Shown here one piece after another: positions 1 through 64,000 of a stretch of DNA of 64,000 nt. The position numbers and the translations under genes were made by a program. Source of the stretch: Glycomyces sambucus (GTDB taxonomy: Bacteria; Actinomycetota; Actinomycetes; Mycobacteriales; Micromonosporaceae); assembly GCF_900102815.1 (NCBI RefSeq), contig NZ_FNGF01000005.1:248001-312000 (forward strand), read 5' to 3'. The stretch's first letter is position 1. Each line of letters starts with the position of its first letter. The notes below the pieces were generated by a model, which worked only from the letters and a program-made list of their open reading frames with translations, did not search any database and was not told the origin of the DNA.

Positions 1-936
1 TCCCAGGAGGGCACGGTCTTCCGGGCCGAGTCGATCCTCGCCGGCGCCCTGTTCCTGTCGATGCCGTACATCTTCGGCGCGCTCTCGGGCGTCGTCTGCG
101 AGCGCTCGGGCGTCATCAACATCGGCATCGAGGGCCAGTTCCTCATGGGCGCCTTCACCGGCGTCCTCGTCGCGAACATCACCGGCAGCATCTACGCCGG
201 GCTCGCCGGCGCGATGATCGCCGGCTCGCTCTCGACGATGCTCCTCGCGCTCCTGGCCACCAAGTACCAGGTGAACCAGGTCGTCGTCGGCGTCATCCTC
301 AACCTGCTCGCGCTCGGCTTCACCAGCTTCATGTACGACCAGCTGAAGAAGGCCGACGGGCTCAACGACGCGTTCTCGGTGCCGGTCATCTCGTGGGGCC
401 CGCTCGCGGACATCCCCGTGCTCGGCCCGGTCCTGTTCCAGCAGAAGCTGTTCGTGTACGTCGGCCTCGTCATGGTCCTCGTCGTGTGGTTCCTGCTGTA
501 CCGGACCCGCTGGGGCCTGCGGACCCGCGCGGTCGGCGAGCACCCGGCCGCCGCGGACTCCATGGGCGTCAACGTCAACCGCCTCCGCTACTGGAACGTG
601 GTCGCCGCGGGCCTCCTCGCCGGCTTCGGCGGGGCCTGGTTCACGCTCGGGAACTCGCTGGCGTTCAACAAGAACATGACCGCCGGGCTCGGCTTCGTCG
701 CGCTCGCGGTCATGATCGTGGGCCGCTGGAACCCGCTCGGCGTCCTCGCCGGGGCCCTGATCTTCGGCTTCACCACCCAGATCGCCCGCGACCTCTCCGC
801 GGCCGGCTCCTCGGTGCCCGGCGAGTTCCTCCAGATGCTCCCGTACGCGGTCACGCTCGTGGTCGTGGCGGGCCTCATCGGCAAGGCCAAGGCCCCGGCG
901 GCCGACGGCGTGCCGTACAACCCGGGGGACAAGTAG
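1..936 (+). CDS. Nucleoside ABC importer permease, 5' end outside window
   Basis: The frame is open from base 1, twenty codons ahead of the first ATG at 61, so the gene starts upstream of the window and 311 residues are visible. It is a very hydrophobic integral membrane protein with about eight predicted membrane segments. The conserved cytoplasmic loop SGVINIGIEGQ and the later GLGFVALAVMIVGRWNPLG are typical of BmpC/YufQ-type permeases of BMP-lipoprotein-dependent nucleoside importers. It is followed directly by cytidine deaminase and thymidine phosphorylase, which supports nucleosides as substrate. The ATPase, partner permease and binding lipoprotein should lie upstream. Family assignment is firm; exact substrate is inferred from context. 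Confidence 0.9.
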   Translation, partial: SQEGTVFRAESILAGALFLSMPYIFGALSGVVCERSGVINIGIEGQFLMGAFTGVLVANITGSIYAGLAGAMIAGSLSTMLLALLATKYQVNQVVVGVILNLLALGFTSFMYDQLKKADGLNDAFSVPVISWGPLADIPVLGPVLFQQKLFVYVGLVMVLVVWFLLYRTRWGLRTRAVGEHPAAADSMGVNVNRLRYWNVVAAGLLAGFGGAWFTLGNSLAFNKNMTAGLGFVALAVMIVGRWNPLGVLAGALIFGFTTQIARDLSAAGSSVPGEFLQMLPYAVTLVVVAGLIGKAKAPAADGVPYNPGDK

Positions 937-951
937 GTGGGAGGCACCACT

Positions 952-1344
952 GTGGACATCGACTGGGAGGCGCTGCGCGCCGAGGCCCGCGAGGCCATGA
1001 CGCACGCGTACGTCCCGTACTCGAAGTACCCGGTCGGGGTGGCGGGACTCGTCGACGACGGCCGGACCGTGTCCGGCTGCAACGTCGAGAACGCCTCCTA
1101 CGGCCTGACCCTGTGCGCCGAGTGCGGCATGGTCTCGCAGCTCGCCGCGACCGGCGGCGGGCGCCTGGTCGCCGTCGCGTGCGTCGACGGCGCGGGGGAC
1201 CCCCTCACCCCCTGCGGCCGCTGCCGCCAGCTCCTGTTCGAGCACGGCGGCCCCGGCTGCCTCGTGGACGAGCGGCCGGAGCCGACCACCGTCGGGGCGC
1301 TCCTGCCCGGCGCGTTCGGGCCCGACCACCTGTCCGCCGACTGA
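952..1344 (+). CDS. cdd: Cytidine deaminase
   Basis: Hydrolytic deamination of cytidine and deoxycytidine to uridine and deoxyuridine in pyrimidine salvage. About 130 residues, normal for the small tetrameric zinc enzyme. Zinc and catalytic motifs are visible: CNVENASYGLTLCAEC (first zinc Cys and the proton-shuttle Glu in CAE) and PCGRCRQ (the two further zinc Cys). The GTG at 952 is preferred because GGGAGG lies seven bases upstream; an in-frame GTG at 937, immediately after the permease stop, would add five residues and cannot be excluded. The tight junction with the permease and with deoA downstream indicates one salvage operon. Confidence 0.93.
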   Translation: MDIDWEALRAEAREAMTHAYVPYSKYPVGVAGLVDDGRTVSGCNVENASYGLTLCAECGMVSQLAATGGGRLVAVACVDGAGDPLTPCGRCRQLLFEHGGPGCLVDERPEPTTVGALLPGAFGPDHLSAD

Positions 1345-1429
1345 ATCCGACCCCTCGGCATCGGGACCGCCCGCGGGCGCCCCCGATGCCGTTCGGGTCT
1401 CCGCCATCGGTACTAGTGAGGGAACGCCA

Positions 1430-2707
1430 ATGATCACCGCTGTGGACGTCATCCGCGCCAAACGGGACGGCGGCGAGCTGTCGACCGCGCAGATCGACTG
1501 GGTCATCGACGCCTACACGAAGGGCGACGTCGCGGACGAGCAGATGTCGGCCCTCGCGATGGCGATCTTCCTCAACGGGGCCCTGCCGCGCGAGATCGCC
1601 GACTGGACCGCCGCGATGATCCGCTCGGGCATCACGCTCGACCTCTCCCAGGTCGGCAAGCGGTGCGTCGACAAGCACTCCACGGGCGGGGTGGGCGACA
1701 AGATCACGCTCCCGCTCGCGCCGCTCGTCGCGGCCTTCGGCGTCGCCGTGCCGCAGCTGTCGGGCCGCGGGCTCGGCCACACCGGCGGGACGCTCGACAA
1801 GCTGGAGTCGATCCCCGGCTTCCAGGTCGACCTGTCCGAGGCCCGGGTCGTCGAGCAGCTCAAGGAGATCGGCGCGGTCATCTGCGCGGCCACCGGCGAC
1901 CTCGCCCCGGCCGACAAGAAGCTGTACGCCCTCCGCGACATCACCTCCACTGTGGAGTCGATCCCGCTCATCGCGTCCTCCATCATGTGCAAGAAGATCG
2001 CCGAGGGGGCCGACGCGATCGTCCTCGACGTCAAGGTCGGCTCCGGCGCCTTCATGAAGGACTTCGCCGAGGCCAAGGAGCTCGCCGAGACCATGGTCCG
2101 CCTCGGCGCCGACCACGGCGTCGACACCCGCGCGCTCCTCACCGACATGTCGGTCCCCTTGGGCCGCACCGCCGGGAACGCCCTCGAAGTCCGCGAGTCC
2201 GTCGAGGTCCTCGACGGCGGCGGCCCCGCCGACGTCGTCGAGCTCACCGTCGCCCTCGCCAAGGAGATGCTCGCCGCCGCCGGGCAGCCCGACGCCGACC
2301 CGGCCGCCGCGCTCAAGGACGGCCGCGCGATGGACGCCTGGCGCAGGATGATCGCCGCCCAGGGCGGCGAGGTCGACGCCCCGCTCCCCGTCGCCCGCGA
2401 GACCGAGGAGGTCACCGCCGACGCGGACGGCTTCGTCGCCGAGATGGACGCCTACGCCGTCGGCGTCGCCGCCTGGCGCCTCGGCGCGGGCCGCGAGCGC
2501 CAGGGCCAGCCCGTCCAGTTCGGTGCGGGCGTGGAGATCCTGAAGACCCTGGGCGAGCCCGTCAAGGCCGGCGAGGCGGTCTTCCGCCTCCACACCGACA
2601 CCCCCGACCGGTTCGCCGCCGCGAAGGAGTCCCTGGCCGGCCGGTGGTCCGTCGGCGCCGCGCCCGCCGAACGCGGCCCGATCGTCCTCGACCGCGTCAC
2701 CGCCTAG
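1430..2707 (+). CDS. deoA: Thymidine (pyrimidine-nucleoside) phosphorylase
   Basis: Phosphorolysis of thymidine and related deoxynucleosides to base plus deoxyribose 1-phosphate, cytosolic, dimeric. At 425 residues it has the family length. The signature KHSTGGVGDK (phosphate binding, about residues 80-89) and SGRGLGHTGGTLDKLE are intact, as is KIAEGADAIVLDVKVGSGAF around residues 180-200. The start ATG follows GAGGGAACGCC. It lies 85 bases after cdd on the same strand; the product chain permease, deaminase, phosphorylase is a coherent nucleoside scavenging set. A strong hairpin follows the stop. Confidence 0.95.
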   Translation: MITAVDVIRAKRDGGELSTAQIDWVIDAYTKGDVADEQMSALAMAIFLNGALPREIADWTAAMIRSGITLDLSQVGKRCVDKHSTGGVGDKITLPLAPLVAAFGVAVPQLSGRGLGHTGGTLDKLESIPGFQVDLSEARVVEQLKEIGAVICAATGDLAPADKKLYALRDITSTVESIPLIASSIMCKKIAEGADAIVLDVKVGSGAFMKDFAEAKELAETMVRLGADHGVDTRALLTDMSVPLGRTAGNALEVRESVEVLDGGGPADVVELTVALAKEMLAAAGQPDADPAAALKDGRAMDAWRRMIAAQGGEVDAPLPVARETEEVTADADGFVAEMDAYAVGVAAWRLGAGRERQGQPVQFGAGVEILKTLGEPVKAGEAVFRLHTDTPDRFAAAKESLAGRWSVGAAPAERGPIVLDRVTA

Positions 2708-2711
2708 CGAG

Positions 2712-2751
2712 CGCGAAGGGCGGCACCGCACTCGCGGTGCCGCCCTTCGCG
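2712..2751. terminator. Bidirectional hairpin between deoA and the M20 gene
   Basis: A perfect 18-bp stem (arms 2712-2729 and 2734-2751) closes a 4-base loop between two convergent stop codons. There is no U-run on either strand, as is common in high-GC actinomycetes. It probably ends both transcripts. Confidence 0.85.
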
Positions 2752-2753
2752 TG

Positions 2754-4001
2754 TCAGCAGCCGGACCGCTCCGACAGCCACGCCGCCATGCCGCGCACGC
2801 CGTGGCCGATCGCGGCCTCATCGGGGGTGAACCCCGGGAAGTGCGGGAACGCCGTCGTCACGTCCGCCCCCGGCGCCTGGACCCCGAGGTACGCGTAGGT
2901 GCCGGGCCGGTCGTCCATGAACAGCCCGAAGTCCTCCCCGCTGAACGGCAGCGCCGCATGGATCACCGCGACCTCGTGCCCGTTCCGGCGCAGGAATCGC
3001 TTGAGCGCGTTGGCCTCCGCCTCCGGGCACGGCATCGCGGGGAACGGGTCCTCCGGGTACACCGCCGTCGAACCGTAGCCTTGCGCGAGGCGGTCGACGT
3101 CCGCGCGGACCTCCGGATAGCGGTCCTCGGGCCAGCACCGCGACGAGAACCGCACCATGCCCTCCTCGGCGCTGGCGCGCATGAACACGAACGACGCGAG
3201 CGGCCCGTCCTCCACCTGGAGGTCGGCGATGAGTTGTTCCAGGTCGGCCCCGGTCTGCGGCGCGCTCACCGTCCCGAGCGCGTTGACCTCCCCGGCCAGC
3301 GCCTCGGCCCGCTCGACCGCGTCCGCGCCCGCCAACGTGACCGAACCGCGGTCCAGGCCCGGCATGCCCGACCCGGGGTTGACCCCGAACACGCCCACCG
3401 GCATGAATCCGCAGTGCAGGGCGTGGATCTCCTCGGGCCGGGTCCGCGCGAACACGCCGTCGTCGAGCATCGCCCGGGCCCCGGTCAGGGACTCCTCGGC
3501 GGGTTGGAACACGAACACGACCGTGCCGTGCAGTCGCCGCCGCAGCTTCGCCAGCACCCGCGCGACCCCGACACCGACGGTGGTGTGGATGTCGTGCCCG
3601 CACAGGTGCTTCGCGGCCGTTCCGCCGCCGATCTGGTCCTGGGCGGGCACCGCGTCCATGTCGGCCCGGTACGCGACCGTCCGGCCCCGGTGCCGCCCCC
3701 GCAGCACCCCGACGACGCCGTGCCCGCCGACGCCCGTCCGCACCTCGAGCCCGGCGGCCCGCAGCGCCTCGGCGACCTTCCCGGCGGTGCGCCGCTCCTC
3801 GCCCGGCCCTTCGGGGTTGGCGTTCAGATCGCGCCGGAACGCGATCAGTTCCTCCTCGATCAGCCGCACCTCGGCCTCGATGTCACCGGACTGCGATCCG
3901 CTCGCGGCCGCCGCTGCGCCCGGCACACTCACGGACGCGACGGCGGCCGCGGTCCCCAGCAGCACCCGGCGGCTGACGTTCTGGAATTCAGGGGGTGTCA
4001 T
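2754..4001 (-). CDS. Secreted M20-family amidohydrolase (hippurate hydrolase-like)
   Basis: Zinc-dependent hydrolase of N-acyl amino acids or short peptides. The N-terminus carries a Tat signal (SRRVLLG at about residues 10-16, then a hydrophobic stretch ending AAAA), so the folded enzyme is likely exported. M20D metal motifs are present in order: RADMDAVPA, CGHDIHTT, QPAEES and a late H in FSGEDFG. The length of 415 residues fits the family plus signal. It is transcribed against deoA and separated from the next gene by about 220 bases. Substrate is not predictable; an extracellular role in amino-acid scavenging is inference from the Tat signal. Confidence 0.88.
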   Translation of the reverse strand: MTPPEFQNVSRRVLLGTAAAVASVSVPGAAAAASGSQSGDIEAEVRLIEEELIAFRRDLNANPEGPGEERRTAGKVAEALRAAGLEVRTGVGGHGVVGVLRGRHRGRTVAYRADMDAVPAQDQIGGGTAAKHLCGHDIHTTVGVGVARVLAKLRRRLHGTVVFVFQPAEESLTGARAMLDDGVFARTRPEEIHALHCGFMPVGVFGVNPGSGMPGLDRGSVTLAGADAVERAEALAGEVNALGTVSAPQTGADLEQLIADLQVEDGPLASFVFMRASAEEGMVRFSSRCWPEDRYPEVRADVDRLAQGYGSTAVYPEDPFPAMPCPEAEANALKRFLRRNGHEVAVIHAALPFSGEDFGLFMDDRPGTYAYLGVQAPGADVTTAFPHFPGFTPDEAAIGHGVRGMAAWLSERSGC

Positions 4002-4224
4002 GGTCTCCTCCGTATCGGAATCGGATCCCCCGATTCTCGATTCCGCACGGCCCCCGGCGCAGTCATGCAGACCCCCGGATCACCGGTCGGGTCCGCCCCC
4101 GTCATGGCCTCCCGGAGGGCGACGCGACCGCGCGGGCCCGTGCGAGCCGGGTCTCCACTGATCGTTGACAGTCCGTCCCGGTTCGACCACACTGGAGGCC
4201 GTTCGCGCCGCCCAGAGGAGATCC

Positions 4225-5124
4225 ATGCCGTTCGAGGACCCCGCGCACCCCGCGCCGCTGTACCGGCTCGTGGAGTCGCCCTTCGGCCGCGCCTACCTGC
4301 GGCTGCTGGGGCGGCCCGACGGGGAGGACATGGTCTACCGGATCTCGGGCTCGGTGTACGCCGACGTGCCGGGGGACGCGCTCGCGCCGTCGCTTCGGCA
4401 CGGCGCCAAGCTGTTCGGCTTCGAGGGCTACAACATCCGCCGCCTGCACCGCGAGCCCGGCACGAACCTGCTGCACCTGCTGACGCGCGAGATCGTCTTC
4501 TACACCGACCCGGCCGACCCGACGACGATCCTCACCGAGTGGGCGAACCCCGTCGACGGCCGCACCTACCCGGTGGTGCCGGTCAACAACGACGCGGTCA
4601 ACCAGGGCCCCTTCCCGATCGCCGCGTCCTTCACCGGGCCGCCGCCGCGGGCCGCGCACGGGCAGTTCGTGTGGACCATGGACATCCCGCCGCGCACCGA
4701 CCTGGGCGCGACGCTCGGGGACGGCTTCGGGCTGCCGGGCGGGGTCTACACGACGTTCGAGCTGTTCGACTTCATGGTCGCCGAGGACGTCGTGGACGCG
4801 TGCCGCGGCCGCCGCGTGCCCGAGGGCGCGATGCCGGTGGTGAACACGTGGACCCGTTCCAGCCCTTGGCCTCCGTTCACGGGCCTCGCGGAGGCGGAGA
4901 CCGGCGGCGCCGGGGTCGTGTACCACGCGCGCTCGTGGACCCTCGGCGGCTTCGACGAGCTGGAGGTGTGGCTCAAGGACGCCGTCGAGGCCGACCATCC
5001 CCTGTACACGGCCGCCCCCGACGAGCCGGGCCCGAGCCAGACCTCGTGGAGTTCGTTCTGGGCCAAGCAGCTCGGCGAGGGCGCGATCACGTGGGAGGAG
5101 TGGCGCGAGGCGAACGGCGCCTGA
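4225..5124 (+). CDS. DUF1838-like protein
   Basis: A 299-residue soluble protein with no signal peptide. The region LFGFEGYNIRRLHR and VVPVNNDAVNQGPFP resembles DUF1838 proteins as I remember them; no function is established for that family. ATG 4225 is chosen because AGAGGAG ends four bases upstream; a TTG at 4165 would extend the frame by twenty residues but has no binding site. Trp/Pro-rich C-terminal half (NTWTRSSPWPPF, SWSSFWAKQLG). It stands alone between the M20 gene and a methyltransferase and gives no contextual clue. Confidence 0.7.
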   Translation: MPFEDPAHPAPLYRLVESPFGRAYLRLLGRPDGEDMVYRISGSVYADVPGDALAPSLRHGAKLFGFEGYNIRRLHREPGTNLLHLLTREIVFYTDPADPTTILTEWANPVDGRTYPVVPVNNDAVNQGPFPIAASFTGPPPRAAHGQFVWTMDIPPRTDLGATLGDGFGLPGGVYTTFELFDFMVAEDVVDACRGRRVPEGAMPVVNTWTRSSPWPPFTGLAEAETGGAGVVYHARSWTLGGFDELEVWLKDAVEADHPLYTAAPDEPGPSQTSWSSFWAKQLGEGAITWEEWREANGA

Positions 5125-5242
5125 GAGGCCGAGCCGCACAGCGTGTGCGCCGCGCACCCCGGAGAACCGGTACCGTCGACTCCAGACCCCTGCGGGGCCC
5201 GCGGCCCCGCGCCTCCGTTGCGTTCTTGCAGGAAGGCAGGCC

Positions 5243-6067
5243 ATGCACGACGACGACATCGAGCTGCCGCCAGGCACCGACACCTCCGTCCCGGCCACCG
5301 CGCGCGTCTACGACGCGCTGCTGGGCGGCTCCACCAACCTCGCGGTCGACCGGGTCGCCGCCGACGTGTTCGCGCAGCACATCCCGCAGGCGCGCGAGTG
5401 CGCGAAGCTCAACCGCAGCGCGCTCATCCGCGGCGTGGAGTACCTGGTGCGCACCGCCGGGATGGACCAGATCCTCGACATCGGGTGCGGGCTGCCGACC
5501 GCGCAGAACACGCACCAGGTCGCGGCGGGGATCGACCCGGACGCGAAGGTCGTCTACGTCGACCACGACCCCATGGTGATCGCCCACGCGAACACGCTCC
5601 TGGCCGGGAACGAGTCCGCGATCGTGGTCGAGGCCGACCTCCTGGACCCCGACTACATCCTGTCGCGCACCGAGATCCGCGCGTTCCTGGACTTCGACCG
5701 CCCGATCGCGCTGCTGCTGGTCGGGATGATCATGCAGATCAGCGACGAGCAGCGCCCCAACGACATCATCGCGGCGCTCATGGGCGCCATGCCGTCCGGC
5801 AGCCACCTGCTGCTGACGTCGTGGCCGGACACGGGCGAGCCGGAGCAGGCGGCCCTGTCGGCGGCGTGCATCGAGACGCTCGGGAACGGCTGGATGCGCC
5901 CGGTCCCGGTGCTGGAGAGCCACTTCCTGGGCATGGAGATGGTCGCGCCGGGCCTGGAGTACATCCCGCGCTGGTTCCCCGAAGAGCCCGACCGCCCCGT
6001 GCGCGAGGTCGCCGAGCTGGAGCCGTACGAGCGCACCCAGATGGCCGGCATCGCCCGCAAGACCTGA
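5243..6067 (+). CDS. SAM-dependent methyltransferase, PF04672 (DUF574) type
   Basis: A 274-residue Rossmann-fold protein of the actinomycete-specific S-adenosyl methyltransferase family. The diagnostic N-terminus (TARVYDALLGGSTNLAVDR, about residues 17-35) is followed by motif I ILDIGCGLPTAQNTHQ (about 78-93) and the acidic VVYVDHDPMV (about 107-116). These proteins occur in many paralogues per genome and few have known substrates. The start follows GGAAGGCAGGCC. It ends just before a strong hairpin shared with the convergent protease gene. Confidence 0.88.
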   Translation: MHDDDIELPPGTDTSVPATARVYDALLGGSTNLAVDRVAADVFAQHIPQARECAKLNRSALIRGVEYLVRTAGMDQILDIGCGLPTAQNTHQVAAGIDPDAKVVYVDHDPMVIAHANTLLAGNESAIVVEADLLDPDYILSRTEIRAFLDFDRPIALLLVGMIMQISDEQRPNDIIAALMGAMPSGSHLLLTSWPDTGEPEQAALSAACIETLGNGWMRPVPVLESHFLGMEMVAPGLEYIPRWFPEEPDRPVREVAELEPYERTQMAGIARKT

Positions 6068-6081
6068 TTCCAGGAGGATGC

Positions 6082-6115
6082 GACAGGGCCCGCGCCGGAA
6101 GGCGCGGGCCCTGTC
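6082..6115. terminator. Bidirectional hairpin between methyltransferase and protease
   Basis: Arms 6082-6096 and 6101-6115 form a perfect 15-bp GC-rich stem closed by a GGAA tetraloop between two convergent stops. Confidence 0.85.
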
Positions 6116-6146
6116 TCCTCATCCCAATCGGTTCGGGTCGCGGTGC

Positions 6147-7364
<1,218 letters not shown>

Positions 7365-7601
7365 GAGGAACTCCTTCGGTCGTCCCGGCGGCGGCGGTGC
7401 TTGGGCCGCGCCACCGGGGGAGGGTGGTCCGGGTGAGGCCCGGTGCTCTGGGGGGAGCGGGGGACGGGCCCCGGGGCCGGCGGCGCCGCACGCCGGGGAC
7501 CGGGCGCGGGCGGTGACGCGCGGACCGGGCCCCCTCGGCCCGGTCCGCGTCACCCGTCCGGGCGCTGCGGCCGTGCGACGGGCCGTCAGACCCTGGCAGT
7601 G

Positions 7602-7662
7602 AGCCTAAACGAGAGAACAAATCGTGTAAAGGGTTCGTACCGGATTTATAGATCAGTGAATG
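7602..7662 (-). promoter_or_regulatory. Promoter of protease 1 with upstream conserved box
   Basis: The 410-base gap between proteases 1 and 2 holds this promoter and the next terminator. On the minus strand TTTACA, 17 bases, TAGGCT forms a good -35/-10 pair (7602-7630). Seventeen bases upstream of the -35 lies CATTCACTGATCTAT (7648-7662). The same box at the same distance precedes protease 3, so an activator site is likely. The leader to the TTG start is long, about 230 bases. Confidence 0.6.
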
Positions 7663-7694
7663 TCCAACCACCGCCTAGTGTCCGAAACAGACGA

Positions 7695-7742
7695 ACGGGC
7701 CGAGGCGCCGCGCACCGGCTGGCGCGCAGGGCCTCGGCCCGT
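7695..7742 (-). terminator. Hairpin downstream of protease 2
   Basis: A perfect 12-bp stem (7695-7706 with 7731-7742) encloses a GC-rich inner fold and sits about 30 bases past the stop codon of protease 2. No U-run. Confidence 0.65.
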
Positions 7743-7774
7743 CTCCGGATCAGCGGCGGGGGCCGCTCACCAGG

Positions 7775-8956
7775 CTAGAGGTAGGTGTAGAGCAGCCGGT
7801 TGGGGCTGCCGCTGCCCGGGTTGGTCACGACGCCGGTGGTGGCGTTGGAGGTGATCCAGTTCGTCACCGCGGACGGGGACGCGCTGGGGTTGGCCTGGAG
7901 GTACAGGGCGGCGACGCCCGCGACGTGCGGGGAGGCCATCGACGTGCCGGAGATGGTGTTGGTGGCCGAGTTCGAGGAGTACCACGCCGAGGTGATCGAG
8001 GACCCGGGCGCGAAGACGTCCACGCACGTGCCGTAGTTCGAGTAGCTGGCGCGGGCGTCGGTCGAGGTGGTCGCGCCGACGGTGATCGCCGACGGGGTCG
8101 AGGCGGGGGAGCGGTTGCACGCGTTGGTGGACTCGTTGCCGGCCGCCACCACGAAGGTGACGCCCGAGGAGACCGCCGAGGCGACCGCGCTGTTCAGGGA
8201 CGCGGAGTACCCGCCGCCGAGGCTCATGTTGGCCACGGCGGGCTTGATGGCGTTGGTGCGCACCCAGTTGATGCCGTTGATGACCCCGGCGGTGGTGCCG
8301 GAGCCGGCGTTGTCGAGGACGCGCACGCCGTGGAGCGTGACGCCCTTGGCGACGCCGTGGATCGTCCCGCCGACGGTGCCGGCGACGTGGGTGCCGTGGC
8401 CGTTGCCGTCCTGGGGGTTCGAGTCGTTCTGGATGAAGTCGTAGCCGTTGCCCACGCGCCCGCTGAACTGCGTGTGGCTGGCGTTGATGCCGGTGTCCAC
8501 GATGTACGCGTGCACGCCCGCGCCGGTGTAGTTGTAGGTGTAGGTGCCCGACAGCGGCCGGTTGCGCTGGTCGATGCGGTCGAGGCCCCAGGTCGCGCCG
8601 GTCTGCGTGGCCTGGGTGGTGAACGCGGCGTTCTGCTCGACGAAGGCGACCCCGTCCTGCGCGGCGATCTCCCGGGCTTCGAGCTCGGTCGACTCCACGA
8701 GGAACGCGTCGACGCCCCGGTAGGTCTCGACGACGTCGGCGCCGTCCTCCTCGACGCTCTTCACCTGCGACGAGAACGAGGCGTCCTCGTCGAGGACGAC
8801 GATGTACTCGCCCGCGATGGCGCCGGCGGCGTCCTCGCCGAGGATCGCGCCGTACTGCGGGGCGGCCTCGGCCGCGGTGGCGGTGAACGCGAGCGCCGTG
8901 AGCGCCGCGGCGGCGAGCGCCGCTGCGGCGCCCGTCCTCTTTCTGATGGGTGACAT
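7775..8956 (-). CDS. Secreted S8 serine protease (aqualysin-type), copy 2
   Basis: A 393-residue preproprotease: signal peptide (residues 1-32, ending AEAAP), I9 propeptide (EYIVVLDED to about residue 115) and subtilase domain with Asp154 (IVDTG), His190 (HGTHVAG) and Ser339 (GTSMASPH). Cys280 and Cys311 correspond to the cysteine pair of copy 1. It is closest to copy 3, with nearly identical blocks such as GYDFIQND and GVRVLDNAGSGTTAGV, so the two arose by recent local duplication. It ends right after the catalytic domain. The 242-base gap upstream shows no clear promoter box, so read-through from copy 3 is possible. Confidence 0.92.
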   Translation of the reverse strand: MSPIRKRTGAAAALAAAALTALAFTATAAEAAPQYGAILGEDAAGAIAGEYIVVLDEDASFSSQVKSVEEDGADVVETYRGVDAFLVESTELEAREIAAQDGVAFVEQNAAFTTQATQTGATWGLDRIDQRNRPLSGTYTYNYTGAGVHAYIVDTGINASHTQFSGRVGNGYDFIQNDSNPQDGNGHGTHVAGTVGGTIHGVAKGVTLHGVRVLDNAGSGTTAGVINGINWVRTNAIKPAVANMSLGGGYSASLNSAVASAVSSGVTFVVAAGNESTNACNRSPASTPSAITVGATTSTDARASYSNYGTCVDVFAPGSSITSAWYSSNSATNTISGTSMASPHVAGVAALYLQANPSASPSAVTNWITSNATTGVVTNPGSGSPNRLLYTYL

Positions 8957-9198
8957 GGACGTTCGATCCCTTCGGGTGGTCCCGGCGCGTCCGGTGCCGG
9001 GACGGGGGTGTGGGAGGTGGGGACCGGTTCCGGACCACGTCGGTCCTGAGCGGACCGGTGGTGCCGAGTCGGGGGGCGGGTGCCGGAGGGCCCGGTCGCG
9101 CTGCCGCTGGAGGGTGCGACGGCTCCAGGTCGCGGTGTCCGGTGCAGCGGCCGACGGGGAGGGCCGTCCGGCGCCCGCTATTCAGTTGTGGGGGCGAA

Positions 9199-10755
9199 TC
9201 AGAGTTCGAGGGTCCAGGTGTTCAGGGTGCCGGTGTCGCCGGCGTAGGCGTCGACGATCCGCAGCGTCCAGGTCCCGGCCGCGGTCTCGTTCGACAGGTT
9301 CACCGTGTACGTGGCGATGACGTTGTCGGCCGAGTCGCTGCTGGAGGAGTTCTTCAGCGTGTAGCTGGTCCCGTCCGGCGCGATCAGGGAGATCGCGAGG
9401 TCGCCGCGGTAGGTGTGGGTGATGTTCACCGCGACGGTGCTGTTGGAGCGGGCGGTGCCGTCGCACGCGAGCGCCAGGGTCGAGGTCACGGTGGCGCGGT
9501 CGGCGATGGCGCGGGCGGTGGAGTTGGTGGCGGCGCAGTCGCTCGGCTCGCCCGGTCCGCCCCCGCCGTCCTCGGTCCCGGTGTACAGCAGCAGGTTCGG
9601 GCTGCCCTGGACGTCGGAGACGCGGCCCGCGGCGGCGTTGCCGGTGACCCACTCGGCCACGTCGTCGGTGGTCGCGCCCGGGTTCAGGCCCAGGTAGACC
9701 GCCGCGGCGCCCGCGACGTGCGGGGAGGCCATCGACGTGCCGGAGATGGTGTTGGTGGCGGTGGTCGAGGTGTGCCAGGCGGAGGTGATGCCCACGCCGG
9801 GCGCGAACACGTCGACGCACGAGCCGAAGTTCGAGAAGTAGGCGCGCGTGTCGGTGTTGTCGCTGGCGGCCACGGTGATCGCGGACGGCGCCGAGGCGGG
9901 GGAGACGTTGCAGGCGTCCTGGTCCTCGTTGCCCGCGGCGACGGCGAAGGTGACGCCGGCGTCCACGGCGGCCTCGACCGCGTTGTTCAGGGACGCGGAG
10001 TACCCGCCGCCGAGGCTCATGTTCGCCACGGCCGGCTGGATCGCGTTGGTGCGCACCCAGTTGATGCCGTTGACGACTCCGGCGGTGGTGCCCGAGCCGG
10101 CGTTGTCGAGGACCCGGACCCCGTGCAGGGTCACGTTCTTCGCGACGCCGTACGTCGTGCCGCCGACGGTGCCGGCGACGTGGGTGCCGTGCCCGTTGCC
10201 GTCCTGCGGGGTCGCGTCGTTCTGGATGAAGTCGTAGCCGGCCCCGACGCGGCCGGTGAACTCCGTGTGGCCGGCGTTGATGCCGGTGTCCACGATGTAC
10301 GCGTGCACGCCCGCGCCGTTGCCGAGGTACTCGTAGTCCCCGTCGAGGGGGAGGTCGAGCTGGTCGATGCGGTCGAGGCCCCAGGTCGCGCCGGTCTGCA
10401 CGTCGGCGACCGTGACGACCGCGTTCTGCTCGACGAACGCGACGCCGTCCTGCGCGGCGATCGACTTCGCCTCCGCCTCGGTGGACTCCACCAGGAACGA
10501 GTCGACGCCCCGGTAGGTGGCGACGACGTCGGCGCCGTCCTCCTCGGCGCCGGCGACACCGGTCGCGAACGAGGCGCCGTCGTCGAGGACGACGATGTAC
10601 TCGCCCGCGATGGCGTCGGGCGAGGCGGCGTTCAGGATCTCGCCGAGCGGTTCGGCATGGGCGGCCAGGCCGCCGAAGGTGATGGAGCCGACCGCGGCCG
10701 CGCCTGCGATCGCAGCGGCGGATATTCGGCGGACGGAACGGTGCGAGACGGTCAT
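9199..10755 (-). CDS. Secreted S8 serine protease with C-terminal P domain, copy 3
   Basis: A 518-residue preproprotease: signal (1-35), I9 propeptide (EYIVVLDDG onward), subtilase domain with Asp156, His192 and a GTSMASPH serine near residue 341, then a Gly-rich linker and a C-terminal domain of about 110 residues (THTYRGDLAISLIAPDGTS, AGTWTLRIVDAYAGDTGTL) matching proprotein-convertase P/Homo B domains. That domain usually stabilises the catalytic part or binds surfaces. Only this copy has it, so copies 1 and 2 either lost it or never had it. The upstream region has a well-formed promoter. Confidence 0.92.
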   Translation of the reverse strand: MTVSHRSVRRISAAAIAGAAAVGSITFGGLAAHAEPLGEILNAASPDAIAGEYIVVLDDGASFATGVAGAEEDGADVVATYRGVDSFLVESTEAEAKSIAAQDGVAFVEQNAVVTVADVQTGATWGLDRIDQLDLPLDGDYEYLGNGAGVHAYIVDTGINAGHTEFTGRVGAGYDFIQNDATPQDGNGHGTHVAGTVGGTTYGVAKNVTLHGVRVLDNAGSGTTAGVVNGINWVRTNAIQPAVANMSLGGGYSASLNNAVEAAVDAGVTFAVAAGNEDQDACNVSPASAPSAITVAASDNTDTRAYFSNFGSCVDVFAPGVGITSAWHTSTTATNTISGTSMASPHVAGAAAVYLGLNPGATTDDVAEWVTGNAAAGRVSDVQGSPNLLLYTGTEDGGGGPGEPSDCAATNSTARAIADRATVTSTLALACDGTARSNSTVAVNITHTYRGDLAISLIAPDGTSYTLKNSSSSDSADNVIATYTVNLSNETAAGTWTLRIVDAYAGDTGTLNTWTLEL

Positions 10756-10867
10756 AGGGGGGTACTCCCTCTCGGTTCAGTTGTTCACCGTGCGAAGCGA
10801 AAAGATGGGACGCATCCGCGCGGAAGACACAGTTCGGTGGAACCGGCCCTTTCGGGCTTTCACACCG

Positions 10868-10928
10868 AGGTTAGGGAAGTCACAACATAAAGTGAAGACC
10901 CTGGAAGACCCCCATAAATCAGTGAATG
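10868..10928 (-). promoter_or_regulatory. Promoter of protease 3 with upstream conserved box
   Basis: Minus strand TTCACT, 17 bases, TAACCT (10868-10896), with CATTCACTGATTTAT (10914-10928) exactly 17 bases upstream of the -35. Architecture and box match the protease 1 promoter with one base difference in fifteen. The 312-base gap to the ABC-F gene holds this promoter plus the hairpin at 11012-11053. Confidence 0.6.
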
Positions 10929-11011
10929 AAGAGTCGGTTACCAACCGGTATGGGAGCGTTCGGGACTGGTAGGATGTTTGACTCCGTTATGGGGCCGTGA
11001 CTCCGAGGTGC

Positions 11012-11053
11012 CCGCCCCCATCCCTACAAGAAGGTAGGAATTATCAAGGGCGG
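11012..11053 (-). terminator. Nested hairpin downstream of the ABC-F gene
   Basis: Outer arms 11012-11017 and 11048-11053 (CCGCCC/GGGCGG) enclose inner arms 11023-11027 and 11034-11038, just past the ABC-F stop. Weak but suitably placed. Confidence 0.4.
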
Positions 11054-11067
11054 CAACGGGACCGCGC

Positions 11068-12855
11068 CTACTCCGCGAGCTCCATCCACCGCTCCTCGAT
11101 CTCGTCCTTCTCCGCCTCCAGCGCCGACAGCGCCCCCTGGAGTTCCGCGAGCTTCCCGGGGTCGGTCGCGAACGCGGCCATCTGGGCGTGCACGCCCGCG
11201 ATCCTCTCGTCCGTCCTCTCCAGGCGCCGCTCCAGCTTGGACAGCTCCTTCTGGACGGCCCGGTCCTGCGCCCCCGAGGGCCGCGCCGCCGGCGCCGCCT
11301 GCGAAGGCGCGGGCCGCTCGGCCGCGGACTTCACCGCGCCCCGCCGCTCCAGGTACTCCTCCACGCCCCGCGGCAGCATCCGCAGCCGCCGGTCGCCCAG
11401 CAGCGCCCACGTCTCGTCGGCGACCCGCTCGGTGAAGTACCGGTCGTGGCTCACCACGACCATCGTCCCCGCCCAGTCGTCGAGCAAGTCCTCCAGCTGC
11501 GTCAGCGTCTCGATGTCGAGGTCGTTCGTCGGCTCGTCCAGGAACAGCACGTTCGGCTCCGCCATGAGCAGCCGCGCGAGCTGGAGGCGGCGGCGCTGCC
11601 CGCCCGAGAGGTCCCGCACGAACGTGCGCTGGCGGCCCCCGACGAACCCGAGCCGCTCCGCGAGCTGCCCGGCGCTCATCTCCTTCTTGCCGAACTGGAC
11701 CCGCTTGGCGACCAGCTCGATGGCCTCCAGGACCCGCCACGACCCGTCCAGGTCCTCCATGTGCTGGGTCAGCCACGCGAGCTTGACGGTGCGGCCGACC
11801 TTGATCCGCCCGTGCGCCGGCTGCTTGTCCTCGATCGCCTCGGCGAGCGTGCGCAGCAGCGAGGTCTTCCCGGCGCCGTTGACGCCCAGGAGCCCGATCC
11901 GCTTGCCCGGACCCAGGATCCAGTCCAGGTGCTCCAGCAGCGTCTGGTCCCCGGCCCGGACGGTGACGTCCTGGGCCTCGAACACGGTCTTGCCCAGGCG
12001 CCCGGTCGCGAACGACACCAGCTCGGCGGTGTCGCGCGCGGGCGGCTCGTTCGCGATGAGCTCGTTCGCGGCGTCGACCCGGAACTTCGCCTTCGACGTG
12101 CGCGCCTTCGGGCCCCGGCGCAGCCACGCCAGCTCCTTGCGCATGAGGTTCTGGCGCTTCTCCTCGGCGACGTTCGCCTGCCGCTCGCGCTCGGCCCGCG
12201 CGAGCACGTACGCGGAGTACCCGCCGTCGTACTCGAACACATTGCCGCGCTGCACGTCCCAGATCCGGTCGCAGATCTCGTCGAGGAACCACCGGTCGTG
12301 CGTGACGACCACGACCGCCGCCCGGGTCGCGTTCAGATGCCCTGCGAGCCAGGCGATCCCCTCGATGTCGAGGTGGTTCGTGGGCTCGTCCAGCAGCAGC
12401 AGGTCGGCCTCGGCGGTGAGCACCCGCGCGAGGTCGGTGCGGCGGCGCTCGCCGCCCGACAGCACCCCGATGCGGGAGTCGAGCCCCTCGGGGAGCACGG
12501 GCGCGTCGAGGCCGCCGAAGAGGCCGGTGAGGATCTCGCGGACGCGCGGGTCGGAGGCCCACTCGTGGGCGTCGGCGCCGCCGAACAGGGCCTCGCGCAC
12601 CGTCGATGCGCCGTCGAGGCCGTCGGTCTGGCCGAGCACGGCCACGCGGGTGCCGCCGGTGTGCACGACGCGGCCCGAGTCGGGCTCGTCGTCGCGGGCG
12701 ATGAGGCGCAGCAGCGTCGACTTCCCGTCGCCGTTGCGGCCGACGACGCCGACGCGCTGGGAGGCGGCGATGCCGAGGGAGACCGCGTCGAGGACCACCT
12801 GGTCGGGGTAGCTCTTGGAGACGGTCTCGAGGTTGACGAGGTTGGGCGCTGACAC
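11068..12855 (-). CDS. ABC-F family ATPase (Uup-like)
   Basis: A soluble 595-residue protein with two ABC ATPase domains and no membrane segment. Domain 1 has Walker A GRNGDGKST and signature LSGGERRR; domain 2 has GVNGAGKTS and LSGGQRRR; both have LLDEPTN/FLDEPTN Walker B. A C-terminal coiled coil (LSKLERRLERTDERI to the end) is typical of Uup-type members, which act on ribosomes or in genome maintenance rather than in transport; antibiotic-resistance ABC-F proteins usually lack it. GTG 12855 starts MSAPNLVNLE at the usual N-terminus; the upstream extension is not protein-like. Target unknown. Confidence 0.88.
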   Translation of the reverse strand: MSAPNLVNLETVSKSYPDQVVLDAVSLGIAASQRVGVVGRNGDGKSTLLRLIARDDEPDSGRVVHTGGTRVAVLGQTDGLDGASTVREALFGGADAHEWASDPRVREILTGLFGGLDAPVLPEGLDSRIGVLSGGERRRTDLARVLTAEADLLLLDEPTNHLDIEGIAWLAGHLNATRAAVVVVTHDRWFLDEICDRIWDVQRGNVFEYDGGYSAYVLARAERERQANVAEEKRQNLMRKELAWLRRGPKARTSKAKFRVDAANELIANEPPARDTAELVSFATGRLGKTVFEAQDVTVRAGDQTLLEHLDWILGPGKRIGLLGVNGAGKTSLLRTLAEAIEDKQPAHGRIKVGRTVKLAWLTQHMEDLDGSWRVLEAIELVAKRVQFGKKEMSAGQLAERLGFVGGRQRTFVRDLSGGQRRRLQLARLLMAEPNVLFLDEPTNDLDIETLTQLEDLLDDWAGTMVVVSHDRYFTERVADETWALLGDRRLRMLPRGVEEYLERRGAVKSAAERPAPSQAAPAARPSGAQDRAVQKELSKLERRLERTDERIAGVHAQMAAFATDPGKLAELQGALSALEAEKDEIEERWMELAE

Positions 12856-13033
12856 GAGTGACAAGCCTACCCGCAGGGCCAACTCCTCCGTCCTGTCCCC
12901 GATCGGGTGACAGCGGCGCCTCCGGGGCCGGTTTTCGTCGGACCCGGCGGGGAGCATCGGCATTAGTTTCTTCCCCTGGGCGGGTGGGGGCTGGGGATGG
13001 AAACGACGGGTCGCGCCAGCGCCGCGACTTTGA

Positions 13034-13078
13034 TATGGTGTCATAGCACAGTCATCATGACATCATGAATGGATTCAT
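13034..13078 (+). promoter_or_regulatory. Dyad-rich promoter/operator before the ABC exporter operon
   Basis: A possible -10 (TATGGT, 13034-13039) is followed by two perfect dyads, GTCATCATGAC (13051-13061) and ATGAATGGATTCAT (13065-13078), the latter abutting the ATG at 13079. No Shine-Dalgarno sequence is present. The symmetric elements could be a repressor site covering the initiation region. Confidence 0.4.
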
Positions 13079-14926
13079 ATGGCACCCCCGGAAACCCGCC
13101 GGTTCGAATCCGGCCGCGCCGTCCTCGCCGTGGTCCGGCTCCTGCCCCGCATCAGCCGCCCCCGCACCGCCCTCTTCGCCGCCACCACCCTCCTCACCGC
13201 CGCCCTCCCCCTGGCGATGACCATCGCCACCGGCCTCCTCATCGGCGCCGTCCCCGCCGCCGCCGACGCCGGACCCGGCTCCCCCGAGGCCCGCGACGCC
13301 TACCTCCTCCTCGCCGCCGGCGTCGCCGCCCTCCTCCTGGGCCGCCTCGCCGCCCACCTCCACGACGCCGTCGCCTTCAACCTCGGCCGCGACCTCGAAC
13401 TCCTCCTCCAGGACCGGCTCCTCGCCGCCGTCGCCCGCCCCGTCGGCATCGCCCACCTCGAAGACGACGAGGTCCTCGCCCTGCTGCGCATCGCCCGCCA
13501 GCTCGGCGCCGACTTCATCCGCCCCGAACGCGCCATCCGCGGCCTCGCCGCCATCGCCCCCGAGTTCCTCGCCGCCGCCGGCGCCTCGACCGTCCTGGCG
13601 TTCTTCAACATCTGGATCGGCCTCGTCTGGCTCGTCGCCTGGCCCGCGATCTTCATCGCCATGCAGGCCGACTACACCCGCGTCGGCAAGACCGCGTACC
13701 TCCGCTCCACCGAGATGCGCGAGACCGAGTACCTCCGCGACCTCGCCATCACCGCCGAGCCCGCCAAGGAGATCCGCGTCTGGGGCCTCATGGGCTGGCT
13801 CCTCGGCCGCTACGACCGCCAGTGGAACGAGCGCATGGCCTACTCCGACCGCCACCAGCGCCTCCGCCCCGCCACCGCGGTCGGCGTCATCGGCACGCTC
13901 CTGCTCCTCACCGTCGCCACCGCGCTCGCGCTCGCCGACGCGGGCCTCACCGGCGCCGTCGGCTTCTCCGCCCTCGCCGTCTACCTCGTCGCCCTCACCA
14001 CCATGTTCAACTTCTCGGCGTTCGACGACACGGCCGCGTTCCTCAGCCTCGGCTCCCTGCCCGTCCCGAAGGTCCTCGCCCTCGAAGACCGCCTCACCGA
14101 GGACCGGCGCGAGGCCACCGCCGAGCTCCCCGCCGCCGCCCCCGCGCACGCGATCCGCTTCGAGGCCGTCGACTTCGCCTACCCCGGCGCCGAACGCGCC
14201 GTCATCGCCGGACTCGACCTGGAGATCGAGGCCGGCACCTCCCTCGCGATCGTCGGCCACAACGGCGCCGGCAAGACCAGCCTCGTGAAGCTCCTCGCGG
14301 GCCTCTACGCGCCGACCGGCGGGCGCATCACCGCCGACGGCACCGACCTCGCCGCCGTCGACCCCGCCGCCTGGCGCACCCGCCTGTCGGCCCTGTTCCA
14401 GGACTTCACCCGCTACCAGCTCACCGTCCGCGACAACATCGCGTTCGGCGCCCCGCACCTCGCCGGGGACACCGACCTCATCTGGAAGGCGTGCGAGCCC
14501 ATGGGCATCCGCGCGCTCATCGAATCGCTCCCCAAAGGACTCGACACGGTCCTGTCGAGCGAGTACGGCGGCGGCACCGACCTCTCCGGCGGCCAGTGGC
14601 AGCGGATCGCCCTGGCCCGCGCGCTGTTCGCCGTCCAGGCCGGCGCGAAGGTCCTCATCCTCGACGAGCCCGCCGCGGCCCTCGACGTCCGCGCCGAGGC
14701 CGACCTCTACGAGCAGTTCCTCGACATCACCGCCGGACTCACCACCATCGTGATCTCCCACCGGTTCTCGACGGTGCGCCGCGCCGACCGCATCGTCGTC
14801 CTCGACGGCGGCCGCGTCGTGGAGGACGGCACCCACGACGACCTCATGGCCCTCGGCGGCCGCTACGCCGACGCGTTCACCCTCCAAGCCGACCGCCTCG
14901 CCCGATCCTCCCAGGAGCAGCCGTGA
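13079..14926 (+). CDS. ABC exporter half-transporter (membrane plus ATPase domain) A
   Basis: A 615-residue fused exporter subunit: N-terminal six-helix membrane domain (about residues 15-335), then an ATPase domain with Walker A GHNGAGKTS near residue 396, signature LSGGQWQR near 502 and Walker B LILDEPAAALD. EPAKEIRVWGL in the coupling region is common in actinobacterial exporters of peptides and natural products. No C39 peptidase domain precedes it. It overlaps the next gene by four bases (GTGA), so the two halves are translationally coupled and likely form a heterodimer. Substrate unknown. Confidence 0.88.
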   Translation: MAPPETRRFESGRAVLAVVRLLPRISRPRTALFAATTLLTAALPLAMTIATGLLIGAVPAAADAGPGSPEARDAYLLLAAGVAALLLGRLAAHLHDAVAFNLGRDLELLLQDRLLAAVARPVGIAHLEDDEVLALLRIARQLGADFIRPERAIRGLAAIAPEFLAAAGASTVLAFFNIWIGLVWLVAWPAIFIAMQADYTRVGKTAYLRSTEMRETEYLRDLAITAEPAKEIRVWGLMGWLLGRYDRQWNERMAYSDRHQRLRPATAVGVIGTLLLLTVATALALADAGLTGAVGFSALAVYLVALTTMFNFSAFDDTAAFLSLGSLPVPKVLALEDRLTEDRREATAELPAAAPAHAIRFEAVDFAYPGAERAVIAGLDLEIEAGTSLAIVGHNGAGKTSLVKLLAGLYAPTGGRITADGTDLAAVDPAAWRTRLSALFQDFTRYQLTVRDNIAFGAPHLAGDTDLIWKACEPMGIRALIESLPKGLDTVLSSEYGGGTDLSGGQWQRIALARALFAVQAGAKVLILDEPAAALDVRAEADLYEQFLDITAGLTTIVISHRFSTVRRADRIVVLDGGRVVEDGTHDDLMALGGRYADAFTLQADRLARSSQEQP

Positions 14927-16734
14927 CCCACCGCCTCGCGAACGGCCTGCGCGGCCTCAAGTACGCACTCGCCGTGGGATTCCGCGCCCACCCCAAGGCC
15001 ACCACCGCCCAGGTCGTCCTCGGCGTCGTCCAAGCGGTCCTCATGCCCGCCACCGTGTACCTCACGAAGGTCCTCATCGACGCCGTCCAGGCCGGGCACA
15101 CCCGCGAGGCGTGGCTCGCCGGCGCCGGGCTCGGTGCCGGGGTCGCCCTCATCTGGGCCGTCGTCTTCGCCTACGTCAAGCTCGTGTTCCTCGTCCTCGA
15201 CCACACCGCCCGCGCCTCCGACCGCGAGGTCATGGAGCTCATGGGCACCCCGCCCGGCCTCGACCACCACGAGCGGCCCGACCACCTCGACCAGGTGCAG
15301 CGCATCCGCGAGGACCGCTGGCTCCTCGGCGGGGCCGTCAACTGGCTCGCGCAGTGCCTGCGCGCTTTCGTGACCATCTGCGTCGGCGGAGCCCTCCTCT
15401 ACGCCGTCCACCCGCTCCTTCTCGTGTTCCCGCTGGTCGCCCTGGGCGCCATGGCGATCGCCAAGCGCGCGGGCGACATCGAGATCAAGGTCCAGGAGGC
15501 CACCAGCGAACCCGAGCGGCGCCGCCGCCACCTCTTCGAGGTCGCGACCCTCGCCGAGTCCGGGAAGGAGCTGCGTGTCTTCGGCTCCGCGGGCGAGATC
15601 GCGCGCCGCCACCACGAGACCGGCGCCGCCGTCGTCGCCGAACGCAACCGCGGCCAGTGGAAGGCCGCCCGCATCGCCACCGGCGAAGGCGTCCTCTCCG
15701 CGGTCGGCATGGCCGCCGGGATCGGCATCGTCCTCTACCTCGCGATCCGCGGCGAGGCCACCGCCGGAGACGTGGTCCTCCTCGTCTCCCTCATCGGCAT
15801 GGTCGCCGGCGCCGCGGGCGGCATCGCGATGCAGTCCGCGCTCCTGGTCCGCACCGGCAAGCTCGGCACCCGCCTGATGTGGCTGCGCGCGTACGCGAAC
15901 GAGTCCAGCGGGCCCGCCGTGCCGCTGCCCGTCCCCGACCGCCTCGCCGACGGCATCCGCCTCGACGGCGTCTCCTTCGCCTACCCCGAGTCCGAACGGG
16001 CCTCCCTCGACGACGTCACCCTGACGCTCCCGGCGGGCAAAGTGGTCGCCCTCGTCGGCGAGAACGGCGCGGGCAAGACCACCCTCGTCAAACTCCTGTC
16101 CGGTTTCTATCAGCCGACCTCCGGCACGATCGACGTCGACGGCACCGACCTCGCCGACTTCGAGACCGACGAGTGGCGCGAGCGCATCGGCGCCACCTAC
16201 CAGGACTTCACCCGCTTCGAGTTCACCGCCCGCGAGACCGTCGGCATCGGCGACCTGCGCAACACCTCCGACCCGCACAGCGGCTTCGACGACGACACCG
16301 TCCGCGCCGCCATGACCCGCGCGGGAGCCGAAGACGTCCTCGACGACCTCCCGCGCGGCCTCGACACGCGCCTGGGCTCCCGCTGGGACGACGGCACCGA
16401 CCTCTCCGGCGGCCAATGGCAGAAACTCGCCATAGGCCGGGGCCGGATGCGCCGCGACCCGCTCCTCGTCGTCTTCGACGAGCCCACCGCCGCCCTCGAC
16501 CCCCAGACCGAGCACGCGCTCTTCGAGCGCTTCGCCGAGGAGGTCCACGCCGGGCGCGCCCGCGGCACCGTCACCGTCCTGGTCTCCCACCGGTTCTCGA
16601 CGGTCTCGATGGCCGACCTCATCGTGGTCCTCGACGGCGGCCGCGTCGCCGAGACCGGCACCCACGACGAGCTCATGGCCCGCGGCGGCGCCTACGCCGA
16701 GCTGTACACGCTCCAGTCCTCCGCCTACCGCTGA
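14923..16734 (+). CDS. ABC exporter half-transporter B
   Basis: A 603-residue fused exporter subunit starting at GTG 14923 with AGGAG upstream. Membrane domain about residues 15-310, ATPase domain with Walker A GENGAGKTT near 378, signature LSGGQWQK near 494 and Walker B VVFDEPTAALD. Both halves have intact Walker B glutamates, so neither is an obvious degenerate site. ESGKELRVFG corresponds to the EPAKEIRVWG element of subunit A. Three paralogous membrane proteins follow on the same strand, 91 bases downstream. Confidence 0.88.
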   Translation: MTHRLANGLRGLKYALAVGFRAHPKATTAQVVLGVVQAVLMPATVYLTKVLIDAVQAGHTREAWLAGAGLGAGVALIWAVVFAYVKLVFLVLDHTARASDREVMELMGTPPGLDHHERPDHLDQVQRIREDRWLLGGAVNWLAQCLRAFVTICVGGALLYAVHPLLLVFPLVALGAMAIAKRAGDIEIKVQEATSEPERRRRHLFEVATLAESGKELRVFGSAGEIARRHHETGAAVVAERNRGQWKAARIATGEGVLSAVGMAAGIGIVLYLAIRGEATAGDVVLLVSLIGMVAGAAGGIAMQSALLVRTGKLGTRLMWLRAYANESSGPAVPLPVPDRLADGIRLDGVSFAYPESERASLDDVTLTLPAGKVVALVGENGAGKTTLVKLLSGFYQPTSGTIDVDGTDLADFETDEWRERIGATYQDFTRFEFTARETVGIGDLRNTSDPHSGFDDDTVRAAMTRAGAEDVLDDLPRGLDTRLGSRWDDGTDLSGGQWQKLAIGRGRMRRDPLLVVFDEPTAALDPQTEHALFERFAEEVHAGRARGTVTVLVSHRFSTVSMADLIVVLDGGRVAETGTHDELMARGGAYAELYTLQSSAYR

Positions 16735-16825
16735 CCGCCCGCGGCCCCAGGGAAATAGAATGCGCAGGGTCCCGACCCCACCGGGCCGGGACCCCCTCGC
16801 ACCCCTCCGGACCGGAAGCGCCCCA

Positions 16826-17635
16826 ATGGAACACGACACCGAAGACGTGACCGCCCACGACCGCGGCAGCAGCGGCGACCCCGGCGGCACGGACGACCCC
16901 GGCGGCACCGGCGACTCCAACGGGGCCGAGGAACACGGTCCAGCCGGGCACCGCGACAGCGACGACGGCGGCACCGGCGAATCCAGCGGCACTGACGCTT
17001 CGGGCGGCACCGACGTTGTAGACAGCGCTGACGTTGCAGACGGCACTGACACCTCAGACGGCACCGCCGAACCCCGCATCACCGTCGAACCCGGCATCCC
17101 CCGGCCGGTCGGCAAGGACGACCCGGCCCCGAAGGAGACCTTCGAAGGCTGCCCCCACCGCGTCCGCGTCCGCGACCTCACCCCCGGCGGCCGCATCCTC
17201 TTCACGACCGGGCTCCTCGCCGTCCTCACCGCCGGCCTCGTCCAGCTCCTCGCGCTCTTCGCCGGCGGATTCCTCCTGTCGATCGGCGCCGAGTTCAACG
17301 GCCGCATGCCGATCGCCACCGGACTGCTCCTCGTCCTCGGCTCCATGTTCGGCATGATCGGCGTCTTCGCCCTCGTCGGCACCTGGCGCCGCCTCCACCG
17401 CCCCGAGGCCCCCATCCCCTGGCTCACCGGCGCCGGCGCGCTCCTCACCCTCGCCGCCGCCATCCTCATCGGACTGTGGCTCGACCTCCCCTACGCCGCG
17501 CTGGCCGCACTCCCCTCGGCCGCCGTCGCCGCCCACCTCGTCCACCTCCGCGCACTCCTGGCCCCCAGGGAAACCTGCGACACCGACCCCGAACTGCCCG
17601 CACCCCTCGCCGAATGGCTCCGCACCACCACTTGA
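16826..17635 (+). CDS. C-x-H module membrane protein 1
   Basis: I do not recognise a described family. 269 residues: an acidic Gly/Asp/Ser-rich disordered N-terminus (1-90), then Cys109-Pro-His111, four hydrophobic segments (about 124-148, 162-184, 197-217, 221-243), a short basic loop with Leu-His191-Arg-Pro between segments 2 and 3, and a C-terminal Cys251. The same landmarks at the same spacing recur in the next two proteins. ATG 16826 starts at an Asp-rich segment; an upstream ATG at 16760 is possible but has no binding site. A TAGAAT hexamer at 16756 may be its -10. Confidence 0.75.
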   Translation: MEHDTEDVTAHDRGSSGDPGGTDDPGGTGDSNGAEEHGPAGHRDSDDGGTGESSGTDASGGTDVVDSADVADGTDTSDGTAEPRITVEPGIPRPVGKDDPAPKETFEGCPHRVRVRDLTPGGRILFTTGLLAVLTAGLVQLLALFAGGFLLSIGAEFNGRMPIATGLLLVLGSMFGMIGVFALVGTWRRLHRPEAPIPWLTGAGALLTLAAAILIGLWLDLPYAALAALPSAAVAAHLVHLRALLAPRETCDTDPELPAPLAEWLRTTT

Positions 17636-17661
17636 CGGGCCGCCGCACCGGGCCGTACGCT
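17632..17661 (+). promoter_or_regulatory. Putative promoter of C-x-H protein 2
   Basis: TTGACG (17632-17637), 18 bases, TACGCT (17656-17661), overlapping the end of the preceding gene. The stretch after the -10 resembles the region before protein 1, suggesting gene and promoter were duplicated together. Confidence 0.4.
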
Positions 17662-17722
17662 TTCCAGCGCCCCACCCGGCCGGCGCCGGGACCTCGCTCT
17701 TTGCCCGATTGAAAGCCCCAAA

Positions 17723-18853
17723 ATGGATAGAGAATCACCGGAACCGGTGCGAATCGACCCGCCCATCACCGTCGAATCCGCCGAACCGGAACCCTTCGCC
17801 GAACCGGCCCGCCGCCCCGAATGCGCGCACCGGCTCACCTGGCGCGAACTTACCGGCCCGGCCCGCCTGCACCTCGTCCTCCAGGTCCTGTCCGTGTGCG
17901 CCGTCCTCGCCGCCGCAGCGGCGCTCCTCACCGAAGCCGCCACCGCCCTGCGCGGCACACTCCTCGACCACGACCCATTGAGGTACGAAAGCGTCCTCAC
18001 CGCCGTCACCGGAGCGCTCCTGCCGATCGGCCCGATCGCGATGCTGCGGCTCTGGCAGCGGCCCCACCGGCCCGCCTCCGCGGCCCACTTCCTGTTCAGC
18101 GCCGGGCTCGGGATGACGATGTGCCTGGCGGTGGCCACCCGCAACGAATGGCTCGCCCTCGCCGCCCTGCCCGCCTACTCGCTCACGCAGGAGCTCGGCA
18201 AGTTCCGGCGCGTGCTCACCGACCGGGCCACCTGCGCGAGCGACCCCGCCCTGCCATTCGCGCTCCGCTTCCGCACCGGCGAACTCGACCTGCCCGCAGA
18301 CGACACCGAGCGGGCGTACCTCCTGGGGCCGAGACTGGTCATCGGCGACTTCGATTCCTGGAGCTGCCCGCACCTGCTGACCTGGGGCCAAATCAGGTTC
18401 GGCGCCAGAGTCCGAGGCATCATCGAGGAGGTCGCCTTCCTCCTCTACCAGCTGGGACTCGCTGCCGCGATCGTCGCGATCCTCGCCAACGCCGACCACT
18501 TCACAGTCCCCGTGCCGTCGGCGCTCAACACGGTGTCGGTCATCGTGATCGCTGCAGGCGCCGGCTACCTGCACCGCTACGTCCGCAAGGTGAGGTCGGT
18601 CGGCCCGCATCGGCACTTCGCGCTCACCTACCGCCACGACTACCTGCTGGCGTTCGCCGCCACCGCATCCGGTGCGACCGTCGCGGGCTGGGCCGCGCTC
18701 GCCCTCGACCGCCCGTACCTGTGGCTCACGGTCCCGTTCGCGCTCTACTGCGTCTACGGCCTGGTCGAGAACCTGGTGGTCAACACGCCGATCTCGCAAT
18801 GCAAGGCGCGGCCCGAACTCCACCCGATCGTCCAGTCCTGGAAGAAGGCGTGA
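17723..18853 (+). CDS. C-x-H module membrane protein 2, internally duplicated
   Basis: A 376-residue membrane protein that appears to contain the module twice. Copy a: Cys34-Ala-His36, membrane segments, Pro-His115-Arg-Pro, Cys171. Copy b: Cys215-Pro-His217, membrane segments, Pro-His296-Arg-His, Cys360. The distance from the first Cys to the loop His is 81 residues in both copies. The first block aligns as CAHRLTWRELTGPAR against CPHLLTWGQIRFGAR. No enzymatic motif is recognised. About eight membrane segments in total. Possible roles are metal or redox sensing through the conserved Cys/His, or accessory subunits for the exporter upstream; both are inference. Confidence 0.8.
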   Translation: MDRESPEPVRIDPPITVESAEPEPFAEPARRPECAHRLTWRELTGPARLHLVLQVLSVCAVLAAAAALLTEAATALRGTLLDHDPLRYESVLTAVTGALLPIGPIAMLRLWQRPHRPASAAHFLFSAGLGMTMCLAVATRNEWLALAALPAYSLTQELGKFRRVLTDRATCASDPALPFALRFRTGELDLPADDTERAYLLGPRLVIGDFDSWSCPHLLTWGQIRFGARVRGIIEEVAFLLYQLGLAAAIVAILANADHFTVPVPSALNTVSVIVIAAGAGYLHRYVRKVRSVGPHRHFALTYRHDYLLAFAATASGATVAGWAALALDRPYLWLTVPFALYCVYGLVENLVVNTPISQCKARPELHPIVQSWKKA

Positions 18854-18958
18854 CCGCGGCACCGACCCCGCTCCACCCCGGCTCACCCTGCCCCCTCGCC
18901 CCGACATCTTCGGTCTACCGTGGCGAGCCCGCCGGCCACCCCGTTGAAAGCTCAGTAA

Positions 18959-19696
18959 ATGACCAGCGCCGCATACGAAGACGAGCCCGGCCCGACAGTC
19001 TCGGTTGAAGCCGGCGGCCCGGCGACGGACGGCCACATCCCGGCCGCATCGGCCCGCCCCGAGTCGCAGCCGACGATGTACCCGCATGCGCCGGCAAGCC
19101 ACCCACCGGGCCCTTGGGCCCCGTCGAGCCCCTTGGCCGGTACGGGAACCTGGGGCACCCCTGTCGCCCACGGCATTCCGACTCCGCCGCAGCGTTACCG
19201 CGCCAAGGACTGCCCGCACTTCGTGCCCTTCGGCGACCTGCGGTCGCGGTACCGGATCACCGAGGCCCTGCGCCCTGCCGTGAGCGTCCTCTACCTCGTC
19301 GGCACGATGCAGTACCTCGCCCCGCTGATCAGCCTCGCCCTGGACGAGCCCGACGCAGGCGGCTGGTTCGCCGCTGCCGTCATCACGCTCATCCTCATGC
19401 CGTTCAACCTCGTCGGGGTCCGCGAAGCGCACCGCTCCTCGAAGCGGCTCCACCGGCCCTCCGTGGTCGCACTGGTGGTGAGCCTGCTCGGCCATGCGGT
19501 CATCCTGTTGTTCTCGGTCCAGTCCGTCGTGTACGGGATGCCGTTGGCCGCGGTGTGCGCGCTGGCCACCCTGTACCAGGCCGTCGACCTCGTCGCCGCG
19601 ACTGCAACGCTGCCGCGCCGTGCGGCCTGCCGCAGCCTGCCAGCCGTCATCCCCGCCATGCGGAAGCGAGTGGCGACGCCGCCCGCTCTCGGCTAG
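18959..19696 (+). CDS. C-x-H module membrane protein 3
   Basis: 245 residues with a Pro/Gly-rich disordered N-terminus (1-80), then Cys85-Pro-His87, hydrophobic segments, Leu-His165-Arg-Pro and Cys224. Cys-to-His distance is 80 residues, against 82, 81 and 81 in the other module copies. Third in the tandem set and the last gene of the strand; it is only four bases from the stop of the convergent DUF1963-like gene. GAAAGC precedes the start, as GAAAGC also does for protein 2. Confidence 0.75.
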   Translation: MTSAAYEDEPGPTVSVEAGGPATDGHIPAASARPESQPTMYPHAPASHPPGPWAPSSPLAGTGTWGTPVAHGIPTPPQRYRAKDCPHFVPFGDLRSRYRITEALRPAVSVLYLVGTMQYLAPLISLALDEPDAGGWFAAAVITLILMPFNLVGVREAHRSSKRLHRPSVVALVVSLLGHAVILLFSVQSVVYGMPLAAVCALATLYQAVDLVAATATLPRRAACRSLPAVIPAMRKRVATPPALG

Positions 19697-19700
19697 GGCC

Positions 19701-20687
19701 TCAGAACATCTCGGTCCGGTTGGGGTGGTCTTCGGAGGCGGGGCAGTAGTAGAGCTGGAGGGTGTAGCCGCGGCCGATGACGATGTCGACCGGGTCGGCG
19801 AACTCCCATTCGGTGCCGGCCTCCTCGACCGGGCGCCAGCTGGTGGTGCCGCCGTCGAACTCGCCTGTCGCCGTGGTGAAGAGCGGGAGCTGCCGCTCGC
19901 CGCATTCGCAGCGGATCGGGTACGGGTCGATGATGCCCCAGGTACCGCCGTATCCGGTGGTCTTCATTCCCGGTGCCGATGAGGTGCCCCAGTGGTAGGC
20001 GGTGCCATCGCCGATCTGCTCACTCCAGGCCCGGATCGCCTCGGCGAGGTCGGCCGGGAGGTCGGCGGTGAGCGGGTACTCGGTGACGGTCTCCGGGTGC
20101 AGCACGCACTGCCTCGGCACGTAGTTCCCGTTGCAGACCAGCGGCACCGGCGGGTCGGCCAGGACCGGGCCGACCTGTTCTGTTCTCCGCCAACGCAACT
20201 GAAGGGCGGGGTTGTACGGCGTCTCGATGTCGGGGTGGTCGCGCGGGCACCAGAGGACCTGGAGGAGGTCGTACCGGTCCGCCCAGGGCAGGTGCGGCAC
20301 GTCGCGGTAGTACAACTGCGCCAACGGGATCAGGGGCGGCGGTGCCCCGTCGTCCTCGGCGGTGAACCGGGCTTCGAGTTCGTCGGCACGCCGCCGCTCG
20401 ACGCCCCAGTCGAGGCCGCCCTCCCCTTCGCGCCGGTCCCGGTCGTCGAGGTAGTCACGCCAGGCGAGCACGTACGCGTACGGCTCGTCGCTCAGGTCTT
20501 CATGCTCCAGACCGCAAGTGGGCCAGGCCTCGTCGGCCGGCCACAGCAGCGGCCCGCCGATCGAACCGTCCTTGACCCCGGGCTCGCCGCGGCGCGGGTG
20601 GAGGCGGACCGCCGGGCGGCCGTGCGCCGCCAGCTCGGGGAACAGGGCGAGGAGGTCGTACGGCCGCGGCGGCGTGGTCCTGGTCAT
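19701..20687 (-). CDS. DUF1963/YwqG-like protein
   Basis: 328 residues, soluble. The N-terminal part DGSIGGPLLWPADEAWP and the following PLIPLAQL and LQVLWCPRDH resemble the GG-P-x-WP and LAQ-I/L core of DUF1963 (YwqG-like) proteins. A late CECGERQLPLF has a paired Cys. Function is not established for these proteins. The ATG overlaps the stop of the pentapeptide-repeat gene (ATGA, 20684-20687), so the pair is translationally coupled and probably works together. Assignment to the family is by motif memory, not by alignment. Confidence 0.65.
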   Translation of the reverse strand: MTRTTPPRPYDLLALFPELAAHGRPAVRLHPRRGEPGVKDGSIGGPLLWPADEAWPTCGLEHEDLSDEPYAYVLAWRDYLDDRDRREGEGGLDWGVERRRADELEARFTAEDDGAPPPLIPLAQLYYRDVPHLPWADRYDLLQVLWCPRDHPDIETPYNPALQLRWRRTEQVGPVLADPPVPLVCNGNYVPRQCVLHPETVTEYPLTADLPADLAEAIRAWSEQIGDGTAYHWGTSSAPGMKTTGYGGTWGIIDPYPIRCECGERQLPLFTTATGEFDGGTTSWRPVEEAGTEWEFADPVDIVIGRGYTLQLYYCPASEDHPNRTEMF

Positions 20688-21856
20688 CGCTGCGGTTCGC
20701 CCGCAGGGAGTCTGACGGAGTCGGGCCCGTCCGCGAGGTCGAAGACCGGCGGGTGCGACCAGTCGGCGACGCGGGAGAAGTCCAGGGTCGCGGCGCTGAT
20801 GTCGGGGCGGTCGAACACGACCGCGGTGCCGGTGAAGCTGGCGCCGCTGAAGTCGAGGACCGGTTTGGCACCCACCACCGGCGAGGCGCAGACGGTCCGC
20901 GAGAAGTGGACCTGGCCGCCCGCGAAGACCGTTCCGTCGAAGGACACGTCGCTGGTGAAGTGCGCGGAGGAGAAGTCGAGCGTGCCCGCCGCGATCATCG
21001 TCTCCGAGAGCAGGACCGGTGCGGCGAAACGGGTCTCGGCGAAGCGCAGCCGCGCGCCGAGGAACCGGGCCCGGTTGAAGTCCACCGGGCCCTCGAACCG
21101 GACCCGCGAGAAGTCGATCGTGCCCGCGGTGAACCGGCCGAACGCGAACGAGACCCGGCCCAGGAACAGGGCGTCGTTGAGGTTGCCGCCGTCCAGGTTC
21201 ACGCCGGTGAAGTCGAAGTCGTGCTGGTGCCAGGTCCGGCCCGGCACCGGGTCGCGGCGCAGGCGCCCGCCGACCACGTTGATGACCGAGTGCCGGATCA
21301 GCCGCTCCTCCAGGACCGGCCGGAACCGCCGCGGATTGTTCGCTGCCTCCCGCTCGTGGCGGAACGGCGGCGCCTCGTACGGCATCCGCACGTACGCGCA
21401 GAGGACGTTGATGCAGGTCTGGCGGCCCGCGTCCCAGTCGTCGGCGAGCGCCGCCATCGCATATACCCCGGCGAGGCGGTTCGCGGCGCGCTGCGAGGAG
21501 AGCTGCTCGGCCGCGGAGGCGAAGCGCTCGTTGAAGAGCTTCGTGGCCTCCCGGATCTCGGTCGCCTCGGTGACCCGCTGCTTGCGGTAGGCCACGGTGA
21601 GGGCGATGACGCCGCCGATGCCCGCGATGGCGTACAGCGACAGGCGGATCACCTCGAGCGTGGTGCGGTCGTCGGGGTCGGGGCTCAGCGGCGAGGTCTG
21701 GTCGCTGGTGAGCAGCCACAGCAGGCCCGACAGCATGAGGGAGGCGACCGCGACCATGACCAGCACGTGCAGCGACAGAGGAAAGGTGGGGCGCTCGCCG
21801 CCGCCGCGTTTCAGCACGGTGCGGAAGGCGCTCAGGGGTTCACGAGGGCTCGACAC
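20684..21856 (-). CDS. Membrane-anchored pentapeptide-repeat protein
   Basis: 390 residues. Two membrane helices near the N-terminus (about 28-50 and 70-90) are followed by a helical linker (KLFNERFASAAEQLSS) and a long C-terminal run of A(D/N)LXX-type pentapeptides with Phe in the central position (DFTGVNLDGGNLNDALF, FDFNRARFLGARLRFAETRF) from about residue 185 to 375. Such runs fold as a right-handed quadrilateral beta-helix. It has the layout of pentapeptide proteins often described as ion-channel-like or hypothetical. GTG start at 21856. Coupled to the DUF1963-like gene. Confidence 0.8.
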   Translation of the reverse strand: MSSPREPLSAFRTVLKRGGGERPTFPLSLHVLVMVAVASLMLSGLLWLLTSDQTSPLSPDPDDRTTLEVIRLSLYAIAGIGGVIALTVAYRKQRVTEATEIREATKLFNERFASAAEQLSSQRAANRLAGVYAMAALADDWDAGRQTCINVLCAYVRMPYEAPPFRHEREAANNPRRFRPVLEERLIRHSVINVVGGRLRRDPVPGRTWHQHDFDFTGVNLDGGNLNDALFLGRVSFAFGRFTAGTIDFSRVRFEGPVDFNRARFLGARLRFAETRFAAPVLLSETMIAAGTLDFSSAHFTSDVSFDGTVFAGGQVHFSRTVCASPVVGAKPVLDFSGASFTGTAVVFDRPDISAATLDFSRVADWSHPPVFDLADGPDSVRLPAGEPQR

Positions 21857-21903
21857 CGTTCGGTTGTACCAGACGCATGCGACATTTCACCTCCGCGAAG
21901 GCG

Positions 21904-22188
21904 TCACCCCGCCTCGACCACGCCCCTGCCGACTGCGCCACATCCGGCCACGCCCCGTCCGACCGTGCCTCTTGCACCCGAGCCCGTCCGACCAGGCCGC
22001 CGACTGCGCCGTTGTCAACCGTGCCGTTGCCAACCGCCGCGTCTCATCCGGCCATGCCCCGGCCGACCATGTCCTCTCCACCTCTGCCCTTTCCGCCCAT
22101 GCCCTTTCCGACCATGTCCCTGCCGACGGTCTCGCTTCCAACCCTGTCGCTCCCAACCCCGTCTCCGTCGACCGTGCTCCTGCCGAAC
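21904..22188. repeat. Degenerate 15-bp minisatellite, 19 units
   Basis: The stretch divides into nineteen 15-base units without slippage, for example ATGCCCTTTCCGACC (22099), ATGTCCCTGCCGACG (22114) and CTGTCGCTCCCAACC (22144). Units share an (A/C)(T/C)G(T/C)C start and a CC(G/A)AC end. Because 15 is a multiple of 3, the part inside the GlxA-type gene encodes VGxxx pentapeptides; the remainder lies in the gap to the pentapeptide-repeat gene. Confidence 0.75.
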
Positions 22189-23120
22189 GCGCGCCGGTAC
22201 GCGGCCGGCGTGGTGCCCAGCCGGTCGCGGAACCGCCTGCGCAGGTTGAGAGCCGAGGACAGACCGACCCGCGCGGCTATGCCTTCCACCGGCAGGTCGG
22301 TGTCCTCCAGGAGGGCCTGCGCGGCCGAGATCCGCTGCGACAGCAGCCATTGGCCCGGACTCGTCCCGAGCTGGTCGTCGAACCGCCGCGCGAGCGTTCG
22401 CGGCGAGACCCGGCCGCGTTCAGCCAGGTCGTCGACCGTGAGCGGCAGGTGCAGGTGCTCGGCAGCCCATTCCAGCAGGGCCGCAAGCGATTCAGACGCC
22501 TCCTCGACAGGCTCGACCGCGTACTGCCGCTGCCCGCCCTCGCGGTGCGGCGGCATGACCATGTGCCGGGCGATCTTCGACGCCAGCGCCGCACCGTGGT
22601 CGGACCGCACGAGGTGCAGGCACAGGTCGATCCCGGCGGCGGTCCCGGCGCTCGTGGCGATGTCGCCGAGGTCCACATAGAGCGCGTCGGCGTCCACCTC
22701 GACGCCCGGGTACCGGGCCGCGAGCTCCGCCGCGTACCGCCAGTGCGTGGTCGCCCGCCGCCCTTCCAGCAGGCCCGCCTCGGCGAGCAGGAACGCGCCC
22801 GTGCAGATCGCGACGAGCCGGGCCCCGCGGGCGTGCGCGGCCCGAATCTCCTTGAGCACCAGCGGGCTCGCGGGCATGTCTTTCTGCGACCAGGCCGGGA
22901 TCACGACCGTGTCCGCGCCGGTGAGCGCGTCCAGACCCGTGGTCACCGACAGGGCGCATCCGGTTTTGGTCGGGACGATCCCCGGCCGCTCGGTGCACAC
23001 CGTGAACTCGTACCGGCTCGGCAGGTGCGGCCGGTCCAGCCCGAACACCTCCGCGACGCTGGCCAGCTCGAACTCGGCCTGCGGCGGCTGCACGAGCGCG
23101 ACGACCCGGTGAAGTCCCAT
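22044..23120 (-). CDS. GlxA-type transcriptional regulator (DJ-1/PfpI plus AraC domains)
   Basis: 358 residues. An N-terminal DJ-1/PfpI-like domain (about 5-170, with AICTGAFLLAEAGLL around the nucleophile-elbow Cys) is followed by an AraC/XylS double helix-turn-helix (about 225-320; RRFRDRLGTTPAAYRRAF is the classic second helix pair). The ATG at 23120 faces a cupin gene read in the other direction, 70 bases away, which is the obvious candidate target. The last ~45 residues are VGxxx pentapeptides encoded by a 15-bp minisatellite and end at an arbitrary stop inside it, an unusual tail for this family. Confidence 0.9.
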   Translation of the reverse strand: MGLHRVVALVQPPQAEFELASVAEVFGLDRPHLPSRYEFTVCTERPGIVPTKTGCALSVTTGLDALTGADTVVIPAWSQKDMPASPLVLKEIRAAHARGARLVAICTGAFLLAEAGLLEGRRATTHWRYAAELAARYPGVEVDADALYVDLGDIATSAGTAAGIDLCLHLVRSDHGAALASKIARHMVMPPHREGGQRQYAVEPVEEASESLAALLEWAAEHLHLPLTVDDLAERGRVSPRTLARRFDDQLGTSPGQWLLSQRISAAQALLEDTDLPVEGIAARVGLSSALNLRRRFRDRLGTTPAAYRRAFGRSTVDGDGVGSDRVGSETVGRDMVGKGMGGKGRGGEDMVGRGMAG

Positions 23121-23190
23121 GGCACGAAAGTACCCCAAGATGTCGAACCTGTCACTGGCACGGCGCCGCCCCACCCGGCAGGATCGAAGC

Positions 23191-23526
23191 ATGAACGGGA
23201 CCGTGAGCAAGGCGCGCAACGACATCCAGGCCGTCCAGGTCGACGCGGTCAAACCCGTCGAGGTCGCCCCGGGCGTGATCCGGCGCCGCCTGCCCGGCGC
23301 GGGCCCCTCGGACGGCTGGCTCTACGACCTCGTCCCCGGCATCGCCTGGCCCGAATCCGACCTGCACGCGGGCCTGGCCCGCTGCTACTACGTGCTCTTC
23401 GGCGAGATCGCCGACGGCGACCGCCTGCTCGGCCCCGGCAGCTACCTGGTCATCGACCCCGACGACGTCTTCCACCCCGCCACCGATACCGGGGCCCGCC
23501 TCCTCGGCGTCACCCTCCCCGGCTGA
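23191..23526 (+). CDS. Small cupin-like protein
   Basis: 111 residues predicted to be mostly beta strands, with GDRLLGPGSYLVIDPDDVFHPATDTGARLLGVTLPG resembling the second cupin motif (Gly-Pro-Gly turn, one His). Metal ligands of the first motif are not evident, so it may be a non-metal cupin. ATG 23191 follows AGGATCG. Divergent from the GlxA-type regulator with a short shared spacer, so probably its target. Confidence 0.6.
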   Translation: MNGTVSKARNDIQAVQVDAVKPVEVAPGVIRRRLPGAGPSDGWLYDLVPGIAWPESDLHAGLARCYYVLFGEIADGDRLLGPGSYLVIDPDDVFHPATDTGARLLGVTLPG

Positions 23527-23667
23527 ACCGGAGCGGGCCCGGCGAGCACCTCGTTGAGCTGCTCGACCCCCTGGGCCACTTCGACCCCCTAGGCCACCGC
23601 GACCCCGGGCCATGGAGTCGCGGCCGGAACCGGCCTGGGCGTCGGCCCCGGTTCGTATGCTCAGGGC

Positions 23668-23958
23668 ATGGAACTGGAGTTCACCGGCGAGATCTGGCAC
23701 TGGCGCGGCCCCGCACCCTGGTACTTCGTGACCGTCCCCGAGGCGGGCTGCCGTGAACTCGCGGCAGCGTCCTCGGTCGTCAGCTACGGGTGGGGGATGG
23801 TCCCGGTGACCGCCCGGATCGGGGACGTCTCCTGGGCCACCTCCCTGTGGCCCAAGGACGGCGGCTACATCGTGCCCCTGAAGGCCGACGTGCGCAGGCG
23901 CATCGGCGGTCTCGACGAAGGCGACGAGGTCACCGTCCGACTCTCGGTCGACCTCTGA
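23668..23958 (+). CDS. DUF1905 domain protein
   Basis: 96 residues matching DUF1905: a single small beta-barrel opening with EFTGEIWHWRGPAPWYFVTVP and ending in GDEVTVRLSVDL. Function of the family is not established; DUF1905 often accompanies YdeI-type proteins. AGGGC precedes the ATG. It is the last gene before a 700-base non-coding stretch. Confidence 0.82.
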   Translation: MELEFTGEIWHWRGPAPWYFVTVPEAGCRELAAASSVVSYGWGMVPVTARIGDVSWATSLWPKDGGYIVPLKADVRRRIGGLDEGDEVTVRLSVDL

Positions 23959-23963
23959 CGGTC

Positions 23964-24081
23964 GACCTCTGAGCCTCGGTCGGTGGTTCGTGCGGGCGGC
24001 CGACCCCTGAGCCTGAGTCGGTGATGGTTCGTGCGGGCGGCTGACCTCTGAGTCTGGGGCGGTGGGGTTCGTGCGGGCGGT
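23964..24081. repeat. Three ~40-bp imperfect direct repeats
   Basis: Units at 23964-24001, 24002-24042 and 24043-24081 share GACC(T/C)CTGAG, a G/T-rich middle and GGTTCGTGCGGGCGG. The first unit begins eight bases after the DUF1905 stop. The 706-base gap up to leuA holds these repeats, then a DnaA-box-like element (24241-24353) and a hairpin (24372-24408); no convincing gene is seen there. Confidence 0.7.
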
Positions 24082-24240
24082 CGGCCTCGTCAGGCCGGCC
24101 GCCCGCGTGTGCTCCGCGCGGAGCGGGTGTGTCGACGGGGACCCGAGCGCGGGAGGCTTCCGCGCCGATCGGGCCTCGGTATGGAGCGACGTTTCGCGAA
24201 TCCCCTTGATGTCGCCGCCATCCCGCCGACAGCGGATGAC

Positions 24241-24353
24241 GTTTTTGCTATCCACTACAACAGAACGGGTAGTGGAATGGCGAATGCGAAGTTCCTACTT
24301 GTGGATAACTCTGTGCACATTCCTGTGTGTGCAGGTCACGGGCCTGTGGATAA
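24241..24353. repeat. DnaA-box-like dispersed element, copy A
   Basis: Contains GTTTTTGCTA (24241), TGTGGATAACTCTGTG (24300-24315), GCAGGTCA (24331-24338) and TGTGGATAA (24345-24353). TGTGGATAA is the complement of the classical DnaA box TTATCCACA. The same four blocks recur at 43875-43986 with spacings identical or off by one base. An extra 8-bp dyad TCCACTAC/GTAGTGGA (24251-24276) is seen only here. Confidence 0.6.
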
Positions 24354-24371
24354 GTCCGCGGTACCGAGACG

Positions 24372-24408
24372 CCGCTGGGGCGGGCCGCATCGCGGCCCGC
24401 CCCAGCGG
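24372..24408 (-). terminator. Hairpin downstream of leuA
   Basis: Perfect 17-bp stem (24372-24388 with 24392-24408) and a 3-base loop, about 250 bases past the leuA stop on the minus strand. It could also end transcription from the plus strand. Confidence 0.6.
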
Positions 24409-24664
24409 ATTCGTGCACTCGTTCGGTCGCTGCCGCGGTCCGGTCCCCATGGTCTCGGGTACCGGTCCGGCGCCCGCCTCGTGGGCGGCGCCTTGTGGTG
24501 CGGCTCGGCGGTCGGTTCTTCGACCGTCTTCCGCGACCGTCCTTCTCGAACGTGCTCGGCGACCTTGCCGGAGCGGGCTCCGGCGACGACATGATGAGGA
24601 CTGCCCTGCCCCGCAAACGGTCCGGCGATCGGCCAGCCGCCCGCGGGCCCGGCGGCCCGTGCGG

Positions 24665-26626
<1,962 letters not shown>

Positions 26627-27205
26627 CTACGGGTTGATGAGGAGGTCGTCGACGCCGAGGCGCGCGCGGGTCTTCCGGTCCGGGCCCGCCACCGACTCCG
26701 GCAGCGCGGCCGGGTCGCCGGGGACGCCGATCGCCGCGACCACGGTCGGGACCAGCGGCGCGGCCAGGTCGAACTCCGCGGCCAGCGCCGCGGCGTCGAA
26801 GCCGCCCATCTGGCGGACCGTGAGCCCCTCGGCCGCGGCCTGGAACGTGAGGTGCGCCATAGCCTGCCCGAGGTCGTAGGCGGCGTGCGCGAGCGGGCCC
26901 TTCGCGTTCGCGTCGGTGCGGACGCCGACGAGGAGCGCCGACGCGTGCCCCGCCCAGTCGCGGTTGCCCGCGTTCAGGCAGTCGAGGACCCGCTTGAACT
27001 CGCCGGTGTCGCGCTTGGCGAGCAGGAACCGCCACGGCTGCGTGTTGCCCGCGCTCGGCGCCCAGCGGGCGGCCTCCAGGAGCGCCGCGATCTGGGCGTC
27101 GTCGAGGTCGTGGCCGGGGGCGAACGCCCGCGTGGAGTGGCGTGAGGCCAGCAGCGGGTGGATCGGGACCGCGGTCGCGGCGTGGCGGTCGATGGGTGCG
27201 TTCAT
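26627..27205 (-). CDS. Nitroreductase family protein
   Basis: A 192-residue FMN-dependent reductase, cytosolic, normally dimeric. Motifs: RHSTRAF near residue 22 (FMN phosphate contact), EAARWAPSAGNTQPWRF around 44-60, and GQAMAHLTFQAAAEGL near 120. ATG 27205 has AAGGAG five bases ahead; longer frames lack a binding site. Physiological substrate cannot be inferred. It lies upstream of the leuA promoter on the same strand and downstream of a lipoprotein gene, with no obvious link to either. Confidence 0.9.
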   Translation of the reverse strand: MNAPIDRHAATAVPIHPLLASRHSTRAFAPGHDLDDAQIAALLEAARWAPSAGNTQPWRFLLAKRDTGEFKRVLDCLNAGNRDWAGHASALLVGVRTDANAKGPLAHAAYDLGQAMAHLTFQAAAEGLTVRQMGGFDAAALAAEFDLAAPLVPTVVAAIGVPGDPAALPESVAGPDRKTRARLGVDDLLINP

Positions 27206-27341
27206 GCGCGCTCCTTCAGTGGCAGCGGAGCCCGCGCGGGGCCCTCGCTGGGGCCGCCGGTCCGGGCGGGTCGGCGTCGTCGCCACCGTTCATGGTGCCA
27301 CGGTCGGGGACCGAAACCGCACGTCCTGTCGCTTTCCTTAC

Positions 27342-28172
27342 TCATCCGGTCCCCTGCGCAGGTGACGCCGACGGGGTCTCCGAAGGCGTCCCTGAAGGCG
27401 TTCCGGACGGGCTCGGCGACGGCGTCGCCGAGGGCGCACCGGAGGGCGTCGCGGACGAGTCTGGTGTCGCGGACGGGCCCGGCGTCGGGGTCGGTGCCGG
27501 AGGGGCCTTGGCGCCCAACGGCTCCGCGTCGGCCACCTCGCCCGGCAGCTCCACCGTCGCGGCCGCCGCCGCGGGCTCCCCCGCCAACTTCAGCGTCCCG
27601 AAGTCGCCGCTCTCCACCGACAGGATCGTGCCCGCCTGGTCCAGGCACCACTCGCCCGCCGGCATCGGCGTGTCGACCACCACCGTGTTCGGTGTCAGCG
27701 TGAAGCAGTCGCCCTCCTGCGACACCGAGAACGGGATGTGGCGGTCGAGGAGCTGCGGCAGCCACTCGATGAACGGGCGCTGCACATGCGGGTCGAGCTC
27801 GCGCGGGATCTCGCCGGTGATCCCGGCGATCTTCACGCACCGGCCCGACGCGCACTGGAAGAACCCGCCGGTCGTCCACGCCACCGACACGTCGACCGTC
27901 CCCCCGAGCGCCCAGTGCGGCACGTCCACCCGCCACGTCCCGTCCTCGGCCGCCCACACCGTGACCGTCCCGCCCTCCGACCACTCGTACTCGGCCGTGA
28001 AGCTCGCGTCGAGCGCCCTGGTGACCCGCCCGATCAGCGTCGCCTGGGCGCTGTGCCGGCGCGGCGCCTCCTCCGGCTCGTCCTCCGCCGTCGCGGTCCC
28101 GCAGCCCGCCAGCCCCATCAGCCCCGCGACCGTGAGCGCGGCCACTGTCCGCTTCGTCCATCTCGTTCCCAC
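27342..28172 (-). CDS. Lipoprotein with Pro/Ser/Thr-rich tail
   Basis: 276 residues from GTG 28172. Signal peptide with lipobox (VAALTVAGLMGLAGC), so it is lipid-anchored outside the membrane. The body (about 35-215) looks like the LolA/LppX-type fold of cell-envelope lipoproteins: repeated beta strands (SFTAEYEWSEGGTVTVWAAEDG, GGFFQCASGRCVKI). Cys pairs may be disulfides. The last ~45 residues are TPSPSPSG-type repeats, an extended low-complexity stalk. A GTG at 28217 would give a longer N-terminus but a poorer signal. Family assignment is tentative. Confidence 0.75.
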   Translation of the reverse strand: MGTRWTKRTVAALTVAGLMGLAGCGTATAEDEPEEAPRRHSAQATLIGRVTRALDASFTAEYEWSEGGTVTVWAAEDGTWRVDVPHWALGGTVDVSVAWTTGGFFQCASGRCVKIAGITGEIPRELDPHVQRPFIEWLPQLLDRHIPFSVSQEGDCFTLTPNTVVVDTPMPAGEWCLDQAGTILSVESGDFGTLKLAGEPAAAAATVELPGEVADAEPLGAKAPPAPTPTPGPSATPDSSATPSGAPSATPSPSPSGTPSGTPSETPSASPAQGTG

Positions 28173-28301
28173 CGGCCGATTCTCTGTCCCGGCACCCGGA
28201 ACGACCTGGCGACACACCGGTACGCGCAGCTAAGGTGACATGGCCGCCCTCCGGGGACGGCCCCGAATGTCACGCGAGACATGAGCGAGTGAGGTGAAAC
28301 C

Positions 28302-29567
28302 GTGGCGCTAGTCGTGCAGAAGTACGGCGGTTCATCGGTCGAGAATGCCGAGCGCGTCAAGCGCGTCGCCGAGCGAGTGGTCGCGACGCGAAAGCGGGGC
28401 GACGACGTCGTGGTCGTCGTCTCCGCCATGGGCGACACCACCGACGAGCTGCTCGACCTCGCGGCCCAGGTCTCCCCCGTGCCCGAGCCCCGCGAGCTCG
28501 ACATGCTGCTCACCGCCGGCGAGCGCATCTCCATGGCGCTCCTCGCCATGGCCATCAACAACCTCGGCTTCCAGGCCCGGTCCTTCACCGGCTCCCAGGC
28601 CGGCATGATCACCACCGCCGCGCACGGCGTGGCCCGCATCATCGACGTCACGCCCGGGCGCATCCGCTCCTCGCTCGACGAGGGGTTCATCACGATCGTC
28701 GCCGGGTTCCAGGGCGTCAGCCAGGACACCAAGGACATCACCACCCTCGGCCGCGGCGGCTCCGACACCACCGCCGTCGCCCTCGCCGCCGCCCTCGAGG
28801 CGGACGTGTGCGAGATCTACACCGACGTCGACGGCGTCTACACCGCCGATCCCCGCATCGTCCCGAACGCGAAGCGGCTCGACACCATCACGTTCGAGGA
28901 GATGCTGGAGATGGCCGCCTCCGGCGCCAAGATCCTGCACCTGCGCTCAGTGGAGTACGCCCGCCGTTACGGGCTCCCGCTGCACGTCCGCTCGTCGTAC
29001 TCGACCAAGACCGGCACGATGGTGTCGGGTTACATGGAGGAGCTGCCCGTGGAGCAAGCACTCATCAGCGGCGTCGCGCACGACCGCTCCGAAGCGAAGA
29101 TCACCGTCACGCGCGTGCCCGACAAGCCCGGCGCCGCGGCCTCGATCTTCCAGGTCATCGCCGACGCCGAGATCGACATCGACATGATCGTCCAGAACGT
29201 GTCGACCGCCGGCAACGGCCACACCGACATCTCCTTCACCCTCCCCAAGGAGTCCGGGCCCAAGGGCACCGAGGCGCTCAAGAAGCACCAGGGCGCCATC
29301 GGGTTCGAGAAGCTCATCTACGACGAGAACATCGGCAAGGTGTCCCTCATCGGCGCCGGGATGCGCTCGCACCCCGGCGTCACCGCGAACTTCTGCCAGG
29401 CGCTCGCCGACTCGGGCGTGAACATCGAGATCATCTCCACCTCGGAGATCCGCATCTCGGTGGTGTGCCGCGACACCGACCTCGACGCGGCGGTGCGGGC
29501 CGTGCACGACAAGTTCGAGCTCGGCGGCGACGAGGCGGCCGTCGTCTACGCGGGGACGGGGCGGTAG
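28302..29567 (+). CDS. lysC: Aspartokinase
   Basis: Phosphorylates aspartate, first step to lysine, threonine, methionine and diaminopimelate. 421 residues, the standard alpha-chain length in actinobacteria. Kinase domain starts [44 protein letters not shown] and [13 protein letters not shown] are the catalytic and Asp-binding motifs. C-terminal half has two ACT domains (about 265-421) for Lys/Thr feedback. GTG 28302 follows GAGGTGAAACC. asd begins two bases after the stop, forming the usual ask-asd operon. A second start inside the gene gives the beta chain. Confidence 0.97.
29036..29567 (+). other. lysC: Internal start producing aspartokinase beta chain
   Basis: GGAGGAG (29036-29042) sits six bases before an in-frame GTG at 29049, giving a 172-residue product with both ACT domains. 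Corynebacterial and Bacillus LysC are made as alpha2beta2 from exactly such internal starts, and the length agrees. Known for the family; here inferred from sequence. Confidence 0.75.
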
Positions 29568-29569
29568 GC

Positions 29570-30637
29570 ATGGCGCGCAAGCTGAACGTCGCGATCGTCG
29601 GCGCCACGGGCGTCGTCGGGTCGATCATGCGGCGGCTCATCGCCGCCGAGCGCGGCAACTGGGGCGAGGTGCGGCTCATCGCGTCGCCGCGGTCGGCCGG
29701 GAAGCAGCTCGACGTCGGGGACGAGGTCCTCACCGTGCAGGCCATCGGTGAAGCGGCCTTCGACGGGATCGACATCGCCCACTTCGACCTGCCCGACGAG
29801 GTCAGCGCCGAATGGGTGCCGGTGGCGGCCGCGAAGGGCGTCGTCGTCATCGACAAGTCCGGGCACTTCCGGATGGACCCCGACGTGCCGCTGGTGTGCC
29901 GCGAGGCGAACCCCGGCGAGGCCGCGAACCGGCCCAAGGGCATCATCGCGAACGCGAACTGCACGACCCTCGCGCTCATCCCCACGCTCGCGGCGCTGAA
30001 CGCCGAGTTCGGGCTCGTGTCGATGTCGGTGGCCTCGTACCAGGCCGCGTCCGGCTCCGGGAAGGAAGGACTGGAGGCGCTGTACGCGCAGCTCCAGAAG
30101 ATCGCGGGCGTCGAGGGCCTCGGCACCATGGGCAGCGACTTGCGCCTGGTGCTCGGCGAGGAGTTCGACGCGCCGTTCGGGGCGCCGCTGGCGCTCAACG
30201 TGGTGCCGAAGGTCGGCGGTTGGAAGGACGACGGCTGGACCAGCGAGGAGCTGAAGGTCCGCAACGAGTCCCGCAAGATCCTCGGCCTGCCGGACCTGAA
30301 GGTCGCGTCGACGTGCGTGCGCGTGCCGGTCGCGGTCGGGCACTCGCAGGTGGTGCACGCGACGTTCGAGCGCGAGGTCACGGTCGCCGACGCGCACCGG
30401 GTCCTCGGTGCCGCCGACGGCGTCGACCTCGTCGACGACCCGGCGAACGGCGTGTTCCCGATGCCGATCGACTCGGTCGGCAGGAGCGGCACCCAGGTCG
30501 GGCGCATCCGCCAGTCGGTGGACTTCCCGAACTCGCTGGAGTTCTTCGTCGTCGCCGACAACCTGATGAAGGGCGCGGCCCTCAACTCGATCGAGACCGC
30601 GGACCTGGTGCGCAGGGAGCTGGAAGCGGCCCAGTAG
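29570..30637 (+). CDS. asd: Aspartate-semialdehyde dehydrogenase
   Basis: NADPH-dependent reduction of aspartyl phosphate to aspartate semialdehyde, following LysC. 355 residues. N-terminal nucleotide-binding GATGVVGSIM, the active-site Cys in IIANANCTTLALIPTL near residue 130, and the catalytic His in CVRVPVAVGHSQ near 260 are all present. ATG 29570 is two bases after the lysC stop (the 3' end of lysC supplies GCGGTAGGC), so the two are coupled. A strong hairpin lies 130 bases after the stop. Confidence 0.96.
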   Translation: MARKLNVAIVGATGVVGSIMRRLIAAERGNWGEVRLIASPRSAGKQLDVGDEVLTVQAIGEAAFDGIDIAHFDLPDEVSAEWVPVAAAKGVVVIDKSGHFRMDPDVPLVCREANPGEAANRPKGIIANANCTTLALIPTLAALNAEFGLVSMSVASYQAASGSGKEGLEALYAQLQKIAGVEGLGTMGSDLRLVLGEEFDAPFGAPLALNVVPKVGGWKDDGWTSEELKVRNESRKILGLPDLKVASTCVRVPVAVGHSQVVHATFEREVTVADAHRVLGAADGVDLVDDPANGVFPMPIDSVGRSGTQVGRIRQSVDFPNSLEFFVVADNLMKGAALNSIETADLVRRELEAAQ

Positions 30638-30682
30638 GCGGGGCCTTAGGGGCGCGGGCCTGGAAAGGCGCGGGCTCGGGAG

Positions 30683-30801
30683 GGCATGCCAAGCGGCGGC
30701 GCTTTCCCGAATCGAGCGCCCCTTGGCAACAACCCTGTCCGAGGGGTCCGACGATCCGAGCAGAAAACGGTGTGGGCCGTGGCGAAGGCCACGGCCCACA
30801 C
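30683..30801 (+). repeat. 118-bp element, copy 1, ending in a terminator hairpin
   Basis: Shared blocks with copy 2 in the same order: CCAAGC, TTTCCCGAATCG, GCCCC, AACCCTG, GGGTCCGAC and GTGGCGAA followed by its complement. It ends in a 14-bp stem (30770-30783 with 30788-30801, loop GAAG) followed by TATTCTTT, which would terminate the asd transcript. Confidence 0.65.
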
Positions 30802-30807
30802 TATTCT

Positions 30808-30870
30808 TTGGACGCCTTGGACGCCTTGGACGCCTTGGACGCCTTGGACGCCTTGGACGCCTTGGACGCC
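30808..30870. repeat. Seven perfect tandem copies of TTGGACGCC
   Basis: Seven uninterrupted 9-base units followed by a degenerate one. Located exactly between the two copies of the 118-bp element. No gene runs through it. A likely variable-number locus. The 488-base gap 30638-31125 is filled by this repeat and the two flanking elements. Confidence 0.9.
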
Positions 30871-30897
30871 TTGCGCGCTGGCGCTTCGCGTTTTTCG

Positions 30898-31017
30898 GGC
30901 ACACCAAGCACCGGCCGTTTCCCGAATCGCGGGCCCCCGGTCAAAACCCTGACCTGTGGGTCCGACAATTCAGGCCGAACGAGAGCGACCCGTGGCGAAT
31001 GCCACGGGCCGCTCTCG
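30898..31017 (+). repeat. 118-bp element, copy 2, ending in a hairpin
   Basis: Direct repeat of 30683-30801 at a distance of 215 bases, with the same block order. Its terminal hairpin has arms 30980-30996 and 31001-31017 (one mismatch, loop GAAT). The stem bases differ from copy 1 on both sides, so pairing was kept while sequence changed. Confidence 0.65.
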
Positions 31018-31125
31018 TCGCGCGGTGGGTGTTGTGCGCGCAGTCGGGGTTCGTCAGTGCGGTTGCAGAAGTGCGTTCTCAGTGCGTCGTTCGATCGGTC
31101 CGGTGTCCCCCCCGATGCGCCGGCG

Positions 31126-31911
31126 CTAGGCGTCGCGCTTCTTGAACAGGACCCAGGCCGCGGTGAGGATCAGGGCGGCGAAGGCGGCGAAGACGCCGCC
31201 GGCGGCCCAGCGCGAGAACAGGTCGAAGTCGGGCATCTCCGGGCCGAAGTTCGGGGCGGCGAGCTCCATCATCCGGGCGCCGTCGGTGAACGGCAGGAAC
31301 TTCACCACCGGCACCAGCCAGTCCAGCGCCGGGATGGTCGAGAGCCCGAAGATCATGTTCTCGATGATGAGCGGCATCAGGAAGATGACCACCAGCGCCG
31401 AGGGCACGCCCCGGAACAGCAGGCCGAGCCCGAAGCCGACCAGGACGTACAGCAGCACGTACAGCACGTACCCGATCATCGAGGTCCCCAGCGGGTCCTC
31501 GAACAGGCCCGGGGCCTCGCCCCACACCACGTAGACCACGCCCAGGTTGATCGCCATCTGCGCGAGCGTTACCACGAGGGTCGTCGTCAGCACCACGACG
31601 AGCTTCGCGACGATGAGCCGGTTGCGCTGCGGCAGCGACGTCAGCGTCGGCTGGATCGTCCCGTGCCGGTACTCGTGCCCGCACGCGAAGATCCCGATGA
31701 TCGCCATGAACACCGCCAGGAACGGCAGCCCGAACCCGGCCGCGCCGTTGAGCGCGATCCACACGACCTCGGCGTTGATCGGGTCGTTGCGTCCCGCCAC
31801 CCCGAGCAGGACCGCGACACCGGTGGTGACCAGCAGGCCGACCCCGATGAGCCAGTAGGTGGAGCGCAGCGTCAGCAGGCGCGTCCACTCGAAACGAAGG
31901 GCGTCGAGCAT
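31126..31911 (-). CDS. ABC-2 type transporter permease
   Basis: 261 residues with six membrane segments (first about 20-40, last about 237-257) and the ABC-2 topology. Begins MLDALRFEWTRLLTLRSTYW, the cytoplasmic lead helix typical of single-gene ABC-2 permeases, and contains GHEYRHGTIQPTLTSLPQR. The ATG shares one base with the stop of the ATPase gene (TGATG), so the two are coupled. Substrate unknown; similar pairs export lipids, polysaccharides or drugs. Confidence 0.88.
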   Translation of the reverse strand: MLDALRFEWTRLLTLRSTYWLIGVGLLVTTGVAVLLGVAGRNDPINAEVVWIALNGAAGFGLPFLAVFMAIIGIFACGHEYRHGTIQPTLTSLPQRNRLIVAKLVVVLTTTLVVTLAQMAINLGVVYVVWGEAPGLFEDPLGTSMIGYVLYVLLYVLVGFGLGLLFRGVPSALVVIFLMPLIIENMIFGLSTIPALDWLVPVVKFLPFTDGARMMELAAPNFGPEMPDFDLFSRWAAGGVFAAFAALILTAAWVLFKKRDA

Positions 31912-32855
31912 CAGAGGGCCTCTCCTTCGGGGGCGGCCGGGGCGGCGGCGCGGACCGGCTCCTTGGCCACGAACTGCCCCGAGGCGCCCGTGGCGGACAT
32001 GAACGCCTCCTCCAGGGAGGCCCGGCGGGTCGACAGCTCGTGCAGCTCGACACCGGCGGTGAACGCGAGGTGCCCGACCTTCCCGATCTCCAGCCCGGAC
32101 ACGACCAGCGCGTCGCCCTCGGCGACCACCTCGGCCCCCTCGGACTTGAGCGTCTCGGCGAGCCCGGCGGCCTCGGGGCCGCGCACGACCACCTGCGACT
32201 GCGTGAACTCGCGGACGAACGTGTCGACGTCGCCGTTGAAGATCATGGTGCCGCGGCCGATGACGACGAGTTCGTCGGCCATGAGCTGCATCTCCGACAG
32301 GAGGTGGCTGGAGACGAAGATGGTGCGGCCCTCGGCCGCGAGCGTCTTGAGCACGTCGCGCATCCAGTGGATGCCGTGCGGGTCGAGGCCGTTCGTCGGC
32401 TCGTCGAGCAGCAGGGTCCTCGGGTCGCCCAGGAGCGCCTGCGCGAGGCCGAGGCGCTGCGCCATGCCCAGCGAGTAGCCCTTCGGCTTCTTGCGCTTGA
32501 CGTCGCCGAGGCCGACGAACTCCATCACCTCGTCGACGCGCTTGTCGGCGATGCGGTTCCCGGCGGCGAGCATCCGCAGGTGGTTGCGGGCCGACCGGGT
32601 CGGGTGGAACGGCTTGGCCTCCAGGAGCGCGCCGACCTCGTTCATGGGGCGGCGGATCGTGCCGAACCGCTGCCCGTCGAACAGGGTCTCGCCCTCGCCG
32701 TGGTCGAGGCCGAGCATCAATCGCATGGTGGTGGACTTCCCGGACCCGTTGGGGCCGAGGAATCCGGTGACGACGCCGGGGCGCACGTCGAAGGAGAGGT
32801 GGTCTACGGCGACCGTGTTCCGGTACCGCTTGTACAGACCCTTCGCGGTGATCAT
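31911..32855 (-). CDS. ABC transporter ATPase partner
   Basis: 314 residues: Walker A GPNGSGKST near residue 35, Q-loop, signature YSLGMAQRLGLAQALLG near 137, Walker B LLLDEPTNGLDPHG, H-loop VSSHLLSEMQ. The C-terminal ~90 residues form the extra domain common in DRA-type drug/bacitracin exporters (BcrA-like). The signature LGMAQR, where many ABC proteins have LSGGQ, is normal for this subgroup. ATG 32855 is at the end of a divergent promoter region facing a secreted-protein gene. Confidence 0.9.
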   Translation of the reverse strand: MITAKGLYKRYRNTVAVDHLSFDVRPGVVTGFLGPNGSGKSTTMRLMLGLDHGEGETLFDGQRFGTIRRPMNEVGALLEAKPFHPTRSARNHLRMLAAGNRIADKRVDEVMEFVGLGDVKRKKPKGYSLGMAQRLGLAQALLGDPRTLLLDEPTNGLDPHGIHWMRDVLKTLAAEGRTIFVSSHLLSEMQLMADELVVIGRGTMIFNGDVDTFVREFTQSQVVVRGPEAAGLAETLKSEGAEVVAEGDALVVSGLEIGKVGHLAFTAGVELHELSTRRASLEEAFMSATGASGQFVAKEPVRAAAPAAPEGEAL

Positions 32856-33113
32856 GGGTCTCCGATCGGGGATCGCAGGTCAGGGACGCGCTCAGTCTAT
32901 GAGCGCGGGCACTGCTCGCACATGGGCGCGCGGACCGATTCTCGACTCGTCCCAAGGGAGGAGGAACCGCCCGTGCGCGGTACCGGGGTACTACCCGCGG
33001 CCCGATTCGCGCCGTTGTGTTCATGCTCCGTTCGCTCGGCGCTCGACGGCGGGACCGCTTTCCTCGGTGGACTTGGGCCGTCACCCCATCCCCCGAGAAG
33101 TCAGGAACCAGCT

Positions 33114-34853
33114 GTGCAGAAGCGACTGCTCGTACCCGCGCTCGCGGTCGGGCTGGCGGCGCTCGCCGTTCCCGTGCCCGCACTCGCCCAGGACGGTCCG
33201 GCCCTGGACCTGTCGGTCCTGGGCACCTACTCGACCGGCGTGTTCGCGGAGGGCGCCGCCGAGATCGTGGCCTACGACCCCGAGACGAAGCGCGTGTTCG
33301 CCGTGAACGCCGAGGCCGGCGTCGTGGACGTCCTCGACGTGTCCGACCCCGCGAACCCGGTCAAGCACGCCGTGATCGACGCCGCCGCGGCGCTCGACGC
33401 GGCCGGCGCCACCGTGAACTCGGTCGCCGTCAACGGCGGCCGCGTGGCCGTCGCCGTCGAGGCCCCCGAGAAGACCGACCCGGGCTGGGTCGCGTTCTTC
33501 GACACCGACGGGGCGTTCATCGACTCGGCGCAGGTCGGCGCCCAGCCCGACTCGATCGCGTTCACGCCCGACGGCGCCAAGGCCGTCACCGCGGACGAGG
33601 GCGAGCCGAACGACGACTACACCGTCGACCCGGTCGGCACGGTCTCCATCGTCGACGCCGCCACGTTCGACGTCGCCACCGCGGACTTCACCGCGTGGGA
33701 CGAGGCGTCGCTGCCCGAGGGCTTCCGGGTCTTCGGCCCGGACCTCACCGGCGACGACGCCGTGCAGCGGGCGATCGAGCCCGAGTACGTGACGATCGCC
33801 GACGACGCGACCGCGTACGTGACCCTCCAGGAGAACAACGCGATCGCCGTCGTCGACCTGGCGGCCGGCGAGGTCGCCGAGCTCCTGCCGCTCGGCGCCA
33901 AGGACCACTCGGCGCAGGGCCTGGGGCTCGACGCCTCCGACAAGGACGACGCCGTGAACATCGCGTCGTGGCCGGTGCAGGGCCTGTACCTGCCCGACGG
34001 GATCGACGCGTACGCCGCGGGCGGTGAGACCTACCTGGTCACCGCCAACGAGGGCGACGTGCGCGAGTGGGGCGACTACACCGAGGAGGCCCGCGTCAAG
34101 GACCTGGAGCTGTGCGAGGGCGCCTTCGGCGGCGCCGACCTCGCCGACCTCCAGGCCGACGAGCACCTGGGCCGTCTCAAGGTCACCAGCACCCTCGGCG
34201 CCACCGAGGACGGCTGCTACGACGAGCTGTACTCCTTCGGCGGCCGGTCGTTCTCGATCTGGTCGGCCGACGGCGAACTCGTCTTCGACTCCGGCGACGA
34301 CTTCGAGCAGACCCTCGCCCAGGTCGAGGCCGCGAACTTCAACGCCGACAACGAGGGCAACGACGTCGACGACCGCTCCGACGACAAGGGCCCCGAGCCC
34401 GAGGCCGTCGCGGTCGGCCAGGTCGGGGACGCGACCTACACGTTCATCGGCCTGGAGCGCCAGGGCGGCGTCATGGTCTACGACGTCACCGACCCGGCGA
34501 ACGCCGAGTTCGTCGACTACGTGAGCAACCGCGACTTCGCGGCCGAGCTCGCCGCGGGCGCCGGGGGCGACCTCGGCCCCGAGTCGATCGCGTTCGTCGC
34601 GGCCGAAGACTCCCCGACCGGGCGCCCCATGCTCGCCGTCGGCAACGAGATCTCCGGCACCACGACCCTGTGGGACATCGCCGGCGACGGCGTCCCCGGC
34701 GGCGACCCGTCCGGGAACCCGACCGACGACCCGTCCGGCTCCGGGGTCCTCCCCGTGACCGGCACCGGCGCGACCGGCCTCCTGGTCGGCCTCGCCGCGG
34801 TCCTCGCGATCGGCGGCGGCGCCCTGGTGATCGCCCGGCGGCGGGCCGCGTAA
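33114..34853 (+). CDS. Sortase-anchored secreted beta-propeller protein (choice-of-anchor I)
   Basis: 579 residues from GTG 33114. Signal peptide (residues 1-25, ALAQDG), then a large domain with blade-like repeats (VFAVNAEAGVVDVLDVSDPANP, GVMVYDVTDPANAEFVDYV) matching the choice-of-anchor I family of surface/alkaline-phosphatase-related proteins, and a C-terminal sorting signal LPVTG, a hydrophobic segment and RRRAA. It should be linked to peptidoglycan by sortase. Acidic, few Cys. Function of the propeller unknown; a possible metal-binding or phosphoesterase-like role is inferred from family only. Confidence 0.88.
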   Translation: MQKRLLVPALAVGLAALAVPVPALAQDGPALDLSVLGTYSTGVFAEGAAEIVAYDPETKRVFAVNAEAGVVDVLDVSDPANPVKHAVIDAAAALDAAGATVNSVAVNGGRVAVAVEAPEKTDPGWVAFFDTDGAFIDSAQVGAQPDSIAFTPDGAKAVTADEGEPNDDYTVDPVGTVSIVDAATFDVATADFTAWDEASLPEGFRVFGPDLTGDDAVQRAIEPEYVTIADDATAYVTLQENNAIAVVDLAAGEVAELLPLGAKDHSAQGLGLDASDKDDAVNIASWPVQGLYLPDGIDAYAAGGETYLVTANEGDVREWGDYTEEARVKDLELCEGAFGGADLADLQADEHLGRLKVTSTLGATEDGCYDELYSFGGRSFSIWSADGELVFDSGDDFEQTLAQVEAANFNADNEGNDVDDRSDDKGPEPEAVAVGQVGDATYTFIGLERQGGVMVYDVTDPANAEFVDYVSNRDFAAELAAGAGGDLGPESIAFVAAEDSPTGRPMLAVGNEISGTTTLWDIAGDGVPGGDPSGNPTDDPSGSGVLPVTGTGATGLLVGLAAVLAIGGGALVIARRRAA

Positions 34854-34930
34854 CCGACGCGGCTCATCTGCGTATCCACGCATTCGCGCATCGACGCACT
34901 GATGCCCTGATGCACCGACTGCACGACACC

Positions 34931-34963
34931 CGACGGCCCCGGCGCGCTGCGCCGGGGCCGTCG
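34931..34963 (+). terminator. Hairpin after the LPxTG protein
   Basis: Perfect 15-bp stem (34931-34945 with 34949-34963), 3-base loop, about 80 bases after the stop. Confidence 0.8.
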
Positions 34964-34987
34964 GCGTTCCCCCCTTGACGCGAGCCC

Positions 34988-35037
34988 TTGACACGCTGGG
35001 CTCGGGGCGCTAGGCGCGGGCCCGCGTTGTCTAGACT
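34988..35037 (+). promoter_or_regulatory. cysS: cysS promoter region
   Basis: TTGACA (34988-34993), 17 bases, TAGGCG (35011-35016). A second -10-like TAGACT (35032-35037) ends six bases before the GTG start. No Shine-Dalgarno sequence precedes the gene, so initiation from the second site would give a leaderless mRNA. Confidence 0.45.
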
Positions 35038-35043
35038 TGTCGC

Positions 35044-36453
35044 GTGAGCCTGCGACTGTACGACACCGGCACCCGTTCGATCCGCGACTTCCAGCCCCGG
35101 AACCCCGGCCGCGTCGGCGTGTACCTGTGCGGGCTCACCGTCCAGGGCCCCCCGCACATCGGGCACCTGCGCTCGGGCGTCTCCTACGACGTCCTCATCC
35201 GCTGGCTCCGCCGCAGCGGCTACCACGTCACCTACGTGCGCAACGTCACCGACGTCGACGACAAGATCCTCGTCCGCGGCGAGGAGCAGGGCCGCCCCTG
35301 GTGGGCCATCGCCTACGAGAACGAGCGCGAGCTCAGTGCCGCCTACCACTCCCTCAACGTGGCGCCCCCCACCTACGAGCCGCGCGCGACCGGCCACGTC
35401 ACCCAGATGACCGACCTCATCGCGACCCTCGTCGAACGCGGCCACGCCTACGCCACCGACGCCGGCGACGTCTGGTTCTCCGTGTCCTCCTGGGCCGACT
35501 ACGGCCAGCTCTCCCACCGCCGCCCCGAGGACATGCTGTCCAGCCCCGAGCCCGGCGCCAAGCGCGACTCCCGCGACTTCGGCCTCTGGAAGGCCCACAA
35601 GCCCGGCGAGCCCGAGGACGCCGCCTGGACCTCCCCGTGGGGCCCCGGCCGCCCCGGCTGGCACATCGAGTGCTCCGCGATGGCTCGCCGCTACCTCGGC
35701 GACGCCTTCGACATCCACGGCGGCGGCACCGACATCATGTTCCCCCACCACGAGAACGAACTCGCCCAGTCGCGCGCCGCCGGCCTCGGGTTCGCCAAGT
35801 ACTGGGTGCACAACGGGATGCTCAACCTCTCGGGCACCAAGATGTCGAAGTCCCTCGGCAACACCCTCTCCGTCGCCGCCCTCGGCGAGAAGGGCTTCAG
35901 CGCCGCCGCGATCCGCTACTACCTCACCAGCGTCCAGTACCGGTCGCCCGTCGACTTCTCCGAGGACGCCCTCGCCGAGGCCCAGGCCGCGTTCGAACGC
36001 CTCGCCAACCTCGTCCACCGCACCGTCGACGCCCTCGGCGCCGACGCCGTCATCGGCGGCGCCCTCGCCCCCGAGTTCACCGCCGCCATGGACGACGACC
36101 TGAACACACCCGCCGCCGTCGCCGTGATCCACGACATGGCCCGCCAAGCCAACGCCGCCCTCGACTCCGCTTCACACCGCGGCGACGACGCCGCCGCGGC
36201 CCGCGCCGGGGCCGGAGTCCGAGCTATGCTCGACCAGCTCGGCCTCGACCCGCTCGACCCGCACTGGGACGACCCGGGCGACGCGAAGCTCACCGGCGCC
36301 GTCGACGCGCTCGTGAAGCTCGCACTCGAACAGCGCGCCGACGCCAGGGCCCGCAAGGACTACGCGGCTGCCGACCGCATCCGCGACGACCTCGCGCACG
36401 CCGGCATCACCGTCAAGGACACCCCTCGCGGTCCCGTGTGGACCGTGGACTAG
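35044..36453 (+). CDS. cysS: Cysteine-tRNA ligase
   Basis: Charges tRNA-Cys; class I synthetase, monomer. 469 residues. HIGH motif as PHIGHLRS near residue 37, zinc ligands including C29 and the GWHIECSAM/HHENE region, and KMSKS as GTKMSKSLGN near residue 265. C-terminal anticodon-binding helices include KDYAAADRIRDDLAHAGI. GTG start with no ribosome binding site. rlmB follows after 51 bases, the common actinobacterial order. Confidence 0.96.
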   Translation: MSLRLYDTGTRSIRDFQPRNPGRVGVYLCGLTVQGPPHIGHLRSGVSYDVLIRWLRRSGYHVTYVRNVTDVDDKILVRGEEQGRPWWAIAYENERELSAAYHSLNVAPPTYEPRATGHVTQMTDLIATLVERGHAYATDAGDVWFSVSSWADYGQLSHRRPEDMLSSPEPGAKRDSRDFGLWKAHKPGEPEDAAWTSPWGPGRPGWHIECSAMARRYLGDAFDIHGGGTDIMFPHHENELAQSRAAGLGFAKYWVHNGMLNLSGTKMSKSLGNTLSVAALGEKGFSAAAIRYYLTSVQYRSPVDFSEDALAEAQAAFERLANLVHRTVDALGADAVIGGALAPEFTAAMDDDLNTPAAVAVIHDMARQANAALDSASHRGDDAAAARAGAGVRAMLDQLGLDPLDPHWDDPGDAKLTGAVDALVKLALEQRADARARKDYAAADRIRDDLAHAGITVKDTPRGPVWTVD

Positions 36454-36504
36454 GCGATCGCCTACCCGCAGACGACGACCGACACCACTGGGGAACTTGA
36501 ACCG

Positions 36505-37515
36505 ATGAGCACCAAGGGCGGGCACCCGAACCGTCGCAAGACCAGCAAGGCCGGCCCGAAGATCGGCTCCGGCGGAGGCAAGAAGGGCCTCGCCGGCAAG
36601 GGCCGCACCCTCAAGGCCGCCGACCGGCCGTGGCACAAGGAGTACACCGGGGACGACAAGCCCCAGAAGACCCAGCGCAAGCAGGCCACCGAACGCGCCC
36701 GCGCCGCCTCCGAAGGCCGCACCACCAACATCGGCAAGATCCGGCCCCGCACCGCCCAGACCCGCCGCCGCGACGACGAGCCCGAACTCATCCTCGGCCG
36801 CAACCCCGTCCTCGAAGCGCTCCGCGCCAAGGTCCCCGCGACCGCCCTCTACGTGGCGTTCGGCACCGAACTCGACGACCGCGTCGCCGAGTCCGTGCGC
36901 CTCGCCGGCAACCGCGACCTCCCCATCAAGGAACTCGCCCGCCGCGACCTCGACCGCCGCACCAACAACGCCCTCCACCAGGGCATCGGCCTCCAGATCG
37001 AGCCCTACGAGTACGCCGCCTTCGAGGACCTCCTGGAGATCAGCCAGACCTCCGGCACCGCGCCGCTCCTGGTCGCCCTCGACGGCATCACCGACCCGCG
37101 CAACCTCGGCGCGATCATCCGCTCCACCGCCGCCTTCGGCGGCCACGGCCTCATCATCCCGTCCAAGCGCGCCGCCTCCGTGACCGCCGTCGCCTGGCGC
37201 ACCTCCGCCGGCGCCGCCGCGCGCCTCCCCGTCGCCAAGGTCGTCAACCTCACCCGCACCATCCAGGCGTGCCAGCAGGCCGGGTTCATGACCGTCGCCC
37301 TCGACGGCGGCGGCGACGTCGACGTCTTCGACCTCCCCGTCGCCACCGACCCGCTCCTCATCGTCGTCGGCGACGAGGGCAAGGGCGTCTCCCGGCTCGT
37401 CGCCGAGACCTGCGACCACCGCGCCGGCATCCCGATCTCCGGCGAGGTCGAATCGCTGAACGCCTCCGTCGCGGCCTCCATCGCGCTCGCCGAAGTCCAG
37501 CGCCAGCGCCGCTAG
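36505..37515 (+). CDS. rlmB: 23S rRNA 2'-O-ribose methyltransferase (RlmB/TrmH family)
   Basis: 336 residues. A Lys/Arg-rich disordered N-terminus (1-95) precedes the SpoU substrate-binding domain ([16 protein letters not shown]) and the knotted SPOUT catalytic domain with [36 protein letters not shown] and [20 protein letters not shown], the three conserved SpoU motifs. Expected to methylate G2251 (E. coli numbering) of 23S rRNA; the precise target is family inference. Directly downstream of cysS. Confidence 0.93.
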
Positions 37516-37540
37516 CGCCGCCACTCGCGCCACTGCCGAA

Positions 37541-37571
37541 CCGTGCATCCGGCGGGAAAGCGGATGCACGG
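37541..37571 (+). terminator. Hairpin after rlmB
   Basis: 11-bp stem CCGTGCATCCG (37541-37551) with its complement at 37561-37571, 9-base loop. Confidence 0.7.
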
Positions 37572-37684
37572 CCGGCCCCGCCGCCGCGGCCCCCGCAACG
37601 GGTGATCCCGTACCCGCGCGAGTCGCCCCGCCGCACTAACCTGAAAAAGATCCCGCACGCCCTAGCCCCCGGAGCTGCACCCGT

Positions 37685-40261
37685 ATGCCGGCCGATTACC
37701 TGCTCAGCGTCGACCTCGGTACCTCGCACACCGTGGCCGTGGTGGTGTGGCCCGACGGCCGCACGCGCCCGCTCCTGTTCGACGGCTCGCCGGTCATGCC
37801 CTCGGCCGTCTTCCTCGACCCCGCCGGCAACATCCACACCGGCAAGGACGCCGAACGCCTCGCGCTCACCGCCCCCGAGCGGTTCGAGCCGAACCCGAAG
37901 CAGCGCATCTCCGACCGCACGATCCTCCTGGGGGACAGGGAGATCCCGGTGACCGCGGCGTTCGCGGCGATCCTCTCGCGCGTCGCCCGCACCGCCATCG
38001 AAGCCGTCGGGCACCTCCCGAACGCGGTCCTCACCTGCCCCGCCGCCTGGTCCGACCAGCGGCGCGGCGCACTCCACGACGCCGCCGCCCAAGCCGGCTA
38101 CCGGCCGGTCAAGATCATCACCGAGCCCGTCGCTGCCGCCCACTACTACACCTCCCGCCTCTCCCACCAGGTCGCGTCCGGGCAGCCCCTCGCCGTGTTC
38201 GACTTCGGCGGCGGCACCCTCGACATCGCCGTCCTCGAACGCCGCGCCGACGGCTCCTTCGGGGTCCTCGCCGACGGCGGCCTCCCCGACCTCGGCGGCC
38301 TCGACTTCGACGCGGCCCTCGTCGCCCACATCGGCGCCACCGTGAAGCAGCGCGAGCCCGAGATCTGGAAGCGCCTCGAAAGCCCCAGCGGCGCATCGGA
38401 ACTGCGCAACCGCCGCGAACTGTGGGAGGAGGTGCGCAGCGCCAAGGAGATGCTGTCGCGCTCCTCCGTCGCGCCTGTCACGGTCCCCGACATGGCGCAG
38501 TCCCTGCACCTCACCCGCGGCGAGCTGGACCAGATCTCGCGGCCGCTCCTGGCCCGCGCCATCGCCGAGACCCAGCGGGTCCTCGGCCTCACCGGGCGCC
38601 GCCCCGACCAGCTCGCGGGCCTGTTCCTCGTCGGCGGGTCCTCGCGGATGCCCATGGTGTCCAAGATGCTCCACGAAGGACTCGGGATCGCGCCGACGGT
38701 CCTGGAGCAGCCCGAGCTGCCCGTCTCCGAGGGCGCCGCGCTCGCGATGACCGCCGCGATCCCGGTGACGCCGCCGTCCCCGGCGCCCTCGCCGCCGCCG
38801 CAGCTGACGGCCCCGTCGCTGGGGCTGCCGCCGGTCACCGGCTCGGACCAGACGGTGCAGCTGCGCCGCGGGGACGACAAGACCCCGCCGTCGCCGCCGC
38901 GCCGCGGCACCGAGTACAAGGCCCGCCGCATCCCTCCGAAGTGGATCGCGATCGGTGTGACCGCGATCGTGCTCGTCGCGGCCGTCACGGTCGGGATCTG
39001 GTGGTTCGCCAACCCGTACAAGCAGCGCCCGTTCGCCGAGGAGCTCCGCGAGGTCGGTGCGGCCCAGGCGCTCTCGGGCGAGGTCGACGAGGGCGTGTAC
39101 GAGGTGCGCGCGGTCGGCGACTCTTCAGTCATGTTCTACACGACGTCCTCTTCGGACGACTCCGGCCAGGAGCTGCACGTCCGCGCGGTCGACAACCGCT
39201 CCGGCGAGCTGCTGTGGGACGCGGAGCAGGTCCTCCCGGGCGCGGGCTGGAGCAACACGTTCTTCGTCTCCGAGGAGATCATCGCGTTCTCCCAGGAGGT
39301 CGAGGCGGGCGCCGAGTACCGCTTCGTGTTCCTGGACTGGGAGACCGGAGAGGTCCGCAACACGGTCACCAGCTGGGCCCGCGACGCGGCCCGCTCGGGC
39401 GACCTGCTCGTGGTCGGCCCGGTCGGCGGCGACGCGTTCGAGGTCTACGACGCCGCGGGGGAGCAGGTGTCGTCCTGGGGCTTCGAGGAGGGCGTCACGG
39501 TCGAGCAGTGGAACCTCGTCGGCACCCCCGACGACATCGCGAACCCGACCGCGCGCGCGAACGGCGACGGCCGCCTGTGGATCGTCACCAGCAACGGCGT
39601 GACCCACGTGTACGACGTCGAGTCCGGGGAGGCGGTGTCCTCCAAGGAGATCGAGTCCGTCGAGGACCTGTACTACGCGTGGGACGGCCTGCTGTACGTC
39701 GCGGTCGACAAGGAGACCGGGTACGAGCTGAACGTGTACGACACCGAGGACCTGTCACAGGAGCAGGGCATTGGCATCGAGTCCGGCGAGGTGCCGCCCG
39801 CGCAGATCACGGTGTGCGGGGAGACCCTGGTGTGCGTGGGGGACCTGGTGCCGGAGACGACCGACGCGTACCACTGGCACGTGTACGACACGGACGCCGA
39901 GGAGATCGCGCACGACTTCGACGACCGCGAGTACGGATGGATCGAGCCGCTGGGCAACCGGATCATGGCCGAGTACTACGCGGGCGACGACATCCGGACC
40001 CAGATCTACAACAAGAACTTCAAGACCGTGAACAACAACCTCGAGGAGACGTTCGACCCGATCGACGGCGGCAGCGCCCTCACCTGGCCGGGCCGCTCCA
40101 CGTTCGGGACCGCGGTCGGCAACGTGATCGGGCTGGGCCGCGACGGCTCCCGCACCGACCTGCGCATCGACCTCGAGGTGTACGCGTGCGCGCCCACCGA
40201 GACGCGGCTGGCGTGCCTCACCCCGGCGGGCTCGCAGATCTACTCGTTCCGCGACGAGTAG
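37685..40261 (+). CDS. Membrane-spanning Hsp70-like protein with extracytoplasmic propeller
   Basis: 858 residues in three parts. Residues 1-360 form an Hsp70/actin-fold ATPase (DLGTSHTVAVV phosphate loop, FDFGGGTLDIAVLE, LVGGSSRMPMV adenosine motif) without a peptide-binding domain. A Pro-rich linker (361-418) leads to a single membrane helix (about 420-441). Residues 445-858 are repeats resembling PQQ/WD-type blades (NRSGELLWDAEQVLPG, DWETGEVRNTV), predicted outside. The topology suggests coupling of an external sensor to a cytoplasmic ATPase. ATG 37685; the stop overlaps the convergent gene by 22 bases. Partners are not evident. Confidence 0.85.
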   Translation: MPADYLLSVDLGTSHTVAVVVWPDGRTRPLLFDGSPVMPSAVFLDPAGNIHTGKDAERLALTAPERFEPNPKQRISDRTILLGDREIPVTAAFAAILSRVARTAIEAVGHLPNAVLTCPAAWSDQRRGALHDAAAQAGYRPVKIITEPVAAAHYYTSRLSHQVASGQPLAVFDFGGGTLDIAVLERRADGSFGVLADGGLPDLGGLDFDAALVAHIGATVKQREPEIWKRLESPSGASELRNRRELWEEVRSAKEMLSRSSVAPVTVPDMAQSLHLTRGELDQISRPLLARAIAETQRVLGLTGRRPDQLAGLFLVGGSSRMPMVSKMLHEGLGIAPTVLEQPELPVSEGAALAMTAAIPVTPPSPAPSPPPQLTAPSLGLPPVTGSDQTVQLRRGDDKTPPSPPRRGTEYKARRIPPKWIAIGVTAIVLVAAVTVGIWWFANPYKQRPFAEELREVGAAQALSGEVDEGVYEVRAVGDSSVMFYTTSSSDDSGQELHVRAVDNRSGELLWDAEQVLPGAGWSNTFFVSEEIIAFSQEVEAGAEYRFVFLDWETGEVRNTVTSWARDAARSGDLLVVGPVGGDAFEVYDAAGEQVSSWGFEEGVTVEQWNLVGTPDDIANPTARANGDGRLWIVTSNGVTHVYDVESGEAVSSKEIESVEDLYYAWDGLLYVAVDKETGYELNVYDTEDLSQEQGIGIESGEVPPAQITVCGETLVCVGDLVPETTDAYHWHVYDTDAEEIAHDFDDREYGWIEPLGNRIMAEYYAGDDIRTQIYNKNFKTVNNNLEETFDPIDGGSALTWPGRSTFGTAVGNVIGLGRDGSRTDLRIDLEVYACAPTETRLACLTPAGSQIYSFRDE

Positions 40262-40869
40262 GAGCGTTCCGCAGCGCGGTCGCGCATGACCCGCACGCCG
40301 CCCCAGAGGAGCTGGAGCGGCGGGCACGCGAACGGGAACGTCCAGAGGACGTACCCGACGACGTCCCAGAACGGGTACAGCACGCTCATGTCCGCCGTCC
40401 AGAAGAGCGCTGTGCCGACCGCGGCGGCGGCCGCGGTGAGCACCGCGCCCGCCCGGCCCGCGGCGGCCTCGAAGCCCCTGCGGCCCTTGCGCCGCGGGCG
40501 GTGCAACGACCAGGCGAGCCATGCGGCGGGTGCGGCCATGATCGGCCAGACGACGAGGGCGACCACCGTCTCGGCCCAGACCCACCAGGATCCGGTGAGC
40601 CCCCAGAACGCCCAGGTGACGACCGCCAGCCACCACAGCGGCGGCGCGAGCAGCCATCCGGTGCAGCGCAACCACGCCTGCCGGGCGAGGACGCCGGTCG
40701 CGAGGGCGAGCAGGAGGCCCGCGGTGAGGGCGAGGAGCCCGAGGACCGGCTCCATCGAGAAATAGTGGTCCAGGACCATCGACGCGGGGAGCGCCAGGGC
40801 CGCGAGAGGCCCGGTGGCGTAGGCGATCCGGCCGCGACGGCGGCCGGGCGTTTCCATTGCAGTGCTCAT
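40240..40869 (-). CDS. Multi-pass membrane protein, unknown
   Basis: I do not recognise this family. 209 residues, about six hydrophobic segments, Trp-rich (WWLAVVTWAFWGLTGSWWVWAE), with a basic loop RPRRKGRRGFE in the middle. ATG 40869 is chosen since MSTAMETPGRRRGRI is a plausible inside-positive N-terminus. Its 3' end overlaps the Hsp70-like gene on the other strand by 22 bases. Confidence 0.7.
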   Translation of the reverse strand: MSTAMETPGRRRGRIAYATGPLAALALPASMVLDHYFSMEPVLGLLALTAGLLLALATGVLARQAWLRCTGWLLAPPLWWLAVVTWAFWGLTGSWWVWAETVVALVVWPIMAAPAAWLAWSLHRPRRKGRRGFEAAAGRAGAVLTAAAAAVGTALFWTADMSVLYPFWDVVGYVLWTFPFACPPLQLLWGGVRVMRDRAAERSYSSRNE

Positions 40870-41096
40870 GAACCGAGTCTCGCCACGCTCCGCAACCGTA
40901 ATGCTACTGAATCTGCGCCGAATCTGTCGCACTCCTCCAAAGGAAGCGGCGCCGACGCCCGGTCCGTCCCGATATTTTTCTCGGAAACCGCCAAGCGGTG
41001 CAACGCATCCCGCGTATGCAACCATTCCGGACCTGTAGGGCGCCCTGGACACGGACGGGCCGACCGGCCCGCCCGAGTCTCCACTGAGGATCGACC

Positions 41097-43073
41097 ATGC
41101 GACGACCCAACCTCATAGGAACGGCAGCCGCCTCCGCGGCCGCGGCGGTACTCGCCGGCTCCGTGTTCACCGGCGGCACCACCGCCCACGCCGAGACACC
41201 CGCCGCCTTCGAGGACGCCGCGGCGCCCTCCGCGGTCACCCTCCCCACCGGCGACCGCGTCACCCTGCTCCCCAACGGCACCACAGCGATCGAACCCGCG
41301 GCGGGCCGCGAGGACGCCACGTTCCTCACCCCGCCCGCGGGCGGCGACGTGGTCGTGGTCCCGACCGACCGGGTCGCGGCCGTCGCCTCCGGCGACGAGG
41401 ACCCCCGCCGCTACAACGTCTCCGAACTCCTGCGCGCCGGCGAGACCGACGCCGCCGCCGCACCGGAGTCCGAACTGGACGACCGCGCGTACGCCGGCCT
41501 CGTCCCCGACACCGGCACCGACAACCTCACGGCCGCAGCGGATCTCGAGAAGCTGAACCTGACGCTCCTCAACCGGGGAGGCAAGGCCCCCGACGGGTCC
41601 TGGATCCTCTGGTCCGCGCGCGACGGCTCCGACTTCGACGCGATCCCGATCGACGAGAACGGCAACGGCGGCGTCGCGCTCCCGGTCGGCGACTACATCA
41701 TCGTCTCCGGCTTCTGGTCCGACCCGACCGACACCACCCGCGGCCACGCCGTCCTCGGCATGACCCCGGTGACCGTCACCGAAGGCGGCACCGAACTCGT
41801 CCTCGACGGCGCCGACGCGCGCCCCGTGAGCATCGACGTCGAGGAGCCCGACGCCTCGGTCCTCAACGCCGCCCTGCACATCGGTGCCTCGGGCGCCAAC
41901 ACGCTCGGGTCCGGCATCTACCTCGGCTCGCAAGTGGACGCATTCGTCCTCCCTGAACCCGACCTCCCGGACTACGCGCTCGACTTCGTCTACCAGCCGG
42001 TGCTCACCGGACCCGCCGACGCGGACGACCCGTACGTCTACAACCTCGCCTTCCTCGAACGGGGCGGCTACCCCGCGGACACCGAGTTCAGCGTCGCCGA
42101 CGACGACCTCGCGGCCGTCGCCACCGACTACACCGACCTCGGCACCGCCTACGGTGCGGCCGAGGCCGAGACATGCGACTACGGCGACCACGTGGACGGC
42201 TGGATCGGCACGGGCTTCTGCACCCTCGTCCCCACGGCGGTGCCCTCGCAGCGGACCGTGTACTACACCGCCGACCCCGAGGTGAACTGGGACAACGGCC
42301 TCATGGCAGGGCCGCGCACCCCTGACGGCGTCCTCACCGACGGCTTCGTGGCCACCTCCAGCGCCGTCTACGAACCGGGCCCGGCCGAACGCCTCATGCC
42401 CCGCGGCGGGCTCTCCGCCGGCGTCTCCGAGGGCTTCCGCTTCAACGACGGCGGCCTGGAACTCCTCGGCGCCGACCTCTACCCGGTCGGCGGCGGCAAC
42501 GGCGAACGCATCATCCTCGCCGGAGACAAGGGCGACGTGACCCTGAGCCGCGACGGCGAGATCATCGCCACGGCGACCGGGCTCGACTTCTACCAGGAGG
42601 CGTTCTTCACCGAGATCCCCGCGGGTGACGCGGGGCGCTACACGATCAGCGTCGACGCCACCGAGCCTTCAGCCTCCCGCGACTTCGGCACCGGCTTCAG
42701 CGCCGAGTGGAGCTTCGACTCGGCGCCCGTGGCCGAAGGCGAACTGGACCAGATCGTGCTGCCGGTCGTCCAGCTGTCCTCGGAGGACATCGAGGCCGGT
42801 TATGCGCCGAAGCGCGGCTGCCAGGAGATCACACTCGACCTGCGCTACAACGAGTACGGCCCGGTCGTCCACGCCGAGGACATGACCTTCGAAGTCTCCT
42901 ACGACGACGGTCGGACCTGGAAGGCCATCGACATCGACCGCGACGGCGACACCGCCACGGCCGAACTCACCCACCCCCGCCGCGCCAAATGGGTCTCGGT
43001 CCGCATGACCGCCCTCGACGACCAGGGCACCGAAGTCACCCACACCACCATCCGGGCCTTCGGCCTGAGATAG
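41097..43073 (+). CDS. Large secreted protein resembling an S8 protease without the catalytic domain
   Basis: 658 residues with a Sec-type signal (1-31, AHAET). The next part (SAVTLPTGDRVTLLPNG, VVVVPTDRVAAVASGDEDPRRYNVSELL) resembles the propeptide of ~1100-residue streptomycete S8 proteases, and the C-terminal half (PSQRTVYYTADPEVNWDNGL, GDKGDVTLSRDGEII) resembles their beta-sandwich region. The DTG, HGTH and GTSM motifs between them are absent, with propeptide-like and C-terminal-like parts joined near residue 135. It may be a decoy, an adhesin or an inhibitor. ATG follows GAGGATCGACC. This reading is inference from remembered family layout. Confidence 0.65.
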   Translation: MRRPNLIGTAAASAAAAVLAGSVFTGGTTAHAETPAAFEDAAAPSAVTLPTGDRVTLLPNGTTAIEPAAGREDATFLTPPAGGDVVVVPTDRVAAVASGDEDPRRYNVSELLRAGETDAAAAPESELDDRAYAGLVPDTGTDNLTAAADLEKLNLTLLNRGGKAPDGSWILWSARDGSDFDAIPIDENGNGGVALPVGDYIIVSGFWSDPTDTTRGHAVLGMTPVTVTEGGTELVLDGADARPVSIDVEEPDASVLNAALHIGASGANTLGSGIYLGSQVDAFVLPEPDLPDYALDFVYQPVLTGPADADDPYVYNLAFLERGGYPADTEFSVADDDLAAVATDYTDLGTAYGAAEAETCDYGDHVDGWIGTGFCTLVPTAVPSQRTVYYTADPEVNWDNGLMAGPRTPDGVLTDGFVATSSAVYEPGPAERLMPRGGLSAGVSEGFRFNDGGLELLGADLYPVGGGNGERIILAGDKGDVTLSRDGEIIATATGLDFYQEAFFTEIPAGDAGRYTISVDATEPSASRDFGTGFSAEWSFDSAPVAEGELDQIVLPVVQLSSEDIEAGYAPKRGCQEITLDLRYNEYGPVVHAEDMTFEVSYDDGRTWKAIDIDRDGDTATAELTHPRRAKWVSVRMTALDDQGTEVTHTTIRAFGLR

Positions 43074-43233
43074 CAAGAGCCGCCGGTCAGCTACCAACCA
43101 GCTAACCGGTAGCTAACGAGCAAGCAAGAGCAAACCCAGGTCAGCAACTAGGGGGCAGGCGCTTCCGCGGGGACCATCGGGAGACCCTATCCGGGCCTCG
43201 ACCTACCGGTTGACCCCAACCTGCTGAAACAGC

Positions 43234-43285
43234 GGCGTCCTCGTGCCGCGCACCGCCTCCGGGCGGCTCACGGCACGAGGACGCC
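43234..43285 (+). terminator. Long hairpin in the gap before tRNA-Thr
   Basis: 15-bp stem (43234-43248 with 43271-43285) around a 22-base loop containing a smaller fold. The 475-base gap 43074-43548 otherwise holds a 7-bp inverted repeat (43089-43114) and a TAGAAT hexamer (43508) that may be the tRNA promoter; no gene is seen. Confidence 0.55.
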
Positions 43286-43548
43286 CTGAATCCGAAATCG
43301 CCAGTACAGCCCCCGATCGCCCCGCATCGCCGCGAGCGGCAGTCGGGCCTCGCGGCACCCGAGGCCCTTTCTTGACTTCGCATTCGCGTCACTCGGACGC
43401 ACCAAGCGCTCGTGTTTCGACCGCAGCACCTCGCTGTTTCGGCGGGCCCGGTGCGGGTGGTGGGCGGCGCGCACTATCGGGGCTCCTGTGGCGGCGGGGC
43501 GGTCCGGTAGAATCCAGGAGGTCGCGACCTGGTGAGGGGCGTCGACAG

Positions 43549-43624
43549 GCCGCTGTAGCTTTAACGGTAGAGCAACTGTCTTGTAAACAGTAGGTTGCGG
43601 GTTCGAATCCTGTCAGCGGCTCCA
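43549..43624 (+). tRNA. tRNA-Thr (anticodon TGT)
   Basis: A complete cloverleaf: acceptor arms 43549-43555 and 43614-43620, T-arm with GGTTCGAATCC, anticodon stem ACTGT/ACAGT around loop CTTGTAA with anticodon TGT at 43582-43584, and an encoded CCA at 43622-43624. Confidence 0.95.
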
Positions 43625-43637
43625 GTTTGCGCTTGTG

Positions 43638-43673
43638 CCGCAGGTCTTTGATTTGCGGGGCCTGCGGATTTTT
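43638..43673 (+). terminator. Rho-independent terminator after tRNA-Thr
   Basis: CCGCAGG (43638-43644) pairs with CCTGCGG (43661-43667), followed at once by ATTTTTTG, one of the few true U-runs in the window. Confidence 0.8.
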
Positions 43674-43874
43674 TGTTCTTTGGTGCGGGCGCATCGGCTG
43701 GGTGCCGATGCGCCCGCGCTTTCTTCACCTCGCGAGGTGTGTCCGGCAGGAGCCGCGCGGGAGTGCACTCCCGCGCGGTCTTCGGGGGCGGCCCCCGGGG
43801 TATCCCACATTCACCGCCAGTCCTGCCAGACCGACTCCACCTCCCTCCTCCTCCACCACCACCAGGAGGAAGGT

Positions 43875-43993
43875 GTTTTTGCTACCAACAATCACAGGTC
43901 AGGCCCCTGCTGTACAGGATTGATTTCCCGCCTGTGGATAACTCTGTGGGTTTCGGTGTTCGGGCAGGTCAGGTGGGTGTGGATAACTATGTG
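43875..43993. repeat. DnaA-box-like dispersed element, copy B
   Basis: GTTTTTGCTA (43875), TGTGGATAACTCTGTG (43933-43948), GCAGGTCA (43964-43971) and TGTGGATAA (43978-43986), the same blocks as copy A at 24241-24353. The spacing between the two TGTGGATAA motifs is 45 bases in both. It lies just past the stop of the N6 methylase gene. Confidence 0.6.
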
Positions 43994-44001
43994 AGGGGCT
44001 G

Positions 44002-45951
44002 TCAGTCTTCTGCGGTGACCGCTCCTGACACCAGGCCGGCGGCTGCTTCCGCCGCCAGGGCCTCGGCTTGGCGGCCGGCTGCGGTCAGGGCGGTGCGCAG
44101 CTCTTCGAGCCGCGCGAAGGCCGCTCCCCGGCGTTGCTGGTCGTCGAGGGTGAGGCGGGGGATCTTGACCGAGAGGATGCGGCGCTTGGCGCCGGTGGCC
44201 GTGCGCTTGGAGGCCGCCGGGAGCCGCGCCGACAGGGCCGCCGCGATCCAGCCGAGGTCGACCGTCGGTTCGCAGGTGATCGTCCACTGGGTCTCGGTGG
44301 CGTCGCGGCGGACCCCGATGCGGACCGGCGGTTCGCCGATCGGGTCGACGATCACGCAGCGGACCTCGTCGGCCTCGCCGCCGCCCGGCGCCACGACCAG
44401 GTGGCCGTCACGTTCCAGGTCGCCGAGGCTCGTCTCGGGGGCCGACCGCTCGGGGCCGGTGCGGAAGTTCGGGAGGTTGGTCCCCGCGATCTCGTTGAGG
44501 CGCGCGCTCAGGGCCGCCGCCGCGTCGCCGATGTCCTCGGCGCCGCCGGACGTGCTGGTGAGATAGACGGCCGGGGACACGTCGACGTCCTCGTCCCACA
44601 GACGCATCAGCGGGACCGTCGCGGAGTCGGCGGTGGCGAGGGGCGCATCGGGCGCGGCGGTGAACGCGGCCCAGGCGTCGGCGAAATCGCGGCCGTTGGA
44701 GACGAGGAGCTGCGTGGTCTCGCCGCGCGGCGCGAGGACCCATATGTGCGCCTTGGCCTCCGGGTGGTCGACCACGGCCCGCAGCGCCCCCCAGCGCAGG
44801 AGTTCGGAGCGGATGCGGCGGCCCGAGCGGCGGTGGGCGACCTGCGCGGGCATCCGGACCACCGCGTACCCGCCCGCGTCGAGGAGCGCCGCGCAATGCA
44901 GGGCCCAGGCGAGCTCGGGTTCGGTGCGAGGCGGGGTGCCGTAGGCGAGCCTGGGGTCGGCGCCGTCCGGGAGCTGGTCGTAGCCCCAGTCCTTGAGGTT
45001 GAACGGCGGGTCGCAGACGACGAGGTCGTAACGGTTTGCGGGGAGGGGGGTGAGGAGTGAATCCCCCACGTGGACAGCCACTTCCGCAAGGCTGGTGGAT
45101 TGGCTCGGGGTGGTCGGGCGTTCTTCGGGATCGGTTGTTCTTGGAGAAGGCTTTGGTCCGTTCGCCTCCTGGGGCGGTTCGGTCGTCGCGGCGGACGACT
45201 CGTCCTTGGTCGGCTCAGACCGCATTCGGGCGTCGAGGAGGCGGATCCGGCGTTCGGCGATCTTGGCGCGGGCGGCCGAGAGGTCTTGTCCGCCCAGGGC
45301 CGCGAAGGGTCCGGCCTTGGCGGTGACCGCCGCGAGGAGGTCGCCCTCGTCGCAGGCGGGATCGAACACGCGCAGGTCGGCGCGGTCGCCGCTGACGGCC
45401 GCCGCGATGCTCGCGAGCGGCGCGATCCCCGGCGGCACACCGGTTCCCGCCGCCTCCCGCGCCCGCTCGATGAAGAACTCGAACAGGTCGGAGGCAGGGG
45501 TCTGGGCCGCCAGCGCCTGCACTTCGGCGACCAGGTCGGGGTGGGCGGGGGAGGCGTTGCGTCCCTTCCCCCGGTCGTCTTCGGTATTGGCGGGGGTGGT
45601 CGTCGGGCCCTCGGCTCCAGTTCCCGACCCGGCGGGATCTCCACTGACGGTGTCCTTGTCGAAGGCCGCCGCCACTTCCTCCAGTGCCGCCTCCGCCGTC
45701 GCGTGGGCGCTCGAGAGGCGGAACCAGAGGCGGTCGGCGCCGGTGACGTGGAGTTCGCGGCCGTGGGCTTCGGCCCAGGACTCCAACGCGGACAGGGAGA
45801 AGCGGGGGCGCCGGGGGGAGTCGTCGACCGGAGCGGGGAAGTCGGGTTCTCGGCGGCGCCAGTTGCTGACGGCGTTGCGTCCGACCGCGGCGAGGCGGGC
45901 CAGGTCGGTCAGCGTGATGGTCTCGCCTGGGCCGGCGTCACGGGTGGTCAT
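44002..45951 (-). CDS. HTH-linked N6-adenine DNA methyltransferase
   Basis: 649 residues. An N-terminal helix-turn-helix (about 13-45) is followed by an HsdM-like methylase core with motif I FDPACDEGDLL (196-206) and motif IV VVCDPPFNLKD (311-321), separated by a low-complexity linker (246-287). The C-terminal ~110 residues (VKIPRLTLDDQQRRGAAFARLEELR) look like the end of a type I specificity subunit. Motif I has Asp-Glu where Gly-Ser is usual. No restriction subunit is nearby, so it is an orphan. ATG with CAGGAG ahead. Likely DNA-binding and regulatory; activity uncertain. Confidence 0.8.
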   Translation of the reverse strand: MTTRDAGPGETITLTDLARLAAVGRNAVSNWRRREPDFPAPVDDSPRRPRFSLSALESWAEAHGRELHVTGADRLWFRLSSAHATAEAALEEVAAAFDKDTVSGDPAGSGTGAEGPTTTPANTEDDRGKGRNASPAHPDLVAEVQALAAQTPASDLFEFFIERAREAAGTGVPPGIAPLASIAAAVSGDRADLRVFDPACDEGDLLAAVTAKAGPFAALGGQDLSAARAKIAERRIRLLDARMRSEPTKDESSAATTEPPQEANGPKPSPRTTDPEERPTTPSQSTSLAEVAVHVGDSLLTPLPANRYDLVVCDPPFNLKDWGYDQLPDGADPRLAYGTPPRTEPELAWALHCAALLDAGGYAVVRMPAQVAHRRSGRRIRSELLRWGALRAVVDHPEAKAHIWVLAPRGETTQLLVSNGRDFADAWAAFTAAPDAPLATADSATVPLMRLWDEDVDVSPAVYLTSTSGGAEDIGDAAAALSARLNEIAGTNLPNFRTGPERSAPETSLGDLERDGHLVVAPGGGEADEVRCVIVDPIGEPPVRIGVRRDATETQWTITCEPTVDLGWIAAALSARLPAASKRTATGAKRRILSVKIPRLTLDDQQRRGAAFARLEELRTALTAAGRQAEALAAEAAAGLVSGAVTAED

Positions 45952-46025
45952 GCGGGCTCCTGTCTTGATTTATCGAATCGTAACCCACCCCGCGTTGCGC
46001 GGGCTCGACACAGTCTACTAGTCTC

Positions 46026-46040
46026 GTGAAGTAACTTCAC
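46026..46040. promoter_or_regulatory. Palindrome between methylase and lipoprotein genes
   Basis: GTGAAGT-A-ACTTCAC, perfect 7-bp arms, in the divergent promoter region. Its five-base spacing differs from a Rex site. Confidence 0.5.
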
Positions 46041-46080
46041 AAGCTTCCAACTGAGAACATCACCCCACGGAAGGTTTCCC

Positions 46081-46692
46081 ATGAACATCGAATTCCCCGA
46101 GATCTCGAAGCGCCTCCTCGCCGCGAGCGGCGCCGCCCTCATCGGCCTCGCGGCCCTCTCCGCGTGCAGTGCCGGGGAAGACCCCGCCTCCGACTCCGAC
46201 GACACCGGCACCGAGGAGTCGGCCGTCGAAGAGGTCGCCGAGGAGGAAGAGGCCGCCACCGGCGACGGCACCAGCCCCGAGTCGCCGCTCCCCGCCGGCT
46301 CCGCCGTCGAGATCACCGACTGGACCCTGAACGGCACCGTCGAGCTCGACGCCACCGAGGCCGTCCTCGCCGCCAACGAGTTCAACTCCGAGCCCGCCGA
46401 GGGCAACCAGTACGGCCTCATCACCCTCGAAGGCACCTACAACGGCACCGCGACCGGCACCCTCTGGCTCGACGCCACCTTCGGGATCTGGGCCGACGGC
46501 ACGTTCTACGACAGCATCGACTGCATGAACACCGTCGAGAACGACGTCATGGACACCGCCGAGGTCTCGCCCGGCTCCGACTCCTCCGGCGCCGCCTGCG
46601 TTGAGATCCCCACCGGCGCCGAGTCCTACCTCCTCTACTTCGAGGACATCTGGTCGCTCGACGGCACCCAGTACTTCGTCGAGATCGGCTAG
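46081..46692 (+). CDS. Lipoprotein, DUF4352-like
   Basis: 203 residues with lipobox LAALSAC (Cys at about 29), a low-complexity acidic linker (30-70, EEVAEEEEAAT) and one beta-sandwich domain (GLITLEGTYNGTATGTLW and onward) similar to DUF4352/telomeric-repeat-binding-like secreted domains. Two further Cys may pair. GGAAGG precedes the ATG. Extracellular; function unknown. Highly acidic. Confidence 0.7.
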   Translation: MNIEFPEISKRLLAASGAALIGLAALSACSAGEDPASDSDDTGTEESAVEEVAEEEEAATGDGTSPESPLPAGSAVEITDWTLNGTVELDATEAVLAANEFNSEPAEGNQYGLITLEGTYNGTATGTLWLDATFGIWADGTFYDSIDCMNTVENDVMDTAEVSPGSDSSGAACVEIPTGAESYLLYFEDIWSLDGTQYFVEIG

Positions 46693-46730
46693 TGCACCAC
46701 CCTCGGCCCGACCGGCCGAGGCCCGAGACC

Positions 46731-46773
46731 GGAGGGCGCGGAGACCATTGGGCGGACCCCGCGCCCTCCTTTT
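46731..46773 (+). terminator. Rho-independent terminator after lipoprotein 1
   Basis: 11-bp stem (46731-46741 with 46759-46769) followed by TTTT. The 345-base gap to the next lipoprotein holds this and otherwise nothing I can assign. Confidence 0.75.
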
Positions 46774-47037
46774 GCTCGGAACGGACGCCGACGGGCGCAG
46801 TGCGACCGTCCGCAACATGCAACAAACCTTGCTGCTTGACCGAATTGCAACCATCGTGATCCTGGTCATGAGCGCTGGCCCGCGTTCTCGAAAATCCTGG
46901 AGAACCGCAGGTCAGCGGCCCGCTTCGAACAGCGGTGACGACGTCCGCCGCGTCGGTAGTCGCAGGCTCCGCATATCTTCACGACGAACTCAGGAGCACC
47001 GTCGACCCGACAAGCGGTGCCGCATAGAAAGCAGCTG

Positions 47038-47748
47038 ATGAACACGAAACTCGGACCCTTCCGCCGCCTGCTCGCCGTCGGCGGCGTCGCGCTCGCCGGC
47101 ACCGTCGCCCTCACCGGGTGCAGCCTCCTCGAATCCGCCTCCCCGGACGACACCGAGAGCAACGAGGTCACCGACGAGCAGGCCGACCAGGCCGCGGACG
47201 CCGCCCCCGGCGACTGCCTGCCCGAGGTCTACAACGGCCCCGACGCCACCGCGTTCACCGTCGAGTGCGATGCGCCCGAGGCGTTCTGGACCCTCACGGC
47301 CATCGAGAAGGACCCGGCCGTCACCGCCTCCGCCGACGGCTCCATCGAGGACCCGTCCGGGATCTACGCCGTCTGCGGCGACGAGGTCAACGCCCAGCTC
47401 CCCGGCAAGCCCTGGACCGACTGGGACATGATCTACGACCCGACCAGCCTCAAGGTCGACTACCTGTACTGCATCGAGGCCCTCGGCACCCCGAACGCCG
47501 CCGGCGTCACCCCGGTCGTGCCCTCGAACGCCGGCGAGTGCTTCTCCACCGCCGACTGGAACATCGGCGTCTACGACTGCGCCGACCCGCTCGTCGACGC
47601 CACCCTCGTGAGCGTCATCGAGGTCGACCAGGCCGAGTGGGAGACCGTCGACTACGACACCCTCGCCAACGAGCAGTGCACCAGCGCCTCCTACGCCCCG
47701 GCGATGGACTACTTCGGCCGCACCGCCGCCGTGTTCTGCATCGACTAG
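47038..47748 (+). CDS. Cys-rich lipoprotein
   Basis: 236 residues, lipobox VALTGC, then a short acidic linker and a body with eight cysteines spaced as in LppU/septum-formation-like actinobacterial lipoproteins (ECDAP, AVCGDE, YLYCIEA, GECFSTAD, YDCADP, NEQCTS, AVFCID). Expected to be disulfide-bonded outside the membrane. ATG 47038 is preferred over an in-frame upstream ATG at 47017. Function not recognised. Confidence 0.72.
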   Translation: MNTKLGPFRRLLAVGGVALAGTVALTGCSLLESASPDDTESNEVTDEQADQAADAAPGDCLPEVYNGPDATAFTVECDAPEAFWTLTAIEKDPAVTASADGSIEDPSGIYAVCGDEVNAQLPGKPWTDWDMIYDPTSLKVDYLYCIEALGTPNAAGVTPVVPSNAGECFSTADWNIGVYDCADPLVDATLVSVIEVDQAEWETVDYDTLANEQCTSASYAPAMDYFGRTAAVFCID

Positions 47749-47795
47749 CGAAGCGACCACCTGAACGCGCGGCACCCGCCGCGCACACCGGGTCC

Positions 47796-47828
47796 AGGCC
47801 CCGGGGCACCTCCCGCCCCGGGGCCTTT
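47796..47828 (+). terminator. Hairpin after lipoprotein 2
   Basis: 11-bp stem AGGCCCCGGGG (47796-47806) with 47816-47826, then TTTCG. Confidence 0.75.
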
Positions 47829-47990
47829 CGCATGCCCCGAACGCAAGCCGCCCCGGAACGCCCGCCCGCGTGAGGGAACCGGTCCCGATCGGATCCGCCC
47901 GCGCGATCGGGCCGCGCCCGCCGGGCCCGCGGAGCGGACCGCCCCGCTTTCACGCGACCGGCCGTCGTCCCCCGGCCGTACACTGCCGCC

Positions 47991-50717
47991 ATGGACCCTG
48001 CCCGCATCCTGACCGCCCTCGCCGACCTCGCCCCGGTCAACAAGGTCGCCGCCACCGACGTCGACGAGGTCGGCAAGAAGGCCGCCTGGGGCGGCAGCCT
48101 CACCACGGTCCCCGGCGCGGCCGAGCTGGCCGCGCACGACGAGCTCCACCGCGACGAGCGGCTGCTGCGGCAGGGCTGGGGGATCGTCACGGGCGTGCAC
48201 CGCGTCGACGGCAAGCGCCGCCGCCTCGCCGTCCCGCTCGTCACCCGGCCCGTGCGACTCGAAGTGGCCCAGACCGAACCGTTCGACCACAAGATCGTGC
48301 CCGCCGGGGACCTCGCTTTCCACCCCAAGCTCGTCGGGACCGAGCACGCCCACCGCCTCGCCGCCGTCCTCGCGCCCGAGCGCGCCGGGGGCGACCTGGC
48401 CGACCCCGCCTGGCTCCTCGCCGCCGCCACGGCCGCCGGGTACGCCGTCAACGCCGTCACGCACCGGCCCGATCCCGAAGGCGCGCAACCGGTCGTCCTC
48501 GCACGCTCGGTGGTCTACGTGTCGGGTCCCCGCACCGAGTCCGGGCCGATCGGGCAGCGCCTCCACGACTGGGCCGGGCGCCCGGGCCTCGACGCGACCG
48601 CACTGGCCGCGATGTACGACGCCGCTGACCGTGCTGCCGAACCCGCTGCGGCCCTTGACGATGCCGACGCCGAGATCCGCTCCCCGCTGCCCCTCGGCGC
48701 CGAGCAGGCCGCCGCCGTGCGCAGCGCCCGCACCGCCCCCGTCACCGTCGTGGCCGGCGCGCCCGGGTGCGGGAAGAGCCACACGCTCGCCGCGATCGCC
48801 CTCGACGCGGTGGCGCGCGGCCAGTCGGTGCTCATCGCCACCCAGTCGGTGTACGCCGCCGACGTGCTCGCCCGGCTCCTCGACCGCCACCCCGGGCCCG
48901 AGCCGATGATGTTCGGCGACACCGAACGCCGCGGCGGCGGCACCGTCGCCACCAGAGCCACAGTGTCCAAGAAGGACGCCGAACTCGCCCGGCGCGGGGC
49001 CGCGGACGCCGTGGACCTGCTCCAGCGCGTCGAACGCGCCGCCGCGACCCGCCTCGACATGGAGCGCCGCCGCCTGCGCGCCCTCGACGCGCCCGTGTTC
49101 CTCCTCGACGACTTCCCCGGCCTGCGCGACGCCGACCTCGACGCCGTCGAAGCCGCCGCCGCGGCCTCCCGCGGCTCCGGCGGCTGGCCCTGGACCCGCT
49201 GGCGCCGCCGCAATGCCAAACGGGAGCTGCTGCGCCGCACCGGGACCGCCGCCGACTCCGCCGCGCTCCAGCGCTGCATCGGCCTCGCCCGCGACCTCCA
49301 GGCCATGACCCGCCTCGCCGCCGAGGGCGGCCCGCGCCTCGCACCGCTGTGGCGCAGCCTCGAACAAGCCGACCGCGATGCGGCCCAGGCGATCGGCGCG
49401 GCACTGCGCGCCGAGGCCGCCTCCGCCGAGCGCCGCTCCGGCAAGGCCGACCGCGCCCTCGCGGAACTGCGCACCGCCCAGTACCGCGGCGACCAGGCGC
49501 AGCGCCGCGCCGTCCTCGAACACGTCGACACCACCGCCCTCATGCGCGCCGTCCCGCTGTGGATCGGGACGATCGCCGACGCCGAGTCGGTCCTGCCCGC
49601 CCGCGCCGGCGTGTTCGACCTCGTCATCGTCGACGAGGCCAGCCACGTCAACCAGCTCCGGGCCGCGCCGGTCCTCGCGCGGGCCCGCCGCGCCGTGGTC
49701 GCCGGGGACCCCCGCCAGCTCAAGTTCGTGTCCTTCGCGTCCGACGAGAAGCTCTCCCAGGTCCTCGAACGCCATGGGCTGCAAGCGCTCGGCGCGCGCC
49801 TCGACACCGGCCGGGTGAGCCTCTACGACCTCGCGTGCGGGGCCGGACCCGTCGTCGAGCTCACCGAGCACCACCGCAGCGTCCCCCACCTCATCGGGTT
49901 CTCGGCCGCGAAGTTCTACGGCGGCCGGGTCCGGCCCGTCACCGCGCACCCCCGCGTGCAGCAGACCGACGCGATCACCGTCCACCGCGTCGCCGCCACC
50001 GCCGCCGACGAGCAGGGCGTCGTCGCCGCCGAAGTCGACGCGGCCGTGGCGCTCCTGGCCGGCCTGGTCGCGGACGGCGGCCGCGGCCTCGCGGTCCTGT
50101 CCCCGTTCCGGGCCCAGGCCGAGGCCATCGAGGCCGCCGTCATGCACCGGTTCGACCTCGACACCATCCGGGCCCAGCGCATCCGCACCGGCACCGTGCA
50201 CGCCTTCCAGGGCAGCGAGTCCGAGACCGTCATCGCCGCCCTCGGCGTCGCCCCCGGCGACCCCGCCGGGCGCAAGCGGTTTCTGGCGGGCGCGAACCTG
50301 TTCAACGTCATGGTCACCCGCGCCCGCGAGCACCTGCACGTCGTCACCGCCCTCGACGCCCCGGGCGGGCTCGTGGGGGAGTTCCTCGACTACGCCGACC
50401 GCGCCCCCGGCGCCCTCCCCGGCGACGGCGCCGAAGGCGAGTGGTGCGTCAAACTCGCGGGCGCGCTCTCCGGCGCCGACGCGACCGTGCGGCACGGATA
50501 CCCCGTGGGGCACTGGAAGATCGACCTCGTCGTGGGTGAAGGGGACGCCGCGTTCGGCGTCGTCTGCGCCGTCCACCCCGACGGACCTCGCGCCCACCTC
50601 GAACGCCACCGGGCGCTGCGCCGGGCCGGATGGCGGCTCGTGGACGCGTTCCCCTCCACCTACACCGACGACGCGGCCCGCGCCGCGGTCGACGTGCTCG
50701 CCGAACTCAGGGGATGA
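47991..50717 (+). CDS. SF1 (Upf1-like) helicase with degenerate PD-(D/E)XK tail
   Basis: 908 residues. Walker A GAPGCGKS (256-263), Walker B VDEAS (near 548), motif III AGDPRQLK, EHHRSVPHL, motif V GTVHAFQGSESE and motif VI NVMVTRARE define an SF1B/Upf1-like helicase with a ~235-residue N-terminal domain. The last ~95 residues keep the Vsr/DUF559-like frame (GYPVGHWKIDLVV, RHRALRRAGWRLVDAF), but the IE-x-D position reads FGVVCAV, so the catalytic acidic residues beyond Asp845 are missing. Proteins of this type are known in nucleic-acid defence and repair. Its last 11 bases overlap the convergent gene. Confidence 0.85.
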   Translation: MDPARILTALADLAPVNKVAATDVDEVGKKAAWGGSLTTVPGAAELAAHDELHRDERLLRQGWGIVTGVHRVDGKRRRLAVPLVTRPVRLEVAQTEPFDHKIVPAGDLAFHPKLVGTEHAHRLAAVLAPERAGGDLADPAWLLAAATAAGYAVNAVTHRPDPEGAQPVVLARSVVYVSGPRTESGPIGQRLHDWAGRPGLDATALAAMYDAADRAAEPAAALDDADAEIRSPLPLGAEQAAAVRSARTAPVTVVAGAPGCGKSHTLAAIALDAVARGQSVLIATQSVYAADVLARLLDRHPGPEPMMFGDTERRGGGTVATRATVSKKDAELARRGAADAVDLLQRVERAAATRLDMERRRLRALDAPVFLLDDFPGLRDADLDAVEAAAAASRGSGGWPWTRWRRRNAKRELLRRTGTAADSAALQRCIGLARDLQAMTRLAAEGGPRLAPLWRSLEQADRDAAQAIGAALRAEAASAERRSGKADRALAELRTAQYRGDQAQRRAVLEHVDTTALMRAVPLWIGTIADAESVLPARAGVFDLVIVDEASHVNQLRAAPVLARARRAVVAGDPRQLKFVSFASDEKLSQVLERHGLQALGARLDTGRVSLYDLACGAGPVVELTEHHRSVPHLIGFSAAKFYGGRVRPVTAHPRVQQTDAITVHRVAATAADEQGVVAAEVDAAVALLAGLVADGGRGLAVLSPFRAQAEAIEAAVMHRFDLDTIRAQRIRTGTVHAFQGSESETVIAALGVAPGDPAGRKRFLAGANLFNVMVTRAREHLHVVTALDAPGGLVGEFLDYADRAPGALPGDGAEGEWCVKLAGALSGADATVRHGYPVGHWKIDLVVGEGDAAFGVVCAVHPDGPRAHLERHRALRRAGWRLVDAFPSTYTDDAARAAVDVLAELRG

Positions 50718-51417
50718 AGACGCAGTACTCGCGCAGGTGGTGCTCGAACGTCGGGCTGATCTCGATCACGAGCATCACCTCGCCGAGGCTCGCGAACGGC
50801 CCCGACCGCTCCACCCACTCCTGGATCTGCCGGGCGCTGCGCTCGGTGACCCCCGGCAGCGCCGTGAGCACGTGCAGGGGCGCGTGGTTGACGTCGACCA
50901 GGCCGCCGTCGTCGAACTGGCGCGGCAGGTCCGGGCGGCCGATCGCCAGCCGCTTGGCGAGCATCGGGTCCGCCTCGGCGGTGCGCCGCGCCTGCTCGCG
51001 GAGCTTCCGGGCCCGGTCGAGGACCTCGGCGTTCGACAGGTGCGCCACCGGCACCCGCGGGCGTTCCTGTGCGGCCCAGACCTTCCCGCGGATCACCAGG
51101 AGCTGCGCGGTGGCGCCCACCGAGGTGATGCAGATCGAGACCGTGAACAGCGTCTGCGCCCAGAGCGGCGCCGGGTACTCGTGGGCGCCGATGACGCCGC
51201 AGCCGGCGATGATCAGCGCCGAGTGGAGGACCAGGGCGGCGACGGTGAGGTTGTCGCGGCGCCGGCCCATGGCGATGCCGAACGAGACCGGCGCGGCGAA
51301 CCCGCACGTGAGCAGCGGCGCCAGGGCCCACAGGTAGGTGCCGATCCGCCCGAGGCGGTACCGGGTCTGCTGCTTCCCGTGGTCGATCGGAGGGGCGTAG
51401 GGACCGGGGGCGGTCAT
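50707..51417 (-). CDS. Membrane protein with helix-hairpin-helix domain
   Basis: 236 residues. Three to four membrane segments in the first half (about 26-115), a helical linker, then a C-terminal helix-hairpin-helix (LVDVNHAPLHVLTALPGVTERSARQIQEW, about 170-225) as in ComEA-type DNA-binding proteins. The ATG overlaps the kinase stop (ATGA, 51414-51417), so it is coupled to the kinase. DNA binding at the membrane is inferred. Confidence 0.75.
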   Translation of the reverse strand: MTAPGPYAPPIDHGKQQTRYRLGRIGTYLWALAPLLTCGFAAPVSFGIAMGRRRDNLTVAALVLHSALIIAGCGVIGAHEYPAPLWAQTLFTVSICITSVGATAQLLVIRGKVWAAQERPRVPVAHLSNAEVLDRARKLREQARRTAEADPMLAKRLAIGRPDLPRQFDDGGLVDVNHAPLHVLTALPGVTERSARQIQEWVERSGPFASLGEVMLVIEISPTFEHHLREYCVFIP

Positions 51418-52856
51418 CGAGGAGGACTCCCAGGCGAGGCGGTGGGCTGCGACGGCCACCCGGGACTCGCCTGGGGCGGTGCGGACCAGGCCCGCAGCAG
51501 CCGTTCGGCTTCGATGGTATCGGCATCGGCGGGGCCGAGCGCGGCGGCCATCTCCTGGACGAGCCCGGCGAGGCGGCGGTGCGCCTCGGGGCCGGAGCCG
51601 ACGGCGGCGAGCATGTCGACCTCGACCCGGCGCGAGCGCAGGACGGGGCGGGCGCGCTCGCCCATGAGGCGGCGCTGGCGCTCGATGACGCTCGAGAGCC
51701 CGGCGAGGGCGCTGGCGGCGTTCCCAAGGGCCGCAAGGCACTGGGCGGCCCGGACCTGGCAGTGGAGGGCGAGGGCGGGGTCGGGGGTCTCGAAGTCCTT
51801 GGCGAGCGAGCGGAACACGCGCAGCGCCGTGTTGTAGTCGCCGGCGCCGTACGCGTGGTCGGCCTCGGCGATGCGCTCGGCCCCGCGGTCGGGGGCGGCC
51901 GGCGCGGCGGCGAGGTCGACGGCCTCGGCGGCGACGCGGGCGGGCGCGAGCGGGGCGCGGAACGGCCACGTGGGGTCGCCGCAGTCGCGGGTCGGCGCGG
52001 CCGACGCCGGTGCGGCGGCGAGGAGCCCGACGAGGCGCAGGTAGACCGCGGCGGCGTCGGAGCCGCGGTCGGCCGGCTCCTTGGACAGGAGCCGGGAGAC
52101 GAGGCCGTCGAGTTCGGCGGGGAGGTCGGGCCGCTTGCGGCGCACCGGGTCCGGCAGCTCCTTGAGGTGGGCGGTCTGCACCTCGTAGGCCGAGCCGCGG
52201 TCGGCGAACAGCCGCTCGCCCGTGGCCATCTCGTAGAGGAGCGCGCCGAGCGCGTACAGGTCGGTCGCGGGCCCGGCGGGCTGCGCGCGGATCTGCTCGG
52301 GCGCCATGTAGTTGAGGGTGCCGGGCTTGTCGCCGGTGGCGGTGAGGCGCGCGGCGTCGAGGTCGAGGACCGCGGCGATGCCGAAGTCGACCACGTGGAC
52401 CAGGCCGGCGGGGCCCACGATGATGTTGGCGGGCTTGAGGTCCCGGTGGATGACCTGCTTGGCGTGGGCGGCCTCGAGGACGGACGCGAGCTGCGCGCCC
52501 ACGGCGAGGGTCCAGTCCGCGGGGAGGGGACCGGTCTCGTCCAGGAGGTCGCGGAGGTTGAGGCCGGGCAGGTAGGCCATGGCGAGGAAGAGCTCGCCCG
52601 AGTGGTCGTCGAGCCCGGCGTCGAAGATCGCCGGGACGCCCGGGTGGCCGATCTGGGCGGTGACGCGGGCCTCGCGGCGGAACCGGGCGGCCGCCTCGTA
52701 CCGCTGGGGGCCGTCGAGGAGGTCCGGTTTGACGAGTTTGACGGCGATCTCGCGGTCGAGTTGCTGGTCGACGGCCTGCCAGACGCGGCCCATGCCGCCC
52801 GCGCCGATCGGGCGGACCAGTTGGTACCGGTTCGCTACGACTTGGAGACTGCTCAC
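51414..52856 (-). CDS. Serine/threonine protein kinase (Pkn family) with TPR-like tail
   Basis: 480 residues. Kinase domain (about 10-265) with GAGGMGRVW, Lys in IAVKLVK, VIHRDLKPANIIV catalytic loop, VVDFGIA and APEQ. No membrane helix; instead a Pro/Ala-rich linker and a helical TPR-like segment (ADHAYGAGDYNTALRVFRSLAKDF). The tail is Pro/Ser-rich. GTG start. Coupled to the HHH membrane protein, a possible substrate. Regulation and signal unknown. Confidence 0.9.
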   Translation of the reverse strand: MSSLQVVANRYQLVRPIGAGGMGRVWQAVDQQLDREIAVKLVKPDLLDGPQRYEAAARFRREARVTAQIGHPGVPAIFDAGLDDHSGELFLAMAYLPGLNLRDLLDETGPLPADWTLAVGAQLASVLEAAHAKQVIHRDLKPANIIVGPAGLVHVVDFGIAAVLDLDAARLTATGDKPGTLNYMAPEQIRAQPAGPATDLYALGALLYEMATGERLFADRGSAYEVQTAHLKELPDPVRRKRPDLPAELDGLVSRLLSKEPADRGSDAAAVYLRLVGLLAAAPASAAPTRDCGDPTWPFRAPLAPARVAAEAVDLAAAPAAPDRGAERIAEADHAYGAGDYNTALRVFRSLAKDFETPDPALALHCQVRAAQCLAALGNAASALAGLSSVIERQRRLMGERARPVLRSRRVEVDMLAAVGSGPEAHRRLAGLVQEMAAALGPADADTIEAERLLRAWSAPPQASPGWPSQPTASPGSPPR

Positions 52857-53084
52857 GTCCTAAGGATGCCGGGCGGCCGGGGCGGACCGGCGGCCGGACC
52901 CCGGCGGTGCGGCCCCGGGGCTACTCGAAAGTAGGTTCTGATGGGCACCGGTTCGAACAGGTGTCGAATGGCAGCAGTCACAAGGCGGTCAATCCGCCCC
53001 TCCGGACACTTGCGACTCGCGACCGGATCAGTGAAACACCTGCGTAACACGTGTATGGAACCTGTACTAATTCCGTGGCCCACG

Positions 53085-53114
53085 TTGACTCCGCCGTGTG
53101 TCGGACGCTACAGT
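53085..53114 (+). promoter_or_regulatory. Promoter of the DUF4272 gene
   Basis: TTGACT (53085-53090), 18 bases, TACAGT (53109-53114). It is the only clear signal in the 331-base gap 52857-53187. Confidence 0.55.
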
Positions 53115-53187
53115 TCTTCACAACCACCCCCACCGAGTGAACGCGCACTCACCCCCGCAGGTGAACCCCAAAGTGGTAGGGAGCCCC

Positions 53188-53853
53188 ATGCCGACGGTGA
53201 CCTCAGATCCCCGAACCCTTCGTATGCGCACTGTGGACGGCCTGGGCGCGCTCGGCATACCGGCGCCGCCCGCGCAGCTCCCGCTGCCCTTCCCCGAGGG
53301 GCGCCTGCCGCGGCTGCGCCCGCGCGGGCACGTGGAGGCGCGGGCCGCGATCCTCAACATCGTGCAGGCGCGCGTGTTCGACATGCCCGAGGAGCTCGCG
53401 ATGCGGTGGCTCCTCGACGCGCACGTCCTCGACCACCTCGCCCCCGACGAATGGGGCTTCATCGCGTGCGGCCGGGGCGACCGCGGCCGGTACGCCGACC
53501 AGCTCGAGAGCCTGTACACCGTCTCGTGGCTGCTCGGCCTGGTCGACCACCTCGACCCGGGCGTCCCGTGCTCCGAGGAGCTGCCCGAGCTCCTGCCGGA
53601 CCTGCGCCGCCCCGAGTCCTTCGGGTCCTGGCGCGACCGCCAGCTCACGCCCACGCGCGACCCCGGGGTGGTCGCGGAGATGCTCGACTTCTACTACTGC
53701 CTCGACTGGGTGTGCGACCAGTCGCGGCGCTCGGGCCAGCCGCTGCCGCGCGGCGTGGACGACAACCTGGTGTGGCACCGGCGCTGGGCCCTGGAGTGGG
53801 CCGTGGTCTTCGACAACGAGCGACCCGTCCACTGGGACGAGGTCCGCCTGTGA
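53188..53853 (+). CDS. DUF4272 protein
   Basis: 221 residues, soluble, ends with the WALEWAVVF...WDEVRL segment typical of DUF4272 (C-terminal Asp/Trp-rich region). AGGGAG precedes ATG 53188. Function unknown. It lies 36 bases ahead of add, possibly cotranscribed. Confidence 0.75.
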   Translation: MPTVTSDPRTLRMRTVDGLGALGIPAPPAQLPLPFPEGRLPRLRPRGHVEARAAILNIVQARVFDMPEELAMRWLLDAHVLDHLAPDEWGFIACGRGDRGRYADQLESLYTVSWLLGLVDHLDPGVPCSEELPELLPDLRRPESFGSWRDRQLTPTRDPGVVAEMLDFYYCLDWVCDQSRRSGQPLPRGVDDNLVWHRRWALEWAVVFDNERPVHWDEVRL

Positions 53854-53889
53854 GGGCGGCCCGCGAAACCGCCTGACTATATTCATGGG

Positions 53890-54975
53890 ATGAATTCGAA
53901 GCTCACTCTCGACCAGCTCGTCGCGGCCCCCAAGGTCGTCCTCCACGAGCACCTCGACGGCGGCGTGCGCCCGCAGACGCTCATCGAGATCGCCGACGAG
54001 ATCGGCCACGAGCTGCCCGCCACCGAGGCCGGCGCGCTCGCCGACTGGTTCTTCGACGCCGCCGACTCCGGCACCCTCGCCCGCTACCTGGAGACCTTCG
54101 ACCACACGATCGCCGTGTCCCAGCAGGCCGACCACTGCTTCCGGATCGCCTCCGAGGCCGCGCAGGACCTCGCCGCCGACGGCGTCGTCTACGCCGAGCT
54201 CCGGTACGCCCCCGAGCAGCAGCTCCGGGGCGGCCTCTCCCTCGAAGCGGTCGTCGAGGCCACCCTCGCGGGCTTCGCGGAGGGCGAGCGCCTCGCCGAG
54301 AAGGCCGGGCACCCGATCAAGGCCCGCACCATCCTCTGCGGGATGCGCCACGCCGACCGCACCCTCGAGGTCGCGAAGCTCGCGACCGCCTACCGCGACA
54401 AGGGCGTCGTCGGCTTCGACATCGCCGGCGGCGAGATCGGCAACCCCGCCGAGGCCCACCTGCCCGCGTTCGAGTACCTGCGCCGCGAGAACATGCCGTT
54501 CACCATCCACGCCGGCGAGTCGGTCGGCCCCGAGTCGATCCGGGGCGCGGTCTCGGTCTGCGGCGCCAACCGCATCGGCCACGGCGTCCAGCTCATCAAG
54601 GACATCGACCTCACCGGGGACGAGGCGAAGCTCTCGAACCTCGCGCACTACATCCGCGACCGGCGCATCGCCCTGGAGGTCTGCCCGTCCTCGAACCTCC
54701 AGACCGAGGGCGCCGAGTCCATCGAGACGCACCCCATCAAGGACCTGTACGACCTCGGGTTCCGCGTCACCGTCAACAACGACAACCGGCTCATGAGCCG
54801 CACCCGCACCTCCCGCGAGTTCCACCTGCTCGCCGAGACCTTCGGGTGGGGCTGGGCCGAGGTCCGCCGCTGCACCGAGAACGCCGTCAAGGCCGCGTTC
54901 CTGCACCACCCCGAGCGCCGGGCGCTGCTCGAGGACGTGGTCCGACCCGCGTACGCGGCGCTGGAATCCGCATAG
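53890..54975 (+). CDS. add: Adenosine deaminase
   Basis: Converts (deoxy)adenosine to inosine. 361 residues, TIM-barrel amidohydrolase with zinc His pair in VLHEHLDGGVRP, HAGES (catalytic Glu region), GHG and the Asp pair in VNNDNRL. Complete. Followed after 23 bases by a second metal-dependent deaminase-like gene. Works with deoA/cdd in nucleoside salvage. Confidence 0.95.
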   Translation: MNSKLTLDQLVAAPKVVLHEHLDGGVRPQTLIEIADEIGHELPATEAGALADWFFDAADSGTLARYLETFDHTIAVSQQADHCFRIASEAAQDLAADGVVYAELRYAPEQQLRGGLSLEAVVEATLAGFAEGERLAEKAGHPIKARTILCGMRHADRTLEVAKLATAYRDKGVVGFDIAGGEIGNPAEAHLPAFEYLRRENMPFTIHAGESVGPESIRGAVSVCGANRIGHGVQLIKDIDLTGDEAKLSNLAHYIRDRRIALEVCPSSNLQTEGAESIETHPIKDLYDLGFRVTVNNDNRLMSRTRTSREFHLLAETFGWGWAEVRRCTENAVKAAFLHHPERRALLEDVVRPAYAALESA

Positions 54976-54998
54976 GAGTCCTGAGTAAGCTCAGGCCC

Positions 54999-56252
54999 AT
55001 GCACGTTTACACCGCCCCTGTCGTCGTCCCCCTCGCGGGCGAACCGATCCGGGAGGGCGCGGTCGGGGTCGACGGCGGGCGGATCGCCTACGTCGGCCCC
55101 GCCGCCGGCGCCCCCGAAGCCGACGAGACCACCGCCTTCGACGGCGTCATGACGCCCGGCCTGGTCAACGCCCACACCCACCTGTGCTACACCGCGTTCG
55201 CCGACATGTACGGCAACGAAAAAGAGTTCTTCGAGTGGATCCAGGAGTTCGCCCGGCGCAACCCCGAGACCGCCGACGAGGTCTGGAAGGACTCGGTCCA
55301 GCAGGGCATCGACGAGTCCCTCGCGCACGGCGTCACCGCCGTCGCCGACATCGTCACCCCCGCCGCCGGGTTCGCGCCCCTCCTCGCCTCCGACCTCGCC
55401 GGCGTCGCCTACTGGGAGGCCGTCTTCATCGACGAGGCCGCCTGGGAGGTCCGCCGCAACGCCTGGCGCGAGGTCGTCACCGACACCCGCGCCGTCAACA
55501 ACTCCGACGTCGCCGTCGGCATCAGCCCCCACACGCTCTACACGCTCGGCACCAACGTCGGCAAGGGCCTCGCCGAACTCGCGCGCACCCTCGACATCCG
55601 CCTCCACCCCCACCTCGCCGAGACCATGCACGAGGACATGTTCGTGCGCCGCGGCTCCGGCCCGTTCGCGTTCATGAACCGCCGCGCCGGACTCGACCTG
55701 GAGATCGCCGACGGCGGCACCGGGCACTCCCCGGCCGTCCAGATGGACAAGGTCGGCTGGCTCGGCGCCGACGCCCACGTCGCCCACGGCGTCCACCTCG
55801 ACAAGGCCGACCGGGAGCTGCTGCGCGCCAAGGGCACCGCCGTCGCCCTCTGCGCCCGCTCCAACGCCCGCCTCGAAGCCGGCGAGCCGCCCGTCGCGGC
55901 CCTGCGCGCCGAGGGGAACACCGTCGCGGTCGGCACCGACTCGCGCGCCTCCGCCCCCGACCTCGACGTCGCCGCCGAATGGCCCGTCCTGCGCCGGCTC
56001 GCCCTCGCCCAGGGCGACGGCGGCGAGGGCCTGAACGAATGGCTCGTCCGCGCCGCCACGCAAGGCGGCGCCAAGGCCCTCGGCCGCGACGACATCGGGG
56101 TCCTCAAGGAGGGCGCCCGCGCCGACCTCGCCGTCTTCGCCGTCGACACCGACGCCGACCCGTACGCCGCCCTCGTCACCGGCGCCGCCGGGAACTGCAC
56201 CGCCACCGTGCTCAAGGGCGCCCTCGTCGAGGGCCGTCCCACAGAGCGGTAG
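54999..56252 (+). CDS. Amidohydrolase (COG0402, candidate aminofutalosine deaminase)
   Basis: 417 residues, metallo-hydrolase fold: NAHTHLCYTAF (metal HxH), HPHLAET, HGVHLD, and VAVGTDSRAS (metal Asp). The family includes cytosine, guanine, S-adenosylhomocysteine and aminofutalosine deaminases. Menaquinone enzyme MenG lies 700 bases downstream, so aminodeoxyfutalosine deaminase is a plausible role; the alternative is another nucleoside/base deaminase. ATG 54999 is favoured; the strand and spacing fit an add operon. Confidence 0.75.
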   Translation: MHVYTAPVVVPLAGEPIREGAVGVDGGRIAYVGPAAGAPEADETTAFDGVMTPGLVNAHTHLCYTAFADMYGNEKEFFEWIQEFARRNPETADEVWKDSVQQGIDESLAHGVTAVADIVTPAAGFAPLLASDLAGVAYWEAVFIDEAAWEVRRNAWREVVTDTRAVNNSDVAVGISPHTLYTLGTNVGKGLAELARTLDIRLHPHLAETMHEDMFVRRGSGPFAFMNRRAGLDLEIADGGTGHSPAVQMDKVGWLGADAHVAHGVHLDKADRELLRAKGTAVALCARSNARLEAGEPPVAALRAEGNTVAVGTDSRASAPDLDVAAEWPVLRRLALAQGDGGEGLNEWLVRAATQGGAKALGRDDIGVLKEGARADLAVFAVDTDADPYAALVTGAAGNCTATVLKGALVEGRPTER

Positions 56253-56360
56253 ATCCGTCCCAGGAGATAACACTTCGATCTCGACGCTTGCCGAGCGGCC
56301 AGTCCATCCGCGATGCTGAAAGAGGCCCGTGTTGTTCACGGAGCCTTACGTCTCGATTCA

Positions 56361-56425
56361 CCGGAGAGGTCCCCGCCTCTCCGGGTATCCCCTGGAGAAG
56401 GCGGGGCGCGCACGGCGCGCCCCGC
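56361..56425 (+). terminator. Overlapping hairpins after the amidohydrolase
   Basis: Three stems: 56361-56369/56376-56384, 56371-56382/56394-56406 (one bulge) and 56401-56411/56415-56425. Neighbouring stems share bases, so they are alternatives. Likely termination region. Confidence 0.5.
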
Positions 56426-56559
56426 CGCCGCTCTTCCACCGCCGTTCACTCCGCGGACACCGCCCGGATGCGGAATTGTAAGCCTAAACCCCCTCCAACC
56501 ACGGGTTTCGGGCTCATCGTGACGACTCGACCGCCCGTTGTGACGGCGCCCACCTGCTA

Positions 56560-56586
56560 GTTATCGGATGGGTTACGCGCGATAAC
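56560..56586. promoter_or_regulatory. Inverted repeat GTTATCG-N13-CGATAAC
   Basis: Perfect 7-bp arms (56560-56566 and 56580-56586), half-site centres 20 bases apart, upstream of the mini-ORF pair. Operator-like. Confidence 0.45.
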
Positions 56587-56619
56587 GGTTCGGCTTCATA
56601 GATCGACATCACAGCCTGC

Positions 56620-56733
56620 ATGCGTCAAGCTCATCGTGTAGCGCACGCCGCACTCGGGGGATCTCTCAGCGTCATCCCAGACTGGGACGCGGCGGTCGCG
56701 CCGGGTCCCATCGACGACGAGGAGGCGCAGTGA
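56620..56733 (+). CDS. Mini-ORF 1, 37 residues
   Basis: ATG 56620 to TGA 56733, ending in an acidic DDEEAQ. It has an N-terminal basic helix (MRQAHRVAHAALGG) and no known motif. Its stop overlaps the next start (GTGA). It has no good ribosome binding site. Function unknown. Confidence 0.4.
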   Translation: MRQAHRVAHAALGGSLSVIPDWDAAVAPGPIDDEEAQ

Positions 56734-56858
56734 CCGGAACCCCGACCGTCCCGGCTCCCCGTGCCGCCCAAGCGGTTCCGACGGACCCCAGCGAAGCACC
56801 CTCTCCGGGCGAGCGCGCGGCCACTCCCTGCTCCCTCAAGGCCGCACGCGACGCGTAG
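56730..56858 (+). CDS. Mini-ORF 2, 42 residues
   Basis: GTG 56730 with GAGGAGG (56719-56725) four bases ahead, in the reading frame after mini-ORF 1, stop at 56856-56858. Pro/Ala/Thr-rich with one Cys near the end (ATPCSLKAARDA). A Rho-independent terminator follows 30 bases later, so the pair looks like a complete transcription unit. Not recognised. Confidence 0.45.
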   Translation: MTGTPTVPAPRAAQAVPTDPSEAPSPGERAATPCSLKAARDA

Positions 56859-56887
56859 CCCCTGCGCGCGCCCGATTTAACCCCTTG

Positions 56888-56928
56888 ATCCGCCGGGGCC
56901 CACACCGACAGGGCTCCGGCGGATTTTC
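56888..56928 (+). terminator. Terminator after mini-ORF 2
   Basis: ATCCGCCGG (56888-56896) pairs with CCGGCGGAT (56916-56924), then TTTTCTCT. A real U-run. Confidence 0.75.
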
Positions 56929-56954
56929 TCTGCGGGGTGTGCGAGGCTGTCGGG

Positions 56955-57650
56955 GTGATCGAGGCGAACGAAGCGAATACCCCGCGTAAAGAACCCGGCC
57001 GCATCGCGGCGATGTTCGACCGCGTCGCGCCGAACTACGACCGCGCCAACACCGTCATGGTCGCCGGCCAGGACAAGCGCTGGCGCCGCGCCGTGCGCGA
57101 GGCCCTGAGCCTCCAGCCCGGCGAGCGGTGCCTGGACCTCGGGGCCGGGACGGGCGTCTCCACCGTCGAGCTCGCCAAGTCCGGCGCCGACGTCATCGGG
57201 GTCGACTTCTCCCTCGGGATGCTCCAGGCGCACCAGGACCGCCAGGTCCCGCTCGTGAACGCCGACGCGCTGCACCTGCCGTTCGCCGACAACACGTTCA
57301 ACGCCGTCACCGGGTCCTTCTTCATTCGCAACGTCGCCGACCTCGACGCCTGCCTCGCCGAGATCCTGCGCGTCCTCGCGCCCGGCGGCCGCATGGTGCT
57401 GTGCGAGGTCTCCACGCCCGTGTGGAAGCCGTACCGCAAGGCCCACGGGGTGTTCGTCAAGCACGTCCTCCCGAAGGTCGCCGGCCGCGTCGGCTCCGAC
57501 GCCGACGCCTACCGCTACCTCTCCGAGTCCACGCTCCAGTGGCCCGCGCAGTCCGACTTCGCCGACCGCATCGTCAAGGCCGGCTACCGCAAGGTCGCCT
57601 GGAGGAACCTCGCCGGCGGCGCCGTCGCCATGCACCGCGGCTTCAAGTAG
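56955..57650 (+). CDS. menG: Demethylmenaquinone methyltransferase
   Basis: Last step of menaquinone synthesis. 231 residues. UbiE motifs: FDRVAPNYDRAN near the N-terminus, DLGAGTGVSTVELA (SAM motif I), FADNTFNAVTGSFFIRNV and PGGRMVLCEVSTP. GTG 56955 is used; an upstream ATG would need an odd six-residue extension. No clear ribosome binding site. Confidence 0.93.
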   Translation: MIEANEANTPRKEPGRIAAMFDRVAPNYDRANTVMVAGQDKRWRRAVREALSLQPGERCLDLGAGTGVSTVELAKSGADVIGVDFSLGMLQAHQDRQVPLVNADALHLPFADNTFNAVTGSFFIRNVADLDACLAEILRVLAPGGRMVLCEVSTPVWKPYRKAHGVFVKHVLPKVAGRVGSDADAYRYLSESTLQWPAQSDFADRIVKAGYRKVAWRNLAGGAVAMHRGFK

Positions 57651-57681
57651 CGGCCGGGCCCGCCTCCCCGCGCCCGCGTAC

Positions 57682-57719
57682 GCCTACTCGGACCTATACG
57701 GGTCTATACTGAAGTAGGC
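57682..57719 (+). promoter_or_regulatory. vapBC promoter and operator
   Basis: GCCTACT (57682) and AGTAGGC (57713-57719) form an inverted repeat around a GACC-TATACG-GGTC dyad and a TATACT -10 (near 57705). Suits repression by the VapB-VapC complex. Confidence 0.6.
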
Positions 57720-57749
57720 AGTGCGTATGTCCAGTCGGAGGTGAGTCGG

Positions 57750-57956
57750 ATGTCCAAGACGACGGTAGACATCAATACCGACCAGATGGAGCGGGCCCAG
57801 GCGATCCTGGGGACCTCGACCATCAAGGAGACGATCGACGTCGCCATCCGCCGCGTGATCGCCGAAGAGGCCCGCGAGCAGTTCATCGATCTCGCGTCCA
57901 CTGGCTACTTCGCCGAACTCGCCGACCCCGAGGTGCGGCGGAAGCTGCGGTCGTGA
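57750..57956 (+). CDS. vapB: VapB-type antitoxin
   Basis: 68 residues: ribbon-helix-helix N-terminus (KTTVDINTDQMERAQAILG) and C-terminal toxin-binding tail. GGAGGTGA precedes ATG 57750. The stop overlaps the toxin start by four bases (GTGA). Confidence 0.85.
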   Translation: MSKTTVDINTDQMERAQAILGTSTIKETIDVAIRRVIAEEAREQFIDLASTGYFAELADPEVRRKLRS

Positions 57957-58366
57957 CGGGATACCTGGGCGACACGAGCGCGCTGTCCCGCTGGGGCCTG
58001 GAGCCGGTCAAGGCCCGGCTCGACCCGCTGCACCGCCGGGGGCTGATCTCCATCTGCGACGCGACCGAGTTCGAGATGCTCTTCTCCGCCCGCGACCGGG
58101 CTGAGCGGGACCGCGTCAAATCGATGCTGATCGCGGCGTTCCCGTGGGTGCCTATGGGCGACAACGTGTTCGCCGACGCGCTCGAACTCCAGCAGCGGCT
58201 CACCGACACCGGCAAGCACCGCTGCGCGTCTCTGGTCGACGCCATGCTCGCGGTCGTGGCCGCGCGTGAGGGCCTCGTGATCCTGCACTACGACCGCGAC
58301 TTCGCGACCATCGCCGGGATCACCGGCCAGCCGGTCGAATGGGTCGTCGAGCCCGGCACCGTCTGA
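57953..58366 (+). CDS. vapC: VapC PIN-domain toxin
   Basis: 137 residues, PIN fold ribonuclease with GDTSALSRW (first Asp), EFEMLF, and VDAMLAVVAAREGLVILHYDRDFATIA, so all acidic residues are kept. GTG start in overlap with vapB. RNA target unknown. Active toxin expected. Confidence 0.88.
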   Translation: MTGYLGDTSALSRWGLEPVKARLDPLHRRGLISICDATEFEMLFSARDRAERDRVKSMLIAAFPWVPMGDNVFADALELQQRLTDTGKHRCASLVDAMLAVVAAREGLVILHYDRDFATIAGITGQPVEWVVEPGTV

Positions 58367-58371
58367 TACGC

Positions 58372-59232
58372 CTAGGCCAGCTGGAAGCTGCGCTTCGAGA
58401 GGCCGAACCAGTAGCCGTCAATCACCGTCTCGGCGGGCTGCTCCTGGTCGGCGGCGGCGCCGTAGGTGACGAAGAGCGGGATGTAGTGGTCGACGGTGGG
58501 GTGCGCGTAGGGCATCCCCGGGGCCTGGGACCGGTAGCGGGCCAGCTCCTCGATGTCGCCCCGCGCCAGGGCCTCCGAGGCCCAGACGTCGAAGTCCGCC
58601 GACCAGCCGGGCACCCGGTCGGGGTGGTGGAAGTCCACGTACGGCAGCCCGTGCGTCATGAACCCCGAGCCCACGACGAGGTAGCCCTCCTCGCGCAGGG
58701 GCCGCAGGCGCTTCCCGATGTCCATCAGGCGGTCCGGGTCGTGGCTGGGGATCGAGAGCTGGAGGACCGGGACGTCGCCGTGCGGGTACATGACCTTGAG
58801 CGGCACCCACGCGCCGTGGTCGAGCCCGCGGCTCGCGTGCCGGTGCAGCGGTTCGGAGTCGGGCATCGCCGCGGCCACGCGGTCGGCCATCGCGGTCGCG
58901 TCGGGGGTCGCGTACGCCATCTTGTAGTACCGCTCGGGGAAGCCCCCGAAGTCGTACACCAGGGGTGTGCCCGGGTCGGGGCTGGAGATCATGAGCGGCG
59001 CGGCCTCCCAGTGGGCCGAGACGATGAGGATGCCCTTGGGCTTCGGCAGCCCCTGCGCCCACGCGAAGAGCGCGTCCATCCACTCGGCCTCGTCGAACAG
59101 CGGCGGCGCGCCGTGGCTCAGGTAGAGGGCCGGCAGCGCCCCGTCGGCGTCGGTCCAGTCGCGGCGCTCGGCCGCGCGCGGCGCGGTCGTCTCCAGGAAG
59201 GCGTCGAACGCGGCGCCGGGATGGGTGGCCAT
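58372..59232 (-). CDS. LigB-type extradiol dioxygenase (DODA/YgiD-like)
   Basis: 286 residues, class III extradiol dioxygenase related to DOPA 4,5-dioxygenase. Fe(II) His residues in LYLSHGAPPL and ILIVSAHWEA, DHGAWVPL and GSGFMTHGL are intact. Stands divergent from a MarR regulator with a palindromic operator in the shared 82-base spacer. ATG 59232. Substrate probably a catechol or DOPA-like compound; not certain. Confidence 0.9.
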   Translation of the reverse strand: MATHPGAAFDAFLETTAPRAAERRDWTDADGALPALYLSHGAPPLFDEAEWMDALFAWAQGLPKPKGILIVSAHWEAAPLMISSPDPGTPLVYDFGGFPERYYKMAYATPDATAMADRVAAAMPDSEPLHRHASRGLDHGAWVPLKVMYPHGDVPVLQLSIPSHDPDRLMDIGKRLRPLREEGYLVVGSGFMTHGLPYVDFHHPDRVPGWSADFDVWASEALARGDIEELARYRSQAPGMPYAHPTVDHYIPLFVTYGAAADQEQPAETVIDGYWFGLSKRSFQLA

Positions 59233-59264
59233 GGGAACTCCAGTCTCTTGAACCTTCAATGAAA

Positions 59265-59293
59265 AGGATACTCGGGTTGCTTGATGTATCAAG
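59265..59293 (-). promoter_or_regulatory. Dioxygenase promoter overlapped by a MarR-type palindrome
   Basis: TTGATA, 16 bases, TATCCT on the minus strand (59265-59292). The -35 lies within CTTGAT-GT-ATCAAG (59280-59293). Binding there would block the dioxygenase and probably autoregulate the MarR gene. Confidence 0.6.
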
Positions 59294-59314
59294 TAGTGAA
59301 GTTAAGCTTGGGAC

Positions 59315-59776
59315 ATGAGTGATGAGGCGCCGTGGCTCGACGACGAGGAGATGGCGGCGTGGCTGCCGCTGATCGGCCTGGTCATGCGCCTGCCCGGCGC
59401 GCTCGACCACTCGCTGCGCCGCGACGTGGGCCTGAGCCACTTCGAGTACGGCGTCCTCGCGGTGCTGGAGCAGGCCGAGGACCACACCATGCGGATGAGC
59501 GACCTCGCGTACCTGTGCAACGGCTCGCTCTCGCGCCTCTCGCACGTCGCCCGGCGGCTCGAGGGCGACGGCCTCCTGCGCCGCTACGCCTGCCCCACCG
59601 ACGGGCGCTCCACGCTCGCGACGCTCACCGACGGCGGCCGCGAACTGCTCGGGAACGCCGCCCCCGGCCACGTCCGCACCGTGCGCTCGCTCATCTTCGA
59701 CGAGCTCTCCCGCGACGAGGTCAGACTCCTGGGCGACATGGCCGAGCGCATCGTCGCCCGCATCCAGGACCAGTAG
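59315..59776 (+). CDS. MarR-family regulator
   Basis: 153 residues, winged helix (MRMSDLAYLCNGSLSRLSHVARRLEGDGLLRRYA, about 65-100) with dimerising helices at both ends. Divergent from the LigB-type dioxygenase. Ligand unknown, likely a phenolic or catechol. Confidence 0.9.
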   Translation: MSDEAPWLDDEEMAAWLPLIGLVMRLPGALDHSLRRDVGLSHFEYGVLAVLEQAEDHTMRMSDLAYLCNGSLSRLSHVARRLEGDGLLRRYACPTDGRSTLATLTDGGRELLGNAAPGHVRTVRSLIFDELSRDEVRLLGDMAERIVARIQDQ

Positions 59777-59832
59777 CCGCAACGCCTGGACACGGCACCG
59801 CCTTGGCAGACGACCGTGCCGCGAATACGACG

Positions 59833-59878
59833 ACGCCCGGCCCGTTCCCGCAGGTGCCCTTGGGAATCGGACCGGGCG
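59833..59878. terminator. Hairpin between MarR gene and wrbA
   Basis: Arms 59833-59848 and 59862-59878 pair with two irregularities between the convergent genes. Confidence 0.6.
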
Positions 59879-59890
59879 TTCGCGGCGGTG

Positions 59891-60511
59891 CTATCCGGCG
59901 ATCGCGGCGCGGCCGGCCTTGAGGGCGGCGGCGGTGGCGACGACGCGCTCGGCCTGGGCGGTCGCCCCGGCGAGGGTCTGCTCGTCGATGTCGTAGCCGT
60001 TCCAGTGCGAGACGCCGTACGGCGAGGCGTTCGCGAACAGGGTCTCGTTCGCGTAGCCGGGGGCGACGATGATGCCGCCGAAGTGGTGGAACGAGTTGTA
60101 GAGCGCCAGCAGCGTCGACTCGTTGCCGCCGTGCTTGCCGGAGGCCGCGGCGAAGCCGGAGTAGACCTTGTCGGCGAGCTGGCCCTGGAACCACTGCGGG
60201 CCGAGGGTGTCGAGGAACTGCTTGAGCTGCGCCGCGACGTTGCCGTAGCGGGTCGGGGAGCCCATCACGACGGCGTCGGCCCAGACGACGTCGTCCGCGG
60301 TGGCCACCGGGATCTCCTGGATCGCCTCGTAGTTCGCGGCCCAGGCCGGGTTCGAGTCGATCGCGGCCTGCGGGGCCAGCTCGGTGACGCGGCGCAGCCG
60401 CACCTCGGCGCCGGCCTTCTCGGCGGACTCGGCGAGCTGCTTCGCCAGCGCGGTGACGTTGCCGGTGGCCGAGTAGAAGATCACGGAGACCTTGACGGGC
60501 TCGACGGTCAT
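59891..60511 (-). CDS. wrbA: NAD(P)H:quinone oxidoreductase (WrbA)
   Basis: 206 residues, flavodoxin-like, tetrameric FMN enzyme. FMN loop VIFYSATGNVTALA, GSPTRYGN, and GFAAASGKHGGNE are family-specific. ATG 60511 with AGAGG ahead. Two palindromes lie upstream. Confidence 0.93.
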   Translation of the reverse strand: MTVEPVKVSVIFYSATGNVTALAKQLAESAEKAGAEVRLRRVTELAPQAAIDSNPAWAANYEAIQEIPVATADDVVWADAVVMGSPTRYGNVAAQLKQFLDTLGPQWFQGQLADKVYSGFAAASGKHGGNESTLLALYNSFHHFGGIIVAPGYANETLFANASPYGVSHWNGYDIDEQTLAGATAQAERVVATAAALKAGRAAIAG

Positions 60512-60545
60512 GTTCTGCCTCTTCTTCCAGGAAAGCTTCAGGTAG

Positions 60546-60605
60546 TTCAGATTTGAATTACCCATCGACCATAGCGGTGCGAATGGTGAAGTTCAAATTT
60601 GAACC
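60546..60605 (-). promoter_or_regulatory. Twin palindromes upstream of wrbA
   Basis: GTTCAAATTTGAAC (60592-60605, perfect) and GTTCAGATTTGAAT (60546-60559, imperfect), 46 bases apart. MarR/HxlR-like. No regulator gene is adjacent. The 447-base gap 60512-60958 holds these and the two sites below. Confidence 0.6.
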
Positions 60606-60829
60606 ATGTGGCGCTCGCCACTTGATGCCCCTTTTGCGAATCAGCCCCGCGGGGGAGTGGCCGCGATCATCGCTCGTGTTACGAGAGTGTTTCCAAGCAT
60701 CGACAGTGGCGAGGTGCATCAACTGTCGGCTTTATCACTCGCGCTCGCGTCGCCACCTCAGCCGCTCCCATCGCTCCCGCAACTCTGGTTCAAGTACGTG
60801 CGTACGGCTCGTGACCTCGAATAATGACA

Positions 60830-60847
60830 ACTTAGGCGGACCTAAGT
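60830..60847. promoter_or_regulatory. Palindrome ACTTAGG-CGGA-CCTAAGT
   Basis: Perfect 7-bp arms, 40 bases upstream of the Rex site. TTAGG/CCTAA recalls DtxR/IdeR half-sites, but the spacing is too short for a standard box. Confidence 0.45.
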
Positions 60848-60886
60848 GACTGGGTGTGGATATCGAAGTTCTAGACTGGCTGCAAA

Positions 60887-60910
60887 CGCTTGTGAAGATC
60901 TTCACAAGCG
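60887..60910. promoter_or_regulatory. Rex operator upstream of the nuo operon
   Basis: A perfect 24-bp palindrome whose core TTGTGAAGATCTTCACAA matches the Rex operator (TGTGAA-N4-TTCACA). A TAGACT hexamer (60872-60877) places the start of transcription at the operator. Rex represses when NADH is low and controls nuo in Streptomyces coelicolor, so regulation here is likely. Confidence 0.8.
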
Positions 60911-60958
60911 GGTTGGTCGTGTAAAGGATCACCACCCCATCCGCCTGAGAGGACGCCC

Positions 60959-62245
60959 GTGACCACTCACGCAACCCCGGATGCCGACGTCATCGTCGTC
61001 GGTGCCGGGCCCGGTGGTTCGGCCGCAGCCCACCACCTGGCCGCCCGGGGCCTCGACGTCCTGCTGCTGGAGAAGACCCGCTTCCCCAGGGAGAAGGTCT
61101 GCGGCGACGGCCTGACGCCCCGCGCCGTCGCGCAGCTGCTCAAGATGGGCGTCGACACCTCCGAGGCCGCCGGCTGGATCCGCAACCGGGGCCTGCGCGT
61201 CGTCGCCGACGACATCGCCATCGAGCTGGACTGGCCCGCGCTGGACCACTTCCCCGACTACGGCCTCACCCGCACCCGGTACGACTTCGACCAGCTCCTG
61301 GCCGACAAGGCCGTGGAGGCCGGCGCGAAGCTGCTCACCGGCGCCAAGGTCACCGCGCCGCTGTTCGACCTCGCCGGCCGCGTCTGCGGCGTCACCGCGG
61401 TCCGGGACGGCGAGACGCTGACGTACAGGGCCCCCTTGGTGATCGCCGCCGACGGCGTCTCCGGGCGCCTCGCGCTCTCGCTGGGCCTGAAGCGGGACGA
61501 GAAGCGCCCCATGGGGGTCGCGGTCCGCCAGTACTACAAGTCCGCGGCCAAGCACGACGACCAGTACCTGGAGTCGTGGCTGTCGCTGCGCACCGCCGCC
61601 GAGCCGGACGTGCTCCAGCCCGGGTACGGCTGGATCTTCGGCCTGGGCGACGGCCGCGTCAACGCCGGCCTGGGCGTCCTCAACTCCTCCGAGGGCTACG
61701 GGAAGACCGACTACCGCGCGCTCCTGCGGGACTGGCTCGCGAACACCCCCGAGGAGTGGGGCCTGGCCGACGAGGCCAACGCCGACGGGCCCGTCCGCGG
61801 CGCCGCGCTCCCCATGGGCTTCAACCGGACCCCGCACTACAGCCGCGGGCTCATGCTCGTGGGCGACTCGGGCGGGATGGTGAACCCGTTCAACGGGGAG
61901 GGCATCGCGTACGCGATCGAGGCCGGCGAGGTCGCCGCCGCGGTCGTCGCCGAGGCGCTGCGGTCCCCGAGCGTCCCGCGGCGGGAGGCGGTCCTGCGGA
62001 CCTACGCCGACCGCATGGACGACCTGTGGGGCTCCTACTACCGGATGGGCGGGATCTTCACCCACCTCATCGGCAAGCCCGCGGTCATGAAGCTGTGCAC
62101 CGAGCACGGCCTGAAGCGTCCGGCGCTCATGCGCGTCGTATTGAAACTGCTCGCGAACCTCACCGACCGGCCCGGTCGGGACGCCGCCGACCGGATCGTC
62201 AACGGCATGCGGTTCGTCACTCCGACTCTCGGAAGGAGGCTCTGA
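60959..62245 (+). CDS. Geranylgeranyl reductase family flavoprotein
   Basis: 428 residues, FAD-binding [14 protein letters not shown] near the N-terminus, then a GDG and DGVSGRLA and [20 protein letters not shown], typical for the family. In actinobacteria such proteins (MenJ) reduce an isoprene unit of menaquinone. Two bases before nuoA, under the Rex operator. GTG start. Confidence 0.88.
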
Positions 62246-62247
62246 GG

Positions 62248-62607
62248 ATGGAAGTCTACGTACCGGTCGTCATCATGCTCGCGATCGGCATCGGGTTCGG
62301 CATCGTCTCGGCCGTCGGCTCGCGGATCGTCGGTCCGCGCCGCGAGAACCGCGCGAAGTACGACCCCTACGAGTGCGGCATCGAGCCCGCGCCCGCCACG
62401 TCGGGCCCCACGAAGTTCCCGGTGAAGTTCTACCTCACCGCCATGCTGTTCATCGTCTTCGACATCGAGATCATCTTCCTCGTGCCGTGGGCGGTCCACC
62501 ACGACGTGCTCGGGATCTTCGGGTTCTGGGCCGTGCTGATGTTCATCGCCGCGCTGTTCGTCGCCTACGCGTACGAGTGGCGCCGCGGCGGACTGGACTG
62601 GGATTAG
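62248..62607 (+). CDS. nuoA: NADH-quinone oxidoreductase subunit A
   Basis: 119 residues, three membrane helices; [32 protein letters not shown] diagnostic. GGAAGGAGG upstream. Part of the complex I membrane arm. Confidence 0.96.
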
Positions 62608-62619
62608 AGGCACCGAACC

Positions 62620-63255
62620 ATGGGTGTAGAAGAGAAGCTCCCGCAAGGCATCATCCTCACCACCGTCGAGGCGCTGGTGAACTGGACGCGCCGGGCCTCC
62701 ATGTGGCCGGCCACGTTCGGGCTCGCCTGCTGCGCGATCGAGATGATGGCCACCGGCGCGGCCCGCTACGACACCGGCCGCTTCGGCATGGAGGTCTTCC
62801 GGGCCTCCCCCCGCCAGGCCGACCTGATGATCGTGGCCGGGCGGGTGAGCCAGAAGATGGCGCCCGTCCTGCGCCAGATCTACGACCAGATGTCGGAACC
62901 GAAGTGGGTCCTGTCGATGGGCGTGTGCGCCACCTCCGGCGGCATGTTCAACAACTACGCGATCGTGCAGGGCGTCGACCACGTCGTCCCCGTCGACATG
63001 TACCTCCCCGGGTGCCCGCCCCGGCCCGAGATGCTGCTCGACGCGATCCTCAAGCTCCACGAGAAGGTCCAGCACGAGCCGCTGGGCGAGAAGCGCAAGC
63101 AGGCGCTCGCCGACCTCCCCGAGCCGCTCATCAAGCCCGGTGCGATGCCCTCCTCCTACCGCTTCGACAAGCAGCGCAAGAAGGAGTGGACCGAGGCCGT
63201 CAAGGCCGGCACCGAGGAGCAGCTGCGCATCACCAAGGCGGTGGCGAAGCGATGA
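62620..63255 (+). CDS. nuoB: NADH-quinone oxidoreductase subunit B
   Basis: 211 residues, 4Fe-4S cluster N2 carrier. Cys-Cys in [11 protein letters not shown], later CATSGG and PGCPPRPE supply ligands. Overlaps nuoC by four bases. Confidence 0.97.
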
Positions 63256-63950
63256 GCGACGAACACGGCACCGGCACCGGCGAGGACGTCCAGGGCGGCG
63301 TCCAGCCGGTCGGCATGCAGCGCAAGGGCCTCTTCGGCGCCGCCGACTCCGGCGACACCTCCGGGTTCGGCGGCCTCGTGCAGGCGACGCCCCTGGGGGC
63401 CGAGGTCGTCTCCACGGCCGAACCGCTCGGCGGGTACTTCGACGAGATCCTCGCGGCACTGCGCGAACTGCTCGGCGAGGACGTGGTCCGCGCGGTCGTC
63501 GTCGACCGCGGCGAGCTGACGGTCTACATCGCGCCCGACCGCACCGAGGACGTGTGCCGGGTCATGCGCGACGACGAGAGCCTGCGCTTCGAGCTGTGCA
63601 ACTCCGTGTCCGGAGTGGACTACCCGGACCGGCGCAACCGGCTCCACGTGGTCTACCACCTGACCTCCATGACCTACCGGCGCCGGGTCCGCCTGGAGAC
63701 CGCGGTGGGCCTGGACAACCCGGTCGTCCACTCGGTCACCTCGGTCTACCCGACCGCCGACTGGCAGGAGCGCGAGACCTGGGACATGTTCGGCGTGGTC
63801 TTCGAGGGCCACCCGCACCTGACCCGCATCCTCATGCCCGACGACTGGGAGGGCCACCCCCAGCGCAAGGACTACCCGCTCGGCGGCATCGCGGTCGAGT
63901 ACAAGGGCGCCCACATCCCGCCCCCGGACGAGCGGAGGTCGTACAAGTGA
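63252..63950 (+). CDS. nuoC: NADH-quinone oxidoreductase subunit C
   Basis: 232 residues, 30 kDa subunit with a disordered Gly-rich N-terminus, [32 protein letters not shown]-type motif (here [21 protein letters not shown]). Overlaps the next start. Confidence 0.95.
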
Positions 63951-64000
63951 CCCGGACGCAGCCATGGGGGGTGCGGGGTGGCGGAGCCCCCCGCGAAGAG
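63947..64000 (+). CDS. nuoD: Probable nuoD, truncated by window edge
   Basis: GTG 63947 overlaps the nuoC stop (GTGA) with CGGAGG ahead; 18 codons are open to the window end. Identity rests on operon order only. Confidence 0.45.

Follow-up and report, generated by a model that had tools for sequence, protein, structure and literature searches.

Three adjacent genes of Glycomyces sambucus, next to an ABC exporter pair, encode four copies of one small membrane module. This raises the question of what the module is, which of its residues matter, and whether it works with the exporter at its side.

A tandem array of membrane modules

The locus lies in a window of 64,000 nucleotides, i.e., the whole stretch of DNA that was analysed, and its features are listed in Table 1. 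The initial annotation had proposed four module copies in three adjacent genes in tandem, and this is borne out by the open reading frames and by the homology of the modules in profile comparisons (hhalign). A purine-rich stretch 5' of each of the three open reading frames could act as a ribosome-binding site. The N-terminal tails hold a feature absent from the initial annotation, an I-T-V-E-type motif, which lies upstream of the C-x-H and in frame with it in 24 of the 25 module proteins of the family.

Table 1. Features of the module locus and of its exporter neighbours, in window positions.
Feature	Position	Strand	Remarks
ABC exporter half 1	13079-14926	+	615 aa; TMD+NBD
ABC exporter half 2	14923-16734	+	TMD+NBD; four-base overlap with half 1
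Leader of protein 1	16736-16825	+	TAGAAT, inverted repeat, then purine-rich stretch; similar layout in relatives
TAGAAT in leader	16756-16761	+	
Inverted repeat in leader	16767-16774 / 16787-16794	+	GGGTCCCG / CGGGACCC
Protein 1	16826-17635	+	269 aa; low-complexity long N-tail, then one module; four predicted TM helices
ITVE motif, protein 1	17078-17089	+	in N-tail
Module of protein 1	17141-17632	+	CPH...LHRP...C; AlphaFold2 pLDDT 90.8
Protein 2	17723-18853	+	376 aa; tail and two modules; eight predicted TM helices, one kinked
ITVE motif, protein 2	17765-17776	+	in tail
Module m1 of protein 2	17813-18331	+	
Module m2 of protein 2	18356-18850	+	
Protein 3	18959-19696	+	245 aa; Pro-rich tail and one module grouping with second-type modules
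VSVE, variant of ITVE, protein 3	18998-19009	+	in Pro-rich tail
Module of protein 3	19202-19693	+	

The leader of protein 1 folds with -16.3 kcal/mol (55 bases folded), and the three leaders of the window all fold weakly (-16.3, -13.2, and -12.3). The hairpin is a prediction from single-sequence folds, made for 19 leaders of the 25 module genes; RNAalifold on ten leaders, three rows of which were too short, gave three weak pairs and no real stem. A formal scan of the leader detected neither a promoter nor a + strand terminator. A promoter-plus-leader pattern had no match in the organism's own genome.

Invariant residues and predicted fold

We recomputed the spacing of the conserved residues in the four modules and obtained the distances given previously: 82, 81, 81, and 80 residues from the C-x-H to the loop His, and 60, 56, 64, and 59 from this His to the last Cys. 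The His-Arg pair that had been read in the loop stands in part: the His is present in all four modules, but the Arg after it is not secure in the second module of protein 2. There the loop is GPHRHF, and comparison with a relative that has GPHLHR suggests that it may be the second His that corresponds to the loop His of the other modules.

Across the family, the C-x-H, the loop His, and the last Cys are the sole invariant columns of the alignment, and all 34 modules, which come from 15 of the 22 Glycomyces genomes, have them. The modules were excised at a C-x-H, so this half of the pattern is preselected, while the loop His and the last Cys are not. Loss of the Cys/His pattern in homologues, named in the initial annotation as a refuting observation, does not occur among the 34. 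A profile built from them and run over the 22 genomes hit all 34 at full length and added no other full-length match. Among the predicted genes of the loci retrieved, the pattern C.H-(70..90)-H-(50..70)-C is matched by 21 of the 25 module proteins as modelled, the gene models having shortened some N termini, and by none of the 390 other genes. The invariant set comprises exactly two Cys and two His in every module (34/34); other Cys are missing from 15 of the 34 modules and other His from four. Because the modules are homologous, the invariance is complete, the background is 0/390, and some modules have no Cys or no His beyond the invariant ones, the spacing and the pattern cannot be attributed to chance.

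Hydropathy gives four TM segments per module. Lys and Arg are enriched at the N side, in the His-bearing loop, and at the C side, and Asp and Glu in the first outer loop. By the positive-inside rule, all four invariant residues are predicted to be on the cytoplasmic side. AlphaFold2 confidently models the module of protein 1 as a four-helix bundle (pLDDT 90.8, pTM 0.81; input of 16 of the 34 modules) with helices at residues 15-52, 55-83, 91-114, and 117-139. Within this model, the blocks bearing C4 and C146 have some of the lowest confidence (mean pLDDT 71 and 72), and the model of the whole of protein 2 has pLDDT 74.8 and pTM 0.59. The predicted module is an up-down four-helix bundle with both ends inside. 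Comparison of the module model with known folds (Foldseek) recognised no named family among the matches listed (best E 0.073), in line with what had been proposed, and VIA-align returned generic four-helix bundles; with both programs the matches are spread over many unrelated folds.

Naming, spread, and divergence of the family

The libraries searched support the earlier view that the module is undescribed by name: no relative was found in Pfam, NCBIfam, PADLOC, or the PDB sequences, and profile searches gave no accepted match for either the three proteins or the 34 modules. The three proteins matched no named family in Pfam and NCBIfam at E 10, PADLOC gave no relative at E 1, and the best PDB sequence match of the module profile (6cfw_C, E 0.026) is not significant. 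The 34 modules matched 38 Pfam families at E 1, and among the 25 listed, each matched one to three members; the best of these 25 were DUF7942 (5.8e-5) and GPDPase_memb (5.8e-4), with one member each. We took these families to be noise from hydrophobic segments. A limited literature search found no publication on the module family or on a cytoplasmic Cys2His2 site like it.

The family was seen only in Glycomyces among the genomes searched. Outside the genus, no full-length module was seen in overlapping samples drawn from the family (300 genomes, of which 22 are Glycomyces), the order (397), and the phylum (396); in these samples the best 9 to 12 candidates per genome of a loose first pass were scored, so a weak relative outside the genus could be missed. 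The order sample missed one G011 module that the profile scan of the 22 genomes had. Of the weak partial matches, eight on minus strands all lack the C.H, H, C pattern, further ones in G947, G729, and G968 begin past the C-x-H, and two more are on plus strands (L051 and L060). A match in G056 was rejected as a module, as by eye it sits in a long transporter-like open reading frame. Searches of plasmids with protein 1, of phages with protein 3, and of contigs with protein 2 gave no match, and a contig search with seven protein 1-type modules returned six named Glycomyces loci.

Within the genus, the 24 first-type and single modules match the 10 second-type modules with an hhalign probability of 99.2% (E 5.7e-20; protein 3 counted with the second-type modules only). 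The median pairwise identity of the 34 modules is 24%, and their tree spans 29.9 changes per column of an alignment of about 164 positions. The second-type modules and protein 3 form one clade in this tree (support 100/100), and protein 3 probably derives from an ancestor with two modules, the first of which was lost. Tandem duplication and loss are part of the history of the family, and divergence is fast everywhere save at the four invariant residues. The dN/dS of the protein 1-type module ranges from 0.25 to 1.72 (21 pairs, 7 genomes) and exceeds 0.6 in 20 of the 21 pairs, against 0.16 to 0.57 for the exporter halves, with absolute values unreliable because the high GC3 depresses dS. The exception is the pair G009-G012, in which the module (0.25) is below the exporter halves (0.36 and 0.43). 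Relaxed constraint and diversification explain this rapid change equally well.

A candidate metal site, its alternatives, and known systems

The initial annotation had suggested a metal or redox function for the conserved residues. This reading is plausible, since two Cys and two His are invariant and are placed on one predicted face of the membrane, and a metal site is favoured over a bare thiol pair because the two His are invariant too. We propose that three parts of the module would come together at the cytoplasmic face: the C-x-H at the N terminus, the His in the loop between TM2 and TM3, and the Cys that follows TM4. They would bind a single metal ion in each module, most likely zinc, and so staple the cytoplasmic ends of the bundle. 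The Cys2His2 site is probably one structural zinc per module. With the fold preserved by such a staple, the remaining sequence would be free to drift or diversify. The flexible tail in the cytoplasm that carries the I-T-V-E-type motif might be a docking handle for a cellular partner. In the most speculative step, the set of each genome, expressed on its own and not as an exporter subunit, could be a diversified membrane guard or receptor, either immunity-like or partner-specific. A Pfam scan of ten neighbours, in which no toxin or natural-product gene was recognised, counts against this account. We give an even chance to the whole account, that of an undescribed four-TM family, metal-stapled, fast-evolving, tail-docked, and guard- or receptor-like. 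A related formulation is possible, although we incline against it: a new metal-stapled family whose Cys2His2 site (zinc, iron-sulphur, or heme) fixes the bundle while the surface diversifies, yielding species-specific tandem receptors or guards tethered by the I-T-V-E tail to a common partner.

In the libraries searched, the family has by its sequence neither a name nor a recognised relative. Its targets for mutagenesis are unambiguous, as across some 30 changes per column 4 positions of about 164 are retained. Should a metal be found, the module would be a clean case of a metal site that gives a membrane protein evolutionary freedom, and would offer a way into the origin and diversification of genus-specific membrane families. 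If nothing binds, the strict invariance of the Cys and His becomes the puzzle.

The neighbouring exporter offers another function, in which the modules serve the ABC pair as accessory subunits or immunity partners within one pathway. The modules are directly downstream of the pair in 13 of the 22 genomes, and in G003 the pair lies inside a cluster with condensation, AMP-binding, carrier-protein, and P450 genes, showing that this type of exporter can serve a natural product. However, each occurs without the other. Exporter genes are found without a module in G003 itself and in G001, G013, G015, and G020 (half 2 fragment at a contig end), a module occupies the same site in G018 without exporter half 1 (none at E 1e-60), the two are in different places in G010, and a second exporter copy in G004 has no adjoining module. 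Co-occurrence in the 22 genomes (five exporter-only, one without half 1, one apart) thus speaks against an obligate partnership. In addition, a leader with a predicted hairpin lies between the exporter and many of the module genes, and shared descent of the neighbourhood accounts for the remaining adjacency. The shared pathway suggested initially is weakly supported; we consider it unlikely.

The same residues could instead hold an iron-sulphur cluster, with Rieske-like ligands, or heme, making the proteins cytoplasm-facing membrane redox or heme sensors. The ligand set of two Cys and two His would suit this, C-x-H occurs also among Rieske ligands, and Pro follows the first Cys in 28 of the 34 modules, Cys-Pro being typical of heme regulatory motifs. 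Yet this Pro is replaced in the other 6 modules, and the Pfam scan of the ten neighbours recognised no electron-transfer or heme gene. In Rieske proteins the two ligand pairs C-x-H and C-x2-H lie near each other on soluble beta loops (C-x-H-x(15-17)-C-x2-H), whereas the ligands of the module are on three ends of a helix bundle, with the His about 80 and the Cys about 140 residues after the C-x-H. Such a cofactor is improbable, to about the same degree as the exporter partnership. More doubtful still is a thiol redox switch or disulfide relay with the His as helpers and no metal: each module has exactly two invariant Cys, its only ones in 15 of 34, but the two His are just as invariant and the predicted position of the Cys is on the cytoplasmic, reducing side.

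In the least probable reading, the modules branched off within the widespread four-TM family DUF6328 (PF19853), diverged, and gained their Cys/His site in Glycomyces. The three best matches outside the genus (1.8e-8, 8.9e-7, and 5.3e-6) are DUF6328 members, all modules together match the family over TM2-TM4 (hhalign 57%, E 1e-4; reversed control 1%), and DUF6328 is present in 57 of 81 genomes and missing from both Glycomyces genomes sampled. This similarity does not clearly exceed controls: column-shifted DUF6328 reaches up to 42%, first-type modules score 38% against the unrelated MnhG, which served as noise control, and taken apart, the first-type and second-type modules score 6% and 3.5% against DUF6328 (14% and 3% with protein 3 in both sets). 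PF19853 gave no match for the three proteins at E 10 and is not among the 25 listed of the 38 Pfam families matched by the modules at E 1.

The module can be compared with several known systems. Like it, DUF6328, on which a limited literature search found no publication, is a small actinobacterial protein with four TM segments; a His-Arg is conserved towards the end of its second hydrophobic stretch. Its invariant set differs: it lacks both a C-x-H ahead of TM1 and an invariant Cys behind TM4, and its LQELRV before TM1, invariant in 25 rows (25 of the 29 read), is absent from the module alignment. The best PDB sequence match, 6cfw_C (77 profile positions), is MnhG/PhaG (PF03334), the subunit G of the Mrp antiporter; PF03334 is not listed for the three proteins at E 10 in Pfam, and the NCBIfam subunit G model scores 9.1 bits against a cut-off of 122. 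The exporter type next door, an MsbA/ABCB half-transporter pair, is a separate protein family whose presence is not coupled to that of the modules. Four-helix folds of the PDB that can be set beside the predicted bundle include the copper storage proteins (Csp), the TARP gamma subunits, and the Fc epsilon RI beta chain.

The module and its invariant residues

The window, with a GC content of about 72%, comes from a Glycomyces sambucus genome of 5.6 Mb. The initial annotation had described three adjacent membrane proteins that repeat a Cys-x-His, a loop His and a last Cys at near-constant distances, and re-reading the sequence reproduced the three ORFs and these spacings exactly. All three proteins start with a flexible tail, followed by one or two modules. 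Across the 34 modules found in the genus, the Cys and His of C-x-H, the loop His and the last Cys are invariant (34/34), and the next most conserved column is the Arg following the loop His (32/34). Pairwise identity has a median of 24% and a minimum of 12%, and the module tree (FastTree) has a length of 29.9 changes per column. The invariance of C-x-H is partly selected for, because modules were cut at this motif; the loop His and the last Cys are free of that selection. Cysteines beyond the invariant two are absent from 15 of the 34 modules, and further histidines from four. Among the other 390 genes predicted in the fetched loci, none shows the spacing pattern.

Averaged hydropathy gives four transmembrane (TM) segments per module. 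Lys and Arg concentrate in the His loop and on both the N and C sides; Asp and Glu do so in the first outer loop. Both termini should therefore be inside, and this sidedness should place all four invariant residues on the cytoplasmic face. An AlphaFold2 model of the module, computed from 16 of the 34 sequences, has helices at 15-52, 55-83, 91-114 and 117-139 (mean pLDDT 90.8, pTM 0.81; 71 and 72 in the blocks with C4 and C146). The model of protein 2, which carries two modules, is less confident (pLDDT 74.8, pTM 0.59) and has eight TM-length helices, one of them kinked. Likeness to solved structures is limited to the generic four-helix arrangement.

Upstream of C-x-H, 24 of the 25 module proteins carry an in-frame ITVE-type motif that the initial annotation does not describe (ITVE in 19; VTVE, VSVE, IYVE, IWVE and ITAV, the variants admitted in the search, in one each). 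Its strict form is present in 15 module proteins as modelled vs 1 of 390 other genes. In the 25th protein, the two-module protein of G. dulcitolivorans (G019), the likely start and the ITVE lie in a frame differing from that of the modules, which may reflect either an assembly error or a broken gene. Leaders were compared for 19 of the 25 module genes: eight have an exact TAGAAT, and nine have folding energies between -21 and -31 kcal/mol, most of these containing an inverted repeat of the GGTCCCG type. The three leaders in the window fold weakly (-12 to -16 kcal/mol). The hairpin could be the terminator of the upstream gene, a leader structure, or both. These elements hint at start sites of the module genes' own; a formal promoter scan called none.

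Coordinates of features in the window and in fetched loci of related genomes
Feature	Sequence	Coordinates	Strand	Remark
Subtilase (peptidase S8) genes	window	7775-8956, 9199-10755		neighbouring genes; P-domain in the second
Exporter halves 1 and 2	window	13079-14926, 14923-16734		ABC exporter pair
Proteins 1, 2 and 3	window	16826-17635, 17723-18853, 18959-19696	+	1, 2 and 1 modules
TAGAAT-like element and hairpin	window	16736-16825, 17640-17722		ahead of the ribosome-binding site; in many module genes of relatives, weaker in the window
ITVE-type motif	window	17078-17089, 17765-17776, 18998-19009		N-tails of proteins 1, 2 and 3
Likely start and ITVE of G019	L026	about 4600-4720		stretch also contained in L100
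Gene cluster with the exporter pair of G003	L094	425-15762		NRPS-like and acyl-carrier genes
Orphan module end of G010	L099	5795-5866		24 residues, C-terminal; separate contig

Distribution, duplication and loss

A search with protein 2 over 61 genomes matched 16; one of these matches, in a different family of the same order (G056), was a false hit. The module profile A1, built from the 34 modules, recovered all of these at full length, from 15 of the 22 genus genomes, and its match in a sixteenth (G013) was only partial and inside an unrelated ORF. Copies number 1 to 7 per genome, in 16 one-module and 9 two-module proteins. Relatives of protein 1 in a second genome collection belong to six named Glycomyces species. 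Outside Glycomyces, overlapping samples of 300 family (22 of them from the genus), 397 order and 396 phylum genomes yielded no full-length module; scoring in these samples was limited to the 9 to 12 best candidates of each genome.

First-type and second-type modules, named by their position in two-module proteins, are homologous as judged by profile alignment (hhalign 99.2%, E 5.7e-20). The tree joins the nine second-type modules and that of protein 3 in one clade (100/100), with first-type and single modules on the other side. Protein 3 also has a tail similar to the one on a two-module protein from G006 (VSVEAGGPATDGHI vs ITVEPGGPAADGHI). Because of this tail and its place in the second-type clade, protein 3 most plausibly descends from a two-module protein whose first module was lost. 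In G018, the single module clusters with first-type modules from two-module proteins and may represent the reverse case, and the orphan module end in G010 is likely a relic. For protein 1-type modules, dN/dS is 0.25-1.72 (>0.6 in 20 of 21 pairs from seven genomes), against 0.16-0.57 for the exporter halves in the same pairs, the sole exception being G009-G012, where the module is slower; since high GC3 depresses dS, these values serve only as a module-exporter contrast.

The neighbouring exporter

The exporter is followed by modules in 13 of the 22 genus genomes. Five have exporter genes without any module (G001, G003, G013, G015, G020); in G003 the exporter is at a different site, and in G020 it is represented by a half 2 fragment alone, at the end of a contig. 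The usual site of G018 has a module without exporter, G010 has the exporter at its place and a module elsewhere, and G017 and G021 have neither. Exporter half 1 was absent from G017, G018 and G021, even at E 1e-60. In G017 the ABC-F gene directly adjoins the DUF1905 gene and leuA, leaving an empty site. Because the occurrence of exporter and modules diverges in this way, we read their adjacency as a common site, which by itself does not prove a shared task. The exporter resembles a small-molecule exporter, since the G003 pair sits among NRPS-like condensation, AMP-binding, carrier-protein/acyl-carrier, P450 and KAS III genes.

Proposed role and comparison with known families

The computations show that the modules are homologous, keep four residues invariant and have been duplicated and lost, and they predict the fold and its sidedness. 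Beyond this, we infer that the four invariant residues, from three chain segments at one membrane face, would hold one metal ion per module, most probably zinc, which would staple the bundle. A bare disulfide or thiol pair is less likely because two His are also invariant, and a Rieske cluster because the ligand spacing is wide and the setting helical. As for the role of these putative metal-stapled modules, our best guess, made with low confidence, is that they serve as diversified membrane guards or receptors sharing a docking tail.

The nearest named candidate is the four-TM family DUF6328 (PF19853), whose profile and motif tests the modules fail. Its profile similarity is 57% to all modules together, and 6% and 3.5% to the two types taken apart; control values run as high as 42% for shifted columns and 38% for MnhG (PF03334). 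Of the 81 genomes sampled from the order, 57 have a DUF6328 match, but the two sampled Glycomyces genomes (G000, G018) have none. On these comparisons we regard the modules as a new family by sequence. They are nevertheless of a familiar sort: small four-helix membrane proteins restricted to one lineage.
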